DNA of 64,000 bases from Peristeroidobacter agariperforans. Its GTDB lineage: Bacteria; Pseudomonadota; Gammaproteobacteria; Steroidobacterales; Steroidobacteraceae. Positions 1 to 64,000 of the stretch are shown here, in pieces. The stretch spans positions 186,001 through 250,000 of the forward strand of contig NZ_RYFW01000003.1 of assembly GCF_004138335.1 (NCBI RefSeq). Direction: 5' to 3'. A program made the translations under genes and the position numbers. Within the stretch, counting starts at the first letter, position 1. Each line of letters opens with the position of its first letter. The notes under the pieces were generated by a model that had not been told where the DNA came from, ran no database searches, and worked only from the letters and a program-made list of their open reading frames with translations.

Positions 1-2
1 AA

Positions 3-221
3 CACGCTTCCGCCAAGGATCTCATCGAGCAGATCGAGGCGGGCAACCCTGGCGAGGAATACTGGGAAGCCAAGGTCACGGTCCTGGGTGAATACATCAA
101 GCACCACGTCAAGGAGGAGCACAACGAGATGTTCCCCAAAGTGCGCAAGACCAAGCTGGATCTCAAGGCGCTGGGTGAGCAGTTGCGCGCTCGCAAGGAA
201 GAGCTGCAGAACACCATGTGA
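3..221 (+). CDS. hemerythrin HHE-domain protein, C-terminal part
   Basis: The reading frame enters from the left edge and ends at TGA 219-221, giving 72 residues. It is rich in charged helix-forming residues and contains EYIKHHVKEEHNEMFP, the last helix motif (H-x3-E-x-E/H) of HHE cation-binding hemerythrin domains. The histidines and glutamate there would be di-iron or cation ligands. Members of this family are small cytoplasmic all-helical proteins proposed to sense or store oxygen or to protect against oxidative damage. The N-terminal ligands lie outside the window, so the family call rests on one motif and general composition. Confidence 0.7.
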   Translation, partial: HASAKDLIEQIEAGNPGEEYWEAKVTVLGEYIKHHVKEEHNEMFPKVRKTKLDLKALGEQLRARKEELQNTM

Positions 222-254
222 GGGACCAGCGTCACCTGCTCGTAGTGCACCGAT

Positions 255-1487
255 TCAGCGCCCTACGATCAGGCTCACCGTTGTGGTCGCGCTGCCGCCG
301 ATGTTCAGCGTGGCGAAGTTCTTGGCGCCCGCTACTTGATACTCGCCTGCGGCGCCGGTCACCTGCTTGAAGCAGTCCAGCGCCATTCGCACGCCGGTGG
401 CGCCGACCGGATGACCGCCGCCGATCAAGCCCCCGCTGGGGTTTACGGGAATGCGCCCGCCGATCTCAATGTCTCCGGCTTCGATCGCCCGCCAGCTTTG
501 GCCGGGAGGGGTGATGCCGAAATGATCGATCGCCAGGTACTCGGTGGTCGTAAAGCAATCGTGCGTTTCGATGCCGTCGATCTGTTCGACGCCGGCAAGG
601 CCGGCGCGGCGGAATGCGTCGGTAATCGCACCCCGCACGTGCGGAAAGACATAGGGCTGGCCTTCGCTGGTCTTGATCTTGGCGGCGTACGTGATGGGCG
701 CCGTTCGATGTCCCCAGCCCTTGATGTAAGGCAGAGCGGCAAGGTCGCTGCCGAGCCGCTTGGCATACTCGTGCGCGCGCTCTTCTGAAGCGAGAAATAC
801 GATTGCGGCGCCATCGGTGATCTGGCAGCAGTCCTGCTTACGGGTGCGGCCCTCGATGATGGGATTGTCGAGGTCATCGGCGCTGAAACTGTGCTCCTTG
901 AAGGTCCAACGGCGAGTTTGCGCATTGGCGTTGCGTCTACCGTTCTCGAAATTGATCTGCGCGATGCGGGACAGATGCTCCTGCTTCAAGCCGTAACGAC
1001 GATCGTATTCGTCCGCTACGTCGCTGAAGACCTGCACCCAGGGGTAGCGAGCATGCTGGTACTCGTGGCCATTCCACATCGCCGGACCGCCGATGAGCTT
1101 CGCTGCCTGCTCGCCCGGCACATTGCGCATTTGCTCCACGCCGAGAACGGCGGCAAGCCCATACCGTCCTGCCTCGATGTCAGCACCTGCCGCGAGTAGC
1201 GCCAGGCTTCCGGATGCGCACGCGCCTTCGTGCCGCGACGCCGGGATGCCATCGAATCCCGGATCGCTGGCGGCAAACAAGCCGCCAAGGTGCCCCTGAT
1301 TGCAGAACAGCTCGGCTCCGAAATTGCCGATGTGAGCGACTTCTATGTCGCAGGCAGCGAGGTGGATTTCAGCCAGGCCGCGCACGATGGTCGAACGCAT
1401 GGCATCGGCGATCTCCAGGCCGCTGCGCGCCCAGTTGTCGGCGAAGTCCGTCTGGTAGCCGCCAAGAATGTAGACCCGTGACGCCAT
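255..1487 (-). CDS. thiolase-family acetyl-CoA acetyltransferase (SCP-x-like)
   Basis: A 410-residue thiolase-fold protein. The nucleophilic cysteine sits in EGACASG (about Cys90), and the catalytic histidine in GGGHPVGATG near the C-terminus. A second active-site segment, GIETHDCFT, is typical of the SCP-x/thiolase-like branch rather than of FadA or PhaA biosynthetic thiolases. The family carries out acyl-CoA thiolysis or condensation in the cytoplasm, often on unusual side chains such as those of sterols or terpenoids. It stands alone, divergent from the lipoprotein gene that follows. The start ATG at 1487 follows AAGGAGCAACGACC, a good ribosome binding site on the minus strand. Substrate is unknown. 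Confidence 0.85.
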   Translation of the reverse strand: MASRVYILGGYQTDFADNWARSGLEIADAMRSTIVRGLAEIHLAACDIEVAHIGNFGAELFCNQGHLGGLFAASDPGFDGIPASRHEGACASGSLALLAAGADIEAGRYGLAAVLGVEQMRNVPGEQAAKLIGGPAMWNGHEYQHARYPWVQVFSDVADEYDRRYGLKQEHLSRIAQINFENGRRNANAQTRRWTFKEHSFSADDLDNPIIEGRTRKQDCCQITDGAAIVFLASEERAHEYAKRLGSDLAALPYIKGWGHRTAPITYAAKIKTSEGQPYVFPHVRGAITDAFRRAGLAGVEQIDGIETHDCFTTTEYLAIDHFGITPPGQSWRAIEAGDIEIGGRIPVNPSGGLIGGGHPVGATGVRMALDCFKQVTGAAGEYQVAGAKNFATLNIGGSATTTVSLIVGR

Positions 1488-1658
1488 GGTCGTTGCTCCT
1501 TCGGTGATCGGCGTAACCTCGCGTATTCAGCTTCGAGACGCGTGTCGCCGGACAAACGAGGTTTTCGTGCGATAAGGCGGCAGTGGATGTTCGCGCGCTC
1601 GCGGGCAGTCAATTCACTATGATGGGAGCGCATCCATCGAGCATCGAGAAACCGGAAG

Positions 1659-3119
1659 ATGAGCATGACGAAAACGGCTGCGCTGGCCCTGATCCTGGTG
1701 TCGCTGATCTGTTCTGGATGCGCGGCGCCCGGCGGCGGCGCCGTTGAAGACGAGCCCACGCTGATCGACGCGGAAGGCAGCTCTCCGGCTGAGGTGGCAG
1801 CGACGCTCGAGGAAGCGGCGCCCAGCCCGGAAGGAGGCTCGAAGCAGGAAGAGGGCGAGCTGCCCCTGGCCGTCGCCGAGTCGGAGCCCCCCAAGGAGGG
1901 GCCGGAGGAGGTGATCGTCCAGGGTCGCGTTCTCACCCGTCACCAGGTGATCCAGGATCTCGTTGCTGAAGCGCAGACGGTGCTTGCCGACGTCGAGCTT
2001 CAATACGTCTTCACCGGAAAGGGGAGGAAGCAGGTCCTGCGCGGCCGACCGGTGGCCTTTGCGCTATGGAACGAGATCAAGCAGGAATGGACCGTCGCCC
2101 AGATCGAGCTGCCGCGGCCGCCGATCAAGTGGCAGCCCGGCCGCCGGCCGTTGAAGTTTCGCACCCTCACGCCCGGCATTCAGGCGAAGCATGTGAAGGG
2201 CACCGGCGCCGAACGCTTGATGTTCTCCTTCTCGCAGGACGGGACTCCCTTGAAGGTCTACGGACGCAAGTTCCCGGTGTTCGACAACAATCTCCTCAAG
2301 CGCGGGCAGTGGCGCGCCGTCGCCCAGACCGCGAAGCCCATCATCTATCTGCCCTTTACCGAAGATACGTTCGACCCGGGGTTCGTCAACGGGGGAAAAG
2401 AGTTTCTCGTTGCCACCGCGCGCAAGGCGATCGAGGAATTGCGTCTCGCGAAGGTGCCGAGTGCGGCCTTTCCTGGGGAGTTGCTCGCCGACTCCATACC
2501 TTTGCAGGTAATCACGACGCTTGCGGTCATCGAGCAGACGGATGACCACGACTACGTGCAAAAGCAGACGGTCGCCTTCGATGAGGTGCTGAGCCAGTAC
2601 GGCTTGAAGCAGGAGGAGGCGTATCGATACAGCGTCTCCAGCGCAAACGCGCTCGGGCCGATGCAATTCACCAACCGCCGGGGAAACGGGACCTATGCGC
2701 TCGTGGTCAGGCGCTGCCGGGGCGCGAATATCGACCCGGTCTTCGAGAGAGGCGCGACGAATCTGCTCAACGCCATGAAAGCGGCAGTCTGCCTGTTGGA
2801 TCTGGAGCTGGCGGGGATGCGGGCGGATATTCGCCGTGCCTATCGTGACAACCCGGCCGTGCTCGGCATCTTTCCGGTCGCCGCGTACAACGGCGGGCCG
2901 CGCAATGTCACGAAGCTCTACCGTGTCCTGACCCGCATGAAGGTCAAGCTCGACGAACTGAGCCGCCCAGGAGTGCAGCTCGCAGGCGCTTCGGTGAAAT
3001 GTCCTTGTGTCTGGAAAGCGGTAGGCGCCGATGTCCATCCGGTGACGATTCCCAGATACAACAACGAGAATCGGTGGTACATCGAAAAGTACCAGAGCAT
3101 CGTGAGCCTGTTCGAGTGA
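1659..3119 (+). CDS. putative lytic transglycosylase-like lipoprotein
   Basis: A 486-residue protein with a lipoprotein signal peptide ending in the lipobox LICSGC (Cys at about residue 21). An acidic, low-complexity linker follows (about residues 22-90). The C-terminal third resembles soluble lytic transglycosylase domains: SSANALGPMQFT matches the family's S-x-x-GAxGLMQ element, VAAYNGGPRNV the AYNxG element, and ENRWYIEKYQSI the closing Y-V-x-K element. Such enzymes cleave peptidoglycan at the outer-membrane inner face. The usual catalytic Glu motif (E-S-x-F) is not clear, the nearest being VIEQTDDHDY, so activity is uncertain. It ends 7 bp before the convergent histidine kinase gene. Confidence 0.65.
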   Translation: MSMTKTAALALILVSLICSGCAAPGGGAVEDEPTLIDAEGSSPAEVAATLEEAAPSPEGGSKQEEGELPLAVAESEPPKEGPEEVIVQGRVLTRHQVIQDLVAEAQTVLADVELQYVFTGKGRKQVLRGRPVAFALWNEIKQEWTVAQIELPRPPIKWQPGRRPLKFRTLTPGIQAKHVKGTGAERLMFSFSQDGTPLKVYGRKFPVFDNNLLKRGQWRAVAQTAKPIIYLPFTEDTFDPGFVNGGKEFLVATARKAIEELRLAKVPSAAFPGELLADSIPLQVITTLAVIEQTDDHDYVQKQTVAFDEVLSQYGLKQEEAYRYSVSSANALGPMQFTNRRGNGTYALVVRRCRGANIDPVFERGATNLLNAMKAAVCLLDLELAGMRADIRRAYRDNPAVLGIFPVAAYNGGPRNVTKLYRVLTRMKVKLDELSRPGVQLAGASVKCPCVWKAVGADVHPVTIPRYNNENRWYIEKYQSIVSLFE

Positions 3120-3126
3120 GCGCGCG

Positions 3127-4425
3127 CTAGCTGTCGATCGCGCCTGCTACCGGCCACTCGATAATGAATCTGGCGCCACCGAGAGGAGAGCTATCGACGC
3201 TCGCCGCGCCCCCGTGCCATTCGATGGTGCGCTTGACGATCGCCAGCCCGAGTCCGAAGCCGCTGTGCGAGGTGCTGCGCGCGCCAAGTTGTATGAAGGA
3301 GCCGAAGACGCGCTCGCGGTCGGCCGCGGGAATGCCGGGACCATCGTCATCAACGTAGAGCCGATAGCTATCGGCCGCAACTTTGAAGGTTACATTGACG
3401 CGTTGTTTCGCGTAGCGCGTGGCGTTGTAGAGCAGATTGCGCAGCACTGTCTCGATGAGATGCGCGTCGCAGACTACGCTGTTGGTGTCTTCAGCGACCT
3501 CGCAGCTCAGGATGAGGTCATTGCGAGCGCTCCGCCTGACGGATTCGGTCACCGCCGGGACGACCAGGGTGAAATCGTGGCGCCCGATATTCAGTGCAAC
3601 CTCCGCGCGCTCGAGCACTGCGTATTCAAGCGTCGCCGTGACGAATGCATTCAGTTCGGCGATGTCCGTGTTCAGGTGATCGAGATGTTGCAACAGTACT
3701 TCCCGGTTCTCGGCGCTGCGCGCCAGCTCGATCTCGAAGCGCATGCGCGCGAGCGGTGTTTTGATCTCGTGTGACATCGCATTCGCCATGTCTTTGTGCG
3801 AGCCGATCAGGGCGTCGATCCGGCGCGCCATCCGCCGGAACGCGTCGGCGAGTGAAGCGACTGGAGAGCGTGGCGAGATGTTGGCGTCGAAGCTCCAATT
3901 GCGGTCGCCGAATCGCAGCGTCGATCGCTCGAGCGCGCGCAGGTCGCGCCGGAGGGGCCACAGCCACAGCATGACGATGAGTGCTATGGCGGCGTAAAAA
4001 ACGATCACCAGCAGCCATTCCAGCGGCGTGCGCCGCAATGTTTCATCCACGAATCGGAACGCGAGCATACGGTCGCTACCGGCGATCCGCTGTAACGCCC
4101 AGACCCGATCGTCCACGTCGCTCCACAGCGCAGGCTTGCCTTGCTCCGCGCCGGCGGGATCGATGCCGGTCAGCTCCTCCGGCTCCATCAGTTCCAGATC
4201 CAGCCCCGTACTGCGGGCGAGATCCGCGATGGCTGCGGGCCAGCGGTCCTGCGGCATCGATTGCAGCTGTTGTTCGACGATGGTCAGCACGGCAGCTTGT
4301 GACGGATAGCTGGCCGTCGGCCGGGCAGAGTCCGCATACAAGTGCCACAGCCGATCCTGCCCCCAACTGACGATGGCAAGCGTCGCAACGATGGCCAGGT
4401 AAAGCTGCAGGAAATGGCGGGCCAT
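3127..4425 (-). CDS. RstB-like sensor histidine kinase
   Basis: An inner-membrane sensor kinase of 432 residues from the preferred ATG at 4425, which lies 2 bp after the response-regulator stop. An upstream in-frame ATG at 4464 would overlap that gene. A first membrane helix near the N-terminus, a periplasmic loop of about 130 residues and a second helix (VIVFYAAIALIVMLWLW) precede a HAMP-like segment. The H-box is AMSHEIKTPLARM, the N-box VLRNLLYNATRYA, and the G-boxes DDDGPGIP and GFGLGLAIVKR. Order and neighbours (response regulator, DUF3019, MipA/OmpV) match a recurrent RstAB-type module. The signal is unknown. Confidence 0.88.
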   Translation of the reverse strand: MARHFLQLYLAIVATLAIVSWGQDRLWHLYADSARPTASYPSQAAVLTIVEQQLQSMPQDRWPAAIADLARSTGLDLELMEPEELTGIDPAGAEQGKPALWSDVDDRVWALQRIAGSDRMLAFRFVDETLRRTPLEWLLVIVFYAAIALIVMLWLWPLRRDLRALERSTLRFGDRNWSFDANISPRSPVASLADAFRRMARRIDALIGSHKDMANAMSHEIKTPLARMRFEIELARSAENREVLLQHLDHLNTDIAELNAFVTATLEYAVLERAEVALNIGRHDFTLVVPAVTESVRRSARNDLILSCEVAEDTNSVVCDAHLIETVLRNLLYNATRYAKQRVNVTFKVAADSYRLYVDDDGPGIPAADRERVFGSFIQLGARSTSHSGFGLGLAIVKRTIEWHGGAASVDSSPLGGARFIIEWPVAGAIDS

Positions 4426-4427
4426 GC

Positions 4428-5144
4428 TCAGCCCTCGGGCGCGAACAAATAACCGTGTCCCCACACCGTCCTGATTCTTTCCGGCGCGCCGGCGTCGCCC
4501 AGCTTTTTGCGTAGGTGCGAGACACGCACGTCGAGCGTGCGATCGACCCCGTCGTAGTCGCGCTTGTAGAGCTGTTGATACAACGTTTCGCGCGACTGAA
4601 TCTCTCCTGCGCGGCAGGCCAGCAAGAACAGCAGGTCGAACTCGTTGCTGGAGAGGGTGACTTCTTCGGCTCCCACGAACACCGAGCGCGACAGGGGATT
4701 GATGGAAACGTTTCCGAACTTGAGCAACCGAGGCTCGGGCGGCGCGTTGCTCTTGCTCCGACGGAGCAGCGCGTGGATCCTCGCCACCAGCACGCGAGGC
4801 TCGACGGGCTTGGCGACGTAATCGTCGGCGCCGAGCTCCAGGCCCACGACGTGATCGATATCGTTGTTACGCGCAGTGAGAATCAGAATGGGCAGCGTCG
4901 AGAGGCTCCGCAATTCCTTGCAGACTGCGAAGCCATCGCGGCCTGGCAAGCCGAGGTCGAGGATGACCAGGTCGGGCTTGTCCTGCTGAAGGTGGTCGAC
5001 CACGGCCTCGCCGCGATGTTCGACGATGACGCGGAAGCCGTTGCCCTGCAGGTACGTGCGCACGAGCTCCGACAACCTCAGATCGTCTTCGACGAGCAGG
5101 ATTACAGGCGGGGCGGGGCTGGCGCTCAATAGAAAATGCTCCAC
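4428..5144 (-). CDS. OmpR-family response regulator (RstA-like)
   Basis: The receiver domain shows the acidic pair in LLVEDDLRL, the phospho-acceptor Asp in DLVILDLGLPG, and the switch Lys in DYVAKPVEP. A winged-helix trans_reg_C domain ends with TLDVRVSHLRKKLGD and TVWGHGYLF. An open frame runs up to 5369, but its first 75 residues are Arg/Gly/Ser-rich and antisense to nothing conserved. The plausible start is GTG at 5144 (VEHFLLS...) or TTG at 5129, overlapping the stop of the DUF3019 gene (5126-5128). Partner kinase lies 2 bp downstream. It is expected to bind DNA as a dimer, possibly upstream of the MipA-like gene of the same operon. Confidence 0.88.
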   Translation of the reverse strand: MEHFLLSASPAPPVILLVEDDLRLSELVRTYLQGNGFRVIVEHRGEAVVDHLQQDKPDLVILDLGLPGRDGFAVCKELRSLSTLPILILTARNNDIDHVVGLELGADDYVAKPVEPRVLVARIHALLRRSKSNAPPEPRLLKFGNVSINPLSRSVFVGAEEVTLSSNEFDLLFLLACRAGEIQSRETLYQQLYKRDYDGVDRTLDVRVSHLRKKLGDAGAPERIRTVWGHGYLFAPEG

Positions 5145-5545
5145 GGTTGCCGGCGCTTGCGTCGAAACTGCAGCGCCTTGCGAATGACGGCGATCGCTTG
5201 GGAGGCGAGCACGCGGTCGAGCTCGGTATCGCGCAGTTGCACCACGAGATCCTGGCTGAAAGCCACTTCCACGCTGTAGACCCCTTCGGAGTGTTGTTCC
5301 CAGCAGCGGCGAATGTGAGGTTGATCCACGATCACCAGGCACAGCGACTCGTTCCTGGTCGAGCGCCATTGCGCACGCACGGTGGTGTTACAAGTTGCGT
5401 CGTTGTCGGCGAGCGTGCAGACACGCGGGCGCAGCTGAAGCGCGATCGGTGGCTGCTCGGCGTCGGCCGCGGCCCGTGCCGAGACTGCGACGAGCAGGCC
5501 ACACAGCAGCGCACGGCTAGAATACTTTGAAGTTGAAGCCCACAA
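5126..5545 (-). CDS. DUF3019 domain protein, exported
   Basis: A small protein (139 residues from ATG 5545) with a hydrophobic signal segment ALLCGLLVAVSARAAA, hence probably periplasmic. The mature part holds cysteine pairs (RVCTLADNDATCNT and LCLVIVDQPHIRRCWEQ) that could form disulfides. The composition and its position between a MipA/OmpV porin-like gene and an RstA-like regulator match DUF3019 proteins, whose function is not established. The gene overlaps the end of the upstream gene by 29 bp and the start of the regulator at its 3' end, so translation is probably coupled. It might be an accessory sensor for the kinase; that is inference from context only. Confidence 0.75.
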   Translation of the reverse strand: MWASTSKYSSRALLCGLLVAVSARAAADAEQPPIALQLRPRVCTLADNDATCNTTVRAQWRSTRNESLCLVIVDQPHIRRCWEQHSEGVYSVEVAFSQDLVVQLRDTELDRVLASQAIAVIRKALQFRRKRRQPWSIFY

Positions 5546-6377
5546 ATGCAGTTACCACAGAGGGGTCCGATACGATCGGGCTGTCGGCAATCTCGCCGCT
5601 GAAATATTCATAGTGAACGAAAGCACTGAGTGTCCATCGGCCGGACAGCACGCGTGAGTAACCCAGCTTGACGAACGGATTGAGCGCCGCATCGGGGCGA
5701 TACAGGCCTTTGACGCCATAGTAATAGCGCACCGTCTCGGCGCTCTTCCAGGTAAAGCCGGCGTTTGCGACCAGAGAATGTTCGGTCTGGATCAATGGGG
5801 CGGAGAGCGCGCCCCGGATCTCGTAGCCATGGTGCCGTCCGGTGAGTTCATACAGGGCGCTGAGCTGTCCCGCAAAGCGGCCGTAGGAAAACAGCCATTC
5901 CGGTCCGGCAAGATAGGTCGTGCGGCGACGATGGTTGGGATATGTCGGCGGGGAATCGTCATCCTCGGGGGGAATGAGTCCGCCGCCTGCGCCTCCGCCC
6001 GCCGAACCCAGTGGACCGCTGACCAGGACGTTCTGTGGGTCGCCGCGGCTGAAGAACACGCGATCGTAGCCGGGCGCGGCAATGACGTTGAAGGTGTTCG
6101 CGACACCTTCGTGCAACGTAAACCCCGGTTCCAGGTTGTCCAGGAAGAAGCGCTTGCCGTAGTAGCTCAACTGAGGAACGACGACCAGCGGAATGTCGGC
6201 ACGGCCTGCGATGGGGTTGGTGCGCACACCCGCACCGAGCGCCACGCTCAGATCCCACTCACCGACGGCTACGCAATCGGGTGACACAGCCGTGCACTTG
6301 CCCTGCGCCCCGGCAGGCAAGGGGTTGCAGGACGCGATGAGCAGAAGCAAGGCGAGTTTGCGCAGTGTCGTGTGCAT
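5517..6377 (-). CDS. MipA/OmpV family outer-membrane protein
   Basis: From ATG 6377, a 286-residue protein with a signal peptide (KLALLLLIASCNPLPAGAQG). Alternating aromatic/polar beta-strand segments typical of MipA/OmpV barrels follow, such as VVVPQLSYYGKRFFLDN and a C-terminal strand VVTAFVGFNFKVF ending in Phe as required for barrel assembly. An upstream in-frame ATG at 6440 would add a basic leader without function. The family includes scaffolds for peptidoglycan synthases and porin-like proteins; direct function here is unknown. It heads the four-gene minus-strand operon MipA-DUF3019-RstA-RstB, suggesting the two-component system controls its own envelope target. Confidence 0.8.
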   Translation of the reverse strand: MHTTLRKLALLLLIASCNPLPAGAQGKCTAVSPDCVAVGEWDLSVALGAGVRTNPIAGRADIPLVVVPQLSYYGKRFFLDNLEPGFTLHEGVANTFNVIAAPGYDRVFFSRGDPQNVLVSGPLGSAGGGAGGGLIPPEDDDSPPTYPNHRRRTTYLAGPEWLFSYGRFAGQLSALYELTGRHHGYEIRGALSAPLIQTEHSLVANAGFTWKSAETVRYYYGVKGLYRPDAALNPFVKLGYSRVLSGRWTLSAFVHYEYFSGEIADSPIVSDPSVVTAFVGFNFKVF

Positions 6378-6443
6378 TGGCGTGATCTGCGTGCGTGTGC
6401 GATCGAGTCGCGCTGAAGCTGGGATTCTCCCAGAGCGCACGCG

Positions 6444-6526
6444 GCCAGCTGTAAAGCTTTGGTTGCGATTTGTTACGCGAATGTACGTCGTGTTCGTGAC
6501 CTGTTAACAGAGCGTGCCAGCTGTAA
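6444..6526. promoter_or_regulatory. divergent control region with repeated element
   Basis: The intergenic region between the MipA-like gene (minus) and the beta-propeller gene (plus) holds two exact copies of GCCAGCTGTAA, at 6444-6454 and 6516-6526. Between them, at 6471-6485, is TGTTACGCGAATGTA, which resembles the E. coli RstA box (TGTAAC-N-A-N-ATGTA on one strand) with one extra base. The link to the neighbouring RstA-like regulator is a guess. Confidence 0.35.
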
Positions 6527-6624
6527 GCGCCACTGACAACCTTTACAAATGCGCTACGGATTCGCCGGCGACCTCTTTCTAATATTCCGGCAGCTGGCGG
6601 AAAAATCGGACTGGAGGACAGTGG

Positions 6625-8664
6625 ATGAGCGCAGCGGCGAAAGCGACGGCACTGGCAGCATCGATCGGACTGGCGGGCTGCAGCGCCGGATCGAGCTCGA
6701 GCGGGCAGCCGCTGGACACCGATTATTCCGACCTGCGACTTGCGACATCGACCGACGGAGGTCTGCAGTATGCGACAAAGGACGGCAGCGTCCTGGGCGC
6801 CTTGCGCAATGGTATTCGGATGTCCCTGGCCGGCGCGCCGGAGATCGATATCGTCGGCGGACCCGCGGCAGTCGGCGGACGCGACGGCGGCTATTCCCGA
6901 ACCACCGTCCAGGTGGCAGGGGTGGATGAGGCAGATCTCGTCAAATACGACGGCGAGCACGTGTACGCCGTCATCCCCAAACCTGTGCAATCCGCAGGCG
7001 CGACGCCCGCGGGATTGATACGCAACGTCCTGAAAGTTGTCAGCACGGATCCGACGACCGCCGGCACGCAAGTCGTTTCCGAGTTCACCCTGGCGGGAGA
7101 GCACAGCTCCCTGCCGCTGTTGTATCAAGTGCAATCTGCCAGCGGCGCCACCGAATACCTCGCCGCCGTGAGCCAGGACTATCGGGCCTGGTTGCAAGCC
7201 CAGCCGGTGATCGACGCGCTCGCAATCCAGCCGGATCGCACCATCGTGCAATTTCTCGACGTGCGCGATCCGTCGAACGTGTCGCAAGCATGGCAGATCG
7301 AGCTGGACGGTTGGCTGCGCGGCAGTCGGAAGATCGGCAATACGCTCTACCTCGTCAGCAGCTATCGGCCGCGACTGGCGGGTTTGGTGCTGCCGGCGGA
7401 CACGCTTGAAACCAAGCGGGCGAACGAGCGGCGCATCCGCGAGGCGAGCGCAGCAGATCTGTTGCCCGGTTACAGCATCAACGGCGGGGCCGAGTTGCCG
7501 CTCGTCACGCCACGCGACTGCGTGTTGCCGGCCAATTTGTCGTCCGCGGACGCATATGCCGACCTGCTGGTCATCACCGCCCTCGACTTGAACGAGCGGC
7601 GTGTGACCGATGTCAACTGCGTCGGCACCAACGTCAACGGCATCTACGTTTCACTCGACAGTCTGTATGTGGGCGGCGAAGGCGTCGCTGCCGACGGCGC
7701 GCCCATGACTGTGTTACACAAGTTCGGACTGAACCGGGGCGATATCACCTATCGCGCGAGCGGCGCGGTCAGCGGCAGGATTGGTTGGACGAATGCTGCC
7801 TACTTCATGGATGAGTACCGGGGCGATCTGCGTATCGTCACGAGCCGCGCCGACGTGCACGGCCTGTCGGTGCTGCGCGAAACGCCGGATCGACGACTGG
7901 TCGCGATGGCCAAGCTGCCGAACACGCAGCATCCGCAGCCGATCGGCAAACCAGGCGAGCAGGTGCACGCCGTGCGTTTCTTTGGCGAGCGCGCGTACGT
8001 CGTGACGGCCAGACTGACCGACCCGCTCTATGTTATCGACTTGAGCAACCCGGTGGAGCCGTTCATTGCCGGCGAGCTCGAAATTCCCGGCGTGTCGACC
8101 TATCTGCAGCCCATCGTCGGACCCGCGGGCATCGAACTGTTGCTGTCCGTCGGCCGAGAGCTCAACGCGCAGGGCACTCGCACTGGCATCAAGGTCGAGC
8201 TTTTCGACGTAAGTGACATCGCCGAGCCGCGCTCGCTGGGTGTGCAGGTGTTCGGACAAATCGGCTCCTCGAGCGATGCAACCGACGATCCGCACGCGCT
8301 TACGCTGTTGCCGGTCGAGCAAACGAACGGCTACCGGATGGCACTGCCGATCAACGTGTTCGATACGCCGTCGTATGACGGCCGGTTCAGCTGGACATAC
8401 AGCGCAGTACACTTGCTGGAAATTGATGACGTGGGAGGCGCAACACCCCACTTGCGTCTGGCAGGCGTGATCAAAACGGCAGGGCCCGACAGCTCCAATC
8501 CTTATCCGCAATACTGGGTGCCGAATCGAACCGTGCTCCACGACGAGAGCGTGTTCGTCGTGAACGGCGACAGTCTCATGGGCCGCTTGTGGAGTCAGGT
8601 CGCGCCGCCGCAGGCCGTCGATAGCCTGTTTGCCGTGCCCAGAGTGCACGGGGTCCGATTGTGA
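6625..8664 (+). CDS. beta-propeller domain lipoprotein (PF09826-type)
   Basis: A 679-residue exported protein. The N-terminus has a lipoprotein signal with lipobox GLAGC (Cys at about residue 19), then a Ser/Gly linker. The signature VQVAGVDEADLVKYDG (about residues 92-107) marks secreted archaeal/bacterial beta-propeller proteins of the Beta_propel family. Repeated motifs with V-x-D-(L/V)-S-(N/D)-P (LDVRDPSN, IDLSNPVEP, FDVSDIAEP) mark successive blades, and DDPHALTLLP closes the propeller. It probably faces the periplasm. No catalytic residues are known for the family and the role is unknown. It is monocistronic, divergent from the MipA operon. Confidence 0.8.
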   Translation: MSAAAKATALAASIGLAGCSAGSSSSGQPLDTDYSDLRLATSTDGGLQYATKDGSVLGALRNGIRMSLAGAPEIDIVGGPAAVGGRDGGYSRTTVQVAGVDEADLVKYDGEHVYAVIPKPVQSAGATPAGLIRNVLKVVSTDPTTAGTQVVSEFTLAGEHSSLPLLYQVQSASGATEYLAAVSQDYRAWLQAQPVIDALAIQPDRTIVQFLDVRDPSNVSQAWQIELDGWLRGSRKIGNTLYLVSSYRPRLAGLVLPADTLETKRANERRIREASAADLLPGYSINGGAELPLVTPRDCVLPANLSSADAYADLLVITALDLNERRVTDVNCVGTNVNGIYVSLDSLYVGGEGVAADGAPMTVLHKFGLNRGDITYRASGAVSGRIGWTNAAYFMDEYRGDLRIVTSRADVHGLSVLRETPDRRLVAMAKLPNTQHPQPIGKPGEQVHAVRFFGERAYVVTARLTDPLYVIDLSNPVEPFIAGELEIPGVSTYLQPIVGPAGIELLLSVGRELNAQGTRTGIKVELFDVSDIAEPRSLGVQVFGQIGSSSDATDDPHALTLLPVEQTNGYRMALPINVFDTPSYDGRFSWTYSAVHLLEIDDVGGATPHLRLAGVIKTAGPDSSNPYPQYWVPNRTVLHDESVFVVNGDSLMGRLWSQVAPPQAVDSLFAVPRVHGVRL

Positions 8665-8744
8665 CAACCCGATGAGCCCTCTGGTCCCTATTTGTGGCTT
8701 TACCCAGGCGAGAGACAATCACCCCGCCGCCTGGGAGAGTCAGA

Positions 8745-9917
8745 ATGAGCCCGAGTACGCTGCTGAACGATGAAATGCTGGCGCGCTTCGCCCGGCGCGC
8801 GAGCGACTACGATCGCGAAAACCGCTTCTTCTCCGAGGACTTCGAGGAGTTGCGGCAATGCGGATATTTGCAGGCCGCCGTGCCGCGCGATTTCGGGGGG
8901 GGCGGTCTGACGCTGGCCGAAGTCGTGCGCCAGCAACGTCGATTGGCTTACTACGCGGCGCCGACCGCGCTTGCCGTCAATATGCACCTGTATTGGACCG
9001 GAATCGCAGCGGACCTGTTCAGGGCCGGCGACACCTCGCTCGCGTGGTTGTTGGACGCTGCGATGAAAGGGGAGATCTTTGCGGCCGGCCATGCCGAGAG
9101 CGGCAACGATATTCCCGTGTTGCTGTCCACGACACGAGCCGAGCGAGTCTCAGGCGGCTATCGCTTTACCGGAAAGAAATCGTTCGGCAGTTTGACCCCG
9201 GTGTGGACCTACCTCGGTATTCACGGAATGGATACGAGCGATCCGGGCGCGCCGAAGATCGTGCATGCGTTCATGCCGCGCGACACCGAAGGCTACCGGA
9301 TCGACGAAACCTGGGACGTGCTCGGGATGCGCGCCACACGCAGTGACGACACGGTGCTCGATGGCGCGTTCGTGCCAGATCGTTACGTTGCCCGCATCGT
9401 CCCTGCTGGCGCCGCAGGAGTCGATCACTTCGTGTTGGGGGTGTTCGCGTGGGCGCTGCTGGGGTTCGGCAATATCTATTTCGGGTTGGCGCGTCGCGCC
9501 TTGGATCTGACGGTGCAATCGCTGCAGGGCAAGCGATCCATGGCGCTGTCGCGACCGATGATCTATCACCCCGAGGTTCAGCACCGGATCGCGCAGATGC
9601 AGCTGGCGCTCGACCCGATCGAGCCGCACCTGGAACGCATTGCGCAGGATTGGTCGAGCGGAGTCGATCATGGCGCGCTCTGGCCGGCGAAAATCCTTTC
9701 CGCCAAATACAACGCGGTCGAGAACGCGTGGCGCGTCGTGGATCTCGCGATGGAAGTGGCGGGTGGCTTCGGCATCTTCAAGCGCAGCGGCCTCGAGCAG
9801 ATCTTTCGTGATGCACGGCTCGGGCGCATCCATCCCGGCAACTCGATGTTCACTCATGAGTTGGTGGGCAAGACGGTGCTCGGCATCAATCCGGATGAGA
9901 CGCCGCGCTGGGGCTAA
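8745..9917 (+). CDS. acyl-CoA dehydrogenase family protein
   Basis: Start ATG 8745 is preceded by GGGAGAG at a good distance; an in-frame ATG at 8694 lacks a site. The 390-residue product has the N-terminal helical domain (RENRFFSEDFEELRQCGYL), the middle beta domain with flavin-binding FAAGHAESGND and WDVLGMRATRSDDT, and a C-terminal helical domain ending LEQIFRDARLGRIHPGNS, the R-D-x-R-x-x-x-I/H-G segment of the family. It is FAD-dependent and cytoplasmic, and would oxidise an acyl-CoA or a related flavin substrate. The IHPGNSMF ending and relaxed N-terminus also fit the branch that includes flavin monooxygenases of the DszC/HpaC type, so substrate class is open. Confidence 0.82.
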   Translation: MSPSTLLNDEMLARFARRASDYDRENRFFSEDFEELRQCGYLQAAVPRDFGGGGLTLAEVVRQQRRLAYYAAPTALAVNMHLYWTGIAADLFRAGDTSLAWLLDAAMKGEIFAAGHAESGNDIPVLLSTTRAERVSGGYRFTGKKSFGSLTPVWTYLGIHGMDTSDPGAPKIVHAFMPRDTEGYRIDETWDVLGMRATRSDDTVLDGAFVPDRYVARIVPAGAAGVDHFVLGVFAWALLGFGNIYFGLARRALDLTVQSLQGKRSMALSRPMIYHPEVQHRIAQMQLALDPIEPHLERIAQDWSSGVDHGALWPAKILSAKYNAVENAWRVVDLAMEVAGGFGIFKRSGLEQIFRDARLGRIHPGNSMFTHELVGKTVLGINPDETPRWG

Positions 9918-9929
9918 CGCCACCGTAGT

Positions 9930-10196
9930 TCAGCTGAACATCGCGGGATTGATCTCGAGGGCAATCTCGCTGATGCGGTCCACGGGCAGTCCGGCGCGGC
10001 GGGCGTGCTCGCGGATCGCCTCGGCGCTCGGCGCATCGTACTCGCAATAGATCTTGCCTTCGGCATCCGAGACGTAGCTGCGAATCCAGCGCACGTCGGG
10101 CATGTCCTTGAGCACGTCGACCGAAAGGCGTCCCGCTTGATCGAGCTGCGCACGCGTGAGCGGGGGGACCGAGCGTTCGATGATGAATCGCGGCAT
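9930..10196 (-). CDS. DUF4242 domain protein (SCO4226-type, nickel-binding)
   Basis: An 88-residue ferredoxin-like-fold protein: MPRFIIERSVP, then VRWIRSYVSDAEGKIYCEYDAPS, then IREHARRAGLPVDRI. This matches the DUF4242 family, whose SCO4226 member binds nickel. Family members occur singly in many proteobacteria with no assigned pathway. The gene is convergent with the acyl-CoA dehydrogenase (12 bp gap) and lies 5 bp downstream of the giant kinase gene on the same strand, so it may be the last cistron of that operon. Confidence 0.78.
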   Translation of the reverse strand: MPRFIIERSVPPLTRAQLDQAGRLSVDVLKDMPDVRWIRSYVSDAEGKIYCEYDAPSAEAIREHARRAGLPVDRISEIALEINPAMFS

Positions 10197-10201
10197 GTCT
10201 G

Positions 10202-13200
10202 TTACTCCGGTTCGGTAACGAGCTGGGCCAGGCGTTGTGTCAACTGAGCTTCACCGGTGACATCGTTGAGCGCACGTCGCAGCGCGAGCGATTGCTCGTA
10301 ACAGGCGCGTGCAAGGTCTGGGCGCTGACGCATCCGGTGAATGTCGCCGAGCGCCGTCAAGGCGTGACTTTCGAGCAAATGTTGATTGGTTGCGCGATTC
10401 AGCTCGACGCTTTCCTCGAGCGCAGTGCGAGCTTCCTCATGGCGATTCAGGCGACCGAGTGTGAGCCCCAAGCTGTTGAGCATCAGGCCCTCATGGACGC
10501 GATCGGACAACACGCGGGTGAGGCGTAGCGCGAGCTCGTAGTGACGCAGCGCTCGCGCGTACTCAGAACGTTCCCAATGCATGATGCCGAGAATATTCCT
10601 TAAGGCCAGTTCGCGGCGCTGAGCGCCTAGTGTGACGGTGAGTGCCAGTGCCGCCTCGGCCGCCCCGATGGCGCGCTCGGTGCTGCCACCCGAGGATCGA
10701 ACTGCGCGTGCGATGCCCTCGAGCGCCTGCAGTTCGCCTTCGACATCGCCCAGCTTGATACAAAGCTCTCGCATGCTCTGCCAGGCGTGCGAAGCGGACG
10801 TCACGTCCCCGCAACGCCCGGCGATCGTCGCTATCCGACTCCACATCTCCGCCTCGCCAGCGCGATCTTCGAGCTGCGCGAACAACGATGCTGCCTCCTT
10901 CAGCCGGGGCAATGCTTCCTGATCTCGGCCGAGACCTTCCAGCACTTCGCCGAATGCACGCAGCGATTGCACGAGGCCGTCTGCATAACGCGCGCGCCGA
11001 CTGAGCTCGATCGATTCCTGGTAGGTTTGCAATGAACGCTCGATCTGCCCTTGTTGCAAATAGAGGTGGGCGATGGCCATGAGGTGGAACGATCGCTGGA
11101 TCGGCAACAAGTGGAGCCGAGTCAGCTCGTTCGCCCGTTGCAACACTTCCAGCGCCCGCTGCGGATCGCCCGCGTCACGGTAGATGTTCGCGAGATTCTG
11201 CAGGCTGTAGCTCAGGCTGGCGGGCGCCTGGGCCAGCGCGGGAATGGCCAGCGCCTCTTCGACCTTTTCGATGGCCCGCCGATGCTCGCCCATGCCTTTG
11301 AGAATGGTGCTGAGATTGGCCAGATCGCCGGCGACGGCGAGCTCATCGCAACGCTCGCGGTCGATCTCGAGCGCGCGCTCCGTCATGGTCAATGCTTCTT
11401 CATGGCGCCCCTCGTGCCAACGTAACAACCCCAGACTTCGCAGGGCCTGTCGTTCGAGAGCGCTGTTGCCGTGTTCCCGACTGACACGCAGCGCGGTGCC
11501 CAGTGCGCGATCCGCGGCATCGAAACGCCTGAGCAACGTCAATAGATCGCCTTGTCGTTGATAGGCTTGCGCAAGGCGCGACGAGGTGCCTCGGGGCGCG
11601 AGCAGCGCGATCAACTCATCGACGATCTGCTGTTGGCGCCCACGCTTGCCAAGCGTCTCGCACAGGCGCTCCTGTTGAAGCAGGACATCGGCGATACGAT
11701 CGGCGCGCTGCTCGTCGTCGGGCAGTCGATCAATATACGAACGGACTCGGTCGAGCATGGCGAGGGCGTCGGCGAACTGGCTCAGCGCGCGAGCGCGCTC
11801 CGCTGCGCGGCCGCCATGATCGATCGCTGACTGCCAGCTTTCGGCCAGCGCGAAATGATGCGCAAGCAACTCGGCGTGTTCATCGACCTGCCGCGGCGTC
11901 AGTCGCTCCAGGGCGGCGCCGACGATCTTGTGCCACGAGCGCTGTTGGTGGCTCAGCAGACTCTCGTAAGTCACCTCATGGGTCAGCACGTGGTTGAATC
12001 GGTAGACCACGTCCGGAACGAGGCAGCTTTGTTGAACGAGCCCCGCGCGGGTGAGGCGATCGAGCGCTTGCGCTACATCGTGCTTGCTTCCCAAAACATC
12101 CGCGAGCAACGCGTGCGCGAATTCGCGACCTATCACAGATGCGATTCGCAGCACTTCCAGTGCATCCTTGTCGAGCGCATCGAGGCGCGTGCGGATGACA
12201 GCCTGCACGGTCTCCGGCAACTGCAGTGACGCGACGCCGCCGGCGACGACGCTTTCGCCGCCCTCCGTCGCCAACGCTCCCGTTTCTGTGAGTGCATGGC
12301 AGATCTCTTCGAGAAAGAAGGGATTGCCGGCCGTGCGCTCGAAGAGGCGCTGGGCGAGCTCGGCGGAGATGCGTTCAACGCGCAGCACGTCGCGGACGAT
12401 GTCGGTCGATGCATTGAAATCGAGAGCGGCGAGGTGGATCTGCGTGGCCCGGGATGCCCATTCGATCTGTTCCACGCCTGCAGGTCTGCTGGTGACGAGC
12501 ACGAACAGAGAGTGGTTCGGGGCGATCTCGATCAGCCGATGAAGCGCGGCGCGCGAGCCCTCGTCACTCCAGTGGCAGTCCTCCAACCAAAGCACTGTCG
12601 CAGCGCTACTCGCGACTCGCGTCAGCAAAGCGGCCAGAGCTTCCGGCACAGCTTGCTGTAAATGCTCGCCCCGCAGATCGCGAGGCAGAGGGAATTCGTC
12701 ACTCGCCATCGAGAGCAAGTGCAAGTACAGCGGCACGAATTGCACCAGCGTCGCATCGATCGAGCAAATGCGCTCGACGACTGTGCTGATGTCAGAGTGG
12801 TCTTCGCGCAGTGGGCCGAGCTGCAGCGCCTGGCGGAGCACGTCGATGAATGGTTGGTAGGGCGCGGTGCCTCCATAGGAGTGACAACGAGCGCCAAGCT
12901 CGCGGACCTCTGCTCCGATGATTCGCGAACGCAATTCGTGGAGCAGCCTGCTCTTGCCGACACCTGCTTCGCCGAGGATGAGAGCGATCTGCCCGTGCCC
13001 ATTGCGAGCGCGGGCAAATCGCTCGATAAGTGTGCCCAGCTCCGTCTGCCGACCGGTGTATGCGGTCAATCCCCGGTGCACGGCGGCGTCGATGCGCGCT
13101 CGCAGGCCCGACTCACCCAGGACGCGATGAGGTATCACCTGGCCTTCGTCAGCCAGCAATGTGACAGGCTCCTGTGGCTCGGTATGGAGGAAGGGAGTGA

Positions 13201-14764
13201 TCAGGCGCTGACATTCCGGCGTGACCAGGATGGTGTCGCGAGCAGCCAGGATCGCGAGCCGGTAAGCTGACTGCACGACCGCGCCACTTACGGCGTATCG
13301 GCGCGGCCCACTGTTCATTCGCTGCGAGACGATCAATCCGGAACGCACGCCGGTGCGTAATCGAACGTGGGCGCCGCGCTGGCCGAGCAGTTGAGTGGCC
13401 AGTTCGGTTACGCGCCGGTGCAGTTCCATCGCGGCACGTACCGCTCGCAGCTCATCATCTTCATGACCGGCGGGAACGCCGAAGAGAGCGACGATCTCCT
13501 CGTCGAAGGCGTGATTGACGAGCCCGCCGTGTTGCCGAACTACATCGACTGCGCTGTTGCGGATTCTGGTCATCAGCGCTTCGATTTCTTCGGTCGCGTG
13601 CTGTTCGATCAGGGTCGCGTAGTCCGAGAGAATCGATACCATGACCGCGGCGTGGCGGCGCTCGCTTGCAGCAGCTGTTACAGGCGGTTGATTGCGCTTG
13701 AGTGCGGCGCCGGGATATTGCTCACGCTCGATCAGCCCGGTGAGCTCCGCCTCCACATCGGCCATGGACGCATACCGCTGCGATGCTGTCTTGCTGAGCA
13801 TCTTGCGAACAATGGCATCCAATTCGATGGGGGCGTCTGGCCGGCAAGCCGCCATTGACTCCGCTTCGCGATCCTCGATGGCGGCCCGCAAGGTTCGCGC
13901 ATCCTCGGCAGCAAAAGGACGCGCGCCCGTGATCATTTCATACATCACGACCCCGAGCGCCCAGACATCCATCCGCGGATCGACACTTTCTCCCCGTGCC
14001 TGCTCCGGACTCATGTACGCCAGTGTGCCCATCGCCGTCCCGGTCGTGGCGGTCAGCGACACGTCCTCGATATGGGCAATGCCGAAGTCCAGAATCTTGA
14101 CGCCGCCGTCATTCAACAGCATGACGTTCGAGGGTTTCACATCCCGGTGCACGATGCCTTGCTCGTGCGCCTTCGCCAGGCCGCTGGCGACCTGCAGGGC
14201 GATATGCGTCAGCTCCGCGGCGGGGAGGGGACCGCGCGAGAGGCGCGACTGCAATGTTTCGCCTTCGTACAGCGGCATTGAAATATACATCTGGCCGTCC
14301 GGGGCTTCGCCGATCTCGTGGACGGTGCAGATATTCGGATGATCGAGTGCGGCGGCCGCGCGCGCTTCGAGCAGGAAACGATTCTTTGCGCTCTCGTGGC
14401 TGACCAGGTGCGGCGGCAGAAATTTCAGGGCGACCATTCGACCCAGGCGCTCGTCGCGGGCTTTGTAGACCCAGCCCATCGCACCCGCTCCGAGTGGCGC
14501 CAGCACGACGTACTGTGCCACTCGACGATCGGTCCATTCCACCGCGTCGATGCGCGAGCGCCATCGAGCCGGAGCCTCGAGCTTGGTCGCCAAGGTATCG
14601 ACGAGCCCGCTACGCTCGTGACCCTCGATGAGCTGTTCGACCTCGCGGCGCAAGGCAGTGTCATCGCCGCACTCTCGTGCTAGCAGAGTCGGGCGATTCG
14701 ATGCCGCGCACTCGATTGCCGCGCCGAATATTTCCTCGATGCGACGCCAGCGCTCGTCGCTCAC
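10202..14764 (-). CDS. Ser/Thr kinase - cyclase-like - AAA ATPase - TPR signalling protein
   Basis: A 1520-residue multidomain protein. Residues about 85-345 are a Hanks-type kinase with glycine loop LGAGAMG, ATP-anchoring Lys114 in VALKFL, HRDVKPSN at 206-213 and DFG at 226-228, so it looks catalytically competent. Residues about 370-535 resemble a class III nucleotide cyclase fold but lack the two metal-binding aspartates in recognisable context. A predicted STAND/AAA-type ATPase follows with Walker A GEAGVGKS (598-605) and LWLEDCHWSD as Walker B. The C-terminal third is helical TPR repeats. The start is GTG 14764, overlapping the stop of the upstream ECF sigma gene by 4 bp. No membrane segment is evident. 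It is probably a cytoplasmic signalling hub. Confidence 0.88.
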   Translation of the reverse strand: MSDERWRRIEEIFGAAIECAASNRPTLLARECGDDTALRREVEQLIEGHERSGLVDTLATKLEAPARWRSRIDAVEWTDRRVAQYVVLAPLGAGAMGWVYKARDERLGRMVALKFLPPHLVSHESAKNRFLLEARAAAALDHPNICTVHEIGEAPDGQMYISMPLYEGETLQSRLSRGPLPAAELTHIALQVASGLAKAHEQGIVHRDVKPSNVMLLNDGGVKILDFGIAHIEDVSLTATTGTAMGTLAYMSPEQARGESVDPRMDVWALGVVMYEMITGARPFAAEDARTLRAAIEDREAESMAACRPDAPIELDAIVRKMLSKTASQRYASMADVEAELTGLIEREQYPGAALKRNQPPVTAAASERRHAAVMVSILSDYATLIEQHATEEIEALMTRIRNSAVDVVRQHGGLVNHAFDEEIVALFGVPAGHEDDELRAVRAAMELHRRVTELATQLLGQRGAHVRLRTGVRSGLIVSQRMNSGPRRYAVSGAVVQSAYRLAILAARDTILVTPECQRLITPFLHTEPQEPVTLLADEGQVIPHRVLGESGLRARIDAAVHRGLTAYTGRQTELGTLIERFARARNGHGQIALILGEAGVGKSRLLHELRSRIIGAEVRELGARCHSYGGTAPYQPFIDVLRQALQLGPLREDHSDISTVVERICSIDATLVQFVPLYLHLLSMASDEFPLPRDLRGEHLQQAVPEALAALLTRVASSAATVLWLEDCHWSDEGSRAALHRLIEIAPNHSLFVLVTSRPAGVEQIEWASRATQIHLAALDFNASTDIVRDVLRVERISAELAQRLFERTAGNPFFLEEICHALTETGALATEGGESVVAGGVASLQLPETVQAVIRTRLDALDKDALEVLRIASVIGREFAHALLADVLGSKHDVAQALDRLTRAGLVQQSCLVPDVVYRFNHVLTHEVTYESLLSHQQRSWHKIVGAALERLTPRQVDEHAELLAHHFALAESWQSAIDHGGRAAERARALSQFADALAMLDRVRSYIDRLPDDEQRADRIADVLLQQERLCETLGKRGRQQQIVDELIALLAPRGTSSRLAQAYQRQGDLLTLLRRFDAADRALGTALRVSREHGNSALERQALRSLGLLRWHEGRHEEALTMTERALEIDRERCDELAVAGDLANLSTILKGMGEHRRAIEKVEEALAIPALAQAPASLSYSLQNLANIYRDAGDPQRALEVLQRANELTRLHLLPIQRSFHLMAIAHLYLQQGQIERSLQTYQESIELSRRARYADGLVQSLRAFGEVLEGLGRDQEALPRLKEAASLFAQLEDRAGEAEMWSRIATIAGRCGDVTSASHAWQSMRELCIKLGDVEGELQALEGIARAVRSSGGSTERAIGAAEAALALTVTLGAQRRELALRNILGIMHWERSEYARALRHYELALRLTRVLSDRVHEGLMLNSLGLTLGRLNRHEEARTALEESVELNRATNQHLLESHALTALGDIHRMRQRPDLARACYEQSLALRRALNDVTGEAQLTQRLAQLVTEPE

Positions 14765-15261
14765 GTGCCCAGCTCCTTATTCAGCCAGGCGCGCGCCAGT
14801 GTCCAATCGCGTTTCACCGTGGCCGGAGAGATCTCGAGCGCTTCGGCGGTTTCATCGACACTCATGCCGCCGTAGAAACGACATTCGACGATGCGTGCGT
14901 GGCGTTCATTTATCGCTGCGAGCCGCTGCAATGCTTCGTCGAGAAGAACGAACTCCTCGGCGTGTTCCTGCACGACCGCCAGCGCGTCGTCATCGATCGA
15001 TTGCAGCGGCTTGCCACCACCGCGCTTTTGAGTTTTGCGCGCGACTGCATAGTCGATGAGTACCCGACGCATCGCTTGTGAGGCCAACGCAAGAAAGTGC
15101 GCACGGCTCTGCCATTGAATGCGATTGAGTCTGGAAAGCTCGAACCACGCTTCGTGTACCAGAGCTGTCGTGCACAACGTATGTCCAAAACGCTCGCCAC
15201 GAAGCTGGCGCTCCGCGATCCGGCGCAGTTCGGCGTACACCAGCGTGAACAAGTCTTCCAT
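14761..15261 (-). CDS. ECF sigma factor, TIGR02999 type
   Basis: A 166-residue sigma-70 family protein. Region 2 is represented by VYAELRRIAERQLRGER and HTLCTTALVHEAWFEL, the promoter-contacting helix by SRAHFLALASQAMRRVLIDYA, and region 4 by the helix-turn-helix GGMSVDETAEALEISPATVKRDW. These are signatures of the TIGR02999 ECF group, commonly encoded next to large Ser/Thr kinases as here. The protein begins about 15 residues later than relatives, and an in-frame TAG stands just upstream of ATG 15261, so no longer start exists. Kinase and sigma genes overlap (GTGA), suggesting kinase control of sigma or co-expression. Confidence 0.85.
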   Translation of the reverse strand: MEDLFTLVYAELRRIAERQLRGERFGHTLCTTALVHEAWFELSRLNRIQWQSRAHFLALASQAMRRVLIDYAVARKTQKRGGGKPLQSIDDDALAVVQEHAEEFVLLDEALQRLAAINERHARIVECRFYGGMSVDETAEALEISPATVKRDWTLARAWLNKELGT

Positions 15262-15468
15262 GGTTCGCCCGTTTCTAATCGTCGTCGGATGGGCTGATCG
15301 CCGTAGATCTTAGCGCCGCGGCCGCTCGCGGCTCAACGTCCCTTTGTCCCTGAGATTGGATGAGCTGATTTCACTTCGGTTGCGGCTTTAGTCAGGCAAA
15401 GAGGTCAGCTCCGGGGAGGGTGGCGGGCCCTTGGACATCCATCCGATCCATCAACCGAGGAAAGAACG

Positions 15469-16821
15469 ATGAAAGCCAAGATGTTTGTAACGCCGTTGCT
15501 GGCGGCCGCGGCCCTGTGTACCAGCTTGACGGCGCTCGCGGGCGGAGTCGCCGATTCACCGGCCGGCAATCCTGTTACACGGTGGAATGCCGTCGCGATT
15601 CAAGTGTTGCCGGTGGATCCCGGGCTGGTCATGGATTCCCGCGCCTTCGCGATCGTGCACGCGGCAATTCACGATGCCGTAAACGGCGTCGAGCGTCGGT
15701 ATCAGCCGTACACGATCGAGTTGTCGTACCCAAGTGCATCCGTCGATGCGGCCATCGCCACGGCTGCGCGTGACACGCTGGTTGCCCTGTCACCGAGCCA
15801 AAGCACCACCGTCGAAATTGCATATGCCGCGACGTTGCTCGGCATTCCGGATGGCGCGGCCAAGCAAGCGGGTATCGAACTGGGGCATCGCAGCGCTGAA
15901 GCCAATCTCGCCAGACGCGTCGGCGATGGCGCCGATACTGCGGGCGGTCCGCCGTATGTGCCAAACGGTGAGCCCGGCGACTATGACTTCACATCGCCGT
16001 TCGATAAACCGCCGTTCGGACCGGTGGCGCTCTTTCCCGGGTGGGGGAACGTCACTCCCTTCGGTGTGGAAGCATTGGACCATCGCTTGCCAGGGCCGCT
16101 GGCGCTGACCAGCCGCGATTACGCGCGCGATTTCAAACTTCTGAAGTCGATCGGGCGTAACGACAGCTCGGTGCGAACCGCGCAGCAGACGGACCTCGCC
16201 ATGTTCTGGTTCGAGTTCTCGCCCATGGGTTGGAATCGCATCGCGAACACCCTCCTGCGCCAGGAACGGACTGACGTGTGGCGTTCCGCTCGCATCATGG
16301 CGCTGGTGAACTTCGCGCTCGCCGATGGCTACATCACGGGCTTCGCAGAAAAATATCGTCATCGCTTCTGGCGCCCGACTACCGCGATTCGCGCAGCCGA
16401 TCGTGACGGCAATCCGGCCACGGACGCGGATAAGAACTGGACGCCGTTGCAAGCCCCGGCGTTCTTCACTCCGCCGGTGCCGGATTATCCCTCGACGCAC
16501 ACAGTGCTGGGGGCTGCCGCGGCTGAAGTGCTCATTCAAAACTTTGGCGATCGTATGCGCTTCGATGTGGTGAGCACGACGCTGCCGGGAGCGGCCCGCA
16601 CGTTCCAGAGCTTGAGCGACGCGGCGCATGAAAATGGAATGTCACGAGTGTATGGCGGCATTCACTTCCTGCACGCCGTGAAAGAGGGCTGTCGGCAAGG
16701 AAAGAGCGTCGGGCGCGTCGTCAGCCAGCTGTTGGCGCCGGCGCGGGACGGCAAAGCGGCTCAAAACAACGGGGCAGGACCGGTGAAGAGCAAGCTCTGC
16801 GTGCACGGACTGACTCCTTGA
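15469..16821 (+). CDS. vanadium-dependent haloperoxidase-like / PAP2 superfamily protein
   Basis: A 450-residue exported protein with signal peptide (FVTPLLAAAALCTSLTALA). Vanadate/phosphate-pocket motifs occur in order: KYRHRFWRPTTAIR (K-x6-R-P), DYPSTHTVLGAAAAEVL (PS-x-H, with Thr where many have Gly), and SRVYGGIHF (S-R-x3-G-x-H). This arrangement defines vanadium haloperoxidases and related acid phosphatase-like proteins. The reaction would be halide oxidation or phosphate ester hydrolysis; the sequence cannot decide. RBS GAGGAAAGAACG lies before ATG 15469. A strong hairpin follows the stop. Monocistronic. Confidence 0.8.
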   Translation: MKAKMFVTPLLAAAALCTSLTALAGGVADSPAGNPVTRWNAVAIQVLPVDPGLVMDSRAFAIVHAAIHDAVNGVERRYQPYTIELSYPSASVDAAIATAARDTLVALSPSQSTTVEIAYAATLLGIPDGAAKQAGIELGHRSAEANLARRVGDGADTAGGPPYVPNGEPGDYDFTSPFDKPPFGPVALFPGWGNVTPFGVEALDHRLPGPLALTSRDYARDFKLLKSIGRNDSSVRTAQQTDLAMFWFEFSPMGWNRIANTLLRQERTDVWRSARIMALVNFALADGYITGFAEKYRHRFWRPTTAIRAADRDGNPATDADKNWTPLQAPAFFTPPVPDYPSTHTVLGAAAAEVLIQNFGDRMRFDVVSTTLPGAARTFQSLSDAAHENGMSRVYGGIHFLHAVKEGCRQGKSVGRVVSQLLAPARDGKAAQNNGAGPVKSKLCVHGLTP

Positions 16822-16829
16822 GCTGCGTC

Positions 16830-16863
16830 GCCGGCCCGCTGATGTAGCGGGCCGGCTCTTTCA
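16830..16863 (+). terminator. intrinsic terminator after haloperoxidase-like gene
   Basis: A perfect 11-bp GC-rich stem (GCCGGCCCGCT at 16830-16840 pairing with 16846-16856) closes a 5-base loop GATGT and is followed by TCTTTCAT. It lies 9 bp downstream of the stop codon. Confidence 0.85.
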
Positions 16864-16953
16864 TCCCCAGAAAAAATCAACGCGAGCTTCTCATGAGAAT
16901 GGCGGGCCATGCCACGCTCATCAACGTTTGCGAGTTCCGTCGCCGGGTCGAAA

Positions 16954-17640
16954 TCACTCGTGCTTGCTATTTTTGTACGACGACTCGGAACACGCGCTCG
17001 GCGCTGAATCACGGCCCTTTGCAATGCGCTGCAGTTCGGATACGCAGCCGAACGTCATCGCCGGTGAGTGTTGATCGAGCATTGCCGCTGTCGCGTATCC
17101 CCAGCGCACGGCGCCGAATGCGATGCCGGCTGCCCGCGCTGCTTGGGCATCGGTCGCCTGGTCGCCGACGTAGATGGCATGTTGTCGCGCGATGTTGCAA
17201 GTCTTCAACACGCGCTCCAGCCGCCGGCGTTTGCCGAAGATGGACGCCCCCGACTCGATGTGACGGACCCGTTGGAGCGCCTCATTCCCAACGACGCGTC
17301 TGACGTTCTCGAGTGAATTCGAAGTGACGATGGCGAGTTCTATACCGCTCACGGACAAGGCATGCAGCGCCTCCGCAATCCCCTCGAACAAGCGAATGCC
17401 GTCGGCGTGACGCGCCATCATTGCCATGAAGTCTCTGGCGATGATGGGCAATTTCCACATCGGGATGCCGTGGCGACGCATTAGCTCACGCGGCTCCTGG
17501 CCGCGATAGTCATCGATCCGTGCCGAGTCCATTTCGGCAAAGCCATGGCGGCGGGCGAGCGTGTTGTGAGACGCGAGGAAGAATTCGAATGAGTCGGCCA
17601 GCGTCCCGTCGAAATCGAAGATGGCAAGCTTGTACGTCAT
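16954..17640 (-). CDS. HAD-family hydrolase (phosphoglycolate phosphatase-like)
   Basis: A 228-residue HAD phosphatase. Motif I is FDFDGTLADS at residues 8-17 with nucleophile Asp and acid/base Asp, motif II is VTSNS, motif III Lys lies in FGKRRRLERVL, and motif IV is YVGDQATDAQAA. The cap insertion after motif I is C1-type as in Gph/PGP phosphatases. Cytoplasmic; likely acts on a small phosphorylated metabolite such as phosphoglycolate, although substrate is not readable from sequence. It lies 60 bp downstream of the desaturase gene on the same strand, so the two could be co-transcribed. Confidence 0.85.
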   Translation of the reverse strand: MTYKLAIFDFDGTLADSFEFFLASHNTLARRHGFAEMDSARIDDYRGQEPRELMRRHGIPMWKLPIIARDFMAMMARHADGIRLFEGIAEALHALSVSGIELAIVTSNSLENVRRVVGNEALQRVRHIESGASIFGKRRRLERVLKTCNIARQHAIYVGDQATDAQAARAAGIAFGAVRWGYATAAMLDQHSPAMTFGCVSELQRIAKGRDSAPSACSESSYKNSKHE

Positions 17641-17700
17641 GGCACCGGTGGCTGTCCCTGCACTGGCAGGTCCGTCTTGGGCCGCACCTTACCACGGCGG

Positions 17701-18498
17701 TCACGATCGCGAGCTCGCCCTGGAAATCTCGAGTTTCATCGCCGGGTCGAAGTCGCTGCCGGCGATATCCTTGAACACGAGCATCTGCGGCAGCTTCGAG
17801 GAAGCGCCGTCGTAGAAGCCGGCCTCGCTGACGAACTCCTTGGGATTGCGGAAGGTGCCGAACAGGATGTCCCACAGCGGCAGGTCGGAATAGTTGTACT
17901 GGTGAATGCCGCGAGCGTGATGGACGCTGTGGCTCTCGGGCCGCTGCACGATATAGCCCAGCCATTGCGGCGTGCGGACGTTGATGTGCTGCACGACCGC
18001 CAGGAACATCGTGGCATACAGGAAGTACGTGACGGCCTGCGCGCCGAGCCCGACGAGGGTCAGGCTGAGACTGCTGAGCAACGTGAAGCCGACGATATCC
18101 AGCGGGCTGAAGTAGAACGCACCAAAACTGTCCAGACGCTCGGCGCTGTGGTGCATCTGATGAAACGAGCGCCAGATCCAGTGCACCCGGTGCATGGTCC
18201 GGTGCCAGACGTAGACCAGCAACTCATAAGCGAGCACCCCGATGCCGGCCCCGACGAAGGGATTCAGCGTTTGCAGGTCGAAGAGTTGAAAGCGCGCCAG
18301 CGTCTCGCCCCAGAGCAGGGGCAGGTAGGACGACACATAGAAATAGAAGATGAACACCGCCAGGGCTCGGGTTCTCCATAGCCTGACCGGGGGCAGGGCG
18401 CGGGCGGGGAACAGCGCTTCCAGCAGTATCAAAGCTCCGTACAATCCGAGCACGGTCAGCGAGACAGGATCCAACAGGATTTGCAGCGGCGTAGGCAT
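17701..18498 (-). CDS. sterol desaturase / fatty acid hydroxylase family membrane protein
   Basis: Start ATG 18498 follows GGGAGAAT; an in-frame ATG at 18540 has no ribosome site. The 265-residue product has at least four hydrophobic segments and the three histidine clusters of the di-iron family: HRTMHR, HQMHHS and HSVHHARGIHQYNYSDLPLWD. These ligands support O2-dependent hydroxylation or desaturation of a lipid (sterol, fatty acid or carotenoid-like) within the inner membrane. It is divergent from the CadC-like regulator, with an upstream gap of under 100 bp. Specific lipid substrate unknown. Confidence 0.85.
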   Translation of the reverse strand: MPTPLQILLDPVSLTVLGLYGALILLEALFPARALPPVRLWRTRALAVFIFYFYVSSYLPLLWGETLARFQLFDLQTLNPFVGAGIGVLAYELLVYVWHRTMHRVHWIWRSFHQMHHSAERLDSFGAFYFSPLDIVGFTLLSSLSLTLVGLGAQAVTYFLYATMFLAVVQHINVRTPQWLGYIVQRPESHSVHHARGIHQYNYSDLPLWDILFGTFRNPKEFVSEAGFYDGASSKLPQMLVFKDIAGSDFDPAMKLEISRASSRS

Positions 18499-18584
18499 GG
18501 GGATTCTCCCGAGGGCGAGCGAGGTTCGATCGGGGGCCACATTGGCTGCGAGGGCGGCGGCGCTGCTTGGTGTTCGGATAATTT

Positions 18585-20498
18585 TTGGGTAATGATTCGA
18601 TAACCTTTCCCCAGGGGCGCCCGCTGAAATACCAGATTGCCGAATACACCGTCGATACCACCCGCTACCGGATCAGCAACGGCGACGCCGTCATCCCGGC
18701 GGAGCCGAAGGTCTTCGATCTGCTGGTGTATCTGATCCGGCATCGCGATCGGGTGCTGTCCCGGGAGGAGCTGTTTCGGGAAGTCTGGGACGGGCGCGAG
18801 GTTTCCGATGCGACGCTGAGCAATCACGTCAAGAGCGCCCGCAAGATCCTCGGCGACAGCGGCGAGCTGCAGCAGACGATCCTCACGGTCCGCGGGCGCG
18901 GCTATCAGTTCATCGCCCCAGTCACGGTAATTCCAGAAGGTGTAGCTGCACCGGTTGAAGCCCCCGCAGCCGATCGGGCGGCCGAGCCGGCTGTGCCGGC
19001 CTGGCGCGTGCCATTGGCGATCGCAGGGGTGGTGCTGGTGGCGGCACTGCTCGGTTGGTTTGCGTTTGCATCACGGCAGGCGCAACCGACGCCCGAAGCG
19101 CCTTACCTCGTCGTCGTGCCCTTCGATGTTTCCGGCGATGCGCCCGATGCCTGGCGACCTTTCGCAGATCAGGTCACTCGGGAGGTGATTCGTAACCTGC
19201 GGAAGATCTCTGGCCTGAGAGTGGTGCCGACGCCTTCCGCGTTCACCTTCAGGGACAACAAGGCGCGGGATCACATCCGACGCCAGTTGCCCGACGTGCA
19301 GTACGTGCTCGATGGCGTTGTCAGCATTGCTTCGGGCAACGAGCTGCGCATCACCGTGGAGCTGGAAGACTTGAGCAAGGGGCTGGTCGTCTGGGACAAG
19401 GATTACGAAGGTCGCACCGACGACACGAATCTGTTCGCGATGCAGTCCGCCATTGCCGGCGCGGTATCCGAGTCATTGAAGGTGGCGATCCTCGCGGACG
19501 AGCAACGCGCGCTGGACGAGTTTCCCACCGGCAATTTGAAGGCGTACGAGGCGTATGTGGCGGGGCGCGGTCAGCTGGATCTGCTCAGTCACGAATCCCT
19601 GCCGCGGGCCATCGGGCTGTTCGATCAGGCCATTGCTCTGGATCCGAAATTCTTCGATGCATACATCGCGCGCAGCGATGCCTATCGGCAGTTGTTTGCT
19701 TACTTCGAGCCGCCGATCAACATGCTGCAGAAGGTGGTCGATTCGCTCGCCGAAGCGCAGCAGTTGCGGCCCGATTCTGCCGAGGCGTGGTCGTCTCTGG
19801 GGCTGACCTACGTGATGGCGTGGCGCTGGAAGGATGCCTGGATCGCCTTGAACAAGGCGAAGCGCCGCGACCCGACGCTGGCGCAGACAGAATTAGGGTT
19901 CGCGCTGTACTACTCGGGTCTGGGCGAGGCGCAGAAGGTCAAGCTCGCGCTCGCGGATGCCGATCGCCTCGATCCGCTCAACACCGAGATGGCCGATTGG
20001 GGCAACTGGGCGCTGTTCATGGTGGGCGAAAGCCAGGCAGCGCGGGACTGGGCCGATAAGAAGATGCAGCAGCACCCGGATATCGGGCCGGTGTTTTCAG
20101 GCGCTGGAGTGGGCGCCTACATCGCCGGTGACTATGAAAGATCGGTGCAGCTCGCGGCAAGAGGCGCTGAACTGGACGGATCGCCGGTCGCATTGATCAT
20201 GCTGGCGCAGGCTTATGGCTATGCGGGGCAGAAGGAAAAGGTGCTGCCGCTGCTCGAGAGGGCCGCGAGTGCGGGCACGTATGTTTGCCCGTATGAGTCG
20301 GCCGCCGCCTATCTCAGCCTGGGCGAGCAGGAGCACGCCATGACGCTGCTCGATGACGCCGTTGCCAAACGCTCGAACTGTCTCATCTTTCTGCGCAACG
20401 ATCCCCGCTTGGCGCCCATCCGCCAGCATGCGCACTATCAAGTGTTGCTGAACCGCGTCGGTCTGGATGATGTCGCGGTCGCTTCGTATAAGAGATAA
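18585..20498 (+). CDS. CadC/ToxR-like winged-helix regulator with TPR domain
   Basis: A membrane-bound regulator of 637 residues. Cytoplasmic N-terminus: OmpR/PhoB-type winged helix (PKVFDLLVYLIRHRDRVLSR, SDATLSNHVKSARK, TVRGRGYQF; about residues 35-110). Single membrane helix about residues 143-163 (LAIAGVVLVAALLGWFAFA). The rest is probably periplasmic: a TolB/FlgO-like alpha/beta domain (YLVVVPFDVSGDA) and TPR helices. No ATG fits well; TTG 18585 is the likely start, with a weak upstream site, so the first few residues are uncertain. It stops 12 bp before the TonB receptor gene, suggesting it regulates or is co-expressed with it. Confidence 0.83.
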   Translation: MGNDSITFPQGRPLKYQIAEYTVDTTRYRISNGDAVIPAEPKVFDLLVYLIRHRDRVLSREELFREVWDGREVSDATLSNHVKSARKILGDSGELQQTILTVRGRGYQFIAPVTVIPEGVAAPVEAPAADRAAEPAVPAWRVPLAIAGVVLVAALLGWFAFASRQAQPTPEAPYLVVVPFDVSGDAPDAWRPFADQVTREVIRNLRKISGLRVVPTPSAFTFRDNKARDHIRRQLPDVQYVLDGVVSIASGNELRITVELEDLSKGLVVWDKDYEGRTDDTNLFAMQSAIAGAVSESLKVAILADEQRALDEFPTGNLKAYEAYVAGRGQLDLLSHESLPRAIGLFDQAIALDPKFFDAYIARSDAYRQLFAYFEPPINMLQKVVDSLAEAQQLRPDSAEAWSSLGLTYVMAWRWKDAWIALNKAKRRDPTLAQTELGFALYYSGLGEAQKVKLALADADRLDPLNTEMADWGNWALFMVGESQAARDWADKKMQQHPDIGPVFSGAGVGAYIAGDYERSVQLAARGAELDGSPVALIMLAQAYGYAGQKEKVLPLLERAASAGTYVCPYESAAAYLSLGEQEHAMTLLDDAVAKRSNCLIFLRNDPRLAPIRQHAHYQVLLNRVGLDDVAVASYKR

Positions 20499-20510
20499 TC
20501 AGCCGTTCAA

Positions 20511-22373
20511 ATGAATATTGCTCTATTTATCGTGGCGGCAGCCGCAGCTGCTCCGCAGTCCGAGGTCACTGTCATTGGATCTCGCGTTCCCGCGCTCGAG
20601 CAGGACCTCTCGGCGAGTGTGACAGTCCTGCGCCGTGAAGACTTCGACGTCGAAAAGCCATTGAGCCTTGCCGATGTATTGCGGCGGGTTGCGGGTTTGC
20701 ACGTCGATACAGTCGGTGGCCGTGGCGGCACGGGCTCCATCTATTTACGCGGCGCCGATCCCAATTACACCCTGGTGCTGCTGAACGGCGTACGGGTCAA
20801 CGATCCGACGAATTCACGCGGCGGATCGTTCGACTTCTCTGCGTTGGACATCACGGATGTGGAGCGCATCGAGATTGCGCGCGGCCCCTATTCTGCGATC
20901 TATGGCGGTGACGCATTGGCAGGGGTGATCAACATCATCACGCGTTCCGAGTCCAAGACTTCGAAAGTAGACATCGGCGCAGCCGCCGGCGCTTACGATA
21001 TCAGCCAGGTCTCGCTGCACGCGACTTTGCCGACGGAGTATGCACGCTGGCATCTCGGCCTCGGTGAGGTTGACGAAGGAGAGCGCGTGCGAGGAAACAA
21101 ATTCCAGGTGCAGCGGGTCTCTGGTGGAGTTGACGCGTCGCTGGGCGAAGCGACCGATCTCACGGTGTCGGGACGTTACTCGGAAGCCGCCCGGCACGGA
21201 TTTCCAGATGACAGCGGCGGGTTCAAGTACGCGACACTGCGCGATGTGGAGTCGCGCGATTCGCGGGAAGCCCTGCTTGGCGCTGGTTTCACCCATCGAT
21301 TGGACGGCGGCGCTCTATCGCTCACTCTTGGGTATTTCGAAAGAGATGAAAGCATCGACTCGCCGGGTGTGGCGCCCGGCTTGCGCGACCCATTCGGCGT
21401 GCCGCCGAGTGTGGTCGATACCAATTTCACGCGCTACTCGGCAACGCTTTCGGCCACTCAGTCGCTATCGAGTGCGTTGTCCGTGGCGTATGGCATCGAC
21501 TGGCAACGCGAAGAAGGTGCGAGCGAAGGACAACTCGATGTGGGTGGCTTCTTCGCGCCCACCTCGTTCGAGCTGACCCGTTCCTCGTGGGCTCCGTTCG
21601 CCGAAGTCCGTGTGGAGTCCGGGATCGGCTTGTCTGCACAAGCGGGCGCTCGCGTGGACATGCCGGATGGGGAAAGCTCGGTCACCAGTCCGCGTATGCG
21701 CGTTGCTTACGCCATGCCTCAAAGCCTCACGATCGCAGCGAGTTGGGGCAAGGCGTTCAAACTGCCGAGCTTGTATGCTCTTGGCCATCCGCTGGTCGGC
21801 AATCCACGCCTGTCGCCCGAACGCAGCCGCTCGTATGAGATCGAGCTGTCGCAGGAATTGTGGTCGGGTGTAGCCCGCTGGAGCGCGACGTGGTTCGACA
21901 GCGAGTTTCGCAACGCCATCGACTTCGATTCCGGCCCACCTCCACAGCTCGTCAATCGCAACCGAGTCCGTTCGCGAGGCGTCGAGCTTGCGGGTCGGGT
22001 CAGAGCGGGTGCGCGATGGTCATTCGACGCGAGTGTGACTCACGCTCGCAGCCGCGTCACCGCCACAGACAGCGAGCTGCGCAATCGACCGGAATGGAGC
22101 GCAGCAGCTGCCGTGCACTGGAATCCGGTCGACGTGCTCACTCTGTCGGCAGTCGCGACGCATGTCGGGTCGTCCTTTGATTCGTCCATCGCGACAGGAG
22201 ACGTCCGCTTGCGCGGCTACAACCGCGTCGATGTAGATGCAGCGTGGAAGTTCTCGCCGCGCTTCGAGATGTACGTTTCCATCGATAATCTGACGGACGA
22301 ACAATACGAACAGTTCGTCGGTTTCGAGGAGCGCGGCATCGTGCCGATGGCGGGCGTGCGAGTGAGCATGTAG
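20511..22373 (+). CDS. TonB-dependent receptor, BtuB-like
   Basis: A 620-residue outer-membrane receptor. A short signal peptide ends near AAAAAAP, then a TonB-box-like EVTVIGSR. The plug domain (about residues 30-145) has RGADPNYTLVLLNGVRVND and ERIEIARGPYSAIYGGDALAGVINI. A beta barrel follows, ending in RGIVPMAGVRVSM. Size and plug motifs are closest to BtuB/vitamin-receptor types rather than the large CirA or SusC types. No cobalamin riboswitch lies upstream; only 12 bp separate it from the CadC-like regulator. Ligand unknown: corrinoid, metal chelate or another small molecule. Confidence 0.87.
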   Translation: MNIALFIVAAAAAAPQSEVTVIGSRVPALEQDLSASVTVLRREDFDVEKPLSLADVLRRVAGLHVDTVGGRGGTGSIYLRGADPNYTLVLLNGVRVNDPTNSRGGSFDFSALDITDVERIEIARGPYSAIYGGDALAGVINIITRSESKTSKVDIGAAAGAYDISQVSLHATLPTEYARWHLGLGEVDEGERVRGNKFQVQRVSGGVDASLGEATDLTVSGRYSEAARHGFPDDSGGFKYATLRDVESRDSREALLGAGFTHRLDGGALSLTLGYFERDESIDSPGVAPGLRDPFGVPPSVVDTNFTRYSATLSATQSLSSALSVAYGIDWQREEGASEGQLDVGGFFAPTSFELTRSSWAPFAEVRVESGIGLSAQAGARVDMPDGESSVTSPRMRVAYAMPQSLTIAASWGKAFKLPSLYALGHPLVGNPRLSPERSRSYEIELSQELWSGVARWSATWFDSEFRNAIDFDSGPPPQLVNRNRVRSRGVELAGRVRAGARWSFDASVTHARSRVTATDSELRNRPEWSAAAAVHWNPVDVLTLSAVATHVGSSFDSSIATGDVRLRGYNRVDVDAAWKFSPRFEMYVSIDNLTDEQYEQFVGFEERGIVPMAGVRVSM

Positions 22374-22491
22374 CTCGAATACTTCGCCGGTTCGTTCACG
22401 AGCACCGACTTTAGGCAGCCTATCCTTTTTGATCGTATCGGATCGCACTAAAGTAAGTTGCGTCCGCATCAGGTCACGCTAGGGTGAGCGC

Positions 22492-23625
22492 ATGACATCC
22501 CTGACCCGAGCTCTTGGCAACAGTGCTGTCGAGCCAATCGATGATGCGTTGCCCACGGCGACAGTACGGCAATCGTATGTCGACGCATTTCGTGGCCTGC
22601 TCATCGCTCACATGGCCCTCGATCATGCCTCACTCATGTTCAATGCAGGGCGGGGCGGCGAAGAGTTGGCGTCAGCGGCGCCGGCCGTTGGGGACTTCTT
22701 TCAGTTCATCACGCGCTTCACCGGCGTGCCCGTCGCTCCGGGGTTCTTTTTCATGGCGGGGTTCATGGTCGCCCTCACCAGCCACGCGCGGCAGGGGCGT
22801 GGGGTCAGTCACGCTGACGTGACGCGTCGGTTGATCATTCGCGGTCTGGTGCTCATCGCGGTAGACGCAATCATCATGGGATTGCCACGCGCGCTCATGG
22901 GCTTTTATTCCTTCGTGGTGCTGAGCTGTATCGGAGCAAGCATCATCCTGCTCGCGCTCATCCGTGACCTGCCGGGCAAAGTGCTCGTGCCTGCGGCGCT
23001 GGCTGTGCTCCTGCTGCATCCGTTGCTCGACGTGTCCTCTCTGCCCATCGCTGCGCAAGCCATTCTCTACGAGCCGGTACGCACCGGCGCATTCCGTTCC
23101 CTCTATCCGATCGTTCCGTGGGCCGCGATCGTCGTACTGGGATATGCGATCGGACGCGACTCCATCACGCGGCCTCGCGTGTCCCGTTTCTGGTCGATGC
23201 TCGCGCTGGCTAGCCTGGGTCTGTTCCTGGCCGTGCGTCTGGTGGGCGGCTACGGCAATGCCTACGAGTTCACCAGCGTGTTGAGTCTGGATTTCTGGTT
23301 GTTTGCGAAGTATCCACCTGACCTCGCGTTCCTGAGCTGGTCGCTCGCGTGCGTGTTCGCGTCGCTCGTCGTGCTGAAGATTGCAGCTCGCGATGGCGTG
23401 CCGCGCTGGATGCAGCCCCTGATCGTGTTCGGGCGCGTGCCTTTCTTTTTCTATGTCGTGCACTTTTACGTGCTGGGCATCGCCGCGGCGGTGCTTCATG
23501 CGCGTTATGGGCTGCCAGCAACGTACCTCATCTGGCTGCTGCTGCTGATCGCGATGATCTGGCCGTGCAATTGGTACTACCGCCAGAAGCGCGAACGGCC
23601 GCACTCCTGGCTGACCTACATATAA
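22492..23625 (+). CDS. DUF1624 / heparan-alpha-glucosaminide N-acetyltransferase-like membrane protein
   Basis: A 377-residue polytopic inner-membrane protein with about ten hydrophobic segments. It opens with SYVDAFRGLLIAHMALDHAS, the D-x-x-R-G(L/F)-x-(I/M) signature of the acyltransferase-like DUF1624/HGSNAT fold. PGFFFMAGFMVAL and VFGRVPFFFYVVHFY are typical further segments, the latter containing the conserved final His. Family members transfer acetyl groups across membranes or have unknown roles. It follows the receptor gene by 118 bp on the same strand. Start ATG 22492 has GGGTGAG just upstream. Confidence 0.8.
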   Translation: MTSLTRALGNSAVEPIDDALPTATVRQSYVDAFRGLLIAHMALDHASLMFNAGRGGEELASAAPAVGDFFQFITRFTGVPVAPGFFFMAGFMVALTSHARQGRGVSHADVTRRLIIRGLVLIAVDAIIMGLPRALMGFYSFVVLSCIGASIILLALIRDLPGKVLVPAALAVLLLHPLLDVSSLPIAAQAILYEPVRTGAFRSLYPIVPWAAIVVLGYAIGRDSITRPRVSRFWSMLALASLGLFLAVRLVGGYGNAYEFTSVLSLDFWLFAKYPPDLAFLSWSLACVFASLVVLKIAARDGVPRWMQPLIVFGRVPFFFYVVHFYVLGIAAAVLHARYGLPATYLIWLLLLIAMIWPCNWYYRQKRERPHSWLTYI

Positions 23626-23793
23626 GAGAGCGGCGCCGCTCGAGGCTTGCCCAAAACTCTCACTCGCTTGTCGCATCCTCCGGGATCTGCGCAGTCATTG
23701 CGTGTTGTTACGGCGCGGTTTTCCTTCGGGCGCGGTCGGCTTATATTCCGGCATCCGCTCAGCGGCCCCAGCACGACTGCCAGGAGAGTTCAT

Positions 23794-24264
23794 ATGGCCA
23801 GGTTGACCATCAACGGAACCGTTCGCGACATCGATGTAGACCCGAATACACCGTTGCTGTGGGTGCTGCGGGAGCAGGCGGGCCTGACGGGCTCGAAGTA
23901 CGGCTGCGGCGTGGCCCAATGCGGCGCCTGTACCGTACACATCGACGGCAATCCGGTGCGCTCATGTGTCCTTCCTGTCAGCGCGCTGTCAGCTGAGCAA
24001 CAGATTACGACCATCGAAGGGCTGTCCAAGGACGGTTCGCATCCGCTGCAACGGGCCTGGCTGAAGCTCGACGTGCCCCAGTGCGGTTATTGCCAGTCAG
24101 GCATGATCATGGCGGCCGCCGGGTTGCTGAAGAAGAACCCCAAGCCGAGCGATGCCGACATCGACGCCGAGATCACCAACATTTGCCGGTGCGGAACCTA
24201 CAACCGCGTGCGCGAAGCCATCAAGCTCGCCGCGTCGGGTCTGCCGGCCAAGCAGAGCACGTGA
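23794..24264 (+). CDS. (2Fe-2S)-binding subunit of molybdenum hydroxylase
   Basis: Start ATG 23794 follows CAGGAGAG. The 156-residue product has the plant-type ferredoxin cluster motif [17 protein letters not shown] (about residues 39-55, with a fourth Cys in VRSCVLP) and the C-terminal helical cluster motif QCGYCQSGM with CRCGTYNRV. This two-cluster small subunit is shared by xanthine oxidase-family enzymes such as isoquinoline 1-oxidoreductase and some aldehyde dehydrogenases. It passes electrons from the Mo site of the next gene product, here presumably to the c-type cytochrome encoded downstream. First gene of a long coupled operon. Confidence 0.92.
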
Positions 24265-24274
24265 GGGAAACACC

Positions 24275-26440
24275 ATGAGCATGGCAACGCAGGTTTCTCG
24301 CCGTAGTTTTCTGATCGGGTCCGCCTCCGCCATCGGCGGTTTGTCGCTGGGCTTTCACGTGCCGTTCGCCGAAGCGGCGGCCGCCAAGAATGCGGCCGAA
24401 GTCAATGCATGGGTCGTCATCCAGCCCGACGACCAGGTCATCATCCGCATCGCCCGTTCCGAGATGGGCCAGGGCACGCTCACGGGTCTGGCGCAGCTGG
24501 TCGCCGAGGAGCTCGAATGCGATTGGGCCAAGGTGACCACGGAATATCCGACACCGGGCCAAAATCTTGCGCGCGATCGGGTGTGGGGAAATTTTTCCAC
24601 CGGCGGCAGCCGAGGCATTCGCGAGTCGCACGAGTACGTGCGCAAGGGTGGCGCCACGGCACGCGAGATGTTGATCACCGCTGCGGCTAACGAGTGGAAG
24701 GTCCCGCCAAGCGAATGCGTTGCCGCTAACAGCGTCATCACGCATCAACCGAGCGGTCGCAAGGTCAGTTTCGGCAAAGTCGCGACGGCCGCTGCCAAAG
24801 TCACGCCGCCCAAAGAGGTGACGCTGAAGGATCCGAAGAATTGGAAGATCGCGGGCAAGCCGCTCGCGCGTCTGGACACGGCGGACAAGCTCACCGGCAA
24901 ACAGATCTATGGTACCGATCTGAAGCTGCCGGGCATGTTGAACGCGACGGTGCGTGCGTGCCCTTACTTCGGCGGCAAGGTGAAGAGCTTCGACGCGTCG
25001 TCTGTCAGCAAAATGCCGGGCGTGCGCAAGGTGATGCAGATCGACGATACGACGCTCGCCGTGGTCGCCGACACCTGGTGGCAAGCAAAGACCGCGATGG
25101 ATGCGCTGACCATTGTGTGGGATGAAGGTCCCAACACAGCCGTATCGAGCGAGTCCATCGCGGAAATGCTCAAAGGCGGCCTCGATGCAAAAGACGCCTT
25201 CGTGCAAACCACCGTGGGCGATGCGCCGGGCGCGCTGACCGGAGCGAAGAAGACGATCTCGGCCGTCTACGCTTATCCCTATCAGAACCACGCCACGATG
25301 GAGCCGATGAACGCCACCGCGCGCTATACGCCCCAGAAATGCGAAGTGTGGGTGCCGACGCAAAACGGCGAGGCGAGCCTGGCTGCAGCGGCGGAGGCTG
25401 CGGGCTTGCCGGTGCAACAGTGCGAAGTTTACAAACTGCATCTGGGTGGCGGCTTCGGCCGGCGCGGCAACTTCCAGGACTACGTGCGCCAGTCGGTGCT
25501 GATCGCCAAGCAGATGCCGGGCACACCGATCAAGATGATCTGGACGCGCGAAGAGGACATGCTGCACGGGGCTTATCACCCGACCACACAGTGCAAGCTC
25601 ACGGCTGCGTTGGATGACGACGGCAATGTGACGGCCATGCACATGCGCATTTCCGGCCAGTCGATTCTGGCGGCGGTGCGCCCCGAAGGCATGCAGGGCG
25701 GTAAAGATCCGGCCGTGTTTCAGGGCTTGAACCTGACGGGCGATGAAGGACACATCGGCTACACCATTCCGAATCTGCTGATCGATCACGCCATGCGCAA
25801 CCCGCCGGTGCCGCCCGGTTTCTGGCGCGGCGTGAATCTGAACCAGAACGCGTTCTACCTGGAATCTTTCATCGAAGAGCTCGCGCACGCCGCCGGCGTC
25901 GATCCGCTCGCGTTTCGTCGCAAGCTGCTCAAGAACCATCCGAAACATCTCGCGGCGCTGGAAGCTGCGGCGAAAGGCATTGGTTGGGACACGCCGGCGC
26001 CCAAGGGCGTGGGACGTGGACTGGCTCAGATCATGGGCTTCGGCAGCTATGTAGCCGCGGCCGCGGAGGTGTCTGTCACCGACGGTCAGATGAAGATTCA
26101 TCGCATCGTTGCGGCGACCGACGCCGGCCACGTGGTCAATCCGGCGCAGGTGGAGCGCCAGGTCGAAGGTTCCTTCGTCTATGGACTCTCGGCTGCGCTG
26201 TTCGGTGAGTGCACGATGCAGGGCGGTCGCATGGTGGAGGACAATTTCCACACGTATCAGGTGATGCGCATGGCCGAGATGCCGAAGGTGGACACTCACA
26301 TCGTGCCCTCGGGCGGATTCTGGGGCGGCGTCGGCGAACCGACGATTGCAGTCGCAGCGCCAGCAGTCATGAATGCATTGTTCGCGGCCACGGGCAAGCG
26401 CATTCGGACCTTGCCGCTGAAGAAACAAAGCCTGGCATGA
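24275..26440 (+). CDS. molybdopterin-binding subunit, IorB-like molybdenum hydroxylase
   Basis: From ATG 24275 (GAGGGAAACACC upstream), a 721-residue protein with a Tat signal (SRRSFLIGSASAIGG), so exported folded to the periplasm. It carries xanthine-dehydrogenase-family Mo-pterin motifs: GQGTLTGLAQLVAEEL, LHLGGGFGRRG, PPVPPGFWRG, and near the C-terminus GGVGEPTIAVAAPAV with the catalytic glutamate. The single-subunit layout without an FAD domain places it with IorB/aldehyde dehydrogenase beta subunits. It likely hydroxylates an aldehyde or N-heterocycle. Its stop overlaps the next start (ATGA), tying it to the sulfur genes; why is unclear. Confidence 0.9.
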   Translation: MSMATQVSRRSFLIGSASAIGGLSLGFHVPFAEAAAAKNAAEVNAWVVIQPDDQVIIRIARSEMGQGTLTGLAQLVAEELECDWAKVTTEYPTPGQNLARDRVWGNFSTGGSRGIRESHEYVRKGGATAREMLITAAANEWKVPPSECVAANSVITHQPSGRKVSFGKVATAAAKVTPPKEVTLKDPKNWKIAGKPLARLDTADKLTGKQIYGTDLKLPGMLNATVRACPYFGGKVKSFDASSVSKMPGVRKVMQIDDTTLAVVADTWWQAKTAMDALTIVWDEGPNTAVSSESIAEMLKGGLDAKDAFVQTTVGDAPGALTGAKKTISAVYAYPYQNHATMEPMNATARYTPQKCEVWVPTQNGEASLAAAAEAAGLPVQQCEVYKLHLGGGFGRRGNFQDYVRQSVLIAKQMPGTPIKMIWTREEDMLHGAYHPTTQCKLTAALDDDGNVTAMHMRISGQSILAAVRPEGMQGGKDPAVFQGLNLTGDEGHIGYTIPNLLIDHAMRNPPVPPGFWRGVNLNQNAFYLESFIEELAHAAGVDPLAFRRKLLKNHPKHLAALEAAAKGIGWDTPAPKGVGRGLAQIMGFGSYVAAAAEVSVTDGQMKIHRIVAATDAGHVVNPAQVERQVEGSFVYGLSAALFGECTMQGGRMVEDNFHTYQVMRMAEMPKVDTHIVPSGGFWGGVGEPTIAVAAPAVMNALFAATGKRIRTLPLKKQSLA

Positions 26441-26730
26441 GTCGCCTGCTGTACACGCTCGTCGCGACGACACTGGTCGTCGCGCCGGGTTTGACATGGG
26501 CAGCATCGCCGCCGGGCGCTGCGTCGTGCCTCGGATGTCACACCGTCGCGGCCGAAGGCGGCCCGGTGCCGGCGCTCGGCAGCTTTACGGCGGAGCAGAT
26601 GGTCACGGCGATGCAGGCGTTTCGTTCGGGTTCGCGCCCAGCCACTGTGATGAATCGCATCGCCAAGGGTTTTTCGGATGAAGAGATCAAAGCCATTGCC
26701 GACTGGTATGCGCGCTCGAAATCAAAGTAG
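26437..26730 (+). CDS. fccA: monoheme cytochrome c, flavocytochrome c sulfide dehydrogenase subunit-like
   Basis: A 97-residue exported cytochrome: signal peptide LLYTLVATTLVVAPGLTWA, heme site CLGCH (about residues 31-35), and the C-terminal pattern MQAFRSGSRPATVMNRIAKGFSDEEIKAIADWYA, whose Met would be the distal ligand. The pattern is characteristic of FccA/SoxE-type single-heme subunits. It overlaps the Mo subunit by 4 bp and the flavoprotein gene by 23 bp, so it could accept electrons from either enzyme. The gene symbol rests on the downstream FccB-like gene. Confidence 0.82.
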   Translation: MSRLLYTLVATTLVVAPGLTWAASPPGAASCLGCHTVAAEGGPVPALGSFTAEQMVTAMQAFRSGSRPATVMNRIAKGFSDEEIKAIADWYARSKSK

Positions 26731-27997
26731 TCGGCGCGCTGTTCTCGGCGGCATGGCCGCCGGGGGTGTGCTTGCTGCCTTCGGAATTCCTGCGGCTCGG
26801 GCGGCGACGAAAGCAGCGCCGCGGGTCGTGGTCATCGGCGGTGGATTCGGTGGGGCAAGTTGCGCTCGCTTGATCAAGGGCGAAGATCGAGACATCACGG
26901 TCACGCTCGTCGAAGCAAACTCGACCTACATCGCCTGTCCCTTCAGCAACGCGGTGATCGCCGGGCTGCGGCCACTGGAGCAGCAGAAGTTTGGTTATGA
27001 CCGTGTGCGCGCCGCGGGCATCGAGGTGATTCATCGCAAGGTGACCGCGGTCGATACCAAGCAGCGCACCGTGCGCCTGGATGATGGCAAGCAGCTTGCT
27101 TACGATCGCCTGGTCGTGGCCCCGGGCGTGGAGCTGCGATTCGATGCAATTCCTGGTTACAACGAAGCTGCAGCGGAAGTCCTGCCGCACGCATGGAAGG
27201 CGGGCGAGCAGACCTTGTTGTTACGTCGTCAACTAGAAGCCATGAAAGATGGCGGCGTGGTCGTGATGTCCGCGCCTGCGAATCCGTTCCGCTGTCCGCC
27301 CGGGCCGTACGAGCGTGCCAGCCTCATTGCTCATTATCTCAAGACTCACAAGCCGCGTTCCAAGCTGATCCTGCTCGATGCCAAGGACGCTTTCTCCAAG
27401 CAGAAGCTGTTCGAGGCGGCGTGGCGGGAGCTTTATCCTGGAATGATCGAGTGGGTATCGTTGTCCTCCGGCGGCAATGTCACTCGCATCGAGACTGACA
27501 CGCGCACGTTCGTTACGGAGTTCGGCAGTCATGTTGCCGACGTGGGCAATGTCATACCTCCGCAGCGTGCTGCAGCGGTCGCGGCGCTCGCGGGTGTTGC
27601 CGATCAGACGGGCTGGTGTCCGGTCGATCCAGTGTCGTTCGAATCGACGCTGCAGCCGGGCGTTCATGTGATCGGCGATGCCATCATCGCGGGCGGCATG
27701 CCCAAGTCAGCGTTCTCCGCCAATTCGCAGGCGCGCGTTTGTGCCACCGCCGTGGTCGATTTGCTGCGCGAGCGGAAGCCGGCATCGCCCAAGCTCATCA
27801 ATACCTGTTACAGCCTGGTCGCGCCGGACTATGGAATCTCGGTCGCCGGGGTCTACCAGCCTGCCAATGGTTTGCTCACCGATGTGCCGGGCGCGGGCGG
27901 CGTCAGTGCGCTCGACGCACCCAAGTCGATGCGGGCACAGGAAGCGACCTACGCAGAGGCATGGTTCAAGACCATCACTCACGGCGTCTTCGGATGA
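26708..27997 (+). CDS. fccB: flavocytochrome c sulfide dehydrogenase flavoprotein subunit (SoxF-like)
   Basis: Start ATG 26708 within the cytochrome gene gives 429 residues with a Tat-type leader (SSRRAVLGGMAAGG). An FAD-binding Rossmann motif VVVIGGGFGGASCARL follows. Redox-active cysteines lie in YIACPFSNAVIAGLR and INTCYSLVAPDYGISV, positions matching the disulfide of FCSD that takes up sulfide sulfur. VHVIGDAIIAGGMPKSAFSAN binds the FAD tail. It would oxidise sulfide to sulfur or polysulfide in the periplasm, passing electrons to the adjacent cytochrome. An alternative start at 26678 would overlap more and lacks the leader position. Confidence 0.9.
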   Translation: MRARNQSSRRAVLGGMAAGGVLAAFGIPAARAATKAAPRVVVIGGGFGGASCARLIKGEDRDITVTLVEANSTYIACPFSNAVIAGLRPLEQQKFGYDRVRAAGIEVIHRKVTAVDTKQRTVRLDDGKQLAYDRLVVAPGVELRFDAIPGYNEAAAEVLPHAWKAGEQTLLLRRQLEAMKDGGVVVMSAPANPFRCPPGPYERASLIAHYLKTHKPRSKLILLDAKDAFSKQKLFEAAWRELYPGMIEWVSLSSGGNVTRIETDTRTFVTEFGSHVADVGNVIPPQRAAAVAALAGVADQTGWCPVDPVSFESTLQPGVHVIGDAIIAGGMPKSAFSANSQARVCATAVVDLLRERKPASPKLINTCYSLVAPDYGISVAGVYQPANGLLTDVPGAGGVSALDAPKSMRAQEATYAEAWFKTITHGVFG

Positions 27998-28004
27998 AAG
28001 CTGG

Positions 28005-28460
28005 ATGAAGTGGCTAGTGTGGGCACTGTTCGCATCGGCGTCAGTGGCGTCGGCCACTCCGCCAGTGCAGAGCGTGAGTCCCTATGCCGTGGTCGGCGAT
28101 GCCATCGAGAAGTCGCTCACAGGGCAGGCAGGCGACCCGAGCCGAGGCGCCGAGTTGATTCAGCAGCGGCACAAGAGCCTGTGTGTGTTGTGCCATTCCG
28201 GCCCGTTTCCCGACCCACATCTGCAAGGGACGCTTGCGCCGGACCTGACCGGCATCGGCGAGCGACTGTCCGCGGGGCAGCTGCGATTGCGCATCGTCGA
28301 TATGAAGCGCTTGAAGCCCGACAGCATCATGCCGACCTACTACGGCATCGTCACGAACGGCAAGGACACGCGCATCGCCGAGGGTTGGCGCGACAAGCCT
28401 GTCCTCACGGCCGAGGAGATTGAGGATTTGGTGGCGTATCTGCGGACCTTGCGGCCATGA
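28005..28460 (+). CDS. soxX: SoxX, thiosulfate-oxidising cytochrome c subunit
   Basis: A 151-residue exported monoheme cytochrome: signal WLVWALFASASVASA, heme site LCVLCHSGPF, and distal Met in DSIMPTYYG. TAEEIEDLVAYLRTL closes the fold. SoxX pairs with SoxA as the periplasmic heterodimer that oxidatively joins thiosulfate to the SoxY cysteine arm. It starts 7 bp after the flavoprotein gene and its stop overlaps soxY (ATGA). Length and motifs agree with standard SoxX. Confidence 0.9.
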   Translation: MKWLVWALFASASVASATPPVQSVSPYAVVGDAIEKSLTGQAGDPSRGAELIQQRHKSLCVLCHSGPFPDPHLQGTLAPDLTGIGERLSAGQLRLRIVDMKRLKPDSIMPTYYGIVTNGKDTRIAEGWRDKPVLTAEEIEDLVAYLRTLRP

Positions 28461-28846
28461 AGATTTCCCGGCCCTCCCTTGAAGAAGCGATCGACTCGTT
28501 CACGGGTGGCGCCAGCGTGCGCGAAGGTCGCGTCAAGTTCGAGATCTCGCCGTTGGTGGAGAATGGCAACGCGGTGCCGGTGAGTGTCGAAGTCGAGAGC
28601 CCGATGACCGCTGCCGATCACGTGAAGCGCATCGCGCTGTTCAACGAGAGGAACCCGCAGGCCGACGTGGTTGTGTTTCACCTTGGTCCACGCAGCGGTC
28701 GGGCCCGGGTGTCGACTCGCATTCGCCTGGCGGCTTCGCAGACCGTGGTCGCACTGGCCGAGACCAGCGACGGGGCTTTCTGGTCTGCTCGAGCCAAAGT
28801 GATCGTGACGCTCGCGGCCTGCATCGAGGACATCTCCCAGCAATGA
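28457..28846 (+). CDS. soxY: SoxY-like sulfur carrier without export signal or GGCGG tail
   Basis: A 129-residue SoxY-fold protein. The core strand pattern is recognisable (ENGNAVPVSVEVES, DHVKRIALFNERNPQAD, FWSARAKVIVTL). Two family hallmarks are missing. First, there is no Tat or Sec leader: the protein starts at ATG 28457 with MKISRPSLEEAIDSF, and an in-frame TGA at 28421 rules out a longer start. Second, the usual C-terminal GGCGG arm is replaced by AACIEDISQQ, leaving one cysteine (Cys122), which is seven residues from the end. It may still carry sulfur on Cys122, but the location is doubtful. Overlaps soxX and soxZ by 4 bp each. Confidence 0.82.
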   Translation: MKISRPSLEEAIDSFTGGASVREGRVKFEISPLVENGNAVPVSVEVESPMTAADHVKRIALFNERNPQADVVVFHLGPRSGRARVSTRIRLAASQTVVALAETSDGAFWSARAKVIVTLAACIEDISQQ

Positions 28847-29163
28847 CACGCGCGCTCGTCAACGTGCCGAAGACTGCCAAACGCGGCGAGATCATCGAGA
28901 TCCGCGCGATGATTCAACACGTCATGGAAACCGGATATCGAGAGGGGCCGAACGGCGTCACGCTGCCACGTAACATCATCAAACGATTCGTTTGCAAATA
29001 CGGTGCGCAAGAAATCTTCTCCGCCGAGTTGTTCCCTGCGATCGCTGCCAATCCCTACATGGCCTTCAGCACGGTTGCGACCGAGACCGGCACGCTCACG
29101 TTCGAGTGGACCGATGACAAGGGCGAGACGCAGAGCGCTTCCGCCGAGATCACGGTGACGTGA
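28843..29163 (+). CDS. soxZ: SoxZ, sulfur-carrier partner protein
   Basis: A 106-residue immunoglobulin-like protein without a signal peptide, as is normal for SoxZ. Typical segments are EIIEIRAMIQHVMETGYRE, RNIIKRFVCKYGAQEIFSAEL and a closing GTLTFEWTDDKGE. SoxZ binds SoxY and in known systems is exported together with it by the Tat signal of SoxY. Here SoxY also lacks a signal, so the SoxYZ pair has no visible export route. Start ATG 28843 overlaps the soxY stop; its stop shares bases with the soxA start (TGATG). Confidence 0.9.
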   Translation: MTRALVNVPKTAKRGEIIEIRAMIQHVMETGYREGPNGVTLPRNIIKRFVCKYGAQEIFSAELFPAIAANPYMAFSTVATETGTLTFEWTDDKGETQSASAEITVT

Positions 29164-29933
29164 TGATTCGGCTCGTACTGTTGAGCCTGCTTGCTTGCGC
29201 GTCGATCGGCGTCGCGGCGGAGATCCCGCCGCAGGACCGGCGTTCCGGGTTCGAATTCATGTCGCCGCAGACGCAGGCGATGCAGTCGGAGGAGACCAGC
29301 AATCCCGGCATGCTGTGGGTCGCCGACGGCGAGCGCCTGTTTGGCGAGCCGCAGGGTTCTGCCGACAAATCATGTGCAAGCTGTCATGCCGAAGCGCCGA
29401 AGAGCATGCGCGGGGTTGCGGCTCGATATCCCACGTTCGACGAGGAGACCAAGCGTCCGATCGATCTGATGGGTCGCATCAATCAATGCCGCGTGAAGCG
29501 TCAAGGTGCAGCGTCGCTCGCCTATCAAAGCGATGAACTGCTGGCACTCGCGGCCTACGTTGCCTACCAGTCCCATGGCATGCCGATCGCGCCACCTGCG
29601 GATTCTCGACTGCAGCCGTTTCGCGAGAACGGTCGAGCCTGGTACGAGCAGCGCTTGGGTCAACTGCAACTCTCGTGCGCTGCCTGTCACGACGATCGCT
29701 GGGGCGCGCGCCTCGGCGGCAGCGTCATTCCTCAAGGCCATCCGACCGGCTATCCGCTGTATCGACTGGAATGGCAGAACATGGGCTCTCTGCAACGACG
29801 CTTGCGCGGCTGCCTGGTCGGCGTGCGCGCCCAGCCCTTCGACTTCGGTGCGCCCGAGTACGTGGACATCGAATTGTTTCTAATGGAGCGAGCCAAGGGG
29901 TTGAAGATGGAAACCCCGGCGGTGCGGCCGTAG
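29163..29933 (+). CDS. soxA: SoxA, diheme-type cytochrome c subunit
   Basis: A 256-residue exported protein (signal IRLVLLSLLACASIGVA). It has two heme-binding sites, CASCH and CAACH, and the cysteine ligands in GRINQCRV and RLRGCLVGVRAQPF. The latter corresponds to the active-site cysteine that becomes a cysteine persulfide in SoxAX. It therefore belongs to the diheme SoxA class. It probably forms the periplasmic SoxXA complex with the soxX product and is last in the operon. No soxB or soxCD follows; the next gene is on the opposite strand. Confidence 0.92.
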   Translation: MIRLVLLSLLACASIGVAAEIPPQDRRSGFEFMSPQTQAMQSEETSNPGMLWVADGERLFGEPQGSADKSCASCHAEAPKSMRGVAARYPTFDEETKRPIDLMGRINQCRVKRQGAASLAYQSDELLALAAYVAYQSHGMPIAPPADSRLQPFRENGRAWYEQRLGQLQLSCAACHDDRWGARLGGSVIPQGHPTGYPLYRLEWQNMGSLQRRLRGCLVGVRAQPFDFGAPEYVDIELFLMERAKGLKMETPAVRP

Positions 29934-30048
29934 GCGCCGGCGATCCGGCTGCGCCGATCCTATGCGCGTGGATGGACGGCAGCGCTCGGCGCTACGCTAC
30001 GCCGGAGACGAACCGACCCGCCGAACAACACACTGGGATTCCGGGTGG

Positions 30049-31173
30049 TCAGAGCGTTGCCGTAAGCCGGCACACGTACATCGTGTGGCTGGCCGAGAAG
30101 CGCTCCAGCTCGCGCTCGATCTGGAACCCGGCACGTTGCACGCAGGCACGCATGTCCTCTGAGCGATACATTTTGCTGTTGCCGTTCGCGAGGCAGGCGA
30201 AATAGAGCGAAGTCATCGTGAGCACGTAGCGAGCGGCGGCGTGCTCCTGATTGTCCCAGTAGGTTTCGACGATATAGAGGCGCCCCTGCGGAGCCAGGGC
30301 GCGCCGCGCGCGCTCGAGGATCGATACGATCTCGGTCTCGCCGAAACAATCCAGGAACTGGCTCATCCAGATCGCGTCTTGATTCGCGGGGAACTCGAGC
30401 GATGGATCGAGGAAGTCGATGGGGTGATAGCTTGCCCGTGCGCCCTGACCTTGCGCTGAAATCGCTTGCCGGGCCAGCTCGAGCTGGCCCGGATGATCGA
30501 GCAGGGTGACATGGACTTGCGGATCGTGCGCGAGGCACGCGAGCGCGAACTTTCCGGTGTTGGCGCCGACATCGAGCAGCCGCCGAGGCTGATGGGCAAA
30601 CACCAGTGGCAGCGCGCTCGGAAACATATGATCCGAGTAATAGTGGTCGAATGCGAGCCAGCTTTGCTGAACCTGCGGCGGCAGTTGCGTGAGACCTTCG
30701 TAGATGGTCTTCCATGGTCCCAGTTCGCTCAGTCCCGCCGGTGTGCCGGTCGTGATGGTCTCGCGCAGGTGCGCCATCCCGCGATAGCAGACATCGGCGG
30801 CGAAATCCATGTTGATGCGAGTCATCTTGTCGCGCAGGACCAGATGCCCGAGCTGGCGCAGATAGTAGCGATCGCCCTCGAGTGCGATGAGATCGCACAC
30901 GACGCCGGCCTCGAGCAGCACCTTCACGCCGTAGAGCGGCACGCGCGCGAGCTGCGCGATGCGTTCGGCCGTCAGCCCCTCTGACCTGGATTCTGCCAGC
31001 ACGGCCAGAATGCCCAGATCCCTCAATGCGAGCGCGGCGTGAAATGACAGTGGCGCGAAGGCAAGCTTCTGAGCGTCGATGATGGATTCGTAAAGCGGCT
31101 TGTCGTCGCGACCCGGTCGTCCCGTCACTTGATCACCCCAGCTACAGACCAACGGCCTGCGATTATCCAGCAT
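30049..31173 (-). CDS. SAM-dependent O-methyltransferase-family protein
   Basis: A 374-residue protein of the plant-type/COMT-like methyltransferase family. An N-terminal helical dimerisation/winged-helix region (about 30-110; AERIAQLARVPLYGVKVLLEAGV) precedes a Rossmann domain with SAM motif LLDVGANTGKFALA, acidic VTLLDHPGQ, and motif IWMSQFLDCFGE. The family methylates hydroxyls of small aromatic or polyketide compounds, though some members act as other SAM enzymes. It is convergent with soxA and not part of that operon. A perfect 24-bp palindrome lies inside the coding region at 30469-30492. Confidence 0.82.
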   Translation of the reverse strand: MLDNRRPLVCSWGDQVTGRPGRDDKPLYESIIDAQKLAFAPLSFHAALALRDLGILAVLAESRSEGLTAERIAQLARVPLYGVKVLLEAGVVCDLIALEGDRYYLRQLGHLVLRDKMTRINMDFAADVCYRGMAHLRETITTGTPAGLSELGPWKTIYEGLTQLPPQVQQSWLAFDHYYSDHMFPSALPLVFAHQPRRLLDVGANTGKFALACLAHDPQVHVTLLDHPGQLELARQAISAQGQGARASYHPIDFLDPSLEFPANQDAIWMSQFLDCFGETEIVSILERARRALAPQGRLYIVETYWDNQEHAAARYVLTMTSLYFACLANGNSKMYRSEDMRACVQRAGFQIERELERFSASHTMYVCRLTATL

Positions 31174-31206
31174 TGCCCGTGCTTGGGCACCTGTCTTGGG
31201 GTGGAC

Positions 31207-32427
31207 CTATCGAAGTGCCGCGAGCCGGCGTCTTAGAAACTCGCGTTCCGCACTGTTCTCGCAGCGATCGATGGCATGCGTGTACGACACTGCCGCCTCG
31301 TCTTTGCGGCCGAGGCGTCGAAGAAGATCCGCGCGGATCGCGTGCAACAGGTAGAACCTGTGGAGGTTGTCGGCGAGGGTATCTACCAGTCGCAGCGCTG
31401 TCTGCGGTCCATCGACTTCCGCCACCGCGACAGCCCGGTTCAGGGCCACGACCGGAGTCGGCTGGATCGCCAGCAGTTGATCGTAGAGTCGAACGATCTG
31501 AGACCAGTCTGTTTCGGCGGTGCTCGCGGCAATCGAGTGTGCCGCGTTGATCGCCGCCTGTATCTGGTAGGGACCGGGCCGGTTGTGCCGCAAGCAGCGC
31601 TGGACGAGCTTCAGTCCTTCGGCAGTCAATGCGGGATCCCATTGACTGCGATCCTGATCCCGCAGTAACACCATCTGGCCGTCGCTGCTCACGCGGGCTG
31701 CGCGGCGAGCATCCGTCAACAGCATCAGCGCAAGCAGTCCTTGAACTTCTGCCTCATCGGGCAGCTCGCTCAACAGTACCCGGGTGAGTCGTATGGCTTC
31801 GGTGCACAGCTCGGCACGCGTGAGCTCAGTGCCGGAGGTCGCGGCGTAGCCTTCATTGAAGATGAGGTAGAGCACGGCGAGCACCGCGACCAGGCGGGCA
31901 GGGAGTTCGCTCGCTTCAGGTATTCGATACGGAATTCCCGCGTCGCGAATCTTGCCCTTCGCTCGCACCAGGCGCTGTGCCAGCGTGACTTCGGGAATGA
32001 GGAACGCCCTGGCGATTTCGGCGGTGGTCAAACCGCCAAGCAGCCGCAGTGTGAGCGCCACCTGTGCGCTCGTCGCGAGCGCCGGGTGGCAACAAGTGAA
32101 GATCAGCCGCAAGCGGTCGTCGTGCACGGTTTCGTCCTCGTCGAGCGACTCGTTCGTTTGCAGCAGCACCGCTTGCTCGTATCGATCGCGTCGCGAACTA
32201 TCCTTGCGCAGCCGGTCGATGGCGCGGTTGCGTGCGGTGGTGATGATCCATCCGACCGGGCTGGGAGGCGGCCCATCCTTGGGCCAGCGTTCGATCGCGG
32301 TGGTGAATGCGTCCTGCACGGCCTCTTCGGCAGTATCAATGTCGCCGAAAGAGCGCGTCAGCACCGCCACCGCACGCCCGTACTCCGCGCGAAAGATGTT
32401 GGCAATGTCTGCGTGCGAAAGCGACAT
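31207..32427 (-). CDS. ECF sigma factor with C-terminal TPR-like domain (DUF6596)
   Basis: From ATG 32427, a 406-residue protein. The N-terminal third is an ECF sigma factor: region 2 [22 protein letters not shown] and [21 protein letters not shown], region 4 [28 protein letters not shown]. The remaining 220 residues form the helical DUF6596 extension ([35 protein letters not shown]) typical of the ECF42 group. Such genes are usually paired with YCII/DGPF genes, as here: its ATG overlaps the YCII stop (TGATG). The extension is thought to take the place of an anti-sigma factor. Confidence 0.88.
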
Positions 32428-32777
32428 CAGCTGCCGTTGTGCTGAAACGGCCTCACTTCGATGGGCAAGGTGATCGCGCGCGCCAGTTTGCGGCCCCACT
32501 CGAGGGCTGCGTCGAGATCGGGCGCTTGAATGATGTCGAAGCCGCCGAGATGCTCCTTGCCCTCGATGTACGGCCCGTCCGTGGTCAGCATTTTGCCGTC
32601 CTTGAACGTCAGCACCGTCGCGGTCGACGCCGGGTAGAGGCCGCCGCCGAACACGAGTGCGCCGGCGGCCTTCATTTCGCGGATCACCTCGTTGACCTCG
32701 CGCATGATGGGTTCGAGAAACTCGGGCGGAGGCGGCGGGCCATCGGGCTGATAGATGCTCAATAAGTAGTGCTTCAC
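32427..32777 (-). CDS. YCII-related (DGPF domain) protein
   Basis: A 116-residue ferredoxin-like protein. GTG 32777 is chosen as start because GAGGACCAGGA lies upstream and the family begins K-(H/Y)-Y-L-L. Motifs are [40 protein letters not shown] and the closing IEVRPF. YCII/DGPF proteins are small, cytoplasmic and of unclear biochemical role; some are dehalogenase- or muconolactone isomerase-like. Genomic pairing with an ECF42 sigma factor, as seen here, is common and suggests a stress- or substrate-responsive unit. Confidence 0.85.
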
Positions 32778-32882
32778 TGTCCTGGTCCTCTGCGGTGAGC
32801 AGGCGATCCGATATCGCCTGGTCAGCCTATACGAACGACACTGGTCCGAATCGACACCCGTCCCGGGCACCGGGGGAAAATT

Positions 32883-33356
32883 TTAGCTCTTCAACGCATC
32901 CGCAAGCTTGCGCATGAGCCGCATCAGCGCTTCTACGTCCTGCGGCTCCCATGAGTCGAAGATCGCGCGGGCAAAACGCTCGCGAGCAGAGTCGATGCGG
33001 TTCGTCATTGTCTTGCCCTGGGGCGTGATCGCGACTTTGCGCACGCGGCGATCTACGGTGTTTTCCTCACGCCTGACCAGCCCCAGCGCTTCGAGCTTCG
33101 AGACCTGCCGACTCACCGTGGTGTAGTCGCGTCCGCTCCGATCGGCGAGCTCGACCAGGCCGATGGGCCCGATTCTTTCGACGCTCACCAGCAGCGGAAA
33201 CAACACGCCCTCGAGCGATATGCCGGCTGCCCGCACCATGTATTCATCCCGTTGCGGCCGGTTGAGCTCGCCCAGGATCTCAATGAGCGATCGATGTAAG
33301 TCCTTGAGCTGCTGAGATGAAATATGTGCAGCTTGCACTCGTTTCGCGGGCGGCAT
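32883..33356 (-). CDS. MarR-family transcriptional regulator
   Basis: A 157-residue dimeric winged-helix repressor. The recognition helix region reads IGLVELADRSGRDYTTVSRQVSKLEALGLV and the wing RREENTVDRRVRKVAITPQGK, both standard for MarR. The start ATG 33356 has a strong AGGAGGAACC site. It is divergent from the FAD monooxygenase gene with 46 bp between start codons. That gap contains a palindrome (33370-33390) likely bound by this protein, so it probably represses the monooxygenase and itself until an aromatic ligand is present. Confidence 0.88.
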   Translation of the reverse strand: MPPAKRVQAAHISSQQLKDLHRSLIEILGELNRPQRDEYMVRAAGISLEGVLFPLLVSVERIGPIGLVELADRSGRDYTTVSRQVSKLEALGLVRREENTVDRRVRKVAITPQGKTMTNRIDSARERFARAIFDSWEPQDVEALMRLMRKLADALKS

Positions 33357-33369
33357 AGGGTTCCTCCAG

Positions 33370-33390
33370 ATATGTGCACATTACACATAT
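33370..33390. promoter_or_regulatory. probable MarR operator
   Basis: Inverted repeat with perfect 7-base arms ATATGTG (33370-33376) and CACATAT (33384-33390) separated by 7 bases. It is the only clear symmetric element between the MarR gene and the divergent monooxygenase gene, and overlaps the expected promoter and leader of both. Confidence 0.65.
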
Positions 33391-33402
33391 GGAGCAGGCA
33401 TC

Positions 33403-34899
33403 ATGCAAGACGACTCGACGGATGTGTTGATCTGTGGCGCAGGCGCGGCTGGCCTCGCGCTTGCAATCGATCTCGCGCGGCGCGGCGTGCGCTTTCGATT
33501 GATAGAAAAAATGCCGGAGCCGTTTCACGGCTCGCGCGGCAAGGGCATTCAGCCGCGCACGCAGGAGATTTTCGAGGATCTGGGCATACTCGATCGCATC
33601 GTCGCGCTGGGAGGCGTGTATCCGCCGCAGCGGGAATATCGCATCGACGGCAGCTACGTTGACTCGAATGTAGTGGCGCCGCGCGAGCCTACGCCGGAGG
33701 AGCCTTATCACATCCCGCTCATGATCCCGCAGTTCCTGACCGAACGGGTGATGCGCGAGCGCCTGGCCGAGTTTGGGCACGCGGTGGAGTTCGGGTGCGA
33801 GTTGGTGGGATTCGAGCAGGACGATACCGGTGTGTCGGCGAGACTTCGCTGTGAGCAGGGTGAGGAGCACCTCAGAGTGCGTTATCTCATCGGCGCCGAT
33901 GGCGGGCGTAGTTTCGTGCGGAACGCGCTCGATATCGGATTTCCCGGGAAGACGCTCGGCATCCGCGCGTTGGTTGCGGATGTGGCGCTCTCAGGGCTCG
34001 ATCGAAACGCGTGGCATCGCTTCAACTCCGATTCGATGGAGACGCAGATTGCGCTGTGTCCATTGGCGGGCACGGATCTATTTCAGATCCAGGCGCCCAT
34101 CCCGCTCGCAGGCGAGCCGGACCTGTCGGCGAGCGGATTGAATGTCGTAGTTGCCGAGCGCACCGGCCGAAAGGATATCCACATCGAATCGGTGTCGTGG
34201 GCTTCGGCGTACTCCATGAATGCGAGGCTCGCGGATCGATATCGGGTGGGGCGCGTGCTTCTGGTCGGCGATGCGGCACACATTCATCCGCCGACGGGCG
34301 GCCAGGGCCTCAACACCAGCGTCCAGGATTCCTATAACCTGGGCTGGAAGCTGGCTGCGGTCACCGAGGGCCGTTCGGATGCGCTGCTCGATACATATGA
34401 AGAGGAGCGGCGGCCGATTGCCGCAAGCGTGTTGGGGCTTTCAACGCAATTGCTCGACGCGGCCAAGCGCGGCGATATCCGTCGCGGCCGCGAAGTCCAT
34501 CAGCTGGATATCGGGTATCAGAAGTCTTCACTCGCGATGGAAACACCGCCGCGAGCTCGGGGCTTGCGTGCTGGTGCTCGAGCTCCCGATGCGGTGTTGC
34601 GCGGAGCAGCCGGGCAGCCGAAACGTTTGTTCGAATTGCTGGCCGGACCGCACTGGACGCTGGTGGGCTTCGAAGTCGATCGAAATTGCGTGCCGCCCCG
34701 AGCGGGATTGCGGATTCACACGGTCGGCAGTGGCGGCGATCTCGCCGACGACAGCGGTCATTTCCAAAATGCGTATGCCGCGTCACCCGGCGATTGGGTG
34801 CTCGTCCGGCCCGATGGCTATATCGGTGCGCTCGTCACGTCTCAAGAGATTTCTGCGCTGGAGAACTACTGGCGCCCATCGCCGGATCGTACAGCGTGA
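33403..34899 (+). CDS. FAD-dependent aromatic monooxygenase (PheA/TfdB type)
   Basis: A 498-residue flavoprotein hydroxylase. The N-terminal dinucleotide motif is VLICGAGAAGLALAIDLARRG; a middle motif YLIGADGGRSFVRN and the FAD-ribityl motif GDAAHIHPPTGGQGLNTSVQD follow. A C-terminal thioredoxin-like extension (about residues 400-498) is typical of phenol/2,4-dichlorophenol hydroxylases. It would use NAD(P)H and O2 to hydroxylate an aromatic ring in the cytoplasm. Start ATG 33403 follows GGAG. Its 3' end overlaps the convergent GGDEF gene by 65 bp. Regulated probably by the divergent MarR protein. Confidence 0.88.
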   Translation: MQDDSTDVLICGAGAAGLALAIDLARRGVRFRLIEKMPEPFHGSRGKGIQPRTQEIFEDLGILDRIVALGGVYPPQREYRIDGSYVDSNVVAPREPTPEEPYHIPLMIPQFLTERVMRERLAEFGHAVEFGCELVGFEQDDTGVSARLRCEQGEEHLRVRYLIGADGGRSFVRNALDIGFPGKTLGIRALVADVALSGLDRNAWHRFNSDSMETQIALCPLAGTDLFQIQAPIPLAGEPDLSASGLNVVVAERTGRKDIHIESVSWASAYSMNARLADRYRVGRVLLVGDAAHIHPPTGGQGLNTSVQDSYNLGWKLAAVTEGRSDALLDTYEEERRPIAASVLGLSTQLLDAAKRGDIRRGREVHQLDIGYQKSSLAMETPPRARGLRAGARAPDAVLRGAAGQPKRLFELLAGPHWTLVGFEVDRNCVPPRAGLRIHTVGSGGDLADDSGHFQNAYAASPGDWVLVRPDGYIGALVTSQEISALENYWRPSPDRTA

Positions 34900-35902
34900 C
34901 GCGGTTGCGGCCAGCGTGCTTGCCGGCGTACATGGCCTTGTCTGCGCGATCGAGCAAGGTTTCCAGCGAATCGGTCGCGGTGCTGGCGGCGACGCCGATC
35001 GAAATGGTCACGCGATCGACGGATTGATCCGTGCCGTTGCGGCGTATCGAGCGAGATGCCGTCGCGGCGCAGATCCGCTTCGCCAGCACCGTCGCACCTT
35101 CGAGCGTCGTGTCCGGTAGGAAGATTGCAAACTCTTCGCCGCCGATTCGCGCTGCGATGTCGCGTCCTTTGATGCTGTCGCAGATCAGCTGCGCGACTGA
35201 GCGGATCACTTTGTCGCCGAGCAGGTGACCGTAAGTGTCGTTCAGCACTTTGAAGTGATCGATGTCGGCGAGCAGCATCACGCCGCCTTGCAGCGAGCCG
35301 GCATCTTCGGCGAAGGACTCCGCGCGCTGCTCCAGTCCGCGTCGATTGAGCATGCCCGTCAGCGGATCGAGTTTGGCCTGGTGTTCGGCCTGCTTCAGCT
35401 GTTCGGTCAGCTGGCGGGCCTCCTGGGTCGAGCGCTCGAGCTGTTCGGAGAGTTCGTGCGTCACGACGCGCATCCGCTCGGTATCGGTGATGAGCTCGGC
35501 GACGATGTTGGTGATCAGGTCGATTGCCAGCGGCTGGGTCAACTGGCTCTTGTGAATCTGCAGCGTCTGGTTGAATTGCGTCGCCTCGATGCCGGCGCTG
35601 GAAGCGGCCGTGGCCGTATCCGACAACAAGTTCTGCAAACGCTGGTGCATGCGCTCGAGCACCTCGGCATCGCGGGCAATGACGAAGTTCGCGTGCAGCC
35701 GCCAGACATCGTCGTCGCTCAGCGACTCCTTCCTGGCCAGGCGCTGTTCGAGCTCGTTGCTCAATCTCGGATTGATGCCCGATACGTGCTCATACCAGAT
35801 GGTATAGGTCTGAGGGTGGTAGGCGGCGCGATGTTGAGCCATCAATGGCAGCGTCAGGCGCAGGATTTCCGCGCTCCTTTCCTTCGTTTCTGTATATCGC
35901 AT
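34835..35902 (-). CDS. diguanylate cyclase (GGDEF domain)
   Basis: From ATG 35902, 355 residues. The frame stays open to 36712, but the upstream stretch is Arg/Gln-rich non-protein-like sequence. The N-terminal half is helical, with a long amphipathic or coiled-coil segment about residues 145-190 (THELSEQLERSTQEARQLTE). The GGDEF domain starts at DPLTGMLNRRGLEQ and has the active-site loop RIGGEEFAIFL (a permitted GGEEF form), so cyclic-di-GMP synthesis is likely. The inhibitory I-site R-x-x-D is K-G-R-D here and may not bind product. No membrane helix is seen; cytoplasmic. Confidence 0.88.
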   Translation of the reverse strand: MRYTETKERSAEILRLTLPLMAQHRAAYHPQTYTIWYEHVSGINPRLSNELEQRLARKESLSDDDVWRLHANFVIARDAEVLERMHQRLQNLLSDTATAASSAGIEATQFNQTLQIHKSQLTQPLAIDLITNIVAELITDTERMRVVTHELSEQLERSTQEARQLTEQLKQAEHQAKLDPLTGMLNRRGLEQRAESFAEDAGSLQGGVMLLADIDHFKVLNDTYGHLLGDKVIRSVAQLICDSIKGRDIAARIGGEEFAIFLPDTTLEGATVLAKRICAATASRSIRRNGTDQSVDRVTISIGVAASTATDSLETLLDRADKAMYAGKHAGRNRVTLYDPAMGASSSPAQKSLET

Positions 35903-36202
35903 GGTGCTGCTGACGCCGGTCGACCGGACTTGTCTTTGGTTGTTGGCCGCGACCCCCTGCAGGCCAGGCGCACCGCGCTTCAGACGCGATCGCCGAGAGC
36001 GAGTCTGAAGACATAACGTTCCATTGACAAGGCAAATCGGTAAATGCGCGATAGATCGGCGACGATGTGTAAGATGTTTCGACGGGGGGCGGTGTTGTAA
36101 CTTATAAATGTTGCGGAACCTTGCGAAACATTGCACAGGGCAGGGCGCGCCGCCCATGTACCATTGCCGCCTCGATTCCTCCGCACTTCCTGCACTCCTG
36201 GC
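35903..36202. other. intergenic region between GGDEF and 7TM-DISM kinase genes
   Basis: About 300 bp holding the divergent promoters of the GGDEF gene and the kinase gene. I see no gene, no clear palindrome and no RNA. The sequence is less GC-rich around 36090-36130 (GTTGTAACTTATAAATGTTGC), which is the likely promoter zone. Confidence 0.4.
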
Positions 36203-38041
36203 GTGTATTTCAAAGCTCTCCTGGTCAGCCTGCTGCTCGGACTCCTGCTCAGCGCGCCTGCATCTGCTCACGATTTGGTGACATCGCGCGCCGTCCTGGT
36301 GGATGACAGCGGTGACCTGGAACTCCAGGCCGTACTCCGGAGCGAATTCAAGGACGCCGGATTGATCCTCGTTGGCGGCTTTACCGATGCGGCGTACTGG
36401 CTGCGCATCACGGTGCGAGCGCCGGCGCACGGCGGACCGTTCGAGCTGCGCATTCGCCCGACGTTCCTCGACGAAGTCGCGCTCTACGAGCCAGATGCGG
36501 CACGGCCGGGCGCCTGGCTGCGGCGCACGACAGGGGACCGCCACGCCAACCCGGATCGCCCTGTTACGACGCTGGGATTCCTCATGTCGCCGCTGCGGGA
36601 GGAGACGACTTACTACCTGCGGCTCAAGACGACCAGTAGTTCGCTGCTCGCCGTGCGGGCGCTCGGGCCGGCCGACGCGCGCGCCGACGACCTCGTCCGG
36701 GAGTTGAGCCATGCCATCTATCTCGGCGTCATGCTGTCGATGGCTGTCCTCGCGCTGCTTGGTCTCATCAACCTGCGCTCACGCCTGGCAGCGGTGTATC
36801 TGCTCTATCTGACGACGCAGACCACGGCGTTCGTTGCACTGAACGGCTATCTCGCCCACTTCCTTCCTGCCGCGCACGCCCAATGGGGAGACACGATCAC
36901 CAGCATCCTGGTGGTGGCCGCCGCCGGCACCGGCGTGCTCTTCTATCGCAACGTGTTCCGCGACTACGCGGCATCCGTTCTGGGTGTGCGTGTTCTCGAT
37001 GGCTTCCTGCTCATCTTCATCGCCGAGCTCTGTCTCATGGGCTTCGGTCAGACCGGGCTTGCATTGCAGATCAATGGCAACGTCGTCCTGATGCTCGGCC
37101 TGCTGGCGCCGGTGATTGCTGTGTCGATGCGAGCTGGTCCTGCGCGCGAGCGCCGCATCATCTGCTGGCTGGTCTGGTTGCAGGCCGTCGCGGTCACCAT
37201 CATGGTGATGCCGCTGCTGGGACTGATTTCGGCGCGCGTCGAATGGATCCTCGATGCGCCCCTGGGTCAGGGCGTGGTCGCCGCCGCGGTGATGTGCGCC
37301 ATCCTGCATCAGCGCACCCGCGGCCTGGTCGAGGCGCGGCGGCACGCTGAGATGGAAATCAACATGGCCCACAGCCTGCTCGACGCCGAGCGCAAGCGCG
37401 CCGCCGAGCAGGCACGCTTCATGGACATGCTCACTCACGAACTAAAGACACCGATCGCCGCGGTGAAGATGGTCTTTCAGTTGCCCGAAGCCTCAGACAG
37501 CGCCCGGCGTTACGCACTGACCACGCTCGACGACATGGATGCCGTCGTCGAGCGCTGCCGACAACTCGATCTGCTCCAACAGGGCCGTTTCACGCCGCGC
37601 CGCGAACCGTGTCGAGTGAATGCTCTGATGGACGAGGTCCTCGCGTCCTGCTCCGCGCCGGACCGATTGCGTCTGGCCACCGGGCCCGTGTGCGACGTCG
37701 AGAGCGACCGGCACCTGCTGAAGATCGTCATCAGCAATCTGGTCGACAACGCTCTCAAGTACTCCGCGCCCGGCTCGGACATCGATTGCCACATCGAACG
37801 GCGCGAGGGCGAGGGGCAGGCGCACATTCGCGTGTCCATCGAAAACCAGCCCGGCCCGGCCGGGCTGCCCGATCCGGACAAGCTGTTCGAGAAGTACTAC
37901 CGCAGTCCGCACGCCCACAAGCACACCGGCTCGGGTCTCGGTCTCTATCTGGTCCGGCACCTGGCCGAACTGCTGGACGTCCGTCTGAGCTACGACCAGG
38001 TTCACCAGCGCGCTCGTTTTACGCTATGGATCCCTGCCTAA
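36203..38041 (+). CDS. 7TM-DISM sensor histidine kinase
   Basis: From GTG 36203 (612 residues), chosen since it opens directly with a signal peptide FKALLVSLLLGLLLSAPASA; an in-frame ATG at 36131 would add 24 residues. A periplasmic 7TMR-DISMED2-type beta domain (about 25-170; YWLRITV, TYYLRLKT) precedes seven membrane helices (about 180-375). A coiled linker then leads to the kinase core: H-box FMDMLTHELKTPIAAVKM, N-box SNLVDNALKYS, G-box GSGLGLYLVRHL. These receptors are thought to sense carbohydrates or other small ligands. It overlaps the response-regulator gene by 16 bp. Confidence 0.88.
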   Translation: MYFKALLVSLLLGLLLSAPASAHDLVTSRAVLVDDSGDLELQAVLRSEFKDAGLILVGGFTDAAYWLRITVRAPAHGGPFELRIRPTFLDEVALYEPDAARPGAWLRRTTGDRHANPDRPVTTLGFLMSPLREETTYYLRLKTTSSSLLAVRALGPADARADDLVRELSHAIYLGVMLSMAVLALLGLINLRSRLAAVYLLYLTTQTTAFVALNGYLAHFLPAAHAQWGDTITSILVVAAAGTGVLFYRNVFRDYAASVLGVRVLDGFLLIFIAELCLMGFGQTGLALQINGNVVLMLGLLAPVIAVSMRAGPARERRIICWLVWLQAVAVTIMVMPLLGLISARVEWILDAPLGQGVVAAAVMCAILHQRTRGLVEARRHAEMEINMAHSLLDAERKRAAEQARFMDMLTHELKTPIAAVKMVFQLPEASDSARRYALTTLDDMDAVVERCRQLDLLQQGRFTPRREPCRVNALMDEVLASCSAPDRLRLATGPVCDVESDRHLLKIVISNLVDNALKYSAPGSDIDCHIERREGEGQAHIRVSIENQPGPAGLPDPDKLFEKYYRSPHAHKHTGSGLGLYLVRHLAELLDVRLSYDQVHQRARFTLWIPA

Positions 38042-38715
38042 ACATCGTCGTCGTCGAAGATCACGAAGCGCTGCGCAACATCACCGTCGAAGCGCTGCAG
38101 AGTCGGGGACATCGCGTCATCGGTGTCGAAAGCGCCGAATCTCTGCAGGAAACATTGGGCAATCAGTCCCTCGATCTGGTCGTCGTCGATGTCAATCTGC
38201 CAGGCGAGAATGGTGTCAGCCTGGCGCGCCGCCTCAAGCAGAGTCACCCGGATCTGGGGGTGATCGTGGTCAGTGTGCGCGATCGGCTGGACGACAAGCT
38301 CGGCGCGTATGAGTGCGGAGCGGACCTCTACTTGACCAAGCCCGTTTCGGTTGAAGAGCTCTGCGCGGCGGCCGCTGCTCTGGGGAAACGACTCCTGCGC
38401 GTGAGTCACCCACCGCGGCGGGACTTCAGCCTGGACCTCCAGCAAATGCGATTGCGTGGTCCGGCCGGGGAGACGCCACTCACAACGCAGGAAGCGACCG
38501 TGCTCGCCGCGCTAGTGCGCGCGCCGGGTCATCGCCTCGAAACCTGGCAGCTGCTCGAACAGCTCGGTTGGGTCGACACGTCGGGCAAGATGGCTCTGGA
38601 AGTGCCAATGAGCCGTCTGCGGCGCAAATTCACTTTGGTCGGCGCCACGGGCAATCCTGTCATCGCCATCCGCAAACACGGCTATCAACTCGGCTGCGCT
38701 GTCGTCATCGATTAA
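38026..38715 (+). CDS. OmpR-family response regulator, partner of 7TM-DISM kinase
   Basis: A 229-residue regulator. The receiver domain begins LNIVVVEDHEALRN, with phospho-acceptor Asp in LVVVDVNLPGENG and Lys in YLTKPVS. The C-terminal winged helix is atypical but recognisable: TTQEATVLAALVRAPGHRLE, then VPMSRLRRKF and IAIRKHGYQLG. The unusual C-domain resembles that of regulators paired with 7TM-DISM kinases. Start ATG 38026 lies inside the kinase gene, indicating translational coupling. Target genes unknown. Confidence 0.87.
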   Translation: MDPCLNIVVVEDHEALRNITVEALQSRGHRVIGVESAESLQETLGNQSLDLVVVDVNLPGENGVSLARRLKQSHPDLGVIVVSVRDRLDDKLGAYECGADLYLTKPVSVEELCAAAAALGKRLLRVSHPPRRDFSLDLQQMRLRGPAGETPLTTQEATVLAALVRAPGHRLETWQLLEQLGWVDTSGKMALEVPMSRLRRKFTLVGATGNPVIAIRKHGYQLGCAVVID

Positions 38716-38725
38716 CGCAGGTGGG

Positions 38726-39616
38726 TCAGCGAGACAATGCGCGTGCCTCCGCTCGAAGCCATTCAGCGGTGGCGCTCACGTGCGGCGCTGGAGGTCGATC
38801 GGATCTCATCACCAGATGATACGTGTGCCCAGGCATCACGGGTCCAAACGGCTGTACCAGATGGCCGGCGGCGAGCTCTTCCTCCACCAACGGCAGACTT
38901 AGCAGTGCGATCCCTTGGCCGGCGACCGCTGCCTGAATCGCGTGCCCTTCGTCAGAGAAGCGCAATTGTCCGGGCGCTGCGCTCCATTTCAGCTGCGCTC
39001 GTGCAAACCAGCTCTCCCAGGTCGGGTTGAGCGGATGGGCGCGCTTCCACTGAAAGTGAATGAACGTCACACCCTTCAGGTCTGCTGGCGAAGCCACGCC
39101 GAGTTTGGCGTGAGCCACCGGCGCGTAGCGATCGGCGAACAAGACTTCGCTCGCGACACCAGGATAAGGCCCCTCGCCGTAGCGGATCGCGACGTCGACG
39201 GAGCTGTCCACGAGATCGACGACTTCGTCCGAGGCATTGAGCAGCAGGTCGATTTCCGGATGTTGCTCATGAAACCGGCGCATTCGCGGCACGAGCCACT
39301 TCACGGTGAAGGCATTGGTCGCCGAGATCGTCACCTGCGCTCGCTTCTTCGTTTGGACCAGGCGTGCGAGCGTCGCTTCGAATGCGTCGAAGCCCTCTTG
39401 CAAGACCGGGAATAGCTGCACGCCCGCGTCAGTCAATTCCACCTTTCTCGCGTCGCGCTTGAACAGCGACAGTCCGGTGTACTCCTCCAGCGAGCGGATC
39501 TGATGGCTGATCGCGGTAGGCGTAACGGCGAGCTCGCTGGCGGCCCGCTTGAAGCTGCCCAGCCGCGCGGCGGCTTCGAATGCGCGGAGAGCGGAAAGAG
39601 GAGGGAGTCGACGCAT
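38726..39616 (-). CDS. LysR-family transcriptional regulator (GcvA-like)
   Basis: A 296-residue LysR regulator. N-terminal winged helix: LSALRAFEAAARLGSFKRAA, SELAVTPTAISHQIRSLEEY, then GLSLFKRDARKVELTDAG. The effector domain (about 90-296) follows the GcvA subgroup (VTISATNAFTVKWLVPRM, FHEQHPEIDLLLNASDE). It is divergent from a RidA/Old Yellow Enzyme operon and likely controls it. A perfect palindrome containing a T-N11-A box lies 9 bp upstream of its start. Confidence 0.88.
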   Translation of the reverse strand: MRRLPPLSALRAFEAAARLGSFKRAASELAVTPTAISHQIRSLEEYTGLSLFKRDARKVELTDAGVQLFPVLQEGFDAFEATLARLVQTKKRAQVTISATNAFTVKWLVPRMRRFHEQHPEIDLLLNASDEVVDLVDSSVDVAIRYGEGPYPGVASEVLFADRYAPVAHAKLGVASPADLKGVTFIHFQWKRAHPLNPTWESWFARAQLKWSAAPGQLRFSDEGHAIQAAVAGQGIALLSLPLVEEELAAGHLVQPFGPVMPGHTYHLVMRSDRPPAPHVSATAEWLRAEARALSR

Positions 39617-39624
39617 GTCTGCAG

Positions 39625-39643
39625 AGGTGAGTTGAGCTCACCT
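39625..39643. promoter_or_regulatory. probable LysR regulator binding site
   Basis: Inverted repeat AGGTGAG (39625-39631) and CTCACCT (39637-39643) around TTGAG. It includes the LysR-type T-N11-A pattern TGAG-N5-CTCA and lies between the LysR gene start (39616) and the RidA gene. Confidence 0.6.
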
Positions 39644-39742
39644 TATGCCTGAGAATTTCGAGTTTGTCGATTTGCTCTGCCGGCCGCATCGTTGGTCCGC
39701 GACGGACGTATCGCCCGTCGATGTCACATGAGGATTGCAACG

Positions 39743-40138
39743 ATGTTGGAACGAATCATCACCCGGCCTGACAACTACGCTCCCTTCCTGCTCTCCCAGG
39801 GAATCAAGTTCGGCAACCTGATCTTCATCTCCGGCCAGGCCGGCGCGGACGACAGCGGCAAGATCGTCGAGGGCGGCTTTCGCGCACAGGGCGAACAAGC
39901 GTTTGCAAACCTGCGCCGCGCACTGGAGGCCGGCGGCTCGAGCCTGCAGGACGTGATCAAAGTCACGATCTTCGTTACGGACATGGCGAACTTCGCGCAG
40001 GTCGTCGAGCTGCGCAGGAAGTATTTCTCGGAGCCGTACCCTGCGGACACCATCGCCGAGATCAAGGCGCTCTACGATCCGAAGGCGATGATCGAGATTG
40101 AAGCGATCGCGGCCGTGCGTGCGGGTGGGAGCAAGTAG
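39743..40138 (+). CDS. RidA family protein (Rid/YjgF/UK114)
   Basis: A 131-residue cytoplasmic RidA-type protein from ATG 39743 (GAGG 9 bp upstream; ATG 39728 is an alternative). Typical segments are NLIFISGQAGAD, FANLRRALEAGGSSLQDVIKVTIFVTDMANF and a closing MIEIEAIAAVRAG with the Glu of the active pocket; the substrate-binding Arg is not in the canonical place (IEAIAAVR instead of V-E-(I/V)-x-A-(I/V)-A). The family hydrolyses enamines or imines or acts on related carbonyl compounds. Ends 1 bp before the Old Yellow Enzyme gene, so the two are one operon. Confidence 0.85.
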   Translation: MLERIITRPDNYAPFLLSQGIKFGNLIFISGQAGADDSGKIVEGGFRAQGEQAFANLRRALEAGGSSLQDVIKVTIFVTDMANFAQVVELRRKYFSEPYPADTIAEIKALYDPKAMIEIEAIAAVRAGGSK

Positions 40139-40139
40139 C

Positions 40140-41285
40140 ATGCGCGCACAGCAAAACCAAACGCGCGTCGATGTTCTCGCAGCGGCACCGCTTTTCACGC
40201 CGCTCGAACTCGGTGGGCTGACGCTGCGTAACCGCGTCGCAGTCGCCCCGATGACACGAGTCAGTGCGACAGAGGATGGTCGCGCTACTCAGCAAATGGC
40301 GGAGTATTACTCCGCCTTCGCCGCGGGCGGCTTCGGCCTGGTGATCACCGAAGGCACGTATACGGACCGGGCGTTCTCGCAAGGTTATAGATTTCAGCCC
40401 GGCCTGACGGATGACGCCCAGCGAGATGCATGGAGCCGCGTGGTCGAAGGGGTGCATCGGCAGGGCGGTCGCATCTTCGCGCAGCTCATGCACGCTGGCG
40501 CGTTGTCGCAGTGGAATCCATATAACAGTGGAACGCGGGGTCCGTCGGCAGTGAAGCCTCGAGGACAGCAGATGACTATCTATCACGGCAGCGGCGACTA
40601 TTCGTTGCCCGAGCCGTTGTCGCAGGAAGAGATATCGGTGGCGATTCGCGGTTTCGCCAACGCCGCCGTGCGCGCGCGCGAGGCCGGCTTCGATGGCGTC
40701 GAAATCCATGGCGCGAACGGCTATCTGCTCGATCAGTTTCTGACCGCGGGCGTGAATCTTCGCGGCGACCGCTACGGCGGCGGCATAGAGCGCCGAGTGC
40801 GGCTTATCGTCGAGGTGGTTGAAGCGGTGCGTGCAGCAGTCGGCGCGAACTTCGCTGTGGGAGTGCGCATTTCCCAAGGCAAGGTGAATGATTTCACCCA
40901 CAAGTGGAGTGAAGGCGAGCCGGCGGCCGCAGTCGTGTTTGAAACATTGGACTCGCTGCCGCTCGACTACATTCACACTACGGAGTTCGAGGCGTGGCAG
41001 CCCGCGTTCGGAGCCGGCTTGAGCCTCGCGGCATTGGCGAAAAAATACTCCCGAAAGCCGGTGCTGGCCAATGGCGGACTGCATGCCCCGGCTCAGGCAG
41101 CCGGCATGATTGATCGCGGCGAGGCAGACTTCGTCTCGTTGGGGCGCGGCGCGCTGATGCATCCGGATTGGGTGCGAAAGGTGAGCGGAGAGCGTGCGAT
41201 CGAGGAGTTCGATCGTGGGTTGATCTTGCCGATCGCGGACCTGGAGAACGCGAGGAGATATGTCGAGCGCATGGGCCGGCGGTGA
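40140..41285 (+). CDS. Old Yellow Enzyme family NADH:flavin oxidoreductase
   Basis: Start ATG 40140, one base after the RidA stop; 381 residues. An FMN TIM barrel: LFTPLELGGLTLRNRVAVAPMTR near the N-terminus, the acid/base and phosphate segments FDGVEIHGANGYLLDQFLTAG, GDRYGGGIERRVRL and late FVSLGRGALMHPDW. It would reduce activated C=C bonds with NAD(P)H in the cytoplasm. The usual OYE active-site His/His-Asn pair appears as HGAN. The RidA partner suggests a shared catabolic route that gives reactive unsaturated or imine intermediates. Confidence 0.88.
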   Translation: MRAQQNQTRVDVLAAAPLFTPLELGGLTLRNRVAVAPMTRVSATEDGRATQQMAEYYSAFAAGGFGLVITEGTYTDRAFSQGYRFQPGLTDDAQRDAWSRVVEGVHRQGGRIFAQLMHAGALSQWNPYNSGTRGPSAVKPRGQQMTIYHGSGDYSLPEPLSQEEISVAIRGFANAAVRAREAGFDGVEIHGANGYLLDQFLTAGVNLRGDRYGGGIERRVRLIVEVVEAVRAAVGANFAVGVRISQGKVNDFTHKWSEGEPAAAVVFETLDSLPLDYIHTTEFEAWQPAFGAGLSLAALAKKYSRKPVLANGGLHAPAQAAGMIDRGEADFVSLGRGALMHPDWVRKVSGERAIEEFDRGLILPIADLENARRYVERMGRR

Positions 41286-41445
41286 GCGGATTGTTGCGCT
41301 TGATTGTTCGCGCGCTCGTCTCCGCGGTGAGCGCGCGTATCGATGCCAACTTACTCGAGGATGGTTCCGAAAGTTCGGGCGGGCCTTCGCATGGACTAGC
41401 AGAGCCGGGAGCAGGCTGAACGTTCAACATCGCAAATTCAGGCTG

Positions 41446-41475
41446 TGTCATAACTAACCGTTGATTGCCTATAAT
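41446..41475 (+). promoter_or_regulatory. possible promoter of IS1182-like remnant
   Basis: TGTCAT at 41446-41451 and TATAAT at 41470-41475 with 18 bp between, 31 bp upstream of the truncated transposase ATG. A perfect -10 hexamer is unusual in this GC-rich window. The region may also hold an IS terminal repeat, but the other end is absent. Confidence 0.4.
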
Positions 41476-41506
41476 TGCAGCGGGGCGGGAATGATTCGAG
41501 GTCTGG

Positions 41507-41629
41507 ATGCCGTACATCACAGGCGCACGCGAGCAGCACCAACTGTTTCCTCCTAGCATCGAGGAGTACATCAGTCCCGACGATCCCGTTCGGGCATCGT
41601 GCCGTACGACCACTGGGTCGAATCATTGA
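41507..41629 (+). pseudogene. IS1182-type transposase, N-terminal remnant
   Basis: Forty codons from ATG 41507 to TGA 41629. The first 29 residues, MPYITGAREQHQLFPPSIEE then YISPDDPVR, match the conserved N-terminus of IS1182-family transposases (M-x-Y-x-x-G-x-x-R/Q-x-Q-x-x-LFP-x-S-(L/I)-D/E-x-Y-(I/V)-x-x-D-x-P-V-R). After DDPVR the frame is unrelated and soon stops, so most of the transposase is deleted. What follows (to about 41790) is open in another frame but not recognisable. Confidence 0.7.
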
Positions 41630-42348
41630 AGAACTCGATGTTCGTCACCTACCTGGGGGACACGCGCTTGATCTCCACGGCCTGCTCGTCGAGCCTGAAA
41701 CCCAAGATCTGTACGTCACTCCAGCATTTCCGCGAGGAAGCCGTCGTGAAGGACGGCGTCACTCGATACATGGTGCGCCGTATTCCGGGCTAGATCTGCT
41801 TGAGAATGTGGCCAGCGGTCGCGCGATAAACGATACCGAGCACGTGTGTGATGACGTACCCATGACTCGGGTGCCTTCGGACGGTCCGCGAGCCAAATCT
41901 CGCGGAAATGCTTGTTCTAGGACTGTGCCGGTGGAGGGAATCGAAGTCCCTCCTAAGTACCGAATTTTGCGCGATTAATTGAATCACAGAGATCACCTGT
42001 ACCCCACATGATACCCCAGCATGCTGCGGACGCCGCCAAATTGCGCCAGTGCCCGTGCCGGAAGTCGCGGACGGCTGCGGTGTGGGGCTGTCGTGGCACC
42101 GGGCCCGCGGAGCCCGCTGGGGCTCACTGATCTCCGCGTCGCGCGCGGCCTAGATCGCAGGATGATTGAACTGCCAATGCGAGGTGTCGCCCAGGGCCGA
42201 GCCTAATTCACAGGCTTCTGGTGCTCAGTCCTAGCGCCTTCGAGTTGGTGAGCCAGCGCTCTCAGTTCGGCCGCAACGACGTTAGTCGGACCACACTTGA
42301 TGCCACCACGCTCATGAAACCTATCCATGTGTCGCATGAGCGCCGTTC
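41630..42348. other. non-coding or scrambled accessory segment
   Basis: No gene can be supported. Short open frames (for example 41599-41793 on the plus strand) do not resemble known proteins. At 41921-41962 the minus strand reads like the 3' end of a tRNA: GAGGG, AC, TTCGATT, CCCTC, then CACCGGCAC, but two extra bases break the T-arm. CCCCACATGATACCCC follows on the plus strand at 42002-42017. These may be relics of an integration site; the rest shows nothing. Confidence 0.4.
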
Positions 42349-42861
42349 TCACATTGCCGTTCTCACATTCGTGCAATGTAGTCGGGTGCGCGTTCCGTCC
42401 TGGTTATCGACACAATAATCGATCGTGAGCGCATCAACGCACTCGTCGTGCTGCAGGTATGAGAATTCCACGCACAGCTCCGGATAGGTGCCGTTGAAGC
42501 CCTCGGCCAGGCCCTTGAGCCAGTATTCGATCGTCTCGTCAACGGCTGCGCCCGCAATCTCGCGGAGATGACTGAGGAACACGCCGTACAGCTCTTCCCT
42601 CAAGACTTCGGGCGTGGGAGCTCTCCCACGTGTCTTCGTGACCAGTTCCTCTAGCAGCTGATCTTCGAGTGCTTGTGTGCGTGGTAGCTCCCATCCGCTG
42701 AGATCCGTCACGTAGCGCGAGGGTCCATCCTCTGTCTCCCTGCCATCCTGAGCATCCGGGCAGGCGGTCGAAACGGCTCTACAGCGTTGACGTTCGCGAA
42801 AGAAGAGGTGTGGGTTAGGGACGCCGATCATGCTCAAGACAGAGGCATTGCCCGCGGTCAC
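42349..42861 (-). CDS. hypothetical protein
   Basis: An open frame of up to 170 codons (GTG 42861; ATG 42831 is equally possible). I do not recognise it. The middle and C-terminal part look protein-like: acidic helices (LEDQLLEELVTKTRG, VLREELYGVFLSHLREIAG, VDETIEYWLKGLAEGF) and an ending with several cysteines (LCVEFSYLQHDECVDALTIDYC). No signal peptide or membrane segment; it would be soluble and acidic. It lies alone among transposase relics. No ribosome site is clear, so expression is unproven. Confidence 0.5.
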   Translation of the reverse strand: MTAGNASVLSMIGVPNPHLFFRERQRCRAVSTACPDAQDGRETEDGPSRYVTDLSGWELPRTQALEDQLLEELVTKTRGRAPTPEVLREELYGVFLSHLREIAGAAVDETIEYWLKGLAEGFNGTYPELCVEFSYLQHDECVDALTIDYCVDNQDGTRTRLHCTNVRTAM

Positions 42862-43261
42862 GAGAATGAATCAAACGCACATCCGCACCTGACCAAGTCA
42901 TACGGATTCATCAATTTCTATCCTAGAGGTGAGTATCGGGGGCGTCATGCCGCAGTTTTGTTGCGTTCTGTCGCTTTGTAGTGGCGGCGATCGGTCGGTC
43001 GTGATGGATGGGGTAGTAACTTACATTAGTTCCGGCGGACAAGCATTTGCGAGCTGTGAAAAGGGGCTGGGACAACTTGGGGACAACTCAATATCAAACA
43101 TTCACTGTGGTCCACACTGATTGGCAGTGTACGGCTTGACCTCGAGATCTGCCAGTCGAGACGACGCTTTGCGACAGTTCGCGACACGGCGGGACAGCAG
43201 CAGCGGCATCTGGTTAAGAGTCATATCAAACGATCACTGTGTTCAGCGGTACAGGTGAGCC
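42862..43261. other. accessory segment with imperfect direct repeat
   Basis: No gene seen. Two 19-bp copies of ATATCAAAC-NN-TCACTGTG occur at 43091-43109 and 43223-43241, differing at two bases and 132 bp apart. The second ends about 20 bp before the transposase remnant, so one copy may be an IS end. Confidence 0.45.
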
Positions 43262-43450
43262 TTCCTGGGTTGTGGCGCACCCGCACTTCCACAGCAACTC
43301 GGCAACGACCACGATCCGCTATGTGAGTTTCACCCCTGGAAGGTCCATCTGCGGATTCTTGAGGTGAGCGAGACCAAGACCTTGCCACATGTGCCACTGT
43401 CGCACCCGTTCATTGAGCGGCTGATCGGAACCGTACATCGAGAGCTGGCG
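43262..43450 (+). pseudogene. integrase-core transposase (IS481/IS3-like), C-terminal remnant
   Basis: The plus frame from about 43262 reads NDHDPLCEFHPWKVHLRILE (43304-43363), then VSETKTLPHVPLSHPFIERL and IGTVHREL. This is the end of the DDE integrase core, with (S/N)-x-H-D-P-L, L-R-(I/V)-L-E-(V/I), K-T-(L/V)-P, and SHPF-(V/I)-ERLIGT including the catalytic Glu. There is no start, and similarity stops at about 43450, so the gene is truncated at both sides. Confidence 0.75.
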
Positions 43451-43623
43451 GTCCAGACCGCGGCCCATCAAGCTCGAGCGTGCCGTTCGGCTCCGCCGAG
43501 GCCGATAAAAAATTTAAGCTGCATGTGTCGGCTGTGCCACCGCTGCCTCGTCTTCATCCGGTCAGCGGCGCAAGCGATCGGGTCATCCGCGCCGCCCCTC
43601 AAGGTTGATACAAGGAGTCGACG

Positions 43624-44061
43624 ATGCGCGTCATGATCATCATCAAGGCCACCAAGAATTCCGAAGCGGGCGTGATGCCGAGCGCCGAGTTGCTTACGGC
43701 CATGGGCAACTACAACGAGGAACTGGTGAAGGCCGGAATCATGCTGGCCGGCGAGGGGCTGCAGCCCAGCAGTAAAGGCAAGCGCGTGGTGTTCTCGCGA
43801 GGTCAGAGTCAGGTCATCGATGGTCCGTTCGCAGTGTCGCAAGGCGTGATGGCCGGGTTCTGGATTTGGGAGGTCCAGTCCATGGACCAGGCGATCGAAT
43901 GGGTGCGCCGCTGCCCGGCTCCGATGCCGGGTGAGGATGCCGAAATCGAGATACGCCCTGTGTTCGAAGCGGATGACTTCGGCGCGGAACTCACGCCGGA
44001 ATTGCGGGCTCAGGAAGACCGCATGCGCGAGGAGATCGAGCGGCAGCAGCGGGCTCACTGA
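43624..44061 (+). CDS. YCII-related protein
   Basis: A 145-residue DGPF/YCII-type protein: MRVMIIIKATKNSEAG, YNEELVKAGIMLAGEGLQPS, SQVIDGPFAVSQGVMAGFWI and EIEIRPVFEADDF. It has AAGGAG 6-10 bases before ATG 43624. Cytoplasmic, of unknown reaction. In contrast to the YCII gene at 32.5 kb it has no sigma factor partner; sequence upstream is a transposase relic, so a partner may have been lost. The C-terminal extension (QEDRMREEIERQQRAH) is a charged helix. Confidence 0.84.
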   Translation: MRVMIIIKATKNSEAGVMPSAELLTAMGNYNEELVKAGIMLAGEGLQPSSKGKRVVFSRGQSQVIDGPFAVSQGVMAGFWIWEVQSMDQAIEWVRRCPAPMPGEDAEIEIRPVFEADDFGAELTPELRAQEDRMREEIERQQRAH

Positions 44062-44218
44062 CGTCGCCTGCCGGTCCCGCGGCTGCTGAAAAAAAGTACA
44101 GGTCGCCGGTGAAGCGCGAGAATTGACGAGAGCGCTCCAGGAAAGGATTCTGAATGCCGAGTTAGATGCCTCGAGTTGTCACCGGTCGCCTCAGTGCGGC
44201 CCGCGGAGATTGCCCGGA

Positions 44219-46366
44219 ATGAGAATGACAAGTGCCTTCGCTGCGCTGCTGTCGTGGTGTCTGAGTGCTCCGTGTTCCGCCGCACCGGATCCCGGGGCGC
44301 CCGCGCAGCGCGCGGCTACGCCGCCCGCGCGGCAGGACTGGCCGATGAGCGGCGGAGGGTCCGAGAACCAGAGATATTCAGCGCTTGATCAGATCAATCG
44401 CCAGAACGTCCGCAATCTGCAGGTAGCGTGGGCATTCGACACCGGTGAGAGCGGAGGGCTGCAGACCACGCCTTTGATCGTCGAAGGCGTGCTGTACGGC
44501 GTCTCGCCATCGCAGAAAGTGTTTGCGCTCGATGCCGCGTCGGGGCGCCAACTATGGAAATTCGACCCCGGCTTCAATGGTTGGCAGCCGAGCAGAGGAT
44601 TCGCTTACTGGTCGGGCGGCAAGGACCGCCGACTGCTGATCGGCATCATGCATTGGATCTACGCGCTGGACGCGGCGAGCGGCAAGCCGATCCCGACGTT
44701 CGGGGAAGGCGGCCGGATCGATCTTCGCAAGGGCCTCGGCCTGCCGTTCGAGTCGGTCTCGATCGCGTTGACCAGCCCGGGTGTCATCCACAAGGACGTG
44801 TTGATCGTGGGGGGGCGTCTACCAGAAAGTCCGCCAGCGGCTCCCGGCGACATTCGTGCATTCGACGTACGCACTGGCAAGCTACGCTGGTCCTTTCACA
44901 CCATACCGCGGTCGGGCGAATTCGGCGCCAAGAGCTGGCCGGAAGGTGCCCGAGAACGCACCGGTGGAGCAAATAACTGGGCCGGGATGGCAGTCGACGC
45001 CGAGCGCGGCATTGTTTATGTGCCGACGGGGTCGGCCACGCCTGATTTCTACGGCGCCGAGCGCCACGGCGACAACTTGTTTGCAAACAGCTTGATCGCG
45101 CTCGATGCACAAACCGGCAAACGCCTGTGGCATTTCCAGGGTGTTCGGCACGATATCTGGGATCGGGACTTTCCCGCGCCACCGACTCTGGTGACGGTGA
45201 ATCGCGGCGGCAAAGCCATCGACGCGGTCGTGCAGACCAGCAAGCAAGGTTTCGTCTACGTGCTCGACCGCGTGAGCGGCGAGCCGCTGTTCCCCATCGA
45301 GTATCGCAAGGTTCCGGCGAGCACCGTGCCGGGCGAGCAAGCGGCGGCTGACCAGCCGTTCCCATTGTTGCCGGCGCCGTTCGCCCGCCAGAAACTCACC
45401 GAGGAGCAACTTACCAATCGCACGCCCGCGGCTCGTCAATGGGCACTCGAGCAGTTTCGGCAATTCGTGAGCGGTGGCCAGTTCGTGCCGTTCAGCGTGG
45501 GCAAGGAGACCGTGATGTTTCCTGGCTTCGACGGGGGTGCCGAGTGGGGCGGATCCGCGTGGGATCCGCAAGCAGGAGTGCTGTATGTCAACGCGAACGA
45601 TGTGGCTTGGACCGGATCGGTGGTGGAGAACACCGGCAACGAGAACTCGGGACGCGGCCTGTATGAAACCCACTGCAGCGTCTGTCACCGCGACAATCTT
45701 GCGGGGTCGCCGCCATTGATACCATCGTTGGTCGGCGTGGCCGATCGCATCGGGCGTACTGGATTCTTTACCACGGTGTCGCAGGGCAAAGGCAGAATGC
45801 CGGCGTTCCCTAGCATGCGGATGGATCAGTTGTTCGCCTTGTTCGAATACGCTCTCAGTGGGGAAAGCAAGGAACTATCGAGCGGCGCGCCGGCGCCCGC
45901 ACAGCCCAAGTACCGCTTTGGCGGTTATAAGAAATTCGTCGATCCGGAAGGCTATCCCGCGGTCGCTCCGCCCTGGGGAACGCTCAACGCAATCGATCTG
46001 AACAGCGGCAAGTCGCTGTGGCAAGTTCCGCTCGGCGAATACCCGGAGCTTGCGGCGGCCGGCATGAAAGACACCGGCACTGAAAATTACGGTGGGCCCC
46101 TGGTGACCGCCGGCGGCCTGCTGTTCATCGGCGCCACCAATTTCGACAAGAAATTCCGCGCGTTCGATAAGAGCAGCGGAAAGCTGTTGTGGGAAGCGCC
46201 GCTGCCGTTCCCGGGCAATGCAACGCCGGCGATGTACCAGGTCAATGGACAGCAGTTCGTGGTGATCGCGGCCGGCGGCGGCAAGAATCTCAAGGCGCCC
46301 ACGGGCGGAGTGTACGTCGCGTTCGCGTTGCCGCGTCCCGGTGTGAACCCCAGCCGAGCGCAATAG
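44219..46366 (+). CDS. PQQ-dependent dehydrogenase with inserted cytochrome c domain
   Basis: From ATG 44219, 715 residues with signal peptide (FAALLSWCLSAPCSAAP). The eight-bladed quinoprotein propeller begins WPMSGGGSENQRYSALDQIN, with DAASGRQLWKFDPG and WDRDFPAPPTLVTVNR as W-motif blades. A c-type heme site, ETHCSVCHRDNLAG, is embedded about residues 479-560, with Met in GRMPAFPSM. The propeller then resumes (GTLNAIDLNSGKSLWQVPLGE) to the end. It resembles membrane-free glucose/alcohol dehydrogenase quinohemoproteins acting in the periplasm. Substrate could be a sugar or polyol; unknown. Confidence 0.88.
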   Translation: MRMTSAFAALLSWCLSAPCSAAPDPGAPAQRAATPPARQDWPMSGGGSENQRYSALDQINRQNVRNLQVAWAFDTGESGGLQTTPLIVEGVLYGVSPSQKVFALDAASGRQLWKFDPGFNGWQPSRGFAYWSGGKDRRLLIGIMHWIYALDAASGKPIPTFGEGGRIDLRKGLGLPFESVSIALTSPGVIHKDVLIVGGRLPESPPAAPGDIRAFDVRTGKLRWSFHTIPRSGEFGAKSWPEGARERTGGANNWAGMAVDAERGIVYVPTGSATPDFYGAERHGDNLFANSLIALDAQTGKRLWHFQGVRHDIWDRDFPAPPTLVTVNRGGKAIDAVVQTSKQGFVYVLDRVSGEPLFPIEYRKVPASTVPGEQAAADQPFPLLPAPFARQKLTEEQLTNRTPAARQWALEQFRQFVSGGQFVPFSVGKETVMFPGFDGGAEWGGSAWDPQAGVLYVNANDVAWTGSVVENTGNENSGRGLYETHCSVCHRDNLAGSPPLIPSLVGVADRIGRTGFFTTVSQGKGRMPAFPSMRMDQLFALFEYALSGESKELSSGAPAPAQPKYRFGGYKKFVDPEGYPAVAPPWGTLNAIDLNSGKSLWQVPLGEYPELAAAGMKDTGTENYGGPLVTAGGLLFIGATNFDKKFRAFDKSSGKLLWEAPLPFPGNATPAMYQVNGQQFVVIAAGGGKNLKAPTGGVYVAFALPRPGVNPSRAQ

Positions 46367-46386
46367 AGTACGCAAGCCTCCGCAAC

Positions 46387-46405
46387 TGCGTGGTGTCGCC
46401 ACGCA
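46387..46405 (+). terminator. hairpin after PQQ dehydrogenase gene
   Basis: Perfect 7-bp stem TGCGTGG/CCACGCA with loop TGTCG, 20 bp after the stop. No T-tract follows, so it is a weak or Rho-assisted terminator at best. Confidence 0.35.
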
Positions 46406-46467
46406 CAGCCTCAGGCTACGTTAGTGCGGTTTAGTGCTGGCAGGCACTCGTCTGGGAAGGAGGCGCG

Positions 46468-47199
46468 GTGGATAGGTTGTCGGGAAAGGTGGCGCTCGTG
46501 ACCGGGGCTGCACAAGGTATCGGACGCAGCATCGCGGAGGCATTCGCGCGAGAGGGTGCACAGGTGCTGGCGGCTGACGTTCAGCGTATCGATCCGGCGC
46601 TGGTGGCCATGCGCGGTGTTACATCGATCGAGCTCGACGTTACCGATGAGGTGTCGATCCGCAAGCTCGCCGGCCAGCGCGGCGATGTCAGCGTGCTGGT
46701 CAATTGTGTCGGCATCGTGCCGTCGGGAACGATTCTGCAGTCCACGGCTGCGACGCTGACCAGGGCTTTCGATGTCAACGTGATGTCGATGTTCTCGACT
46801 ATCAGCGCATTTCTGCCGTCCATGCTGGCCGCAGGCCAAGGCTCCATTGTGAACATCGCATCCGTGGTGTCTTCGACGAAAGGCGCTGTGAACAGGTTTG
46901 CATATGGAGTCACGAAGGCAGCCGTCATTGGTCTCACCAAGTCGGTGGCGCGGGATTACATCGACCAGGGCATCCGCTGCAATTGCATTTCTCCCGGGAC
47001 GATCATGACGCCCTCGTTGCAAGAACGGATCGTGCAACAGGGCGGCGATACCGCGCTCGCTGCATTCATCGGTCGGCAGCCGATGGGACGACTGGGGCGC
47101 AGCGATGAGATCGCCGAAGTCGCGCTGCTGCTGGCCAGCGACGAGGCCAGGTTCATGACAGGCAGCGACATCGTGATCGATGGGGGGATGAGCTTGTGA
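46468..47199 (+). CDS. SDR family NAD(P)-dependent oxidoreductase
   Basis: A 243-residue short-chain dehydrogenase starting at GTG 46468, preceded by GGGAAGGAGGC. Cofactor motif TGAAQGIGRSIA, an Asp at the end of beta2 (LAADVQR) favouring NAD, NCVGIVPSG in place of NNAG, catalytic Ser in IASVVSS, and Y-x3-K in FAYGVTKAAV. The closing MTGSDIVIDGGMSL is standard. It is likely to oxidise a secondary alcohol, such as a hydroxy acid or sugar acid. First gene of a plus-strand cluster; 43 bp before the FAD oxidase gene. Confidence 0.9.
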   Translation: MDRLSGKVALVTGAAQGIGRSIAEAFAREGAQVLAADVQRIDPALVAMRGVTSIELDVTDEVSIRKLAGQRGDVSVLVNCVGIVPSGTILQSTAATLTRAFDVNVMSMFSTISAFLPSMLAAGQGSIVNIASVVSSTKGAVNRFAYGVTKAAVIGLTKSVARDYIDQGIRCNCISPGTIMTPSLQERIVQQGGDTALAAFIGRQPMGRLGRSDEIAEVALLLASDEARFMTGSDIVIDGGMSL

Positions 47200-47242
47200 T
47201 GCTCGACGCGATGTGCGCATTGCAGCTTGGAGTAGGGCCGTC

Positions 47243-48640
47243 ATGACAAAGCGTGTAGACGCGTCAACGATCGATGCGTTGTATAACAAACTCACCGCAA
47301 TCTTCGGCGCCCGCGTAACGACCTCGCGTGCTGTCCGGGAGCACCACTCCATGGATGAAGGCCACAGGGAGGGGCTGCTGCCGGATCTGGTTGCCTTTCC
47401 ACGCAGCACGCGGGAGATTGCCGACGCCGTGCTGTTGTGTGGCGCCGCCGGTTGTCCGGTGCTTGCCTGGGGTGCCGGCACGTCGCTTGAGGGTAACGCG
47501 TTGTCGTCTACCGGCGGGCTTTGTCTGGACACGTCCGAAATGTCGCAGGTGTTGGAGGTCAGGCCCGAAGACCTCACGGCGACGGTGCAGGCCGGCGTGC
47601 GTCGCCTGCAATTGAACGATGCACTGAAGGGGACCGGACTGTTCTTCCCCATCGATCCAGGCGCCGACGCCACGCTTGGCGGAATGGCAGCCACGCGTGC
47701 TTCGGGAACCAACGCCGTGCGTTATGGAACCATGCGCGCCAATGTGCTGTCATGTACCGCCGTTCTCGCCGACGGCAACGTCATTCGCACTGCGCGTCGA
47801 GCTCCAAAAAGTGCCGCCGGATACGATCTGACGGCGCTGCTGGTCGGTTCCGAAGGCACGCTCGGCATTATCACGGAGCTCACGGTGCGTTTGCATCCGC
47901 TGCCCGAGGAGGTGGCGCTCGTGGTTTGCCCCTTCGAGACGATTCAAGGCGCGGTGGAGTCGGCGAGCACCGCAATTCAGATGGGACTCGGCGTCGCGCG
48001 CATCGAATTCCTCGATGACAGGATGATGACGGCCTTGCGCCGTCTGGATCAAAACGCCGCGTATGCGGAGCAGCCCACGTTGTTCGTCGAGTTTCACGGC
48101 GCACCCGCGTCGGTGCAATATCAGGTGCAGCAGTTCGACGAGTTGGCGCGGTCGCTCGGCGGCGTTCCCAGCCAGCCTGCCCTGCATCAGGAAGATCGAA
48201 CGGCGCTGTGGAAGGCGCGACACAATGCACTGTACGCGGCGCGAGCCTTGCAGCCTGGCAAGCGCGTGCTGATCACCGATGTGTGCGTGCCCATCTCGCG
48301 GCTCGCCGAATGCCTGCTGCACACTCGCATCGATCTGGATCAATCACCGCTCGTCGCGACGATTGCAGGTCATGTGGGAGATGGCAATTTCCATGCATTC
48401 ATCCTCGTCGATCCAGCAAACCCGGACGAGATGCACGAGGCCGAGAGGCTGCATGAGCAAATGGCGCGGCGAGCCATTCATATGGACGGCAGCTGCACCG
48501 GAGAACACGGCATCGGGCTGGGCAAACAGCAGCTGCTGATCGAGGAACTCGGCGCGGCGGTGGCGCCGATGATGACGATCAAGCGCGCGCTGGATCCGGG
48601 CAATATCCTCAATCCGGGAAAGATATTTCAATTCGGCTGA
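47243..48640 (+). CDS. FAD-linked oxidase (GlcD / D-lactate dehydrogenase type)
   Basis: From ATG 47243, 465 residues. A PCMH-type FAD domain: LLPDLVAFPRSTREIADAV, PVLAWGAGTSLEGNALS, FFPIDPGADATLGGMAATRASG. The C-terminal FAD-oxidase domain ends with HVGDGNFHAFI, DGSCTGEHGIGLGKQ and ALDPGNILNPGKIF, the signatures of GlcD/LldD2-like 2-hydroxy acid dehydrogenases. It would oxidise a D-2-hydroxy acid (lactate, glycolate or similar) and feed the electron chain. Probably co-transcribed with the SDR before and the hydrolase after. Confidence 0.9.
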   Translation: MTKRVDASTIDALYNKLTAIFGARVTTSRAVREHHSMDEGHREGLLPDLVAFPRSTREIADAVLLCGAAGCPVLAWGAGTSLEGNALSSTGGLCLDTSEMSQVLEVRPEDLTATVQAGVRRLQLNDALKGTGLFFPIDPGADATLGGMAATRASGTNAVRYGTMRANVLSCTAVLADGNVIRTARRAPKSAAGYDLTALLVGSEGTLGIITELTVRLHPLPEEVALVVCPFETIQGAVESASTAIQMGLGVARIEFLDDRMMTALRRLDQNAAYAEQPTLFVEFHGAPASVQYQVQQFDELARSLGGVPSQPALHQEDRTALWKARHNALYAARALQPGKRVLITDVCVPISRLAECLLHTRIDLDQSPLVATIAGHVGDGNFHAFILVDPANPDEMHEAERLHEQMARRAIHMDGSCTGEHGIGLGKQQLLIEELGAAVAPMMTIKRALDPGNILNPGKIFQFG

Positions 48641-48664
48641 CGTGATCATGCCGGGCGCAGGCGC

Positions 48665-49738
48665 ATGAGCGAAATTTCCAGACGGGCGATGATCCTGGGC
48701 GCAGCCGCGGGCGTGGCGGCGACGGTGCCGCTGCCAATACAGGGCAACGTTGCTCACGCAACTGCGAGTGGTGCTTCATTGGACGCGACACGACTGATCG
48801 ATCCGCAACTGATCGGGCCGCTCGAGGCGATGATGGAGCTCGGCGGTGAGCTGCCGAACGCGGACAACCTGTCACTGCTCAGGGGCAGAGCCGCCACCTG
48901 GGAAAAGCGGCTGCCAGCACCCGCGCCTCAGCCGAAGCAGATATCGATTCCGGCGCGCGGGGGGAGGCCGGCGGTCACTGCGATGCTCATCGACCCGGCT
49001 CCCAATCAAACGGGCAAGCCCGCTCTGTTGCACATGCATGGCGGTGGGTTCGTGCTCGGTTCGGCGGCGATGAACACGGCAGTACTCCAGGAATGTGCGC
49101 AGAGTTGCGGGTGTGTCATCGTCTCGGTGAACTATCGGCTGGCCCCCGAGACGCCATTCCCCGGCTCTCTCGAAGATAACTACGCGGCGCTCCAATGGCT
49201 GCATGCCAACGCGATGCGACTGGGCGTCGACCCACTGCGGATCGGTGTCGGTGGGGAGAGCGCGGGCGGTGGGTGCGCGGCCGTTCTGGCGTTGTTTGCT
49301 CGTGACCGGGCGGAAATACCCATTCGTTTCCAGCTCCTGATCTATCCCATGCTCGATGACCGTACGGGCAGCACGAATTTCTCTCCCGCGCATCTCGGGC
49401 GCTGGGTGTGGACCGAAGAAGCGAATCGCTTCGGTTGGACTTCATACCTCGGAGTTCCCGCGGGATCGCATCGAGTGCCGGACCGCGCTGTGCCCGCCCG
49501 CAGCGACCAACTCGCGGACCTGCCGCCAACATTCATCGGAGTTGGCGCGTTGGATCTCTTCGCACTTGAAGATATCGAGTATGCGAAGCGCCTCGTTCTG
49601 GCCGGAGTGCCCTGCGAGCTGCATGTGGTTCCCCGCGCGTATCACGGCTTCGACGTGCTGGCCCCAGAGGCGCCGATCTCGAGCGCCTTTCGGCAGACGT
49701 GGCACAAGGCACTGCGACGAGCCCTCCTCGAGAGTTGA
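48665..49738 (+). CDS. alpha/beta hydrolase of HSL family, Tat-exported
   Basis: A 357-residue hydrolase with a Tat-type leader (SRRAMILGAAAGVAATVPLP). Oxyanion motif HMHGGGFVLGSA, nucleophile Ser in GVGGESAGGGCAA, acid Asp in IGVGALDLFALED and His in YHGFDVLAPE. This is the hormone-sensitive lipase-like branch acting on short acyl or aryl esters. Exported position beside tannase/feruloyl esterase suggests extracytoplasmic ester hydrolysis. Begins 24 bp after the FAD-oxidase gene. Confidence 0.88.
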   Translation: MSEISRRAMILGAAAGVAATVPLPIQGNVAHATASGASLDATRLIDPQLIGPLEAMMELGGELPNADNLSLLRGRAATWEKRLPAPAPQPKQISIPARGGRPAVTAMLIDPAPNQTGKPALLHMHGGGFVLGSAAMNTAVLQECAQSCGCVIVSVNYRLAPETPFPGSLEDNYAALQWLHANAMRLGVDPLRIGVGGESAGGGCAAVLALFARDRAEIPIRFQLLIYPMLDDRTGSTNFSPAHLGRWVWTEEANRFGWTSYLGVPAGSHRVPDRAVPARSDQLADLPPTFIGVGALDLFALEDIEYAKRLVLAGVPCELHVVPRAYHGFDVLAPEAPISSAFRQTWHKALRRALLES

Positions 49739-49861
49739 GACGTGGCAGCCCACGGAAAAAAAGTACACGAACTGGTGCAAGGCCGGTGTGTGCGCGCTAC
49801 CACCGCTGGGTCATCATTCGGGTGACGAGGCCCTTGCATAGCTTGTTCTGAGTTGGCGACC

Positions 49862-50617
49862 ATGATTGAGGAACGGATCGCGGTTGATACTGGCGCTGGC
49901 TGCACGCATGCCCACCTGTTCAGGCCGCAGCAGCAGGGAAGGTGGCCAGGGGTAATCTGCCTCACTGACGTGCTTGGACTCAGAGAGGTGTTCAAGACCA
50001 TGGCCCGGCGCATCGCGGCCGAAGGCTATGTGGTTCTCCTGCCGCACCTGTTCCATGCGTACGGTCAGCCGCCGATGTTCGAAGGCGCGGCGGACTTCCG
50101 CGAGCCAGGCACCTGGCAGCGAGCCCAGGAGATCATGCGATCACTGCCGCCTTCGTCCATGCGGCGTGATGGCGCGGCTTACGTCGATACGTTGCTGGCA
50201 CAACGGAGCGTCCGAGGTGAAAAGGCCGGCGTAGTCGGCTTTTGTTTCAGCGGGGCGATGGCGTTGTACATGGCTGCAGAGCGTCCGGACAGGATCGGTG
50301 CCGCTGCATCCTTCCATGGTGGCGAGCTGTGCACCGACGATTCCTCGAGCCCGCATCGCGAGCTGCCCCGGATTCGCGCCAAGCTCTACTTTGCTCACGC
50401 GCAGGACGACGCTCACATGCCTAGCGACGCGATCGTTCGTCTCGAAGGCTCTTTGCAAAGCTGGGGCGGCGCGTACGTCAGCGAAATCTATCCCGGCGCT
50501 CGTCACGGATGGACGGTGCGTGACAGGCCGGCATATTCGGAGAAGGACGCAGAGCGGGCCTTCGACAGCTTGCGTAATTTATTTCGAACCACTTTCGCGC
50601 AACCAACAGCGACTTGA
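49862..50617 (+). CDS. dienelactone hydrolase family protein
   Basis: From ATG 49862, 251 residues (TTG 49853 would add three). It carries the DLH features: VICLTDVLGLREVFKTMARRIA, AEGYVVLLPHLFHA, the cysteine nucleophile in GVVGFCFSGAMA, Asp in HAQDDAHM and His in GARHGWTVRDR. Cytoplasmic. DLH-type enzymes hydrolyse lactones or esters, classically in chloroaromatic catabolism, but relatives are broad. Gap of 123 bp from the previous gene. Confidence 0.88.
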   Translation: MIEERIAVDTGAGCTHAHLFRPQQQGRWPGVICLTDVLGLREVFKTMARRIAAEGYVVLLPHLFHAYGQPPMFEGAADFREPGTWQRAQEIMRSLPPSSMRRDGAAYVDTLLAQRSVRGEKAGVVGFCFSGAMALYMAAERPDRIGAAASFHGGELCTDDSSSPHRELPRIRAKLYFAHAQDDAHMPSDAIVRLEGSLQSWGGAYVSEIYPGARHGWTVRDRPAYSEKDAERAFDSLRNLFRTTFAQPTAT

Positions 50618-50698
50618 TCGGGACGCTCGAGGCGACAAGTCGAGTCCATTGCGATCGCGCCGTACAACAAATTTCATCAGGATCCCAAGGTCGAACAC

Positions 50699-52285
50699 AT
50701 GATCAAACCAAGAATTGCCTTGCTCAGCGCCATTCTGTTGGCAAGCGTGGCGAACGGCGAATCCAACGATGAGTGCGCGGCCCTACGGTCGGTGACCATG
50801 CCGGGTATGCGCGTCGCATCCGCGGAGCGGATCGACAGCGGTTCACTCTCTGTCAAGCACGATGGTCAGGCGTTTGAATTGCCAGGCCTCCAGAAGTTCT
50901 GTCGAGTGATCGGCTCCCTGCATCCCACGCCCACGTCGAACATCGGATTCGAAGTATGGCTGCCCGATCGTTGGAATCAGCGCTACTTGCAGGTGGGCAG
51001 CGGCGGGTTTGCCGGCTCGATCAACTACTTCGGCCTGATGCAGGGGTTGCGCCAGGGCTTCGCCGTGGCGAGCACTGATGACGGCACATTCGGCAACGAC
51101 GCCAAATGGGCGCTCGGCCAGCCGGAGAAGGTGGCGGATTTCGCGCATCGCGCCGTTCATCTCACCCGCCTCGCGGCCAAACCATTCGTCGAGCGTTTCT
51201 ACAGCCGCCCCGCCGACCGTGCGTATTTCAGCGGCTGCTCGGAAGGCGGTCGGGAAGGTCTGGTCGAAGCGCAGCGCTACTCGGATGATTTCGACGGCTG
51301 GCTGATCGGCGCGCCTGCGAACAACTTCACCGGGTTGATGCTGACCCTGTTGAGCGTCACTCAAGACATCTCGCGCTCCGGGCAACCGCTCACACGGGCT
51401 CAAGTAGACGCCCTTCAACAGGCGACGATTCGCAAATGCGACCGCTTGGATGGCGTGACGGATGGTCTGGTGAGTGAACCGCTTCACTGTGATCTGGATC
51501 CCGCCGAGCTGTCATGCAAAGGTGACGCTGGCGCGAACGGCGCGTGTCTTTCTCCGCGACAGGTCGATCTCGTGCGACGGATCTACGATGACGTGCGGCA
51601 CCCATCCAATGGCCTGAGTCTCGCGCCCGGATATCAAGGAACACGGGGTTCGGAAGGCGGCGAGGGTGAGTGGTATCCCTTCTATTTCGACCCGGAGGCC
51701 GGCCCGGGCAACGCGCACTTCTTCGCGACCAATTTCTGGCCTTTCATGATCTACGAAAAGGCGGACATGGACATCCTGGCGCTCGATCTGCAGCGCGCCT
51801 CCGTTGACGGGCACGCACGGCTCGGCGCACTGTTGAACGCAGTCAGCCCGGATCTCAGTGCGGTGCGCGCCGGTGGCAAGAAGATCATCCAGTATCACGG
51901 CTGGGCCGACGCGGGTATCTCGGCGCAATCGTCGATTGCCTACTACGAGTCGGTGGAGCGCTATGTTCGCCACGACATTCGCGATTTCTACCGCCTGTTC
52001 ATGGTGCCCGGCATGGGGCACTGTCACAGCGGCGCGGGCCCGAACAACTTCGGCGCGGCCGATGTTATCGAGGCTTCCATCGATCCCGAGCGCAACGCGC
52101 TGAGCGCGCTGATGCGTTGGGTGGAGCAAGGGCAGGCTCCGGAGCGCATCGTCGCCACCAAACACCCTGGCGATGACGTGACCAAGCCGGCGGTGCGCTC
52201 GCGGCCGCTTTGCGTTTATCCGAAAACCGCCAAATGGCTCGGCAAGGGCAGCACGGACGAGGCCCAGAACTTCAAATGCGAGTAG
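50699..52285 (+). CDS. tannase/feruloyl esterase family protein
   Basis: A 528-residue exported protein (signal IALLSAILLASVANG). The catalytic region shows WNQRYLQVGSGGFAGSINY, the Ser nucleophile in YFSGCSEGGREGLVEAQRY (G-C-S-E-G-G-R, flanked by a Cys as in the family), IGAPANNFTGL, acid Asp in IQYHGWADAGISAQSS and His in MVPGMGHCHSG, with the matching disulfide Cys. Family enzymes cleave feruloyl, galloyl or related aromatic esters from plant polymers. Periplasmic. Upstream 81 bp carry no clear promoter. Confidence 0.9.
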   Translation: MIKPRIALLSAILLASVANGESNDECAALRSVTMPGMRVASAERIDSGSLSVKHDGQAFELPGLQKFCRVIGSLHPTPTSNIGFEVWLPDRWNQRYLQVGSGGFAGSINYFGLMQGLRQGFAVASTDDGTFGNDAKWALGQPEKVADFAHRAVHLTRLAAKPFVERFYSRPADRAYFSGCSEGGREGLVEAQRYSDDFDGWLIGAPANNFTGLMLTLLSVTQDISRSGQPLTRAQVDALQQATIRKCDRLDGVTDGLVSEPLHCDLDPAELSCKGDAGANGACLSPRQVDLVRRIYDDVRHPSNGLSLAPGYQGTRGSEGGEGEWYPFYFDPEAGPGNAHFFATNFWPFMIYEKADMDILALDLQRASVDGHARLGALLNAVSPDLSAVRAGGKKIIQYHGWADAGISAQSSIAYYESVERYVRHDIRDFYRLFMVPGMGHCHSGAGPNNFGAADVIEASIDPERNALSALMRWVEQGQAPERIVATKHPGDDVTKPAVRSRPLCVYPKTAKWLGKGSTDEAQNFKCE

Positions 52286-52325
52286 CGCAGCCAGGCTCGA
52301 CACCGATCACAGCGGAACCACAGTT

Positions 52326-53954
52326 ATGACTCATCACCTGGTCGACTATGCAGCCACTTGCGCAGGCTTCGAGTGGCCGCGCCCCGAAAAATACAACTTT
52401 GCCGGTGACGTCGTGGATCGTGTGGCGCAGCGCTCACCGGAGCAGTTGGCCCTGCTTTGGATCGACGACCATGGCCGACACGTCGAGCGCACCTTCAAGG
52501 ACGTGAGCGTTGCTTCGAAGCGAATCTGCAATGTCCTTGCGAGCTGTGGCGTGCGCCGTGGCGACGTCCTCGTTCTGATCCTGCCCCGTATTCCGCAATG
52601 GTGGGAAGTGTTCACGGCTTGCCTGCGCATGGGCGTCATAGTCGCGCCAGGCACGACGCAACTATCGGCGACCGATATCAAATACAGATTGAACAGCTCC
52701 CGCGCAGTTTGCGTCGTGACCGATGATAGTAACGCGGCCAAGGTGGACCAGATTGCGTCTGATTGCCCGGCGTTGCGCGTGAAGCTCGTCGTGGACCGGG
52801 ATCGCTCGGGCTGGATCGCTCTGGGGCAGGCGGTGGCCACTGCCGCGGTCGAGTTCGACCCCGTCGCAACGGCAGCCGATGAGAACGCGATCTGCTACTT
52901 CACGTCCGGCACCACGGGCTATCCGAAGATGTGCATGCATACGCACTGCTACGCGCTCGGGCATATCAACACGGGACGCTACTGGCTTGATCTCAGGCCC
53001 GAGGATCTGCACTGGAACATCAGCGACACCGGTTGGGCGAAGGCCGCCTGGAGCAGCTACTTCGGTCCGTGGCTGTGCGGAGCGACTGTGTTCGTACACC
53101 ACACGAGCGGTTTCAGCGCCAAGCGCAGCCTGGAGATATTACAGCGGTACCCCATCACCACACTCTGCGGCGCTCCGACCATCTATCGCATGTTCGTGCA
53201 GGAAGATTTGCGACGGTATCGTTTCTCCCGTCTCCGGCACTGCGTGGGCGCCGGTGAACCGTTGAATCCAGAGGTGATTCAGACGTGGCGAGAGGCTACC
53301 GGCCTGACCATCCGCGATGGCTATGGCCAGACGGAAACGGCGCTCCTGTGCGGCAGCTTTCCGGGCATCGAGCCACGTTACGGGTCGATGGGAAAGCCGG
53401 CGCCGGGGATCGAGCTGCGAGTACTGGACGATGAGGGGCAGGTCGCCAAGCCACAGCAGGAAGGCGACGTCGCGGTCCGCATCAAGCCTCGGCCTCCGCA
53501 GGGAGTGTTCAAGGAGTACATGAATGATCCCGAACGGACCGCCCAATGCCTGGGGGGCGAGTGGTACCGGACCGGAGATCGCGCCCGCGTCGACGAGGAT
53601 GGGTACTTCTGGTTCGTGGGCCGTGCCGACGATGTGATTCTCTCGGCCGGCTATCGCATCGGCCCGTTCGAGGTCGAGAGCGCGCTCATCGAGCATGCCG
53701 CGGTCGCGGAGTCCGCCGTCGTGTCGAGCCCGGATGGCACCCGTGGCGAGGTTGTCAAGGCATTCGTCGTTCTCGCTCCCGGCCACGTTGCCAGCGAGGC
53801 GTTGGTGAAGGAGCTACAGGAGCACGTTAAAGCGGTAACCGCGCCGTACAAGTATCCCCGCAAGATCGAGTTCGTGGCCAGTCTGCCCAAGACGGTCAGT
53901 GGCAAGATCAGGCGGGCCGAGTTGCGGCAACGGGAGTGGGGCGCGACTGCATAG
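52326..53954 (+). CDS. AMP-dependent acyl/aryl-CoA ligase
   Basis: A 542-residue adenylate-forming enzyme. P-loop-like motif ICYFTSGTTGYPKM, A5 motif RDGYGQTETALLCG, hinge and A8 region YFWFVGRADDVILSAGYRIGP, and lysine of A10 in KTVSGKIRRAEL. Subfamily features (HWNISDTGWAKAAWSSYFGP) match medium-chain/benzoate-type ligases. It would activate an acid released by the esterases to its CoA ester in the cytoplasm. It is 40 bp after the tannase gene, so probably in the same operon; a convergent RidA gene follows. Confidence 0.9.
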   Translation: MTHHLVDYAATCAGFEWPRPEKYNFAGDVVDRVAQRSPEQLALLWIDDHGRHVERTFKDVSVASKRICNVLASCGVRRGDVLVLILPRIPQWWEVFTACLRMGVIVAPGTTQLSATDIKYRLNSSRAVCVVTDDSNAAKVDQIASDCPALRVKLVVDRDRSGWIALGQAVATAAVEFDPVATAADENAICYFTSGTTGYPKMCMHTHCYALGHINTGRYWLDLRPEDLHWNISDTGWAKAAWSSYFGPWLCGATVFVHHTSGFSAKRSLEILQRYPITTLCGAPTIYRMFVQEDLRRYRFSRLRHCVGAGEPLNPEVIQTWREATGLTIRDGYGQTETALLCGSFPGIEPRYGSMGKPAPGIELRVLDDEGQVAKPQQEGDVAVRIKPRPPQGVFKEYMNDPERTAQCLGGEWYRTGDRARVDEDGYFWFVGRADDVILSAGYRIGPFEVESALIEHAAVAESAVVSSPDGTRGEVVKAFVVLAPGHVASEALVKELQEHVKAVTAPYKYPRKIEFVASLPKTVSGKIRRAELRQREWGATA

Positions 53955-53979
53955 CGCTCACTGCCCGAGGTGCCGGCGC

Positions 53980-53998
53980 ACGCTGCAATCTGCAGCGT
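53980..53998. terminator. hairpin between convergent genes
   Basis: A perfect 8-bp stem ACGCTGCA/TGCAGCGT with loop ATC, between the CoA ligase stop (53954) and the RidA stop (54017). No T-tract; possibly a bidirectional terminator. Confidence 0.4.
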
Positions 53999-54016
53999 AC
54001 GCCCGCCTCCGCAGGG

Positions 54017-54517
54017 CTACTGCTTGGCTGCGCCCTCGCGCTCGCCAATTACCGCGGCTCCCTGGATCTCGACGACGATACCAGGCCGTGCGAAGTTCGA
54101 TACCGTGATCAGCGCGCTGGCCGGAAACTTGCCAGGTTGGAAACGTTGCTTGCGCAACTCCACGAATTTATCGCCCAGACGCGGATCGTTGATGAATACA
54201 GTCATGGTGACGACATCGGCGAGCGAACCGCCAGCACGCTTCAAGGTCTGCTCCATGAGGTCGAACACGGTTTGGACCTGGGCTTCGAAATCGTATGCGA
54301 TCGACTTACCCTGGGCATCCTCGGTGGCGGAATGTCCGGCCAGCCACACGGTACGACCGCCCTCAGTGACCACCCCGGGCGAGTAGCCGCGTTGCTGCTG
54401 TCGTTGAGTGCCTTGCAGGTGCTCGGCGCAAAGCGCAGGTGCCGAGCCGGCGAGCGTGACGCAGGCGAGCGCCGTCGCGTGCACGAGGCGGGGGCTGAAC
54501 ACTGGGGACTGTCGCAT
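54017..54517 (-). CDS. exported RidA family protein
   Basis: From ATG 54517 (CGGAG upstream; the ATG frame reaches 54568 but without a site), 166 residues. A signal peptide (LVHATALACVTLAGSAPALC) precedes a RidA fold: RTVWLAGHSATEDAQGK, VFDLMEQTLKRAGGSLADVVTMTVFINDP and ALITVSNFARPGIVVEIQGAAVI. The usual active-site Arg is not seen at the classical position. It is periplasmic, unlike ordinary RidA. It is divergent from the symporter gene, sharing a probable operator, which ties it to the 54-64 kb locus. Confidence 0.83.
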   Translation of the reverse strand: MRQSPVFSPRLVHATALACVTLAGSAPALCAEHLQGTQRQQQRGYSPGVVTEGGRTVWLAGHSATEDAQGKSIAYDFEAQVQTVFDLMEQTLKRAGGSLADVVTMTVFINDPRLGDKFVELRKQRFQPGKFPASALITVSNFARPGIVVEIQGAAVIGEREGAAKQ

Positions 54518-54558
54518 ATGGATGACTCCGGGGAGGTTGCATGTCGGAGCATCGACTG

Positions 54559-54578
54559 TAACGCACACGTTTGCATTC
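54559..54578. promoter_or_regulatory. probable operator, copy A
   Basis: Imperfect palindrome with core GCACACGTTTGC (54563-54574), between the divergent exported-RidA and symporter genes. It matches 14 of 20 positions of the palindrome at 57009-57028, sharing the core GCA-x-ACGT-x-TGC with a central CG typical of LacI-family operators. A LacI gene is encoded at 63-64 kb. Confidence 0.6.
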
Positions 54579-54641
54579 CGCCAGATGGGCGGGGTAATGT
54601 GAGATGTCGGCGTTCAAGATTTGTCGGGGGAGCAGAAATAC

Positions 54642-55970
54642 ATGAATTCCGTGAGTGCCGTGGCGAATAACACGCAAGCCGGCCAGCCGTTCTATCGGAT
54701 CGGCTACGTGCAGGTGCTGATCGGGATATTCGTCGGCGCGCTCCTGGGCCATCTATGGCCGCATTTCGCGGTCGAGCTCAAGCCGCTCGGCGACGGCTTC
54801 ATCCGGCTCATCAAGATGACCATTCCCGCGGTGATTTTTTGCACCGTGGTGTCCGGCATCGTCGGCATGAAGGATGTGAAGAAGGTGGGCCGAGTCGGGG
54901 TGCGCTCCATCCTGTATTTCGAAGTGGTGTCGACGCTTGCGTTGCTGATCGGATTGGCGGTGGCGAACTGGGTGCGCCCCGGCGAGGGAATGAACGTGGA
55001 CGCGGCAACGCTGGACGCCTCGGCAGTCGTTGCCTTTGCCGGCGAAGCCAAGCAACAAAGTGTCGTGCAGTTCCTGCTGGACATCATTCCTACCACGCTG
55101 CTGAGCGCGTTCTCGGACGGAAACGTCCTGCAGGTGGTGCTGGTCGCGTTGCTGTTCGGCTTCGTGCTGTCCGCCATGGGCGAAAGGGCGCGGCCACTAT
55201 CGATGCTGATCGATTCGGTGAGCGTGGCGGTCTTCGACATCATTCGGCTGGTGCTGAAGCTCGCACCGCTTGGCGCTTGTGGAGCGATTGCTTTCACGGT
55301 CGGACGATATGGGCTCGCCTCGCTCGGTCCGCTGTTGAAGCTGGTGGCGACGTTTTACTTCACGGCCGCCGTCTTCATCGCGTTGGTGCTCGGTGTGATC
55401 GCGCGTCTTGCCGGATTCAGCATCCTGAAGCTGCTCGCCTACATACGCGAGGAAATCGTGCTGGTGTTCGCGACCAGTTCATCGGACGCGGCTCTGCCGC
55501 CGTTGATGAAGAAAATGGAGCAGCTGGGTTGCTCCAAGTCGCTGGTCGGGCTGGTGTTGCCGACGGGTTATACCTTCAACACCGACGGCACCAGCATCTA
55601 CATGACCATGGCCGCGTTGTTCGTTGCCCAGGCAACCAACGTCGAGCTGTCGTTATCGCAACAGCTGGCCATCCTTGGAGTGGCGATGGTCAGCTCCAAG
55701 GGCGCGAGCGGCGTCAGCGGCGCCGCCTTCATCGCACTGGTTGCGACATTGAGCGTCATTCCCGATATTCCAGTGGCCGGCATGGCGCTGCTGCTCGGTA
55801 TCGAGCGCTTCATGAGCGAGGCTCGCGCGCTGACCAACATGATCGGCAATGCCGTGGCCACCATCGTGATGGCGCGCTGGGAGCGCGAGTTGGATGTGGC
55901 CACGCTGCGACAGCGGCTTAACGACGGCAAGCCTTCTCACTCGTCCGAGGACGCTACGGAAGGTAACTGA
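54642..55970 (+). CDS. dicarboxylate/amino acid:cation symporter (DAACS family)
   Basis: Start ATG 54642 has CGGGGGAG at good distance; 442 residues. Polytopic inner-membrane transporter with the GltP/DctA signatures: the serine-rich re-entrant loop ATSSSDAALPPLMKKMEQLG and the tip motif VLPTGYTFNTDGTSIYMTM, plus VAMVSSKGASGVSGAAF. It would import a C4-dicarboxylate, glutamate-like or similar acid with Na+ or H+. The gene ends 17 bp past the stop of the convergent substrate-binding lipoprotein gene. Likely imports the substrate of the downstream dehydrogenase complex. Confidence 0.9.
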   Translation: MNSVSAVANNTQAGQPFYRIGYVQVLIGIFVGALLGHLWPHFAVELKPLGDGFIRLIKMTIPAVIFCTVVSGIVGMKDVKKVGRVGVRSILYFEVVSTLALLIGLAVANWVRPGEGMNVDAATLDASAVVAFAGEAKQQSVVQFLLDIIPTTLLSAFSDGNVLQVVLVALLFGFVLSAMGERARPLSMLIDSVSVAVFDIIRLVLKLAPLGACGAIAFTVGRYGLASLGPLLKLVATFYFTAAVFIALVLGVIARLAGFSILKLLAYIREEIVLVFATSSSDAALPPLMKKMEQLGCSKSLVGLVLPTGYTFNTDGTSIYMTMAALFVAQATNVELSLSQQLAILGVAMVSSKGASGVSGAAFIALVATLSVIPDIPVAGMALLLGIERFMSEARALTNMIGNAVATIVMARWERELDVATLRQRLNDGKPSHSSEDATEGN

Positions 55971-56934
55971 GATCGACGTACTGTGCGGCATCCATCGGCA
56001 TGGTCGCTGGATTGCCAAACTGCCGTCGTAGGGTCAGAACAGTCGTCAAACCTGTCTCGCTGACCCGGCCATCGGCGATGAGTGCATCGCTGGCCAGGAG
56101 CTGTTCCAGCAATTGCAACATCTCCTGTGGGGTGCCCCCGAGCTCGCGGCTCAGACTCTCAGCCGCGAGCGGTCGGTTCTCGGGGCGAGACAGCCACTCG
56201 TGAGCTTCGAGCGTAGCGCGCAGGAAGTCACGAACGAGGGCGGGATTACGCGCAGCCCAGGCTTCGTCGGCTGCGAGCGCGAGGCCCATGTACGGCGGCA
56301 GTGCCTGGGCACTGTCCTGCAATATTCGGAAGCCCTTCGCCTGAGCCTGCAAGGCGAACTCTGGCGTCAACATCGTCGCGTCGATTTCACCTCGCTCGAG
56401 AGCCGCCCAGCGTGCCTTGGTGGAGCCGCTCTCCGTCAGCCGGACATCGGCCCTGTTCAGTCCCTGCTGCGACAACATGTGATAGAGCACGAAAGCAAAA
56501 CCGGTACCGGGCGCATCGATGCCAACACGACGATCCCGAAGGTCGTGGATGCTTTCGATATCGGCTCGGCTGACCAGGGCGACGCTGGCGCTCGCGAGCC
56601 CCATCACCACGCGCAGGTCATGCTTTGGATCCCGGGCCACCGCGTGTTGATTGGCGCGATAGGCGACGAAGTTGTCGATCAGTGCGGCGCCGAACTGGTA
56701 CTGGCCACTTACCAGGCCCTGCACGAGCTGTTGCGAACTCGGAGTGGGTGACAAGCGTACATCCAATCCAGCCTTTTCATAAAAGCCATGGTCCACACCG
56801 GCGTAGAGCGCGACCGTGGCGGTCGAAGGGAATGCGATCACATCGATTCGTTGGCGCGCCGCGGGCTGCGTGGTGTGCGAGCAACCAAAGGTGATTGAGC
56901 ATGTAAGTGCGATCGCTAGTACCCGACGTAGCAT
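55954..56934 (-). CDS. NMT1/THI5-like ABC transporter substrate-binding lipoprotein, orphan
   Basis: From ATG 56934 (CAGGAGAG upstream), 326 residues. A signal ends at LTCSITFGC, a plausible though atypical lipobox. The periplasmic binding fold reads IDVIAFPSTATVALYAGVDHGFYEKAGLDV, SGQYQFGAALIDNFVAYRA, VGIDAPGTGFAFVLYHML and RGEIDATMLTPEFA, all typical of SsuA/THI5-like proteins. No permease or ATPase gene lies in the window, so it could work with a distant transporter or act as a sensor. Divergent from the M24 gene across the second operator. Confidence 0.85.
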   Translation of the reverse strand: MLRRVLAIALTCSITFGCSHTTQPAARQRIDVIAFPSTATVALYAGVDHGFYEKAGLDVRLSPTPSSQQLVQGLVSGQYQFGAALIDNFVAYRANQHAVARDPKHDLRVVMGLASASVALVSRADIESIHDLRDRRVGIDAPGTGFAFVLYHMLSQQGLNRADVRLTESGSTKARWAALERGEIDATMLTPEFALQAQAKGFRILQDSAQALPPYMGLALAADEAWAARNPALVRDFLRATLEAHEWLSRPENRPLAAESLSRELGGTPQEMLQLLEQLLASDALIADGRVSETGLTTVLTLRRQFGNPATMPMDAAQYVDLSYLP

Positions 56935-57008
56935 TGCGCTCTCCTGTGTTGCCGGATGTGCATCGAAGTTGTCGCCAGTGAGCTTGACGACGCAGGGCGA
57001 TGCTAGCA

Positions 57009-57028
57009 TTATGCACACGTGTGCGTAA
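57009..57028. promoter_or_regulatory. probable operator, copy B
   Basis: TTATGCACAC|GTGTGCGTAA: a 20-bp palindrome with 9 of 10 arm positions symmetric, core GCACACGTGTGC perfect (57013-57024). It lies in the divergent promoter region of the substrate-binding lipoprotein and the M24 gene, 57 bp before the latter's start. A related site stands at 54559-54578. Confidence 0.7.
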
Positions 57029-57085
57029 ATTAACGAACGCGACTTTCCAGTCCGTTCTGGCATTCGAAATGAGAGGGGATGGCGT

Positions 57086-58387
57086 ATGGTGGCGCGCGTT
57101 TCGGACAGGCAGATCATCTTGGCCGAGGACATCGATCCGCGCCATGACTGGACACGACCCATTCCCTCGCCGGGTACGATGGCGGTGGACTTCGAGGAGC
57201 GAGTCGACTTCCGACGACTGCATCGCTATCGGCTCGGCCGCGCGCGGCAGGCATTGCGCAACTCAGAGCTGGGCGCGCTGCTGGTTTTCGACAACAACAA
57301 TATCCGTTATCTGACGAGCACCGCGATCGGCGAATGGGCGCGAGACAAGATGTGCCGGTTCGCCGTGCTGGCGGGAGACGGAGAACCGCATCTTTGGGAT
57401 TTCGGCTCCGCTGCAGCTCATCACCGCATCTATGCGCCGTGGTTACAGCCGATCTGCTGCCACGCCGGCATGGTGGGACTGCGCGGCACCGTACCCCCGG
57501 ATGCCGGCCTGATTCGGCGCGCCGCCCTCGAAATCAAAGCAGTTCTCGATGAGAACGGTGTCGCGGGCATGCCGCTCGGCGTCGATGTCGTCGAGCCTCC
57601 GATGCTATTCGAGTTGCAGCGACTGGGTATCGAAGTCCGCGATGGCCAGCAGACGTTGCTCGATGCGCGGGAGATCAAGAGTCGCGACGAGATCATTCTG
57701 CTCAACACCGCCGCCTCCATGGTGGATGGTGTCTATCACATGATTCACGAAGAGCTGAAACCCGGAGTGCGCGAGTCGCAGATCGTCGCGCGCGTGAATC
57801 AGATGCTCTACGAGATGGGATCCGACGATGTCGAGGCGGTCAACGCGGTTTCCGGTGAGCGCTGCAGCCCGCACCCGCACAACTTTACCGATCGGCTGAT
57901 TCGGCCGGGCGATCAGGCCTTTTTCGACATCATCCAGGCCTACATGGGCTACCGGACCTGTTACTACCGGACATTCAATGTCGGGCGAGCGACGTCTGCG
58001 CAACGAGATGCTTACACCAAAGCGCGCGAGTGGATGGACGCGGCGATTGCGATGGTGCGTCCGGGTGTGGGCACCGACCAGATTGCAGCCGTGTTTCCGA
58101 AGGCCGAGGAATTCGGCTTCCCCAACGAAATGGAAGCGTTCGCGCTGCAATTCGGGCATGGCCTCGGCGTTGCCTTGCATGAGCGCCCCATCATCAGCCG
58201 CTTGATCTCCTTCGACCGTCCCCACGAGATCAAGGCCGGCATGGTGTTCGCCCTCGAGACGTACTGCCCGGCCTCCGACGGACACTCTGCAGCGCGCATC
58301 GAGGAAGAGCTGGTCGTGACCGACACCGGCTGCCGGGTCATCACATTGTTTCCGGCGCAGGACCTACCCATCGCCAACCAGTACTAA
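57086..58387 (+). CDS. M24 (pita-bread fold) family protein, Xaa-Pro dipeptidase/creatinase/DddP-like
   Basis: A 433-residue cytoplasmic protein with GAGAGGGG before ATG 57086. N-terminal creatinase-type domain (GALLVFDNNNIRYLTSTAIG) and C-terminal pita-bread domain. Metal-ligand positions: Asp281 in AFFDIIQAYMG; at +11 Cys292 (GYRTCYYRT) where the family has Asp; His358 in QFGHGLGVALHE; Glu391 in ALETYCP; Glu406 in RIEEELVVTDTG. Four of five ligands remain. Members include aminopeptidase P, creatinase (metal-free) and DMSP lyase DddP, so the reaction cannot be named. It stands ahead of the E1alpha gene (16 bp), in an apparent operon. Confidence 0.82.
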   Translation: MVARVSDRQIILAEDIDPRHDWTRPIPSPGTMAVDFEERVDFRRLHRYRLGRARQALRNSELGALLVFDNNNIRYLTSTAIGEWARDKMCRFAVLAGDGEPHLWDFGSAAAHHRIYAPWLQPICCHAGMVGLRGTVPPDAGLIRRAALEIKAVLDENGVAGMPLGVDVVEPPMLFELQRLGIEVRDGQQTLLDAREIKSRDEIILLNTAASMVDGVYHMIHEELKPGVRESQIVARVNQMLYEMGSDDVEAVNAVSGERCSPHPHNFTDRLIRPGDQAFFDIIQAYMGYRTCYYRTFNVGRATSAQRDAYTKAREWMDAAIAMVRPGVGTDQIAAVFPKAEEFGFPNEMEAFALQFGHGLGVALHERPIISRLISFDRPHEIKAGMVFALETYCPASDGHSAARIEEELVVTDTGCRVITLFPAQDLPIANQY

Positions 58388-58403
58388 CCGAGTACGAGCA
58401 TCT

Positions 58404-59426
58404 ATGAACACAAAGCACTCACGGATGGCGAGTCCGCCGGACGTCCCCATCGATCCGGCAACGCGCCTGGCGCTGTATCGAAAGATGATGGAGGTCAGAG
58501 CGCTCGAGAAGCGCGCCTACGATTTGTTTCTTCAGAATCTCATCAAGGGCACCAGTCACCTGGCGCTGGGGCAGGAAGCGATTGCCGCCGCGTTCGGCGT
58601 CGCCATGCGTGAGGATGACTATACGTTCTGCACCTATCGCGGCCATGCGCACACTTTAGTGCGAGGTGCATCGATGACCGGTGTGCTTGGCGAGCTGATG
58701 GGACGTGAATGCGGCTTGATGGCCGGCAAGGGCGGCTCCATGCACTTGACCAGCGTGCCGCATGGAGCGATGGGATCCTACGCAATCGTGGGCGCGCACC
58801 TGCCGATCGCGGCCGGTGCGGCTTGGTCTGCGCAGTATCGCGGGACGGAGCAGGCGGCCGTATGTTTCTTCGGCGATGGGACCACGAACATCGGCGCATT
58901 TCATGAGGCGCTCAATTTCGCGGCGGTCTGGAAGCTGCCGGTGGTGTTTGTGTGCGAGAACAATCTCTACATGGAATACACGCCGATCGGTGCGGTCACG
59001 GCAGTCGAGCACCCGGCTGCGGATCGCGCCAGTGCGTACGGCCTGGAACCCCTGATCGTCGACGGCAATGACGTGGAAGCGATGTTCAAGGTGGCGCAGA
59101 CGACGCTCGCACGCGCACGCGCCGGGCAGGGCCCATCGCTCATCGAAGCGAAGACGTACCGGCACAGCGGTCACTCCCGCGCCGATCCTGCGAAGTATCG
59201 GCCAGCCGAAGAAGTGGCGGCATGGATGCGACGCGATCCGATCAAGTTGTATCGCGAGAAGCTATTGCAGCAGGGAGTCGAGGAGGCGGCCATATCCAAA
59301 ATCGAGGCAAGCGTCGCCGCGGAGGTGGATCAGGCAACAGAAGCTGCCAAGGCATCCTCGGTGCCTGAGGAGTCGATCGCGATGACTGAAGTGTGGGCTA
59401 ATGGGGATTGGTCATGGCGGAACTAA
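58404..59426 (+). CDS. 2-oxo acid dehydrogenase E1 alpha subunit (AcoA/PdhA-like)
   Basis: A 340-residue TPP enzyme subunit. The thiamine motif GDG...NN is seen as CFFGDGTTNIGAFHEAL then VFVCENNLYMEY. RGHAHTLVRGASMTGVLGEL, LMAGKGGSMHLTSV and the phosphorylation-loop-like YRHSGHSRADPAKYR are typical of AcoA/PdhA/BkdA1. Pairs with the next gene as an alpha2beta2 decarboxylase. Stop overlaps the beta-subunit start by 13 bp. Acetoin, pyruvate and branched-chain 2-oxo acids are all possible substrates; the closest-looking motifs are of the acetoin/pyruvate type. Confidence 0.9.
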   Translation: MNTKHSRMASPPDVPIDPATRLALYRKMMEVRALEKRAYDLFLQNLIKGTSHLALGQEAIAAAFGVAMREDDYTFCTYRGHAHTLVRGASMTGVLGELMGRECGLMAGKGGSMHLTSVPHGAMGSYAIVGAHLPIAAGAAWSAQYRGTEQAAVCFFGDGTTNIGAFHEALNFAAVWKLPVVFVCENNLYMEYTPIGAVTAVEHPAADRASAYGLEPLIVDGNDVEAMFKVAQTTLARARAGQGPSLIEAKTYRHSGHSRADPAKYRPAEEVAAWMRRDPIKLYREKLLQQGVEEAAISKIEASVAAEVDQATEAAKASSVPEESIAMTEVWANGDWSWRN

Positions 59427-60391
59427 CCTATAGAGATGCAGTGGCGGCGGCGATCGCGCAAGAAATGGCGCGCGATCCCAGCGTTGTGTTCCTGGGAGAA
59501 GACATTGCCGCAGCCGGCGGCGTGTTCAAGGCCACGGTGGGTTTGCTCGATCGCTTCGGGCCAACGCGCGTTCGCGACACCCCGATTTCAGAGCAGGCGC
59601 TGATCGGGGCAGCCATGGGCGCGGCAATGACGGGGCTCAAACCGATTGCCGAAATCATGTTCTCGGATTTCCTCGCGGTTTGCTGGGACATCATCGCGAA
59701 TCAAATCGCCAAGACACGCTACATGACCAACGGACAGGTGACGATGCCGCTGGTCATTCGCACGGCCAACGGCGCCGGCTCGCGCTTCGGTGCTCAACAC
59801 TCGCAGAGCCTGGAGAACTGGGCGATGACCGTACCGGGATTGAAGGTAGTGGCGCCCGCCACTCCGGCCGATGTCGTCGGCCTGATGGCAGCGGCGGTTC
59901 GCGACCCGGATCCAGTGCTGTTTTTCGAGCACAAATCCCTGTACGCGACCAAAGGCCCGGTGCCCGAAGGCGAGTGGGTGGATCAGCTGGGCAAAGCCAA
60001 AGTCCTGCGCATCGGTGACGATGTGACGATCGTCGCTCTCGCCGCGATGGTCCCAAAGGCGCTCGCCGCGGCTGACCGGTTGGCCGAGCAACACGGCGTC
60101 ACCGCGACCGTCGTGGATGTTCGCTCGCTGGTGCCCTTGGACACCCAGACCATCCTTCGCGAGGTCGCCCGGACCGGACGCCTGGTCACGGTCGAGGAGA
60201 ATCCCAGGCTGTGCGGCTGGGGTGCGGAGATCGCATCCATCGCCTCGCAAGAGCTCTTCTACGATCTCGACGGCCCCATTCTGCGAGTCACCACGCCGCA
60301 TGTGCCGCTGCCGGCGGCGGACAACCTCGAAGATCATGTAATTCCATCGGTCGAGCGCATCGTGCGCGAGGTGCTGCAGGCTTATGACTGA
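59414..60391 (+). CDS. 2-oxo acid dehydrogenase E1 beta subunit
   Basis: From ATG 59414, 325 residues: TYRDAVAAAIAQEMARDPSV, FLGEDIAAAGGVFKAT, RVRDTPISEQALIGAAMGAA, SRFGAQHSQSLENWAMTVPGL and VVDVRSLVPLDTQTIL. These are standard for PdhB/AcoB. It completes the E1 heterotetramer. Its stop overlaps the aldehyde dehydrogenase start (60384) by 8 bp, so all genes here are tightly coupled. Confidence 0.92.
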   Translation: MAELTYRDAVAAAIAQEMARDPSVVFLGEDIAAAGGVFKATVGLLDRFGPTRVRDTPISEQALIGAAMGAAMTGLKPIAEIMFSDFLAVCWDIIANQIAKTRYMTNGQVTMPLVIRTANGAGSRFGAQHSQSLENWAMTVPGLKVVAPATPADVVGLMAAAVRDPDPVLFFEHKSLYATKGPVPEGEWVDQLGKAKVLRIGDDVTIVALAAMVPKALAAADRLAEQHGVTATVVDVRSLVPLDTQTILREVARTGRLVTVEENPRLCGWGAEIASIASQELFYDLDGPILRVTTPHVPLPAADNLEDHVIPSVERIVREVLQAYD

Positions 60392-61829
60392 GATCCATCC
60401 GTTCGAAACCCGATTGCATATCGACGGGGAATGGCGTGCGGCCAGCGATGGCCGTACATTGGATGTGTTCGATCCGTCGAGCCGACGCGTGCTGGCCACG
60501 GTTGCAAGCGCGACTGTCAGTGATGCGCTCGATGCGGTGTCCTCAGCCCATGCCGCTCTAACCTCGTGGAGTGCACGAGCTCCGCGTGAGCGCAGCGAGA
60601 TATTGCGCTCGGCGTTTCAGATCATGGTGTCGCGCCGAGAACAACTGGCGCGGCTCATCGTTCTCGAAAACGGAAAGGCGTGGCGGGATGCGCTGTCCGA
60701 AGTGGATTATGCGGCCGAGTTCTTCCGGTGGTACGCCGAGGAGGCGGTGCGAGCCATCGGAGAAATTTCCCGCGCTCCGGGCGGTGGTAATCGAATCATC
60801 GTTTCGTTACAGCCCGTGGGTGTGTCGCTGTTGGTTACTCCATGGAATTTTCCTGCGGCCATGGCGACGCGCAAGATCGGTCCTGCGCTCGCAGCGGGAT
60901 GCAGTGTGATCTTGAAACCCGCATCGGATACGCCGCTGACAGCACTCGCGATTGCGCAGATCCTGGCGGAGGCGGGCGTTCCCAGAGGTGTGGTGAACGT
61001 CATCCCTTCGGCAACGTCCGGCAAGGTTTGCGGCGCGCTGCTGAACGATGCGCGCGTACGCAAACTGTCCTTCACCGGTTCGACGGAGGTGGGGCGACTG
61101 CTGCTGGCGCAGGCAGCCGCTAACGTCGTGAACTGCTCGATGGAATTGGGCGGCAACGCACCTTTCATCGTGCTCGATGATGCCGATCTGGATGCAGCGG
61201 TGCGCGGCGCGATGATTGCCAAGATGCGCAATGGCGGGCAGGCATGCACGGCCGCGAATCGTTTCTACGTGCACCGATCTGTGCTGGCGGAGTTTTCCGA
61301 GCGAATGATCGGTGCGATGGGCCAGCTGAAAATGGGCAGCGGACTCGATCCAGCGATGGAGCTGGGACCGCTCATCAATGCGTCGGCTTGCGATCGCGTC
61401 CAACAACTCGTCGACGATGCGGTTGGCAGCGGTGCGCGGCTGTTGTTGGGCGGCAAGCGGCAGAGCGAGCCAGGTTGTTTCTATCCCCCGACGGTGCTCG
61501 ATCACGTGCCGCACGACGCGCGTATCGTCCAGGAAGAGATCTTCGGTCCGGTGGCGCCGATTCTGAGCTTCGAGCACGAGGATGAAGCGATCGAACTGGC
61601 CAACGACACTCAGTACGGACTCGTTTCTTATCTATACACACGCGACCTGCGGCGTGGCTTGCGTCTTTCGGAGCGGCTGGAAAGCGGCATGGTGGGTCTG
61701 AACCGGGGTCTGGTATCCGACCCGGGCGCGCCCTTCGGCGGCATGAAGCAAAGCGGCATCGGGCGGGAAGGCGCTCACGATGGCTTGCTCGAGTTCTGCG
61801 AGAAGAAATACATCGCGGTGGAGTACTGA
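60384..61829 (+). CDS. NAD(P)-dependent aldehyde dehydrogenase (succinate-semialdehyde dehydrogenase-like)
   Basis: A 481-residue ALDH of the GabD group. Catalytic Cys in NGGQACTAANRFYVH, general-base Glu in SMELGGNAPFIVLDDADLD, cofactor segment VTPWNFPAAMATRKIGPALAAG and FTGSTEVGR. It oxidises a semialdehyde to an acid in the cytoplasm. Placement between the E1 and E2 genes of a 2-oxo acid dehydrogenase complex is unusual and suggests that the same catabolic route gives an aldehyde. Six bases separate it from E2. Confidence 0.9.
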   Translation: MTEIHPFETRLHIDGEWRAASDGRTLDVFDPSSRRVLATVASATVSDALDAVSSAHAALTSWSARAPRERSEILRSAFQIMVSRREQLARLIVLENGKAWRDALSEVDYAAEFFRWYAEEAVRAIGEISRAPGGGNRIIVSLQPVGVSLLVTPWNFPAAMATRKIGPALAAGCSVILKPASDTPLTALAIAQILAEAGVPRGVVNVIPSATSGKVCGALLNDARVRKLSFTGSTEVGRLLLAQAAANVVNCSMELGGNAPFIVLDDADLDAAVRGAMIAKMRNGGQACTAANRFYVHRSVLAEFSERMIGAMGQLKMGSGLDPAMELGPLINASACDRVQQLVDDAVGSGARLLLGGKRQSEPGCFYPPTVLDHVPHDARIVQEEIFGPVAPILSFEHEDEAIELANDTQYGLVSYLYTRDLRRGLRLSERLESGMVGLNRGLVSDPGAPFGGMKQSGIGREGAHDGLLEFCEKKYIAVEY

Positions 61830-61835
61830 GCGCGC

Positions 61836-63053
61836 ATGAAGATTCTAATGCCTCAACTCGGCGAGACTGTCACCGAAGGAACCATCGTGGCCTGGCACCG
61901 ACGCGACGGCGATGCGGTTGCGGCGGACGATGTGCTGTTCGAAATAGAGACAGACAAGGTGGCGACCGAAGTTCCCTCGCCCACCGCAGGCGTGCTGCGG
62001 ATCCTGGTGCCCGCGGGAGAAACAGTCGCGGTGGGAGTTGCGTTAGCGGAAATCGAGGAGCAGGGCGCGAAGGCCAGCGCGCCGCAAGACAATATGTCGA
62101 CTCCCTCAGCGGCCGCCGCAACTCCCGCCGGATTGGCACTCAACGCACAAGGCGAGAACACGCCCAAGGCGCGCCGATGGAGCAGCCTTCCGAAGCGCGA
62201 TTCGCATGGCCGGCCATTGTCCCCGGCGGTGCGTCGTATCGTGCGAGAGCAGCGCATCGACACGACCGGGATTGCTGGCACCGGCCGCGATGGGCGAGTG
62301 AGGAAGCGCGACTTGCTCACGACCGGCGCCTCGGTACCCACCAGTCACGTCGTTCCGTTCAATCGCCTGCGCAAGCGAACAGCGGAACACATGGTGATGT
62401 CAAAAGCCCGTAGCCCGCACGTCTTACAGGCTATCGAAGTTGACTTTCAGCAAGTGGCGGCAGCTCGCGAATCGGCTCAGGCAAGCTGGCGCGCACGTCG
62501 CGGCCAAGGGCTCAGCTTCCTGCCGTTCTTGGCGTATGCCGTGTGTCGTGCGATCAAGGAATTTCCAATCATCAACGCCAGCGTCGAGGGAGAATCGCTG
62601 CATGTTCACCCTCACGTGAACCTGGCGATCGCCGTGGATCTTGCGTTCGAAGGCTTGCTTGCGCCGGTCATCCATCGCGCCGACGCCCTCAGCGTCGGCG
62701 AATTGGCAGTGCGTCTGCTCGATCTGACCAGTAGGGCGCGCAATGGGAAGTTGAATCCGGACGACATGAAGGGCGGCACATATACGCTGTCCAACTCCGG
62801 CACGTTCGGCACGTTGATTACCGCGCCGATCATCAATCAGCCGCAGGTTGCAATTCTGTCGATGGACGGAATACGCAAGCGTCCGGTCGTGATCGAGAGC
62901 GCCGCTGGCGACGCCATTGCGATTCGCCCAGTGGGAATCCTTGCGCAATCCTTCGACCATCGGGCGATGGACGGCGCGTACTCCGCCGCCTATCTGGCGG
63001 CATTGAAACGGACCATCGAAACCACGGATTGGTCAAAAGCTCTGGCGGTGTGA
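61836..63053 (+). CDS. 2-oxo acid dehydrogenase E2 (dihydrolipoamide acyltransferase)
   Basis: A 405-residue E2 subunit: a single lipoyl domain (Lys41 in FEIETDKVATEV), an Ala/Pro linker, a peripheral subunit-binding domain about residues 125-158 (SPAVRRIVREQRIDTTGIAGTGRDGRV), and the catalytic domain with FDHRAMDGAYSAAYLAALKR near the C-terminus. One lipoyl domain suits acetoin or branched-chain complexes more than enteric pyruvate dehydrogenase. No E3 gene follows, so a shared lipoamide dehydrogenase must serve. Convergent with the LacI gene. Confidence 0.92.
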   Translation: MKILMPQLGETVTEGTIVAWHRRDGDAVAADDVLFEIETDKVATEVPSPTAGVLRILVPAGETVAVGVALAEIEEQGAKASAPQDNMSTPSAAAATPAGLALNAQGENTPKARRWSSLPKRDSHGRPLSPAVRRIVREQRIDTTGIAGTGRDGRVRKRDLLTTGASVPTSHVVPFNRLRKRTAEHMVMSKARSPHVLQAIEVDFQQVAAARESAQASWRARRGQGLSFLPFLAYAVCRAIKEFPIINASVEGESLHVHPHVNLAIAVDLAFEGLLAPVIHRADALSVGELAVRLLDLTSRARNGKLNPDDMKGGTYTLSNSGTFGTLITAPIINQPQVAILSMDGIRKRPVVIESAAGDAIAIRPVGILAQSFDHRAMDGAYSAAYLAALKRTIETTDWSKALAV

Positions 63054-63067
63054 GCCGGGGTATCGTC

Positions 63068-64000
63068 TCACCTACTCAGCTTGGCAGTGGATCCTCGCAC
63101 CACGAGTGCCGGATCCAGATGCAGGGAGCCGGCCTTCGTATCAGCGTCACGCATCCGGCGCAGCAGCAGTTGCGCCGCTTGCGCGCCCATTTCCTCATGC
63201 GGGATATGCAGCGTGGTCAGCGGGGGCGTGAAGCGGTCCGCGAAGGGCATATCGTTGTAGCCGGTGACGGAGATGTCGCCGGGACACTTGAGGTTCGCCT
63301 CGGCGAGCGCGTCGTAACAGCCTAGAGCCAGCATGTCGTTCGCGGCCACCACCGCTGTGAACGCACGCTTGCTCTGCAATATCAGGCGTAATGCGTCGCG
63401 GCCCGCCCCGATTGTGAACGACGGCGCGTCGGCAATGAGCTTCGGATCGGCCTTCAGCCGATATTCCTCTACCGCGGCGAGAAATCCTTGCCGACGGTCC
63501 CGTCCGGTAGAAGTGTTCGACGGCCCGCCCACATAAGCGATCTTCCGGTGCCCGAGGTGCAGCAGATGCTCGACCGCAAGGCGGATTCCGTACAGGTCGT
63601 TGGTCACAACGCTGGGGATGCTTTCATCGGCGACCGTGCGATTCACCAGCACGATTGGCGTCTTGTGCTCACGGCACTCGGCAATGATCTCATCGTTCAG
63701 CAGCGCGGTGGCGAGAATGAGCCCGTCCACCTGCCGGCTTCGAAGTGAGGCGAGGATCGTGCGTTCCATATCCCGACTGTTGTCCGAGTCGGTCAGCATC
63801 GTCACGTAACCCTCTTTGGCGAGCACGCGCTCCACTGCGCGTACCACCGGAGGGAAGACCGGGTTGGTGAGGTCCGGCACAACCACTCCCACCGTGTACG
63901 AATGCTGAGTTTTCAACCCCGCGGCGAGCGGGTTACGGCGGTAGTTCAGAGCTTCAGCGATTGCGAGGATGCGATCAGCCATCTCCTCGGAAACCATGCT
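63068..64000 (-). CDS. LacI-family transcriptional regulator, N-terminus cut by window edge
   Basis: At least 311 residues, running off the right edge. The visible N-terminal part has the end of the DNA-binding helix-turn-helix and hinge helix (ADRILAIAEALNYRRNPLAAGLKT), then a periplasmic-binding-type effector domain: YTVGVVVPDLTNPVFPPV, DGLILATALL, KIAYVGGPSNTSTGRDRRQGF, VVAANDMLALGCYDAL, ISVTGYNDMPFADRFTPPLTTL. The first helix lies outside the window. It is the natural candidate to bind the shared palindromes at 54559-54578 and 57009-57028. Confidence 0.88.
   Translation of the reverse strand, partial: SMVSEEMADRILAIAEALNYRRNPLAAGLKTQHSYTVGVVVPDLTNPVFPPVVRAVERVLAKEGYVTMLTDSDNSRDMERTILASLRSRQVDGLILATALLNDEIIAECREHKTPIVLVNRTVADESIPSVVTNDLYGIRLAVEHLLHLGHRKIAYVGGPSNTSTGRDRRQGFLAAVEEYRLKADPKLIADAPSFTIGAGRDALRLILQSKRAFTAVVAANDMLALGCYDALAEANLKCPGDISVTGYNDMPFADRFTPPLTTLHIPHEEMGAQAAQLLLRRMRDADTKAGSLHLDPALVVRGSTAKLSR

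Follow-up and report, generated by a model that had tools for sequence, protein, structure and literature searches.

In Sox systems SoxZ is usually leaderless and rides on SoxY for export. Carriers of this general type also occur outside the classical pathway: PMC12997753 describes a SoxYZ-like carrier, of the kind recognized by TIGR04557, that is tied to a periplasmic dehydrogenase of organic substrates. Bradyrhizobium diazoefficiens possesses two soxY genes, and according to PMC5748708 its thiosulfate oxidation needs only soxY1 of locus I. A separate family of carriers is named "SoxY-related AACIE arm protein" in NCBIfam (TIGR04487), and this name stands in the annotation of two plasmid records. 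No assigned function for AACIE carriers was found in the open-access literature. A SoxY survey dropped sequences without GGC as poor quality before tree building (PMC11237559), a filter by which the AACIE family would be dropped.

The window, by which we mean the whole stretch of 64,000 nucleotides analysed, encodes a SoxY of 129 amino acids that starts at ATG, ends in TLAACIEDISQQ (AACIEDISQQ) and contains a single cysteine, C122. An earlier note on this DNA had described the protein as leaderless, closed off upstream by an in-frame TGA and devoid of the GGCGG arm, and the ORF reading bears this out: only 11 in-frame codons (GFGGVSADLAA) lie between the TGA and the ATG. The soxX stop overlaps this ATG as ATGA. 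Two more genomes of the genus, S. agaridevorans (L033) and a third one (L003/L148), show this junction too, and their SoxY proteins are 96% and 78% identical to the window copy, respectively; AACIE soxY was found in 3 of 14 genomes of the Steroidobacter genus, the window's own counted. Fusion of SoxX to SoxY through a frameshift at the overlap was considered; no slippery run was seen there by eye.

The window SoxY is a member of TIGR04487 (198.5 bits; membership requires a score over the curated cut-off of 172 bits, and the leader is not part of the rule), the best-matching stretch beginning at profile position 29 of 146, past the leader. It failed the test for true SoxY, TIGR04488 (96.2 bits against a cut-off of 125, no GGCGG end). 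The test for the fused carrier, TIGR04557, was also failed, since the window proteins are two genes that reach 56.2 and 40.6 bits against a cut-off of 140. In most AACIE-type members the arm reads AC, one residue, then E or D, and the AACIED arm of the window is identical to that of the leader-bearing Inquilinus protein. An AlphaFold model of the 129 residues (pLDDT 85.6, 33 sequences) superposes on SoxY of P. pantotrophus (2oxg) with an rmsd of 1.5 over 115 columns, so that the mature fold has lost no large part.

Table 1. Features of the window around soxY; the leaders of the neighbours were judged by eye.
Feature	Position	Strand	Basis
2Fe-2S subunit, xanthine-oxidase family, no leader	23794..24264	+	Fer2, Fer2_2 over cut-off; adjoining in relatives
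Molybdopterin-binding hydroxylase subunit, Tat-type leader SRRSFLIG...	24275..26440	+	MoCoBD_1, MoCoBD_2 over cut-off
Small c-type cytochrome, Sec-type leader	26437..26730	+	Cytochrom_C 25.6 bits, cut-off 21.3
FCSD flavoprotein (FccB/SoxF type), Tat-type leader SRRAVLGG	26678..27997	+	FCSD_central, FCSD-flav_bind over cut-off
SoxX cytochrome c, Sec-type leader MKWLVWALFASASVASA	28005..28460	+	TIGR04485 70.3 bits, cut-off 61
In-frame TGA barring a longer SoxY	28421..28423	+	Frame reading
soxY, SoxY-related AACIE arm protein without leader	28457..28846	+	TIGR04487 over cut-off; carrier Cys122
SoxZ, no leader	28843..29163	+	TIGR04490 90.9 bits, cut-off 76
SoxA, Sec-type leader, two CxxCH motifs (CASCH, CAACH), RGCLVG	29160..29933	+	TIGR04484 231.8 bits, cut-off 110

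The window carries a set of eight genes (Table 1): a 2Fe-2S subunit, a Tat-type molybdenum hydroxylase, a cytochrome c, FCSD, SoxX, SoxY, SoxZ and SoxA. The earlier note overlooked two of these neighbours of SoxYZ, the molybdenum hydroxylase and FCSD, but its view that SoxX and SoxA look exported agrees with their Sec-type leaders. Two starts are possible for FCSD (26678 or 26708) and for SoxA (GTG 29160 or ATG 29163), and RGCLVG in SoxA is what we take to be the active-site motif. The molybdenum subunit has the marks of the xanthine oxidase family, namely MoCoBD domains, a 2Fe-2S partner and a retained GxGEP, the Glu of which is the catalytic residue. Its best solved relative is the large subunit of an aldehyde dehydrogenase (8gy3_C, 278.6 bits, aligned over positions 4-719 of 723). 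Further along the window, at 31207-32870 on the minus strand, an ECF-sigma-factor-like ORF adjoins a YCII-like ORF, both named by eye.

The missing leader sets the Steroidobacter copies apart from the rest of the family. A twin-arginine leader was present in 71 of 71 distinct AACIE-type copies outside Steroidobacter and in none of the three Steroidobacter copies. The 71 comprise 28 loci from one scan of genome contigs, 19 from a sample spread evenly over phyla (14 above the TIGR04487 cut-off and 5 just under), 22 new loci from an even class sample of 26 (21 over the cut-off, 4 repeats) and two plasmid copies. A locus is called AACIE-type when its arm, as read from the protein end, is not GGC; a fragment (L096) was excluded from the counts, and L050, which has no C-terminus, was assigned by context and left out of the conserved-column counts. 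RR stands upstream of the mature chain in all 71. The script rule for a leader (RR or KR followed, within 8 residues, by 12 uncharged residues) passed 64 of them as well as 34 of 34 GGC-type loci; the other seven (L056, L060, L068, L152, L156, L162 and L165) failed because a charged residue lies inside the stretch and were read as Tat leaders by eye. The earlier note had joined the arm and the lost leader into one oddity. Its separate observations hold, in that there is no leader, no GGCGG and the partners look exported, but this joining does not: the arm belongs to a named family whose other members carry twin-arginine leaders. The choice it offered between the cytoplasm and an unrecognized export route thus applies to Steroidobacter only and not to the AACIE family.

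In one scan the molybdenum hydroxylase accompanied 26 of 29 AACIE-type loci (L033 included) and none of 34 GGC-type loci (Fisher p 1e-14, with loci taken as independent of kinship; 7 of the 34 GGC-type loci are shorter than 12 kb), and it was present at all 19 loci of the phylum sample. At L054 the subunit lies downstream on the opposite strand. It was missing at L045 and L046, where contig ends are close upstream, and at L059. The last is an exception, an AACIE-type SoxXYZA group with an ACWD end (8001-8339) and no molybdenum subunit within 16 kb. FCSD was less constant, being present at 27 of 49 AACIE-type rows, rows with nearby contig ends included. In the careful tree, for which the program warns of long branches, 45 sox-linked molybdenum subunits split from 7 paralogs of Steroidobacter genomes at 100/100; the former were those of sufficient length and the latter the best-scoring of a larger number. 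A quicker tree, which contained one additional outgroup row, gave the same split. By both trees the sox-linked molybdenum hydroxylase is a clade of its own, and a dedicated one judging from its neighbours.

As for conserved neighbours beyond the eight genes, only lineage-specific groups (at most 5 loci) appeared among the best 18 ORF clusters over 50 loci; a TctC-like ORF, so named by eye, is among these clusters at 8 of the 50. AACIE carriers are present across Pseudomonadota and Rokubacteria. The set is complete at both plasmid loci; in L186 its molybdenum gene is split into two frame pieces. The plasmids are Methylobacterium pNMS14P1 (L185) and Neorhizobium pNgVX (L186), and one is typed conjugative, which fits the scattered spread of the set over classes. 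The set also occurs in metagenome bins titled Bordetella parapertussis (L056) and Klebsiella pneumoniae (L068), titles that look wrong.

The three leaderless copies group at 100/91 in the SoxY tree of 61 rows and nest with leader-bearing copies of Inquilinus limosus and a Kiloniellaceae bacterium at 99/92; the same five were grouped at 100/99 in the molybdenum subunit tree. In Inquilinus and the Kiloniellaceae bacterium soxX stops ahead of a separate soxY start and leader, whereas in Steroidobacter the soxX stop passes directly into the mature soxY. That a genus of Gammaproteobacteria groups with two rows from Alphaproteobacteria points to a transfer, after which the leader was lost once. By the SoxY tree the AACIE arm is old and the loss of the leader is derived, a single event in Steroidobacter.

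The leaderless gene has been maintained. The dN/dS ratios of soxY were 0.03 (window against L033) and 0.20 (window against L148), and those of the other genes in the same two comparisons were 0.04 and 0.07 for soxZ, 0.14 and 0.12 for soxA and 0.06 and 0.07 for FCSD; the soxY of a leader-bearing pair, L034-L035, gave 0.25. These values indicate that purifying selection is acting on leaderless soxY. The window broke 0 of 28 family-conserved columns in SoxY, 0 of 20 in SoxZ, 3 of 62 in SoxA and 2 of 28 in SoxX, a column counting as conserved when 90% or more of the other members keep it (68 for SoxY, 67 for SoxZ, SoxA and SoxX). SoxY of L148 broke one. Conserved columns of the contig scan are biased, its search patterns having come from the window SoxY, while the phylum and class samples are unbiased. 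Since the family-conserved columns lie mostly in the core of the fold, and none is broken in 23 of the 68 other SoxY either, their retention does not prove that the partners are the same.

Taken together, we regard the window SoxYZ as the carrier pair of a Sox variant that stands alone and has no SoxB, and in Steroidobacter the pair may reach the periplasm as Tat cargo; we hold this reading with a confidence just short of even. SoxXA would join a sulfur substrate to Cys122 of SoxY, as in classical Sox, and the AACIE-type arm would fit partners other than SoxB. FCSD and the molybdenum enzyme would then oxidize the product, whether still carried or already released, and hand the electrons to cytochrome c. 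In Steroidobacter the folded SoxYZ would cross the membrane as the leaderless cargo of a Tat partner of the same operon, either FCSD or the molybdenum subunit. The 2Fe-2S subunit, also without a leader, is likely exported together with the molybdenum subunit, on which it presumably rides, a parallel to the cargo idea for SoxYZ. The partners have kept their leaders and the carrier its conserved residues, which speaks for this cargo route, and the evidence from sequence leans slightly towards it. Such piggyback export is our tentative choice, at somewhat less than even confidence. Against it, free leaderless SoxYZ would remain cytoplasmic, and we know of no stable complex of SoxYZ with FCSD or with such a molybdenum enzyme. 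The fuller proposal is doubtful as a whole: a separate pathway free of SoxB and SoxCD, in which the molybdenum hydroxylase would act on substrate bound to or released from AACIE SoxYZ and in which piggyback export in Steroidobacter would reveal that SoxYZ is stably bound to FCSD or to the molybdenum enzyme. Also against our main reading stand L059 without the molybdenum enzyme, the presence of FCSD at only some of the rows, and a SoxC-family gene in the genome of the window and in G235.

It is nearly as likely that SoxYZ of Steroidobacter has become cytoplasmic and has taken a new role there, for example as a carrier of persulfide or sulfite, and that in the periplasm SoxXA, FCSD and the molybdenum enzyme manage without it. 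The leader is missing on both subunits in all three copies, purifying selection persists without it, and the overlap of the soxX stop with the soxY start has been retained. However, the window SoxY and SoxZ break no family-conserved column, the arm is that of the leader-bearing Inquilinus protein, the partners keep their leaders under similar constraint, and the ORF list shows no added gene among the eight.

It is rather improbable that the locus is an ordinary thiosulfate Sox system, truncated and with AACIE as a neutral change. SoxX, SoxZ and SoxA do pass the curated cut-offs set for their thiosulfate-type families, but SoxY falls below that of TIGR04488, and no SoxB over the cut-off was found in the three Steroidobacter genomes (best TIGR04486 match in the genome of the window 62.3 bits, cut-off 550; matches below the cut-off also occur in 10 of 14 control genomes). 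SoxB over the cut-off was present in 18 of 29 other genomes with an AACIE gene, and in 16 of the 18 a SoxY other than the AACIE copy is no more than 7 kb away from it; in the remaining two there is no SoxY on the SoxB contig. One further genome (G259) holds two SoxB pieces below the cut-off that may be one split gene. The dependence of B. diazoefficiens on soxY1 (PMC5748708) would also argue against a thiosulfate role if soxY2 is, as we infer, the AACIE copy. The genome of the window has one SoxY and one SoxZ, and the second, classical soxY for which the earlier note advised a check was not found by profile search of the genome. SoxCD does not accompany the carrier. The SoxC-family gene of this genome sits elsewhere and is over the cut-off (G000:C16, 537.8 bits); G235 has another, S. 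agaridevorans and Inquilinus have none over the cut-off, and the lack of one in S. agaridevorans means that the set does not depend on SoxC. Around the gene on G000:C16 (L187, 3100-5008) are cytochrome-c-like, ArsH-like and TonB-receptor-like ORFs, named by eye, and no SoxY.

Methanethiol oxidase (SBP56, PF05694) was considered as a source of aldehyde and sulfide and rejected. Of 26 AACIE-type genomes 8 had it over the cut-off, against none of 24 GGC-type genomes (Fisher p 0.004, with genomes taken as independent of kinship), but its failure to reach the cut-off in the other 18, one Steroidobacter among them, leaves at best a weak lead. A full-length gene is present in the genome of the window (G000:C13:234557-235924), in S. 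agaridevorans and in Inquilinus, and not in G235.

We consider it very unlikely that the loss of the leader broke the module and left SoxYZ mislocalized, useless and decaying. This would agree with the lack of SoxB over the cut-off and with the restriction of the gene to 3 of 14 genomes of the genus. However, the soxY ratios over three genomes lie below that of the leader-bearing pair, and the arm, the conserved columns and the modelled fold are intact, so that soxY is not decaying. A leader hidden by a sequencing error or a wrong start, the former raised in the earlier note, can be practically dismissed, because the ATGA junction is common to three genomes and the open upstream frames hold no hydrophobic stretch; in L033, where the frame is open over 65 codons, the script rule finds none either.

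The name of the AACIE family is already established. No description of the eight-gene set, of the link between this family and a molybdenum hydroxylase of its own, or of the Steroidobacter branch without leader was found in the open-access literature searched. Tying AACIE carriers to one dedicated molybdenum hydroxylase gives a testable pathway. The leader loss in Steroidobacter is a natural experiment, in which the destination of SoxYZ will either name the enzyme that holds it or show that a cytoplasmic Sox carrier is workable.

Among the closest known systems is the TIGR04487 family: its members resemble the window SoxY in mature domain, AACIE arm and score, and the two plasmid copies so annotated have the same neighbours, but the leader is missing in Steroidobacter. 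Classical SoxYZ, as in P. pantotrophus (TIGR04488), has the fold, the single carrier cysteine and the adjoining SoxXA genes in common with the window, which however lacks the GGCGG arm, the Tat leader and, in the set, SoxB and SoxCD, and has a molybdenum hydroxylase instead. The quinoprotein dehydrogenase-associated carrier (TIGR04557) is likewise of the SoxYZ type but is one fused chain tied to PQQ enzymes. The aldehyde dehydrogenase of the xanthine oxidase family (8gy3) aligns with the molybdenum subunit, GxGEP included, whereas the sox-linked subunit forms its own clade and occurs with SoxXA and SoxYZ genes.
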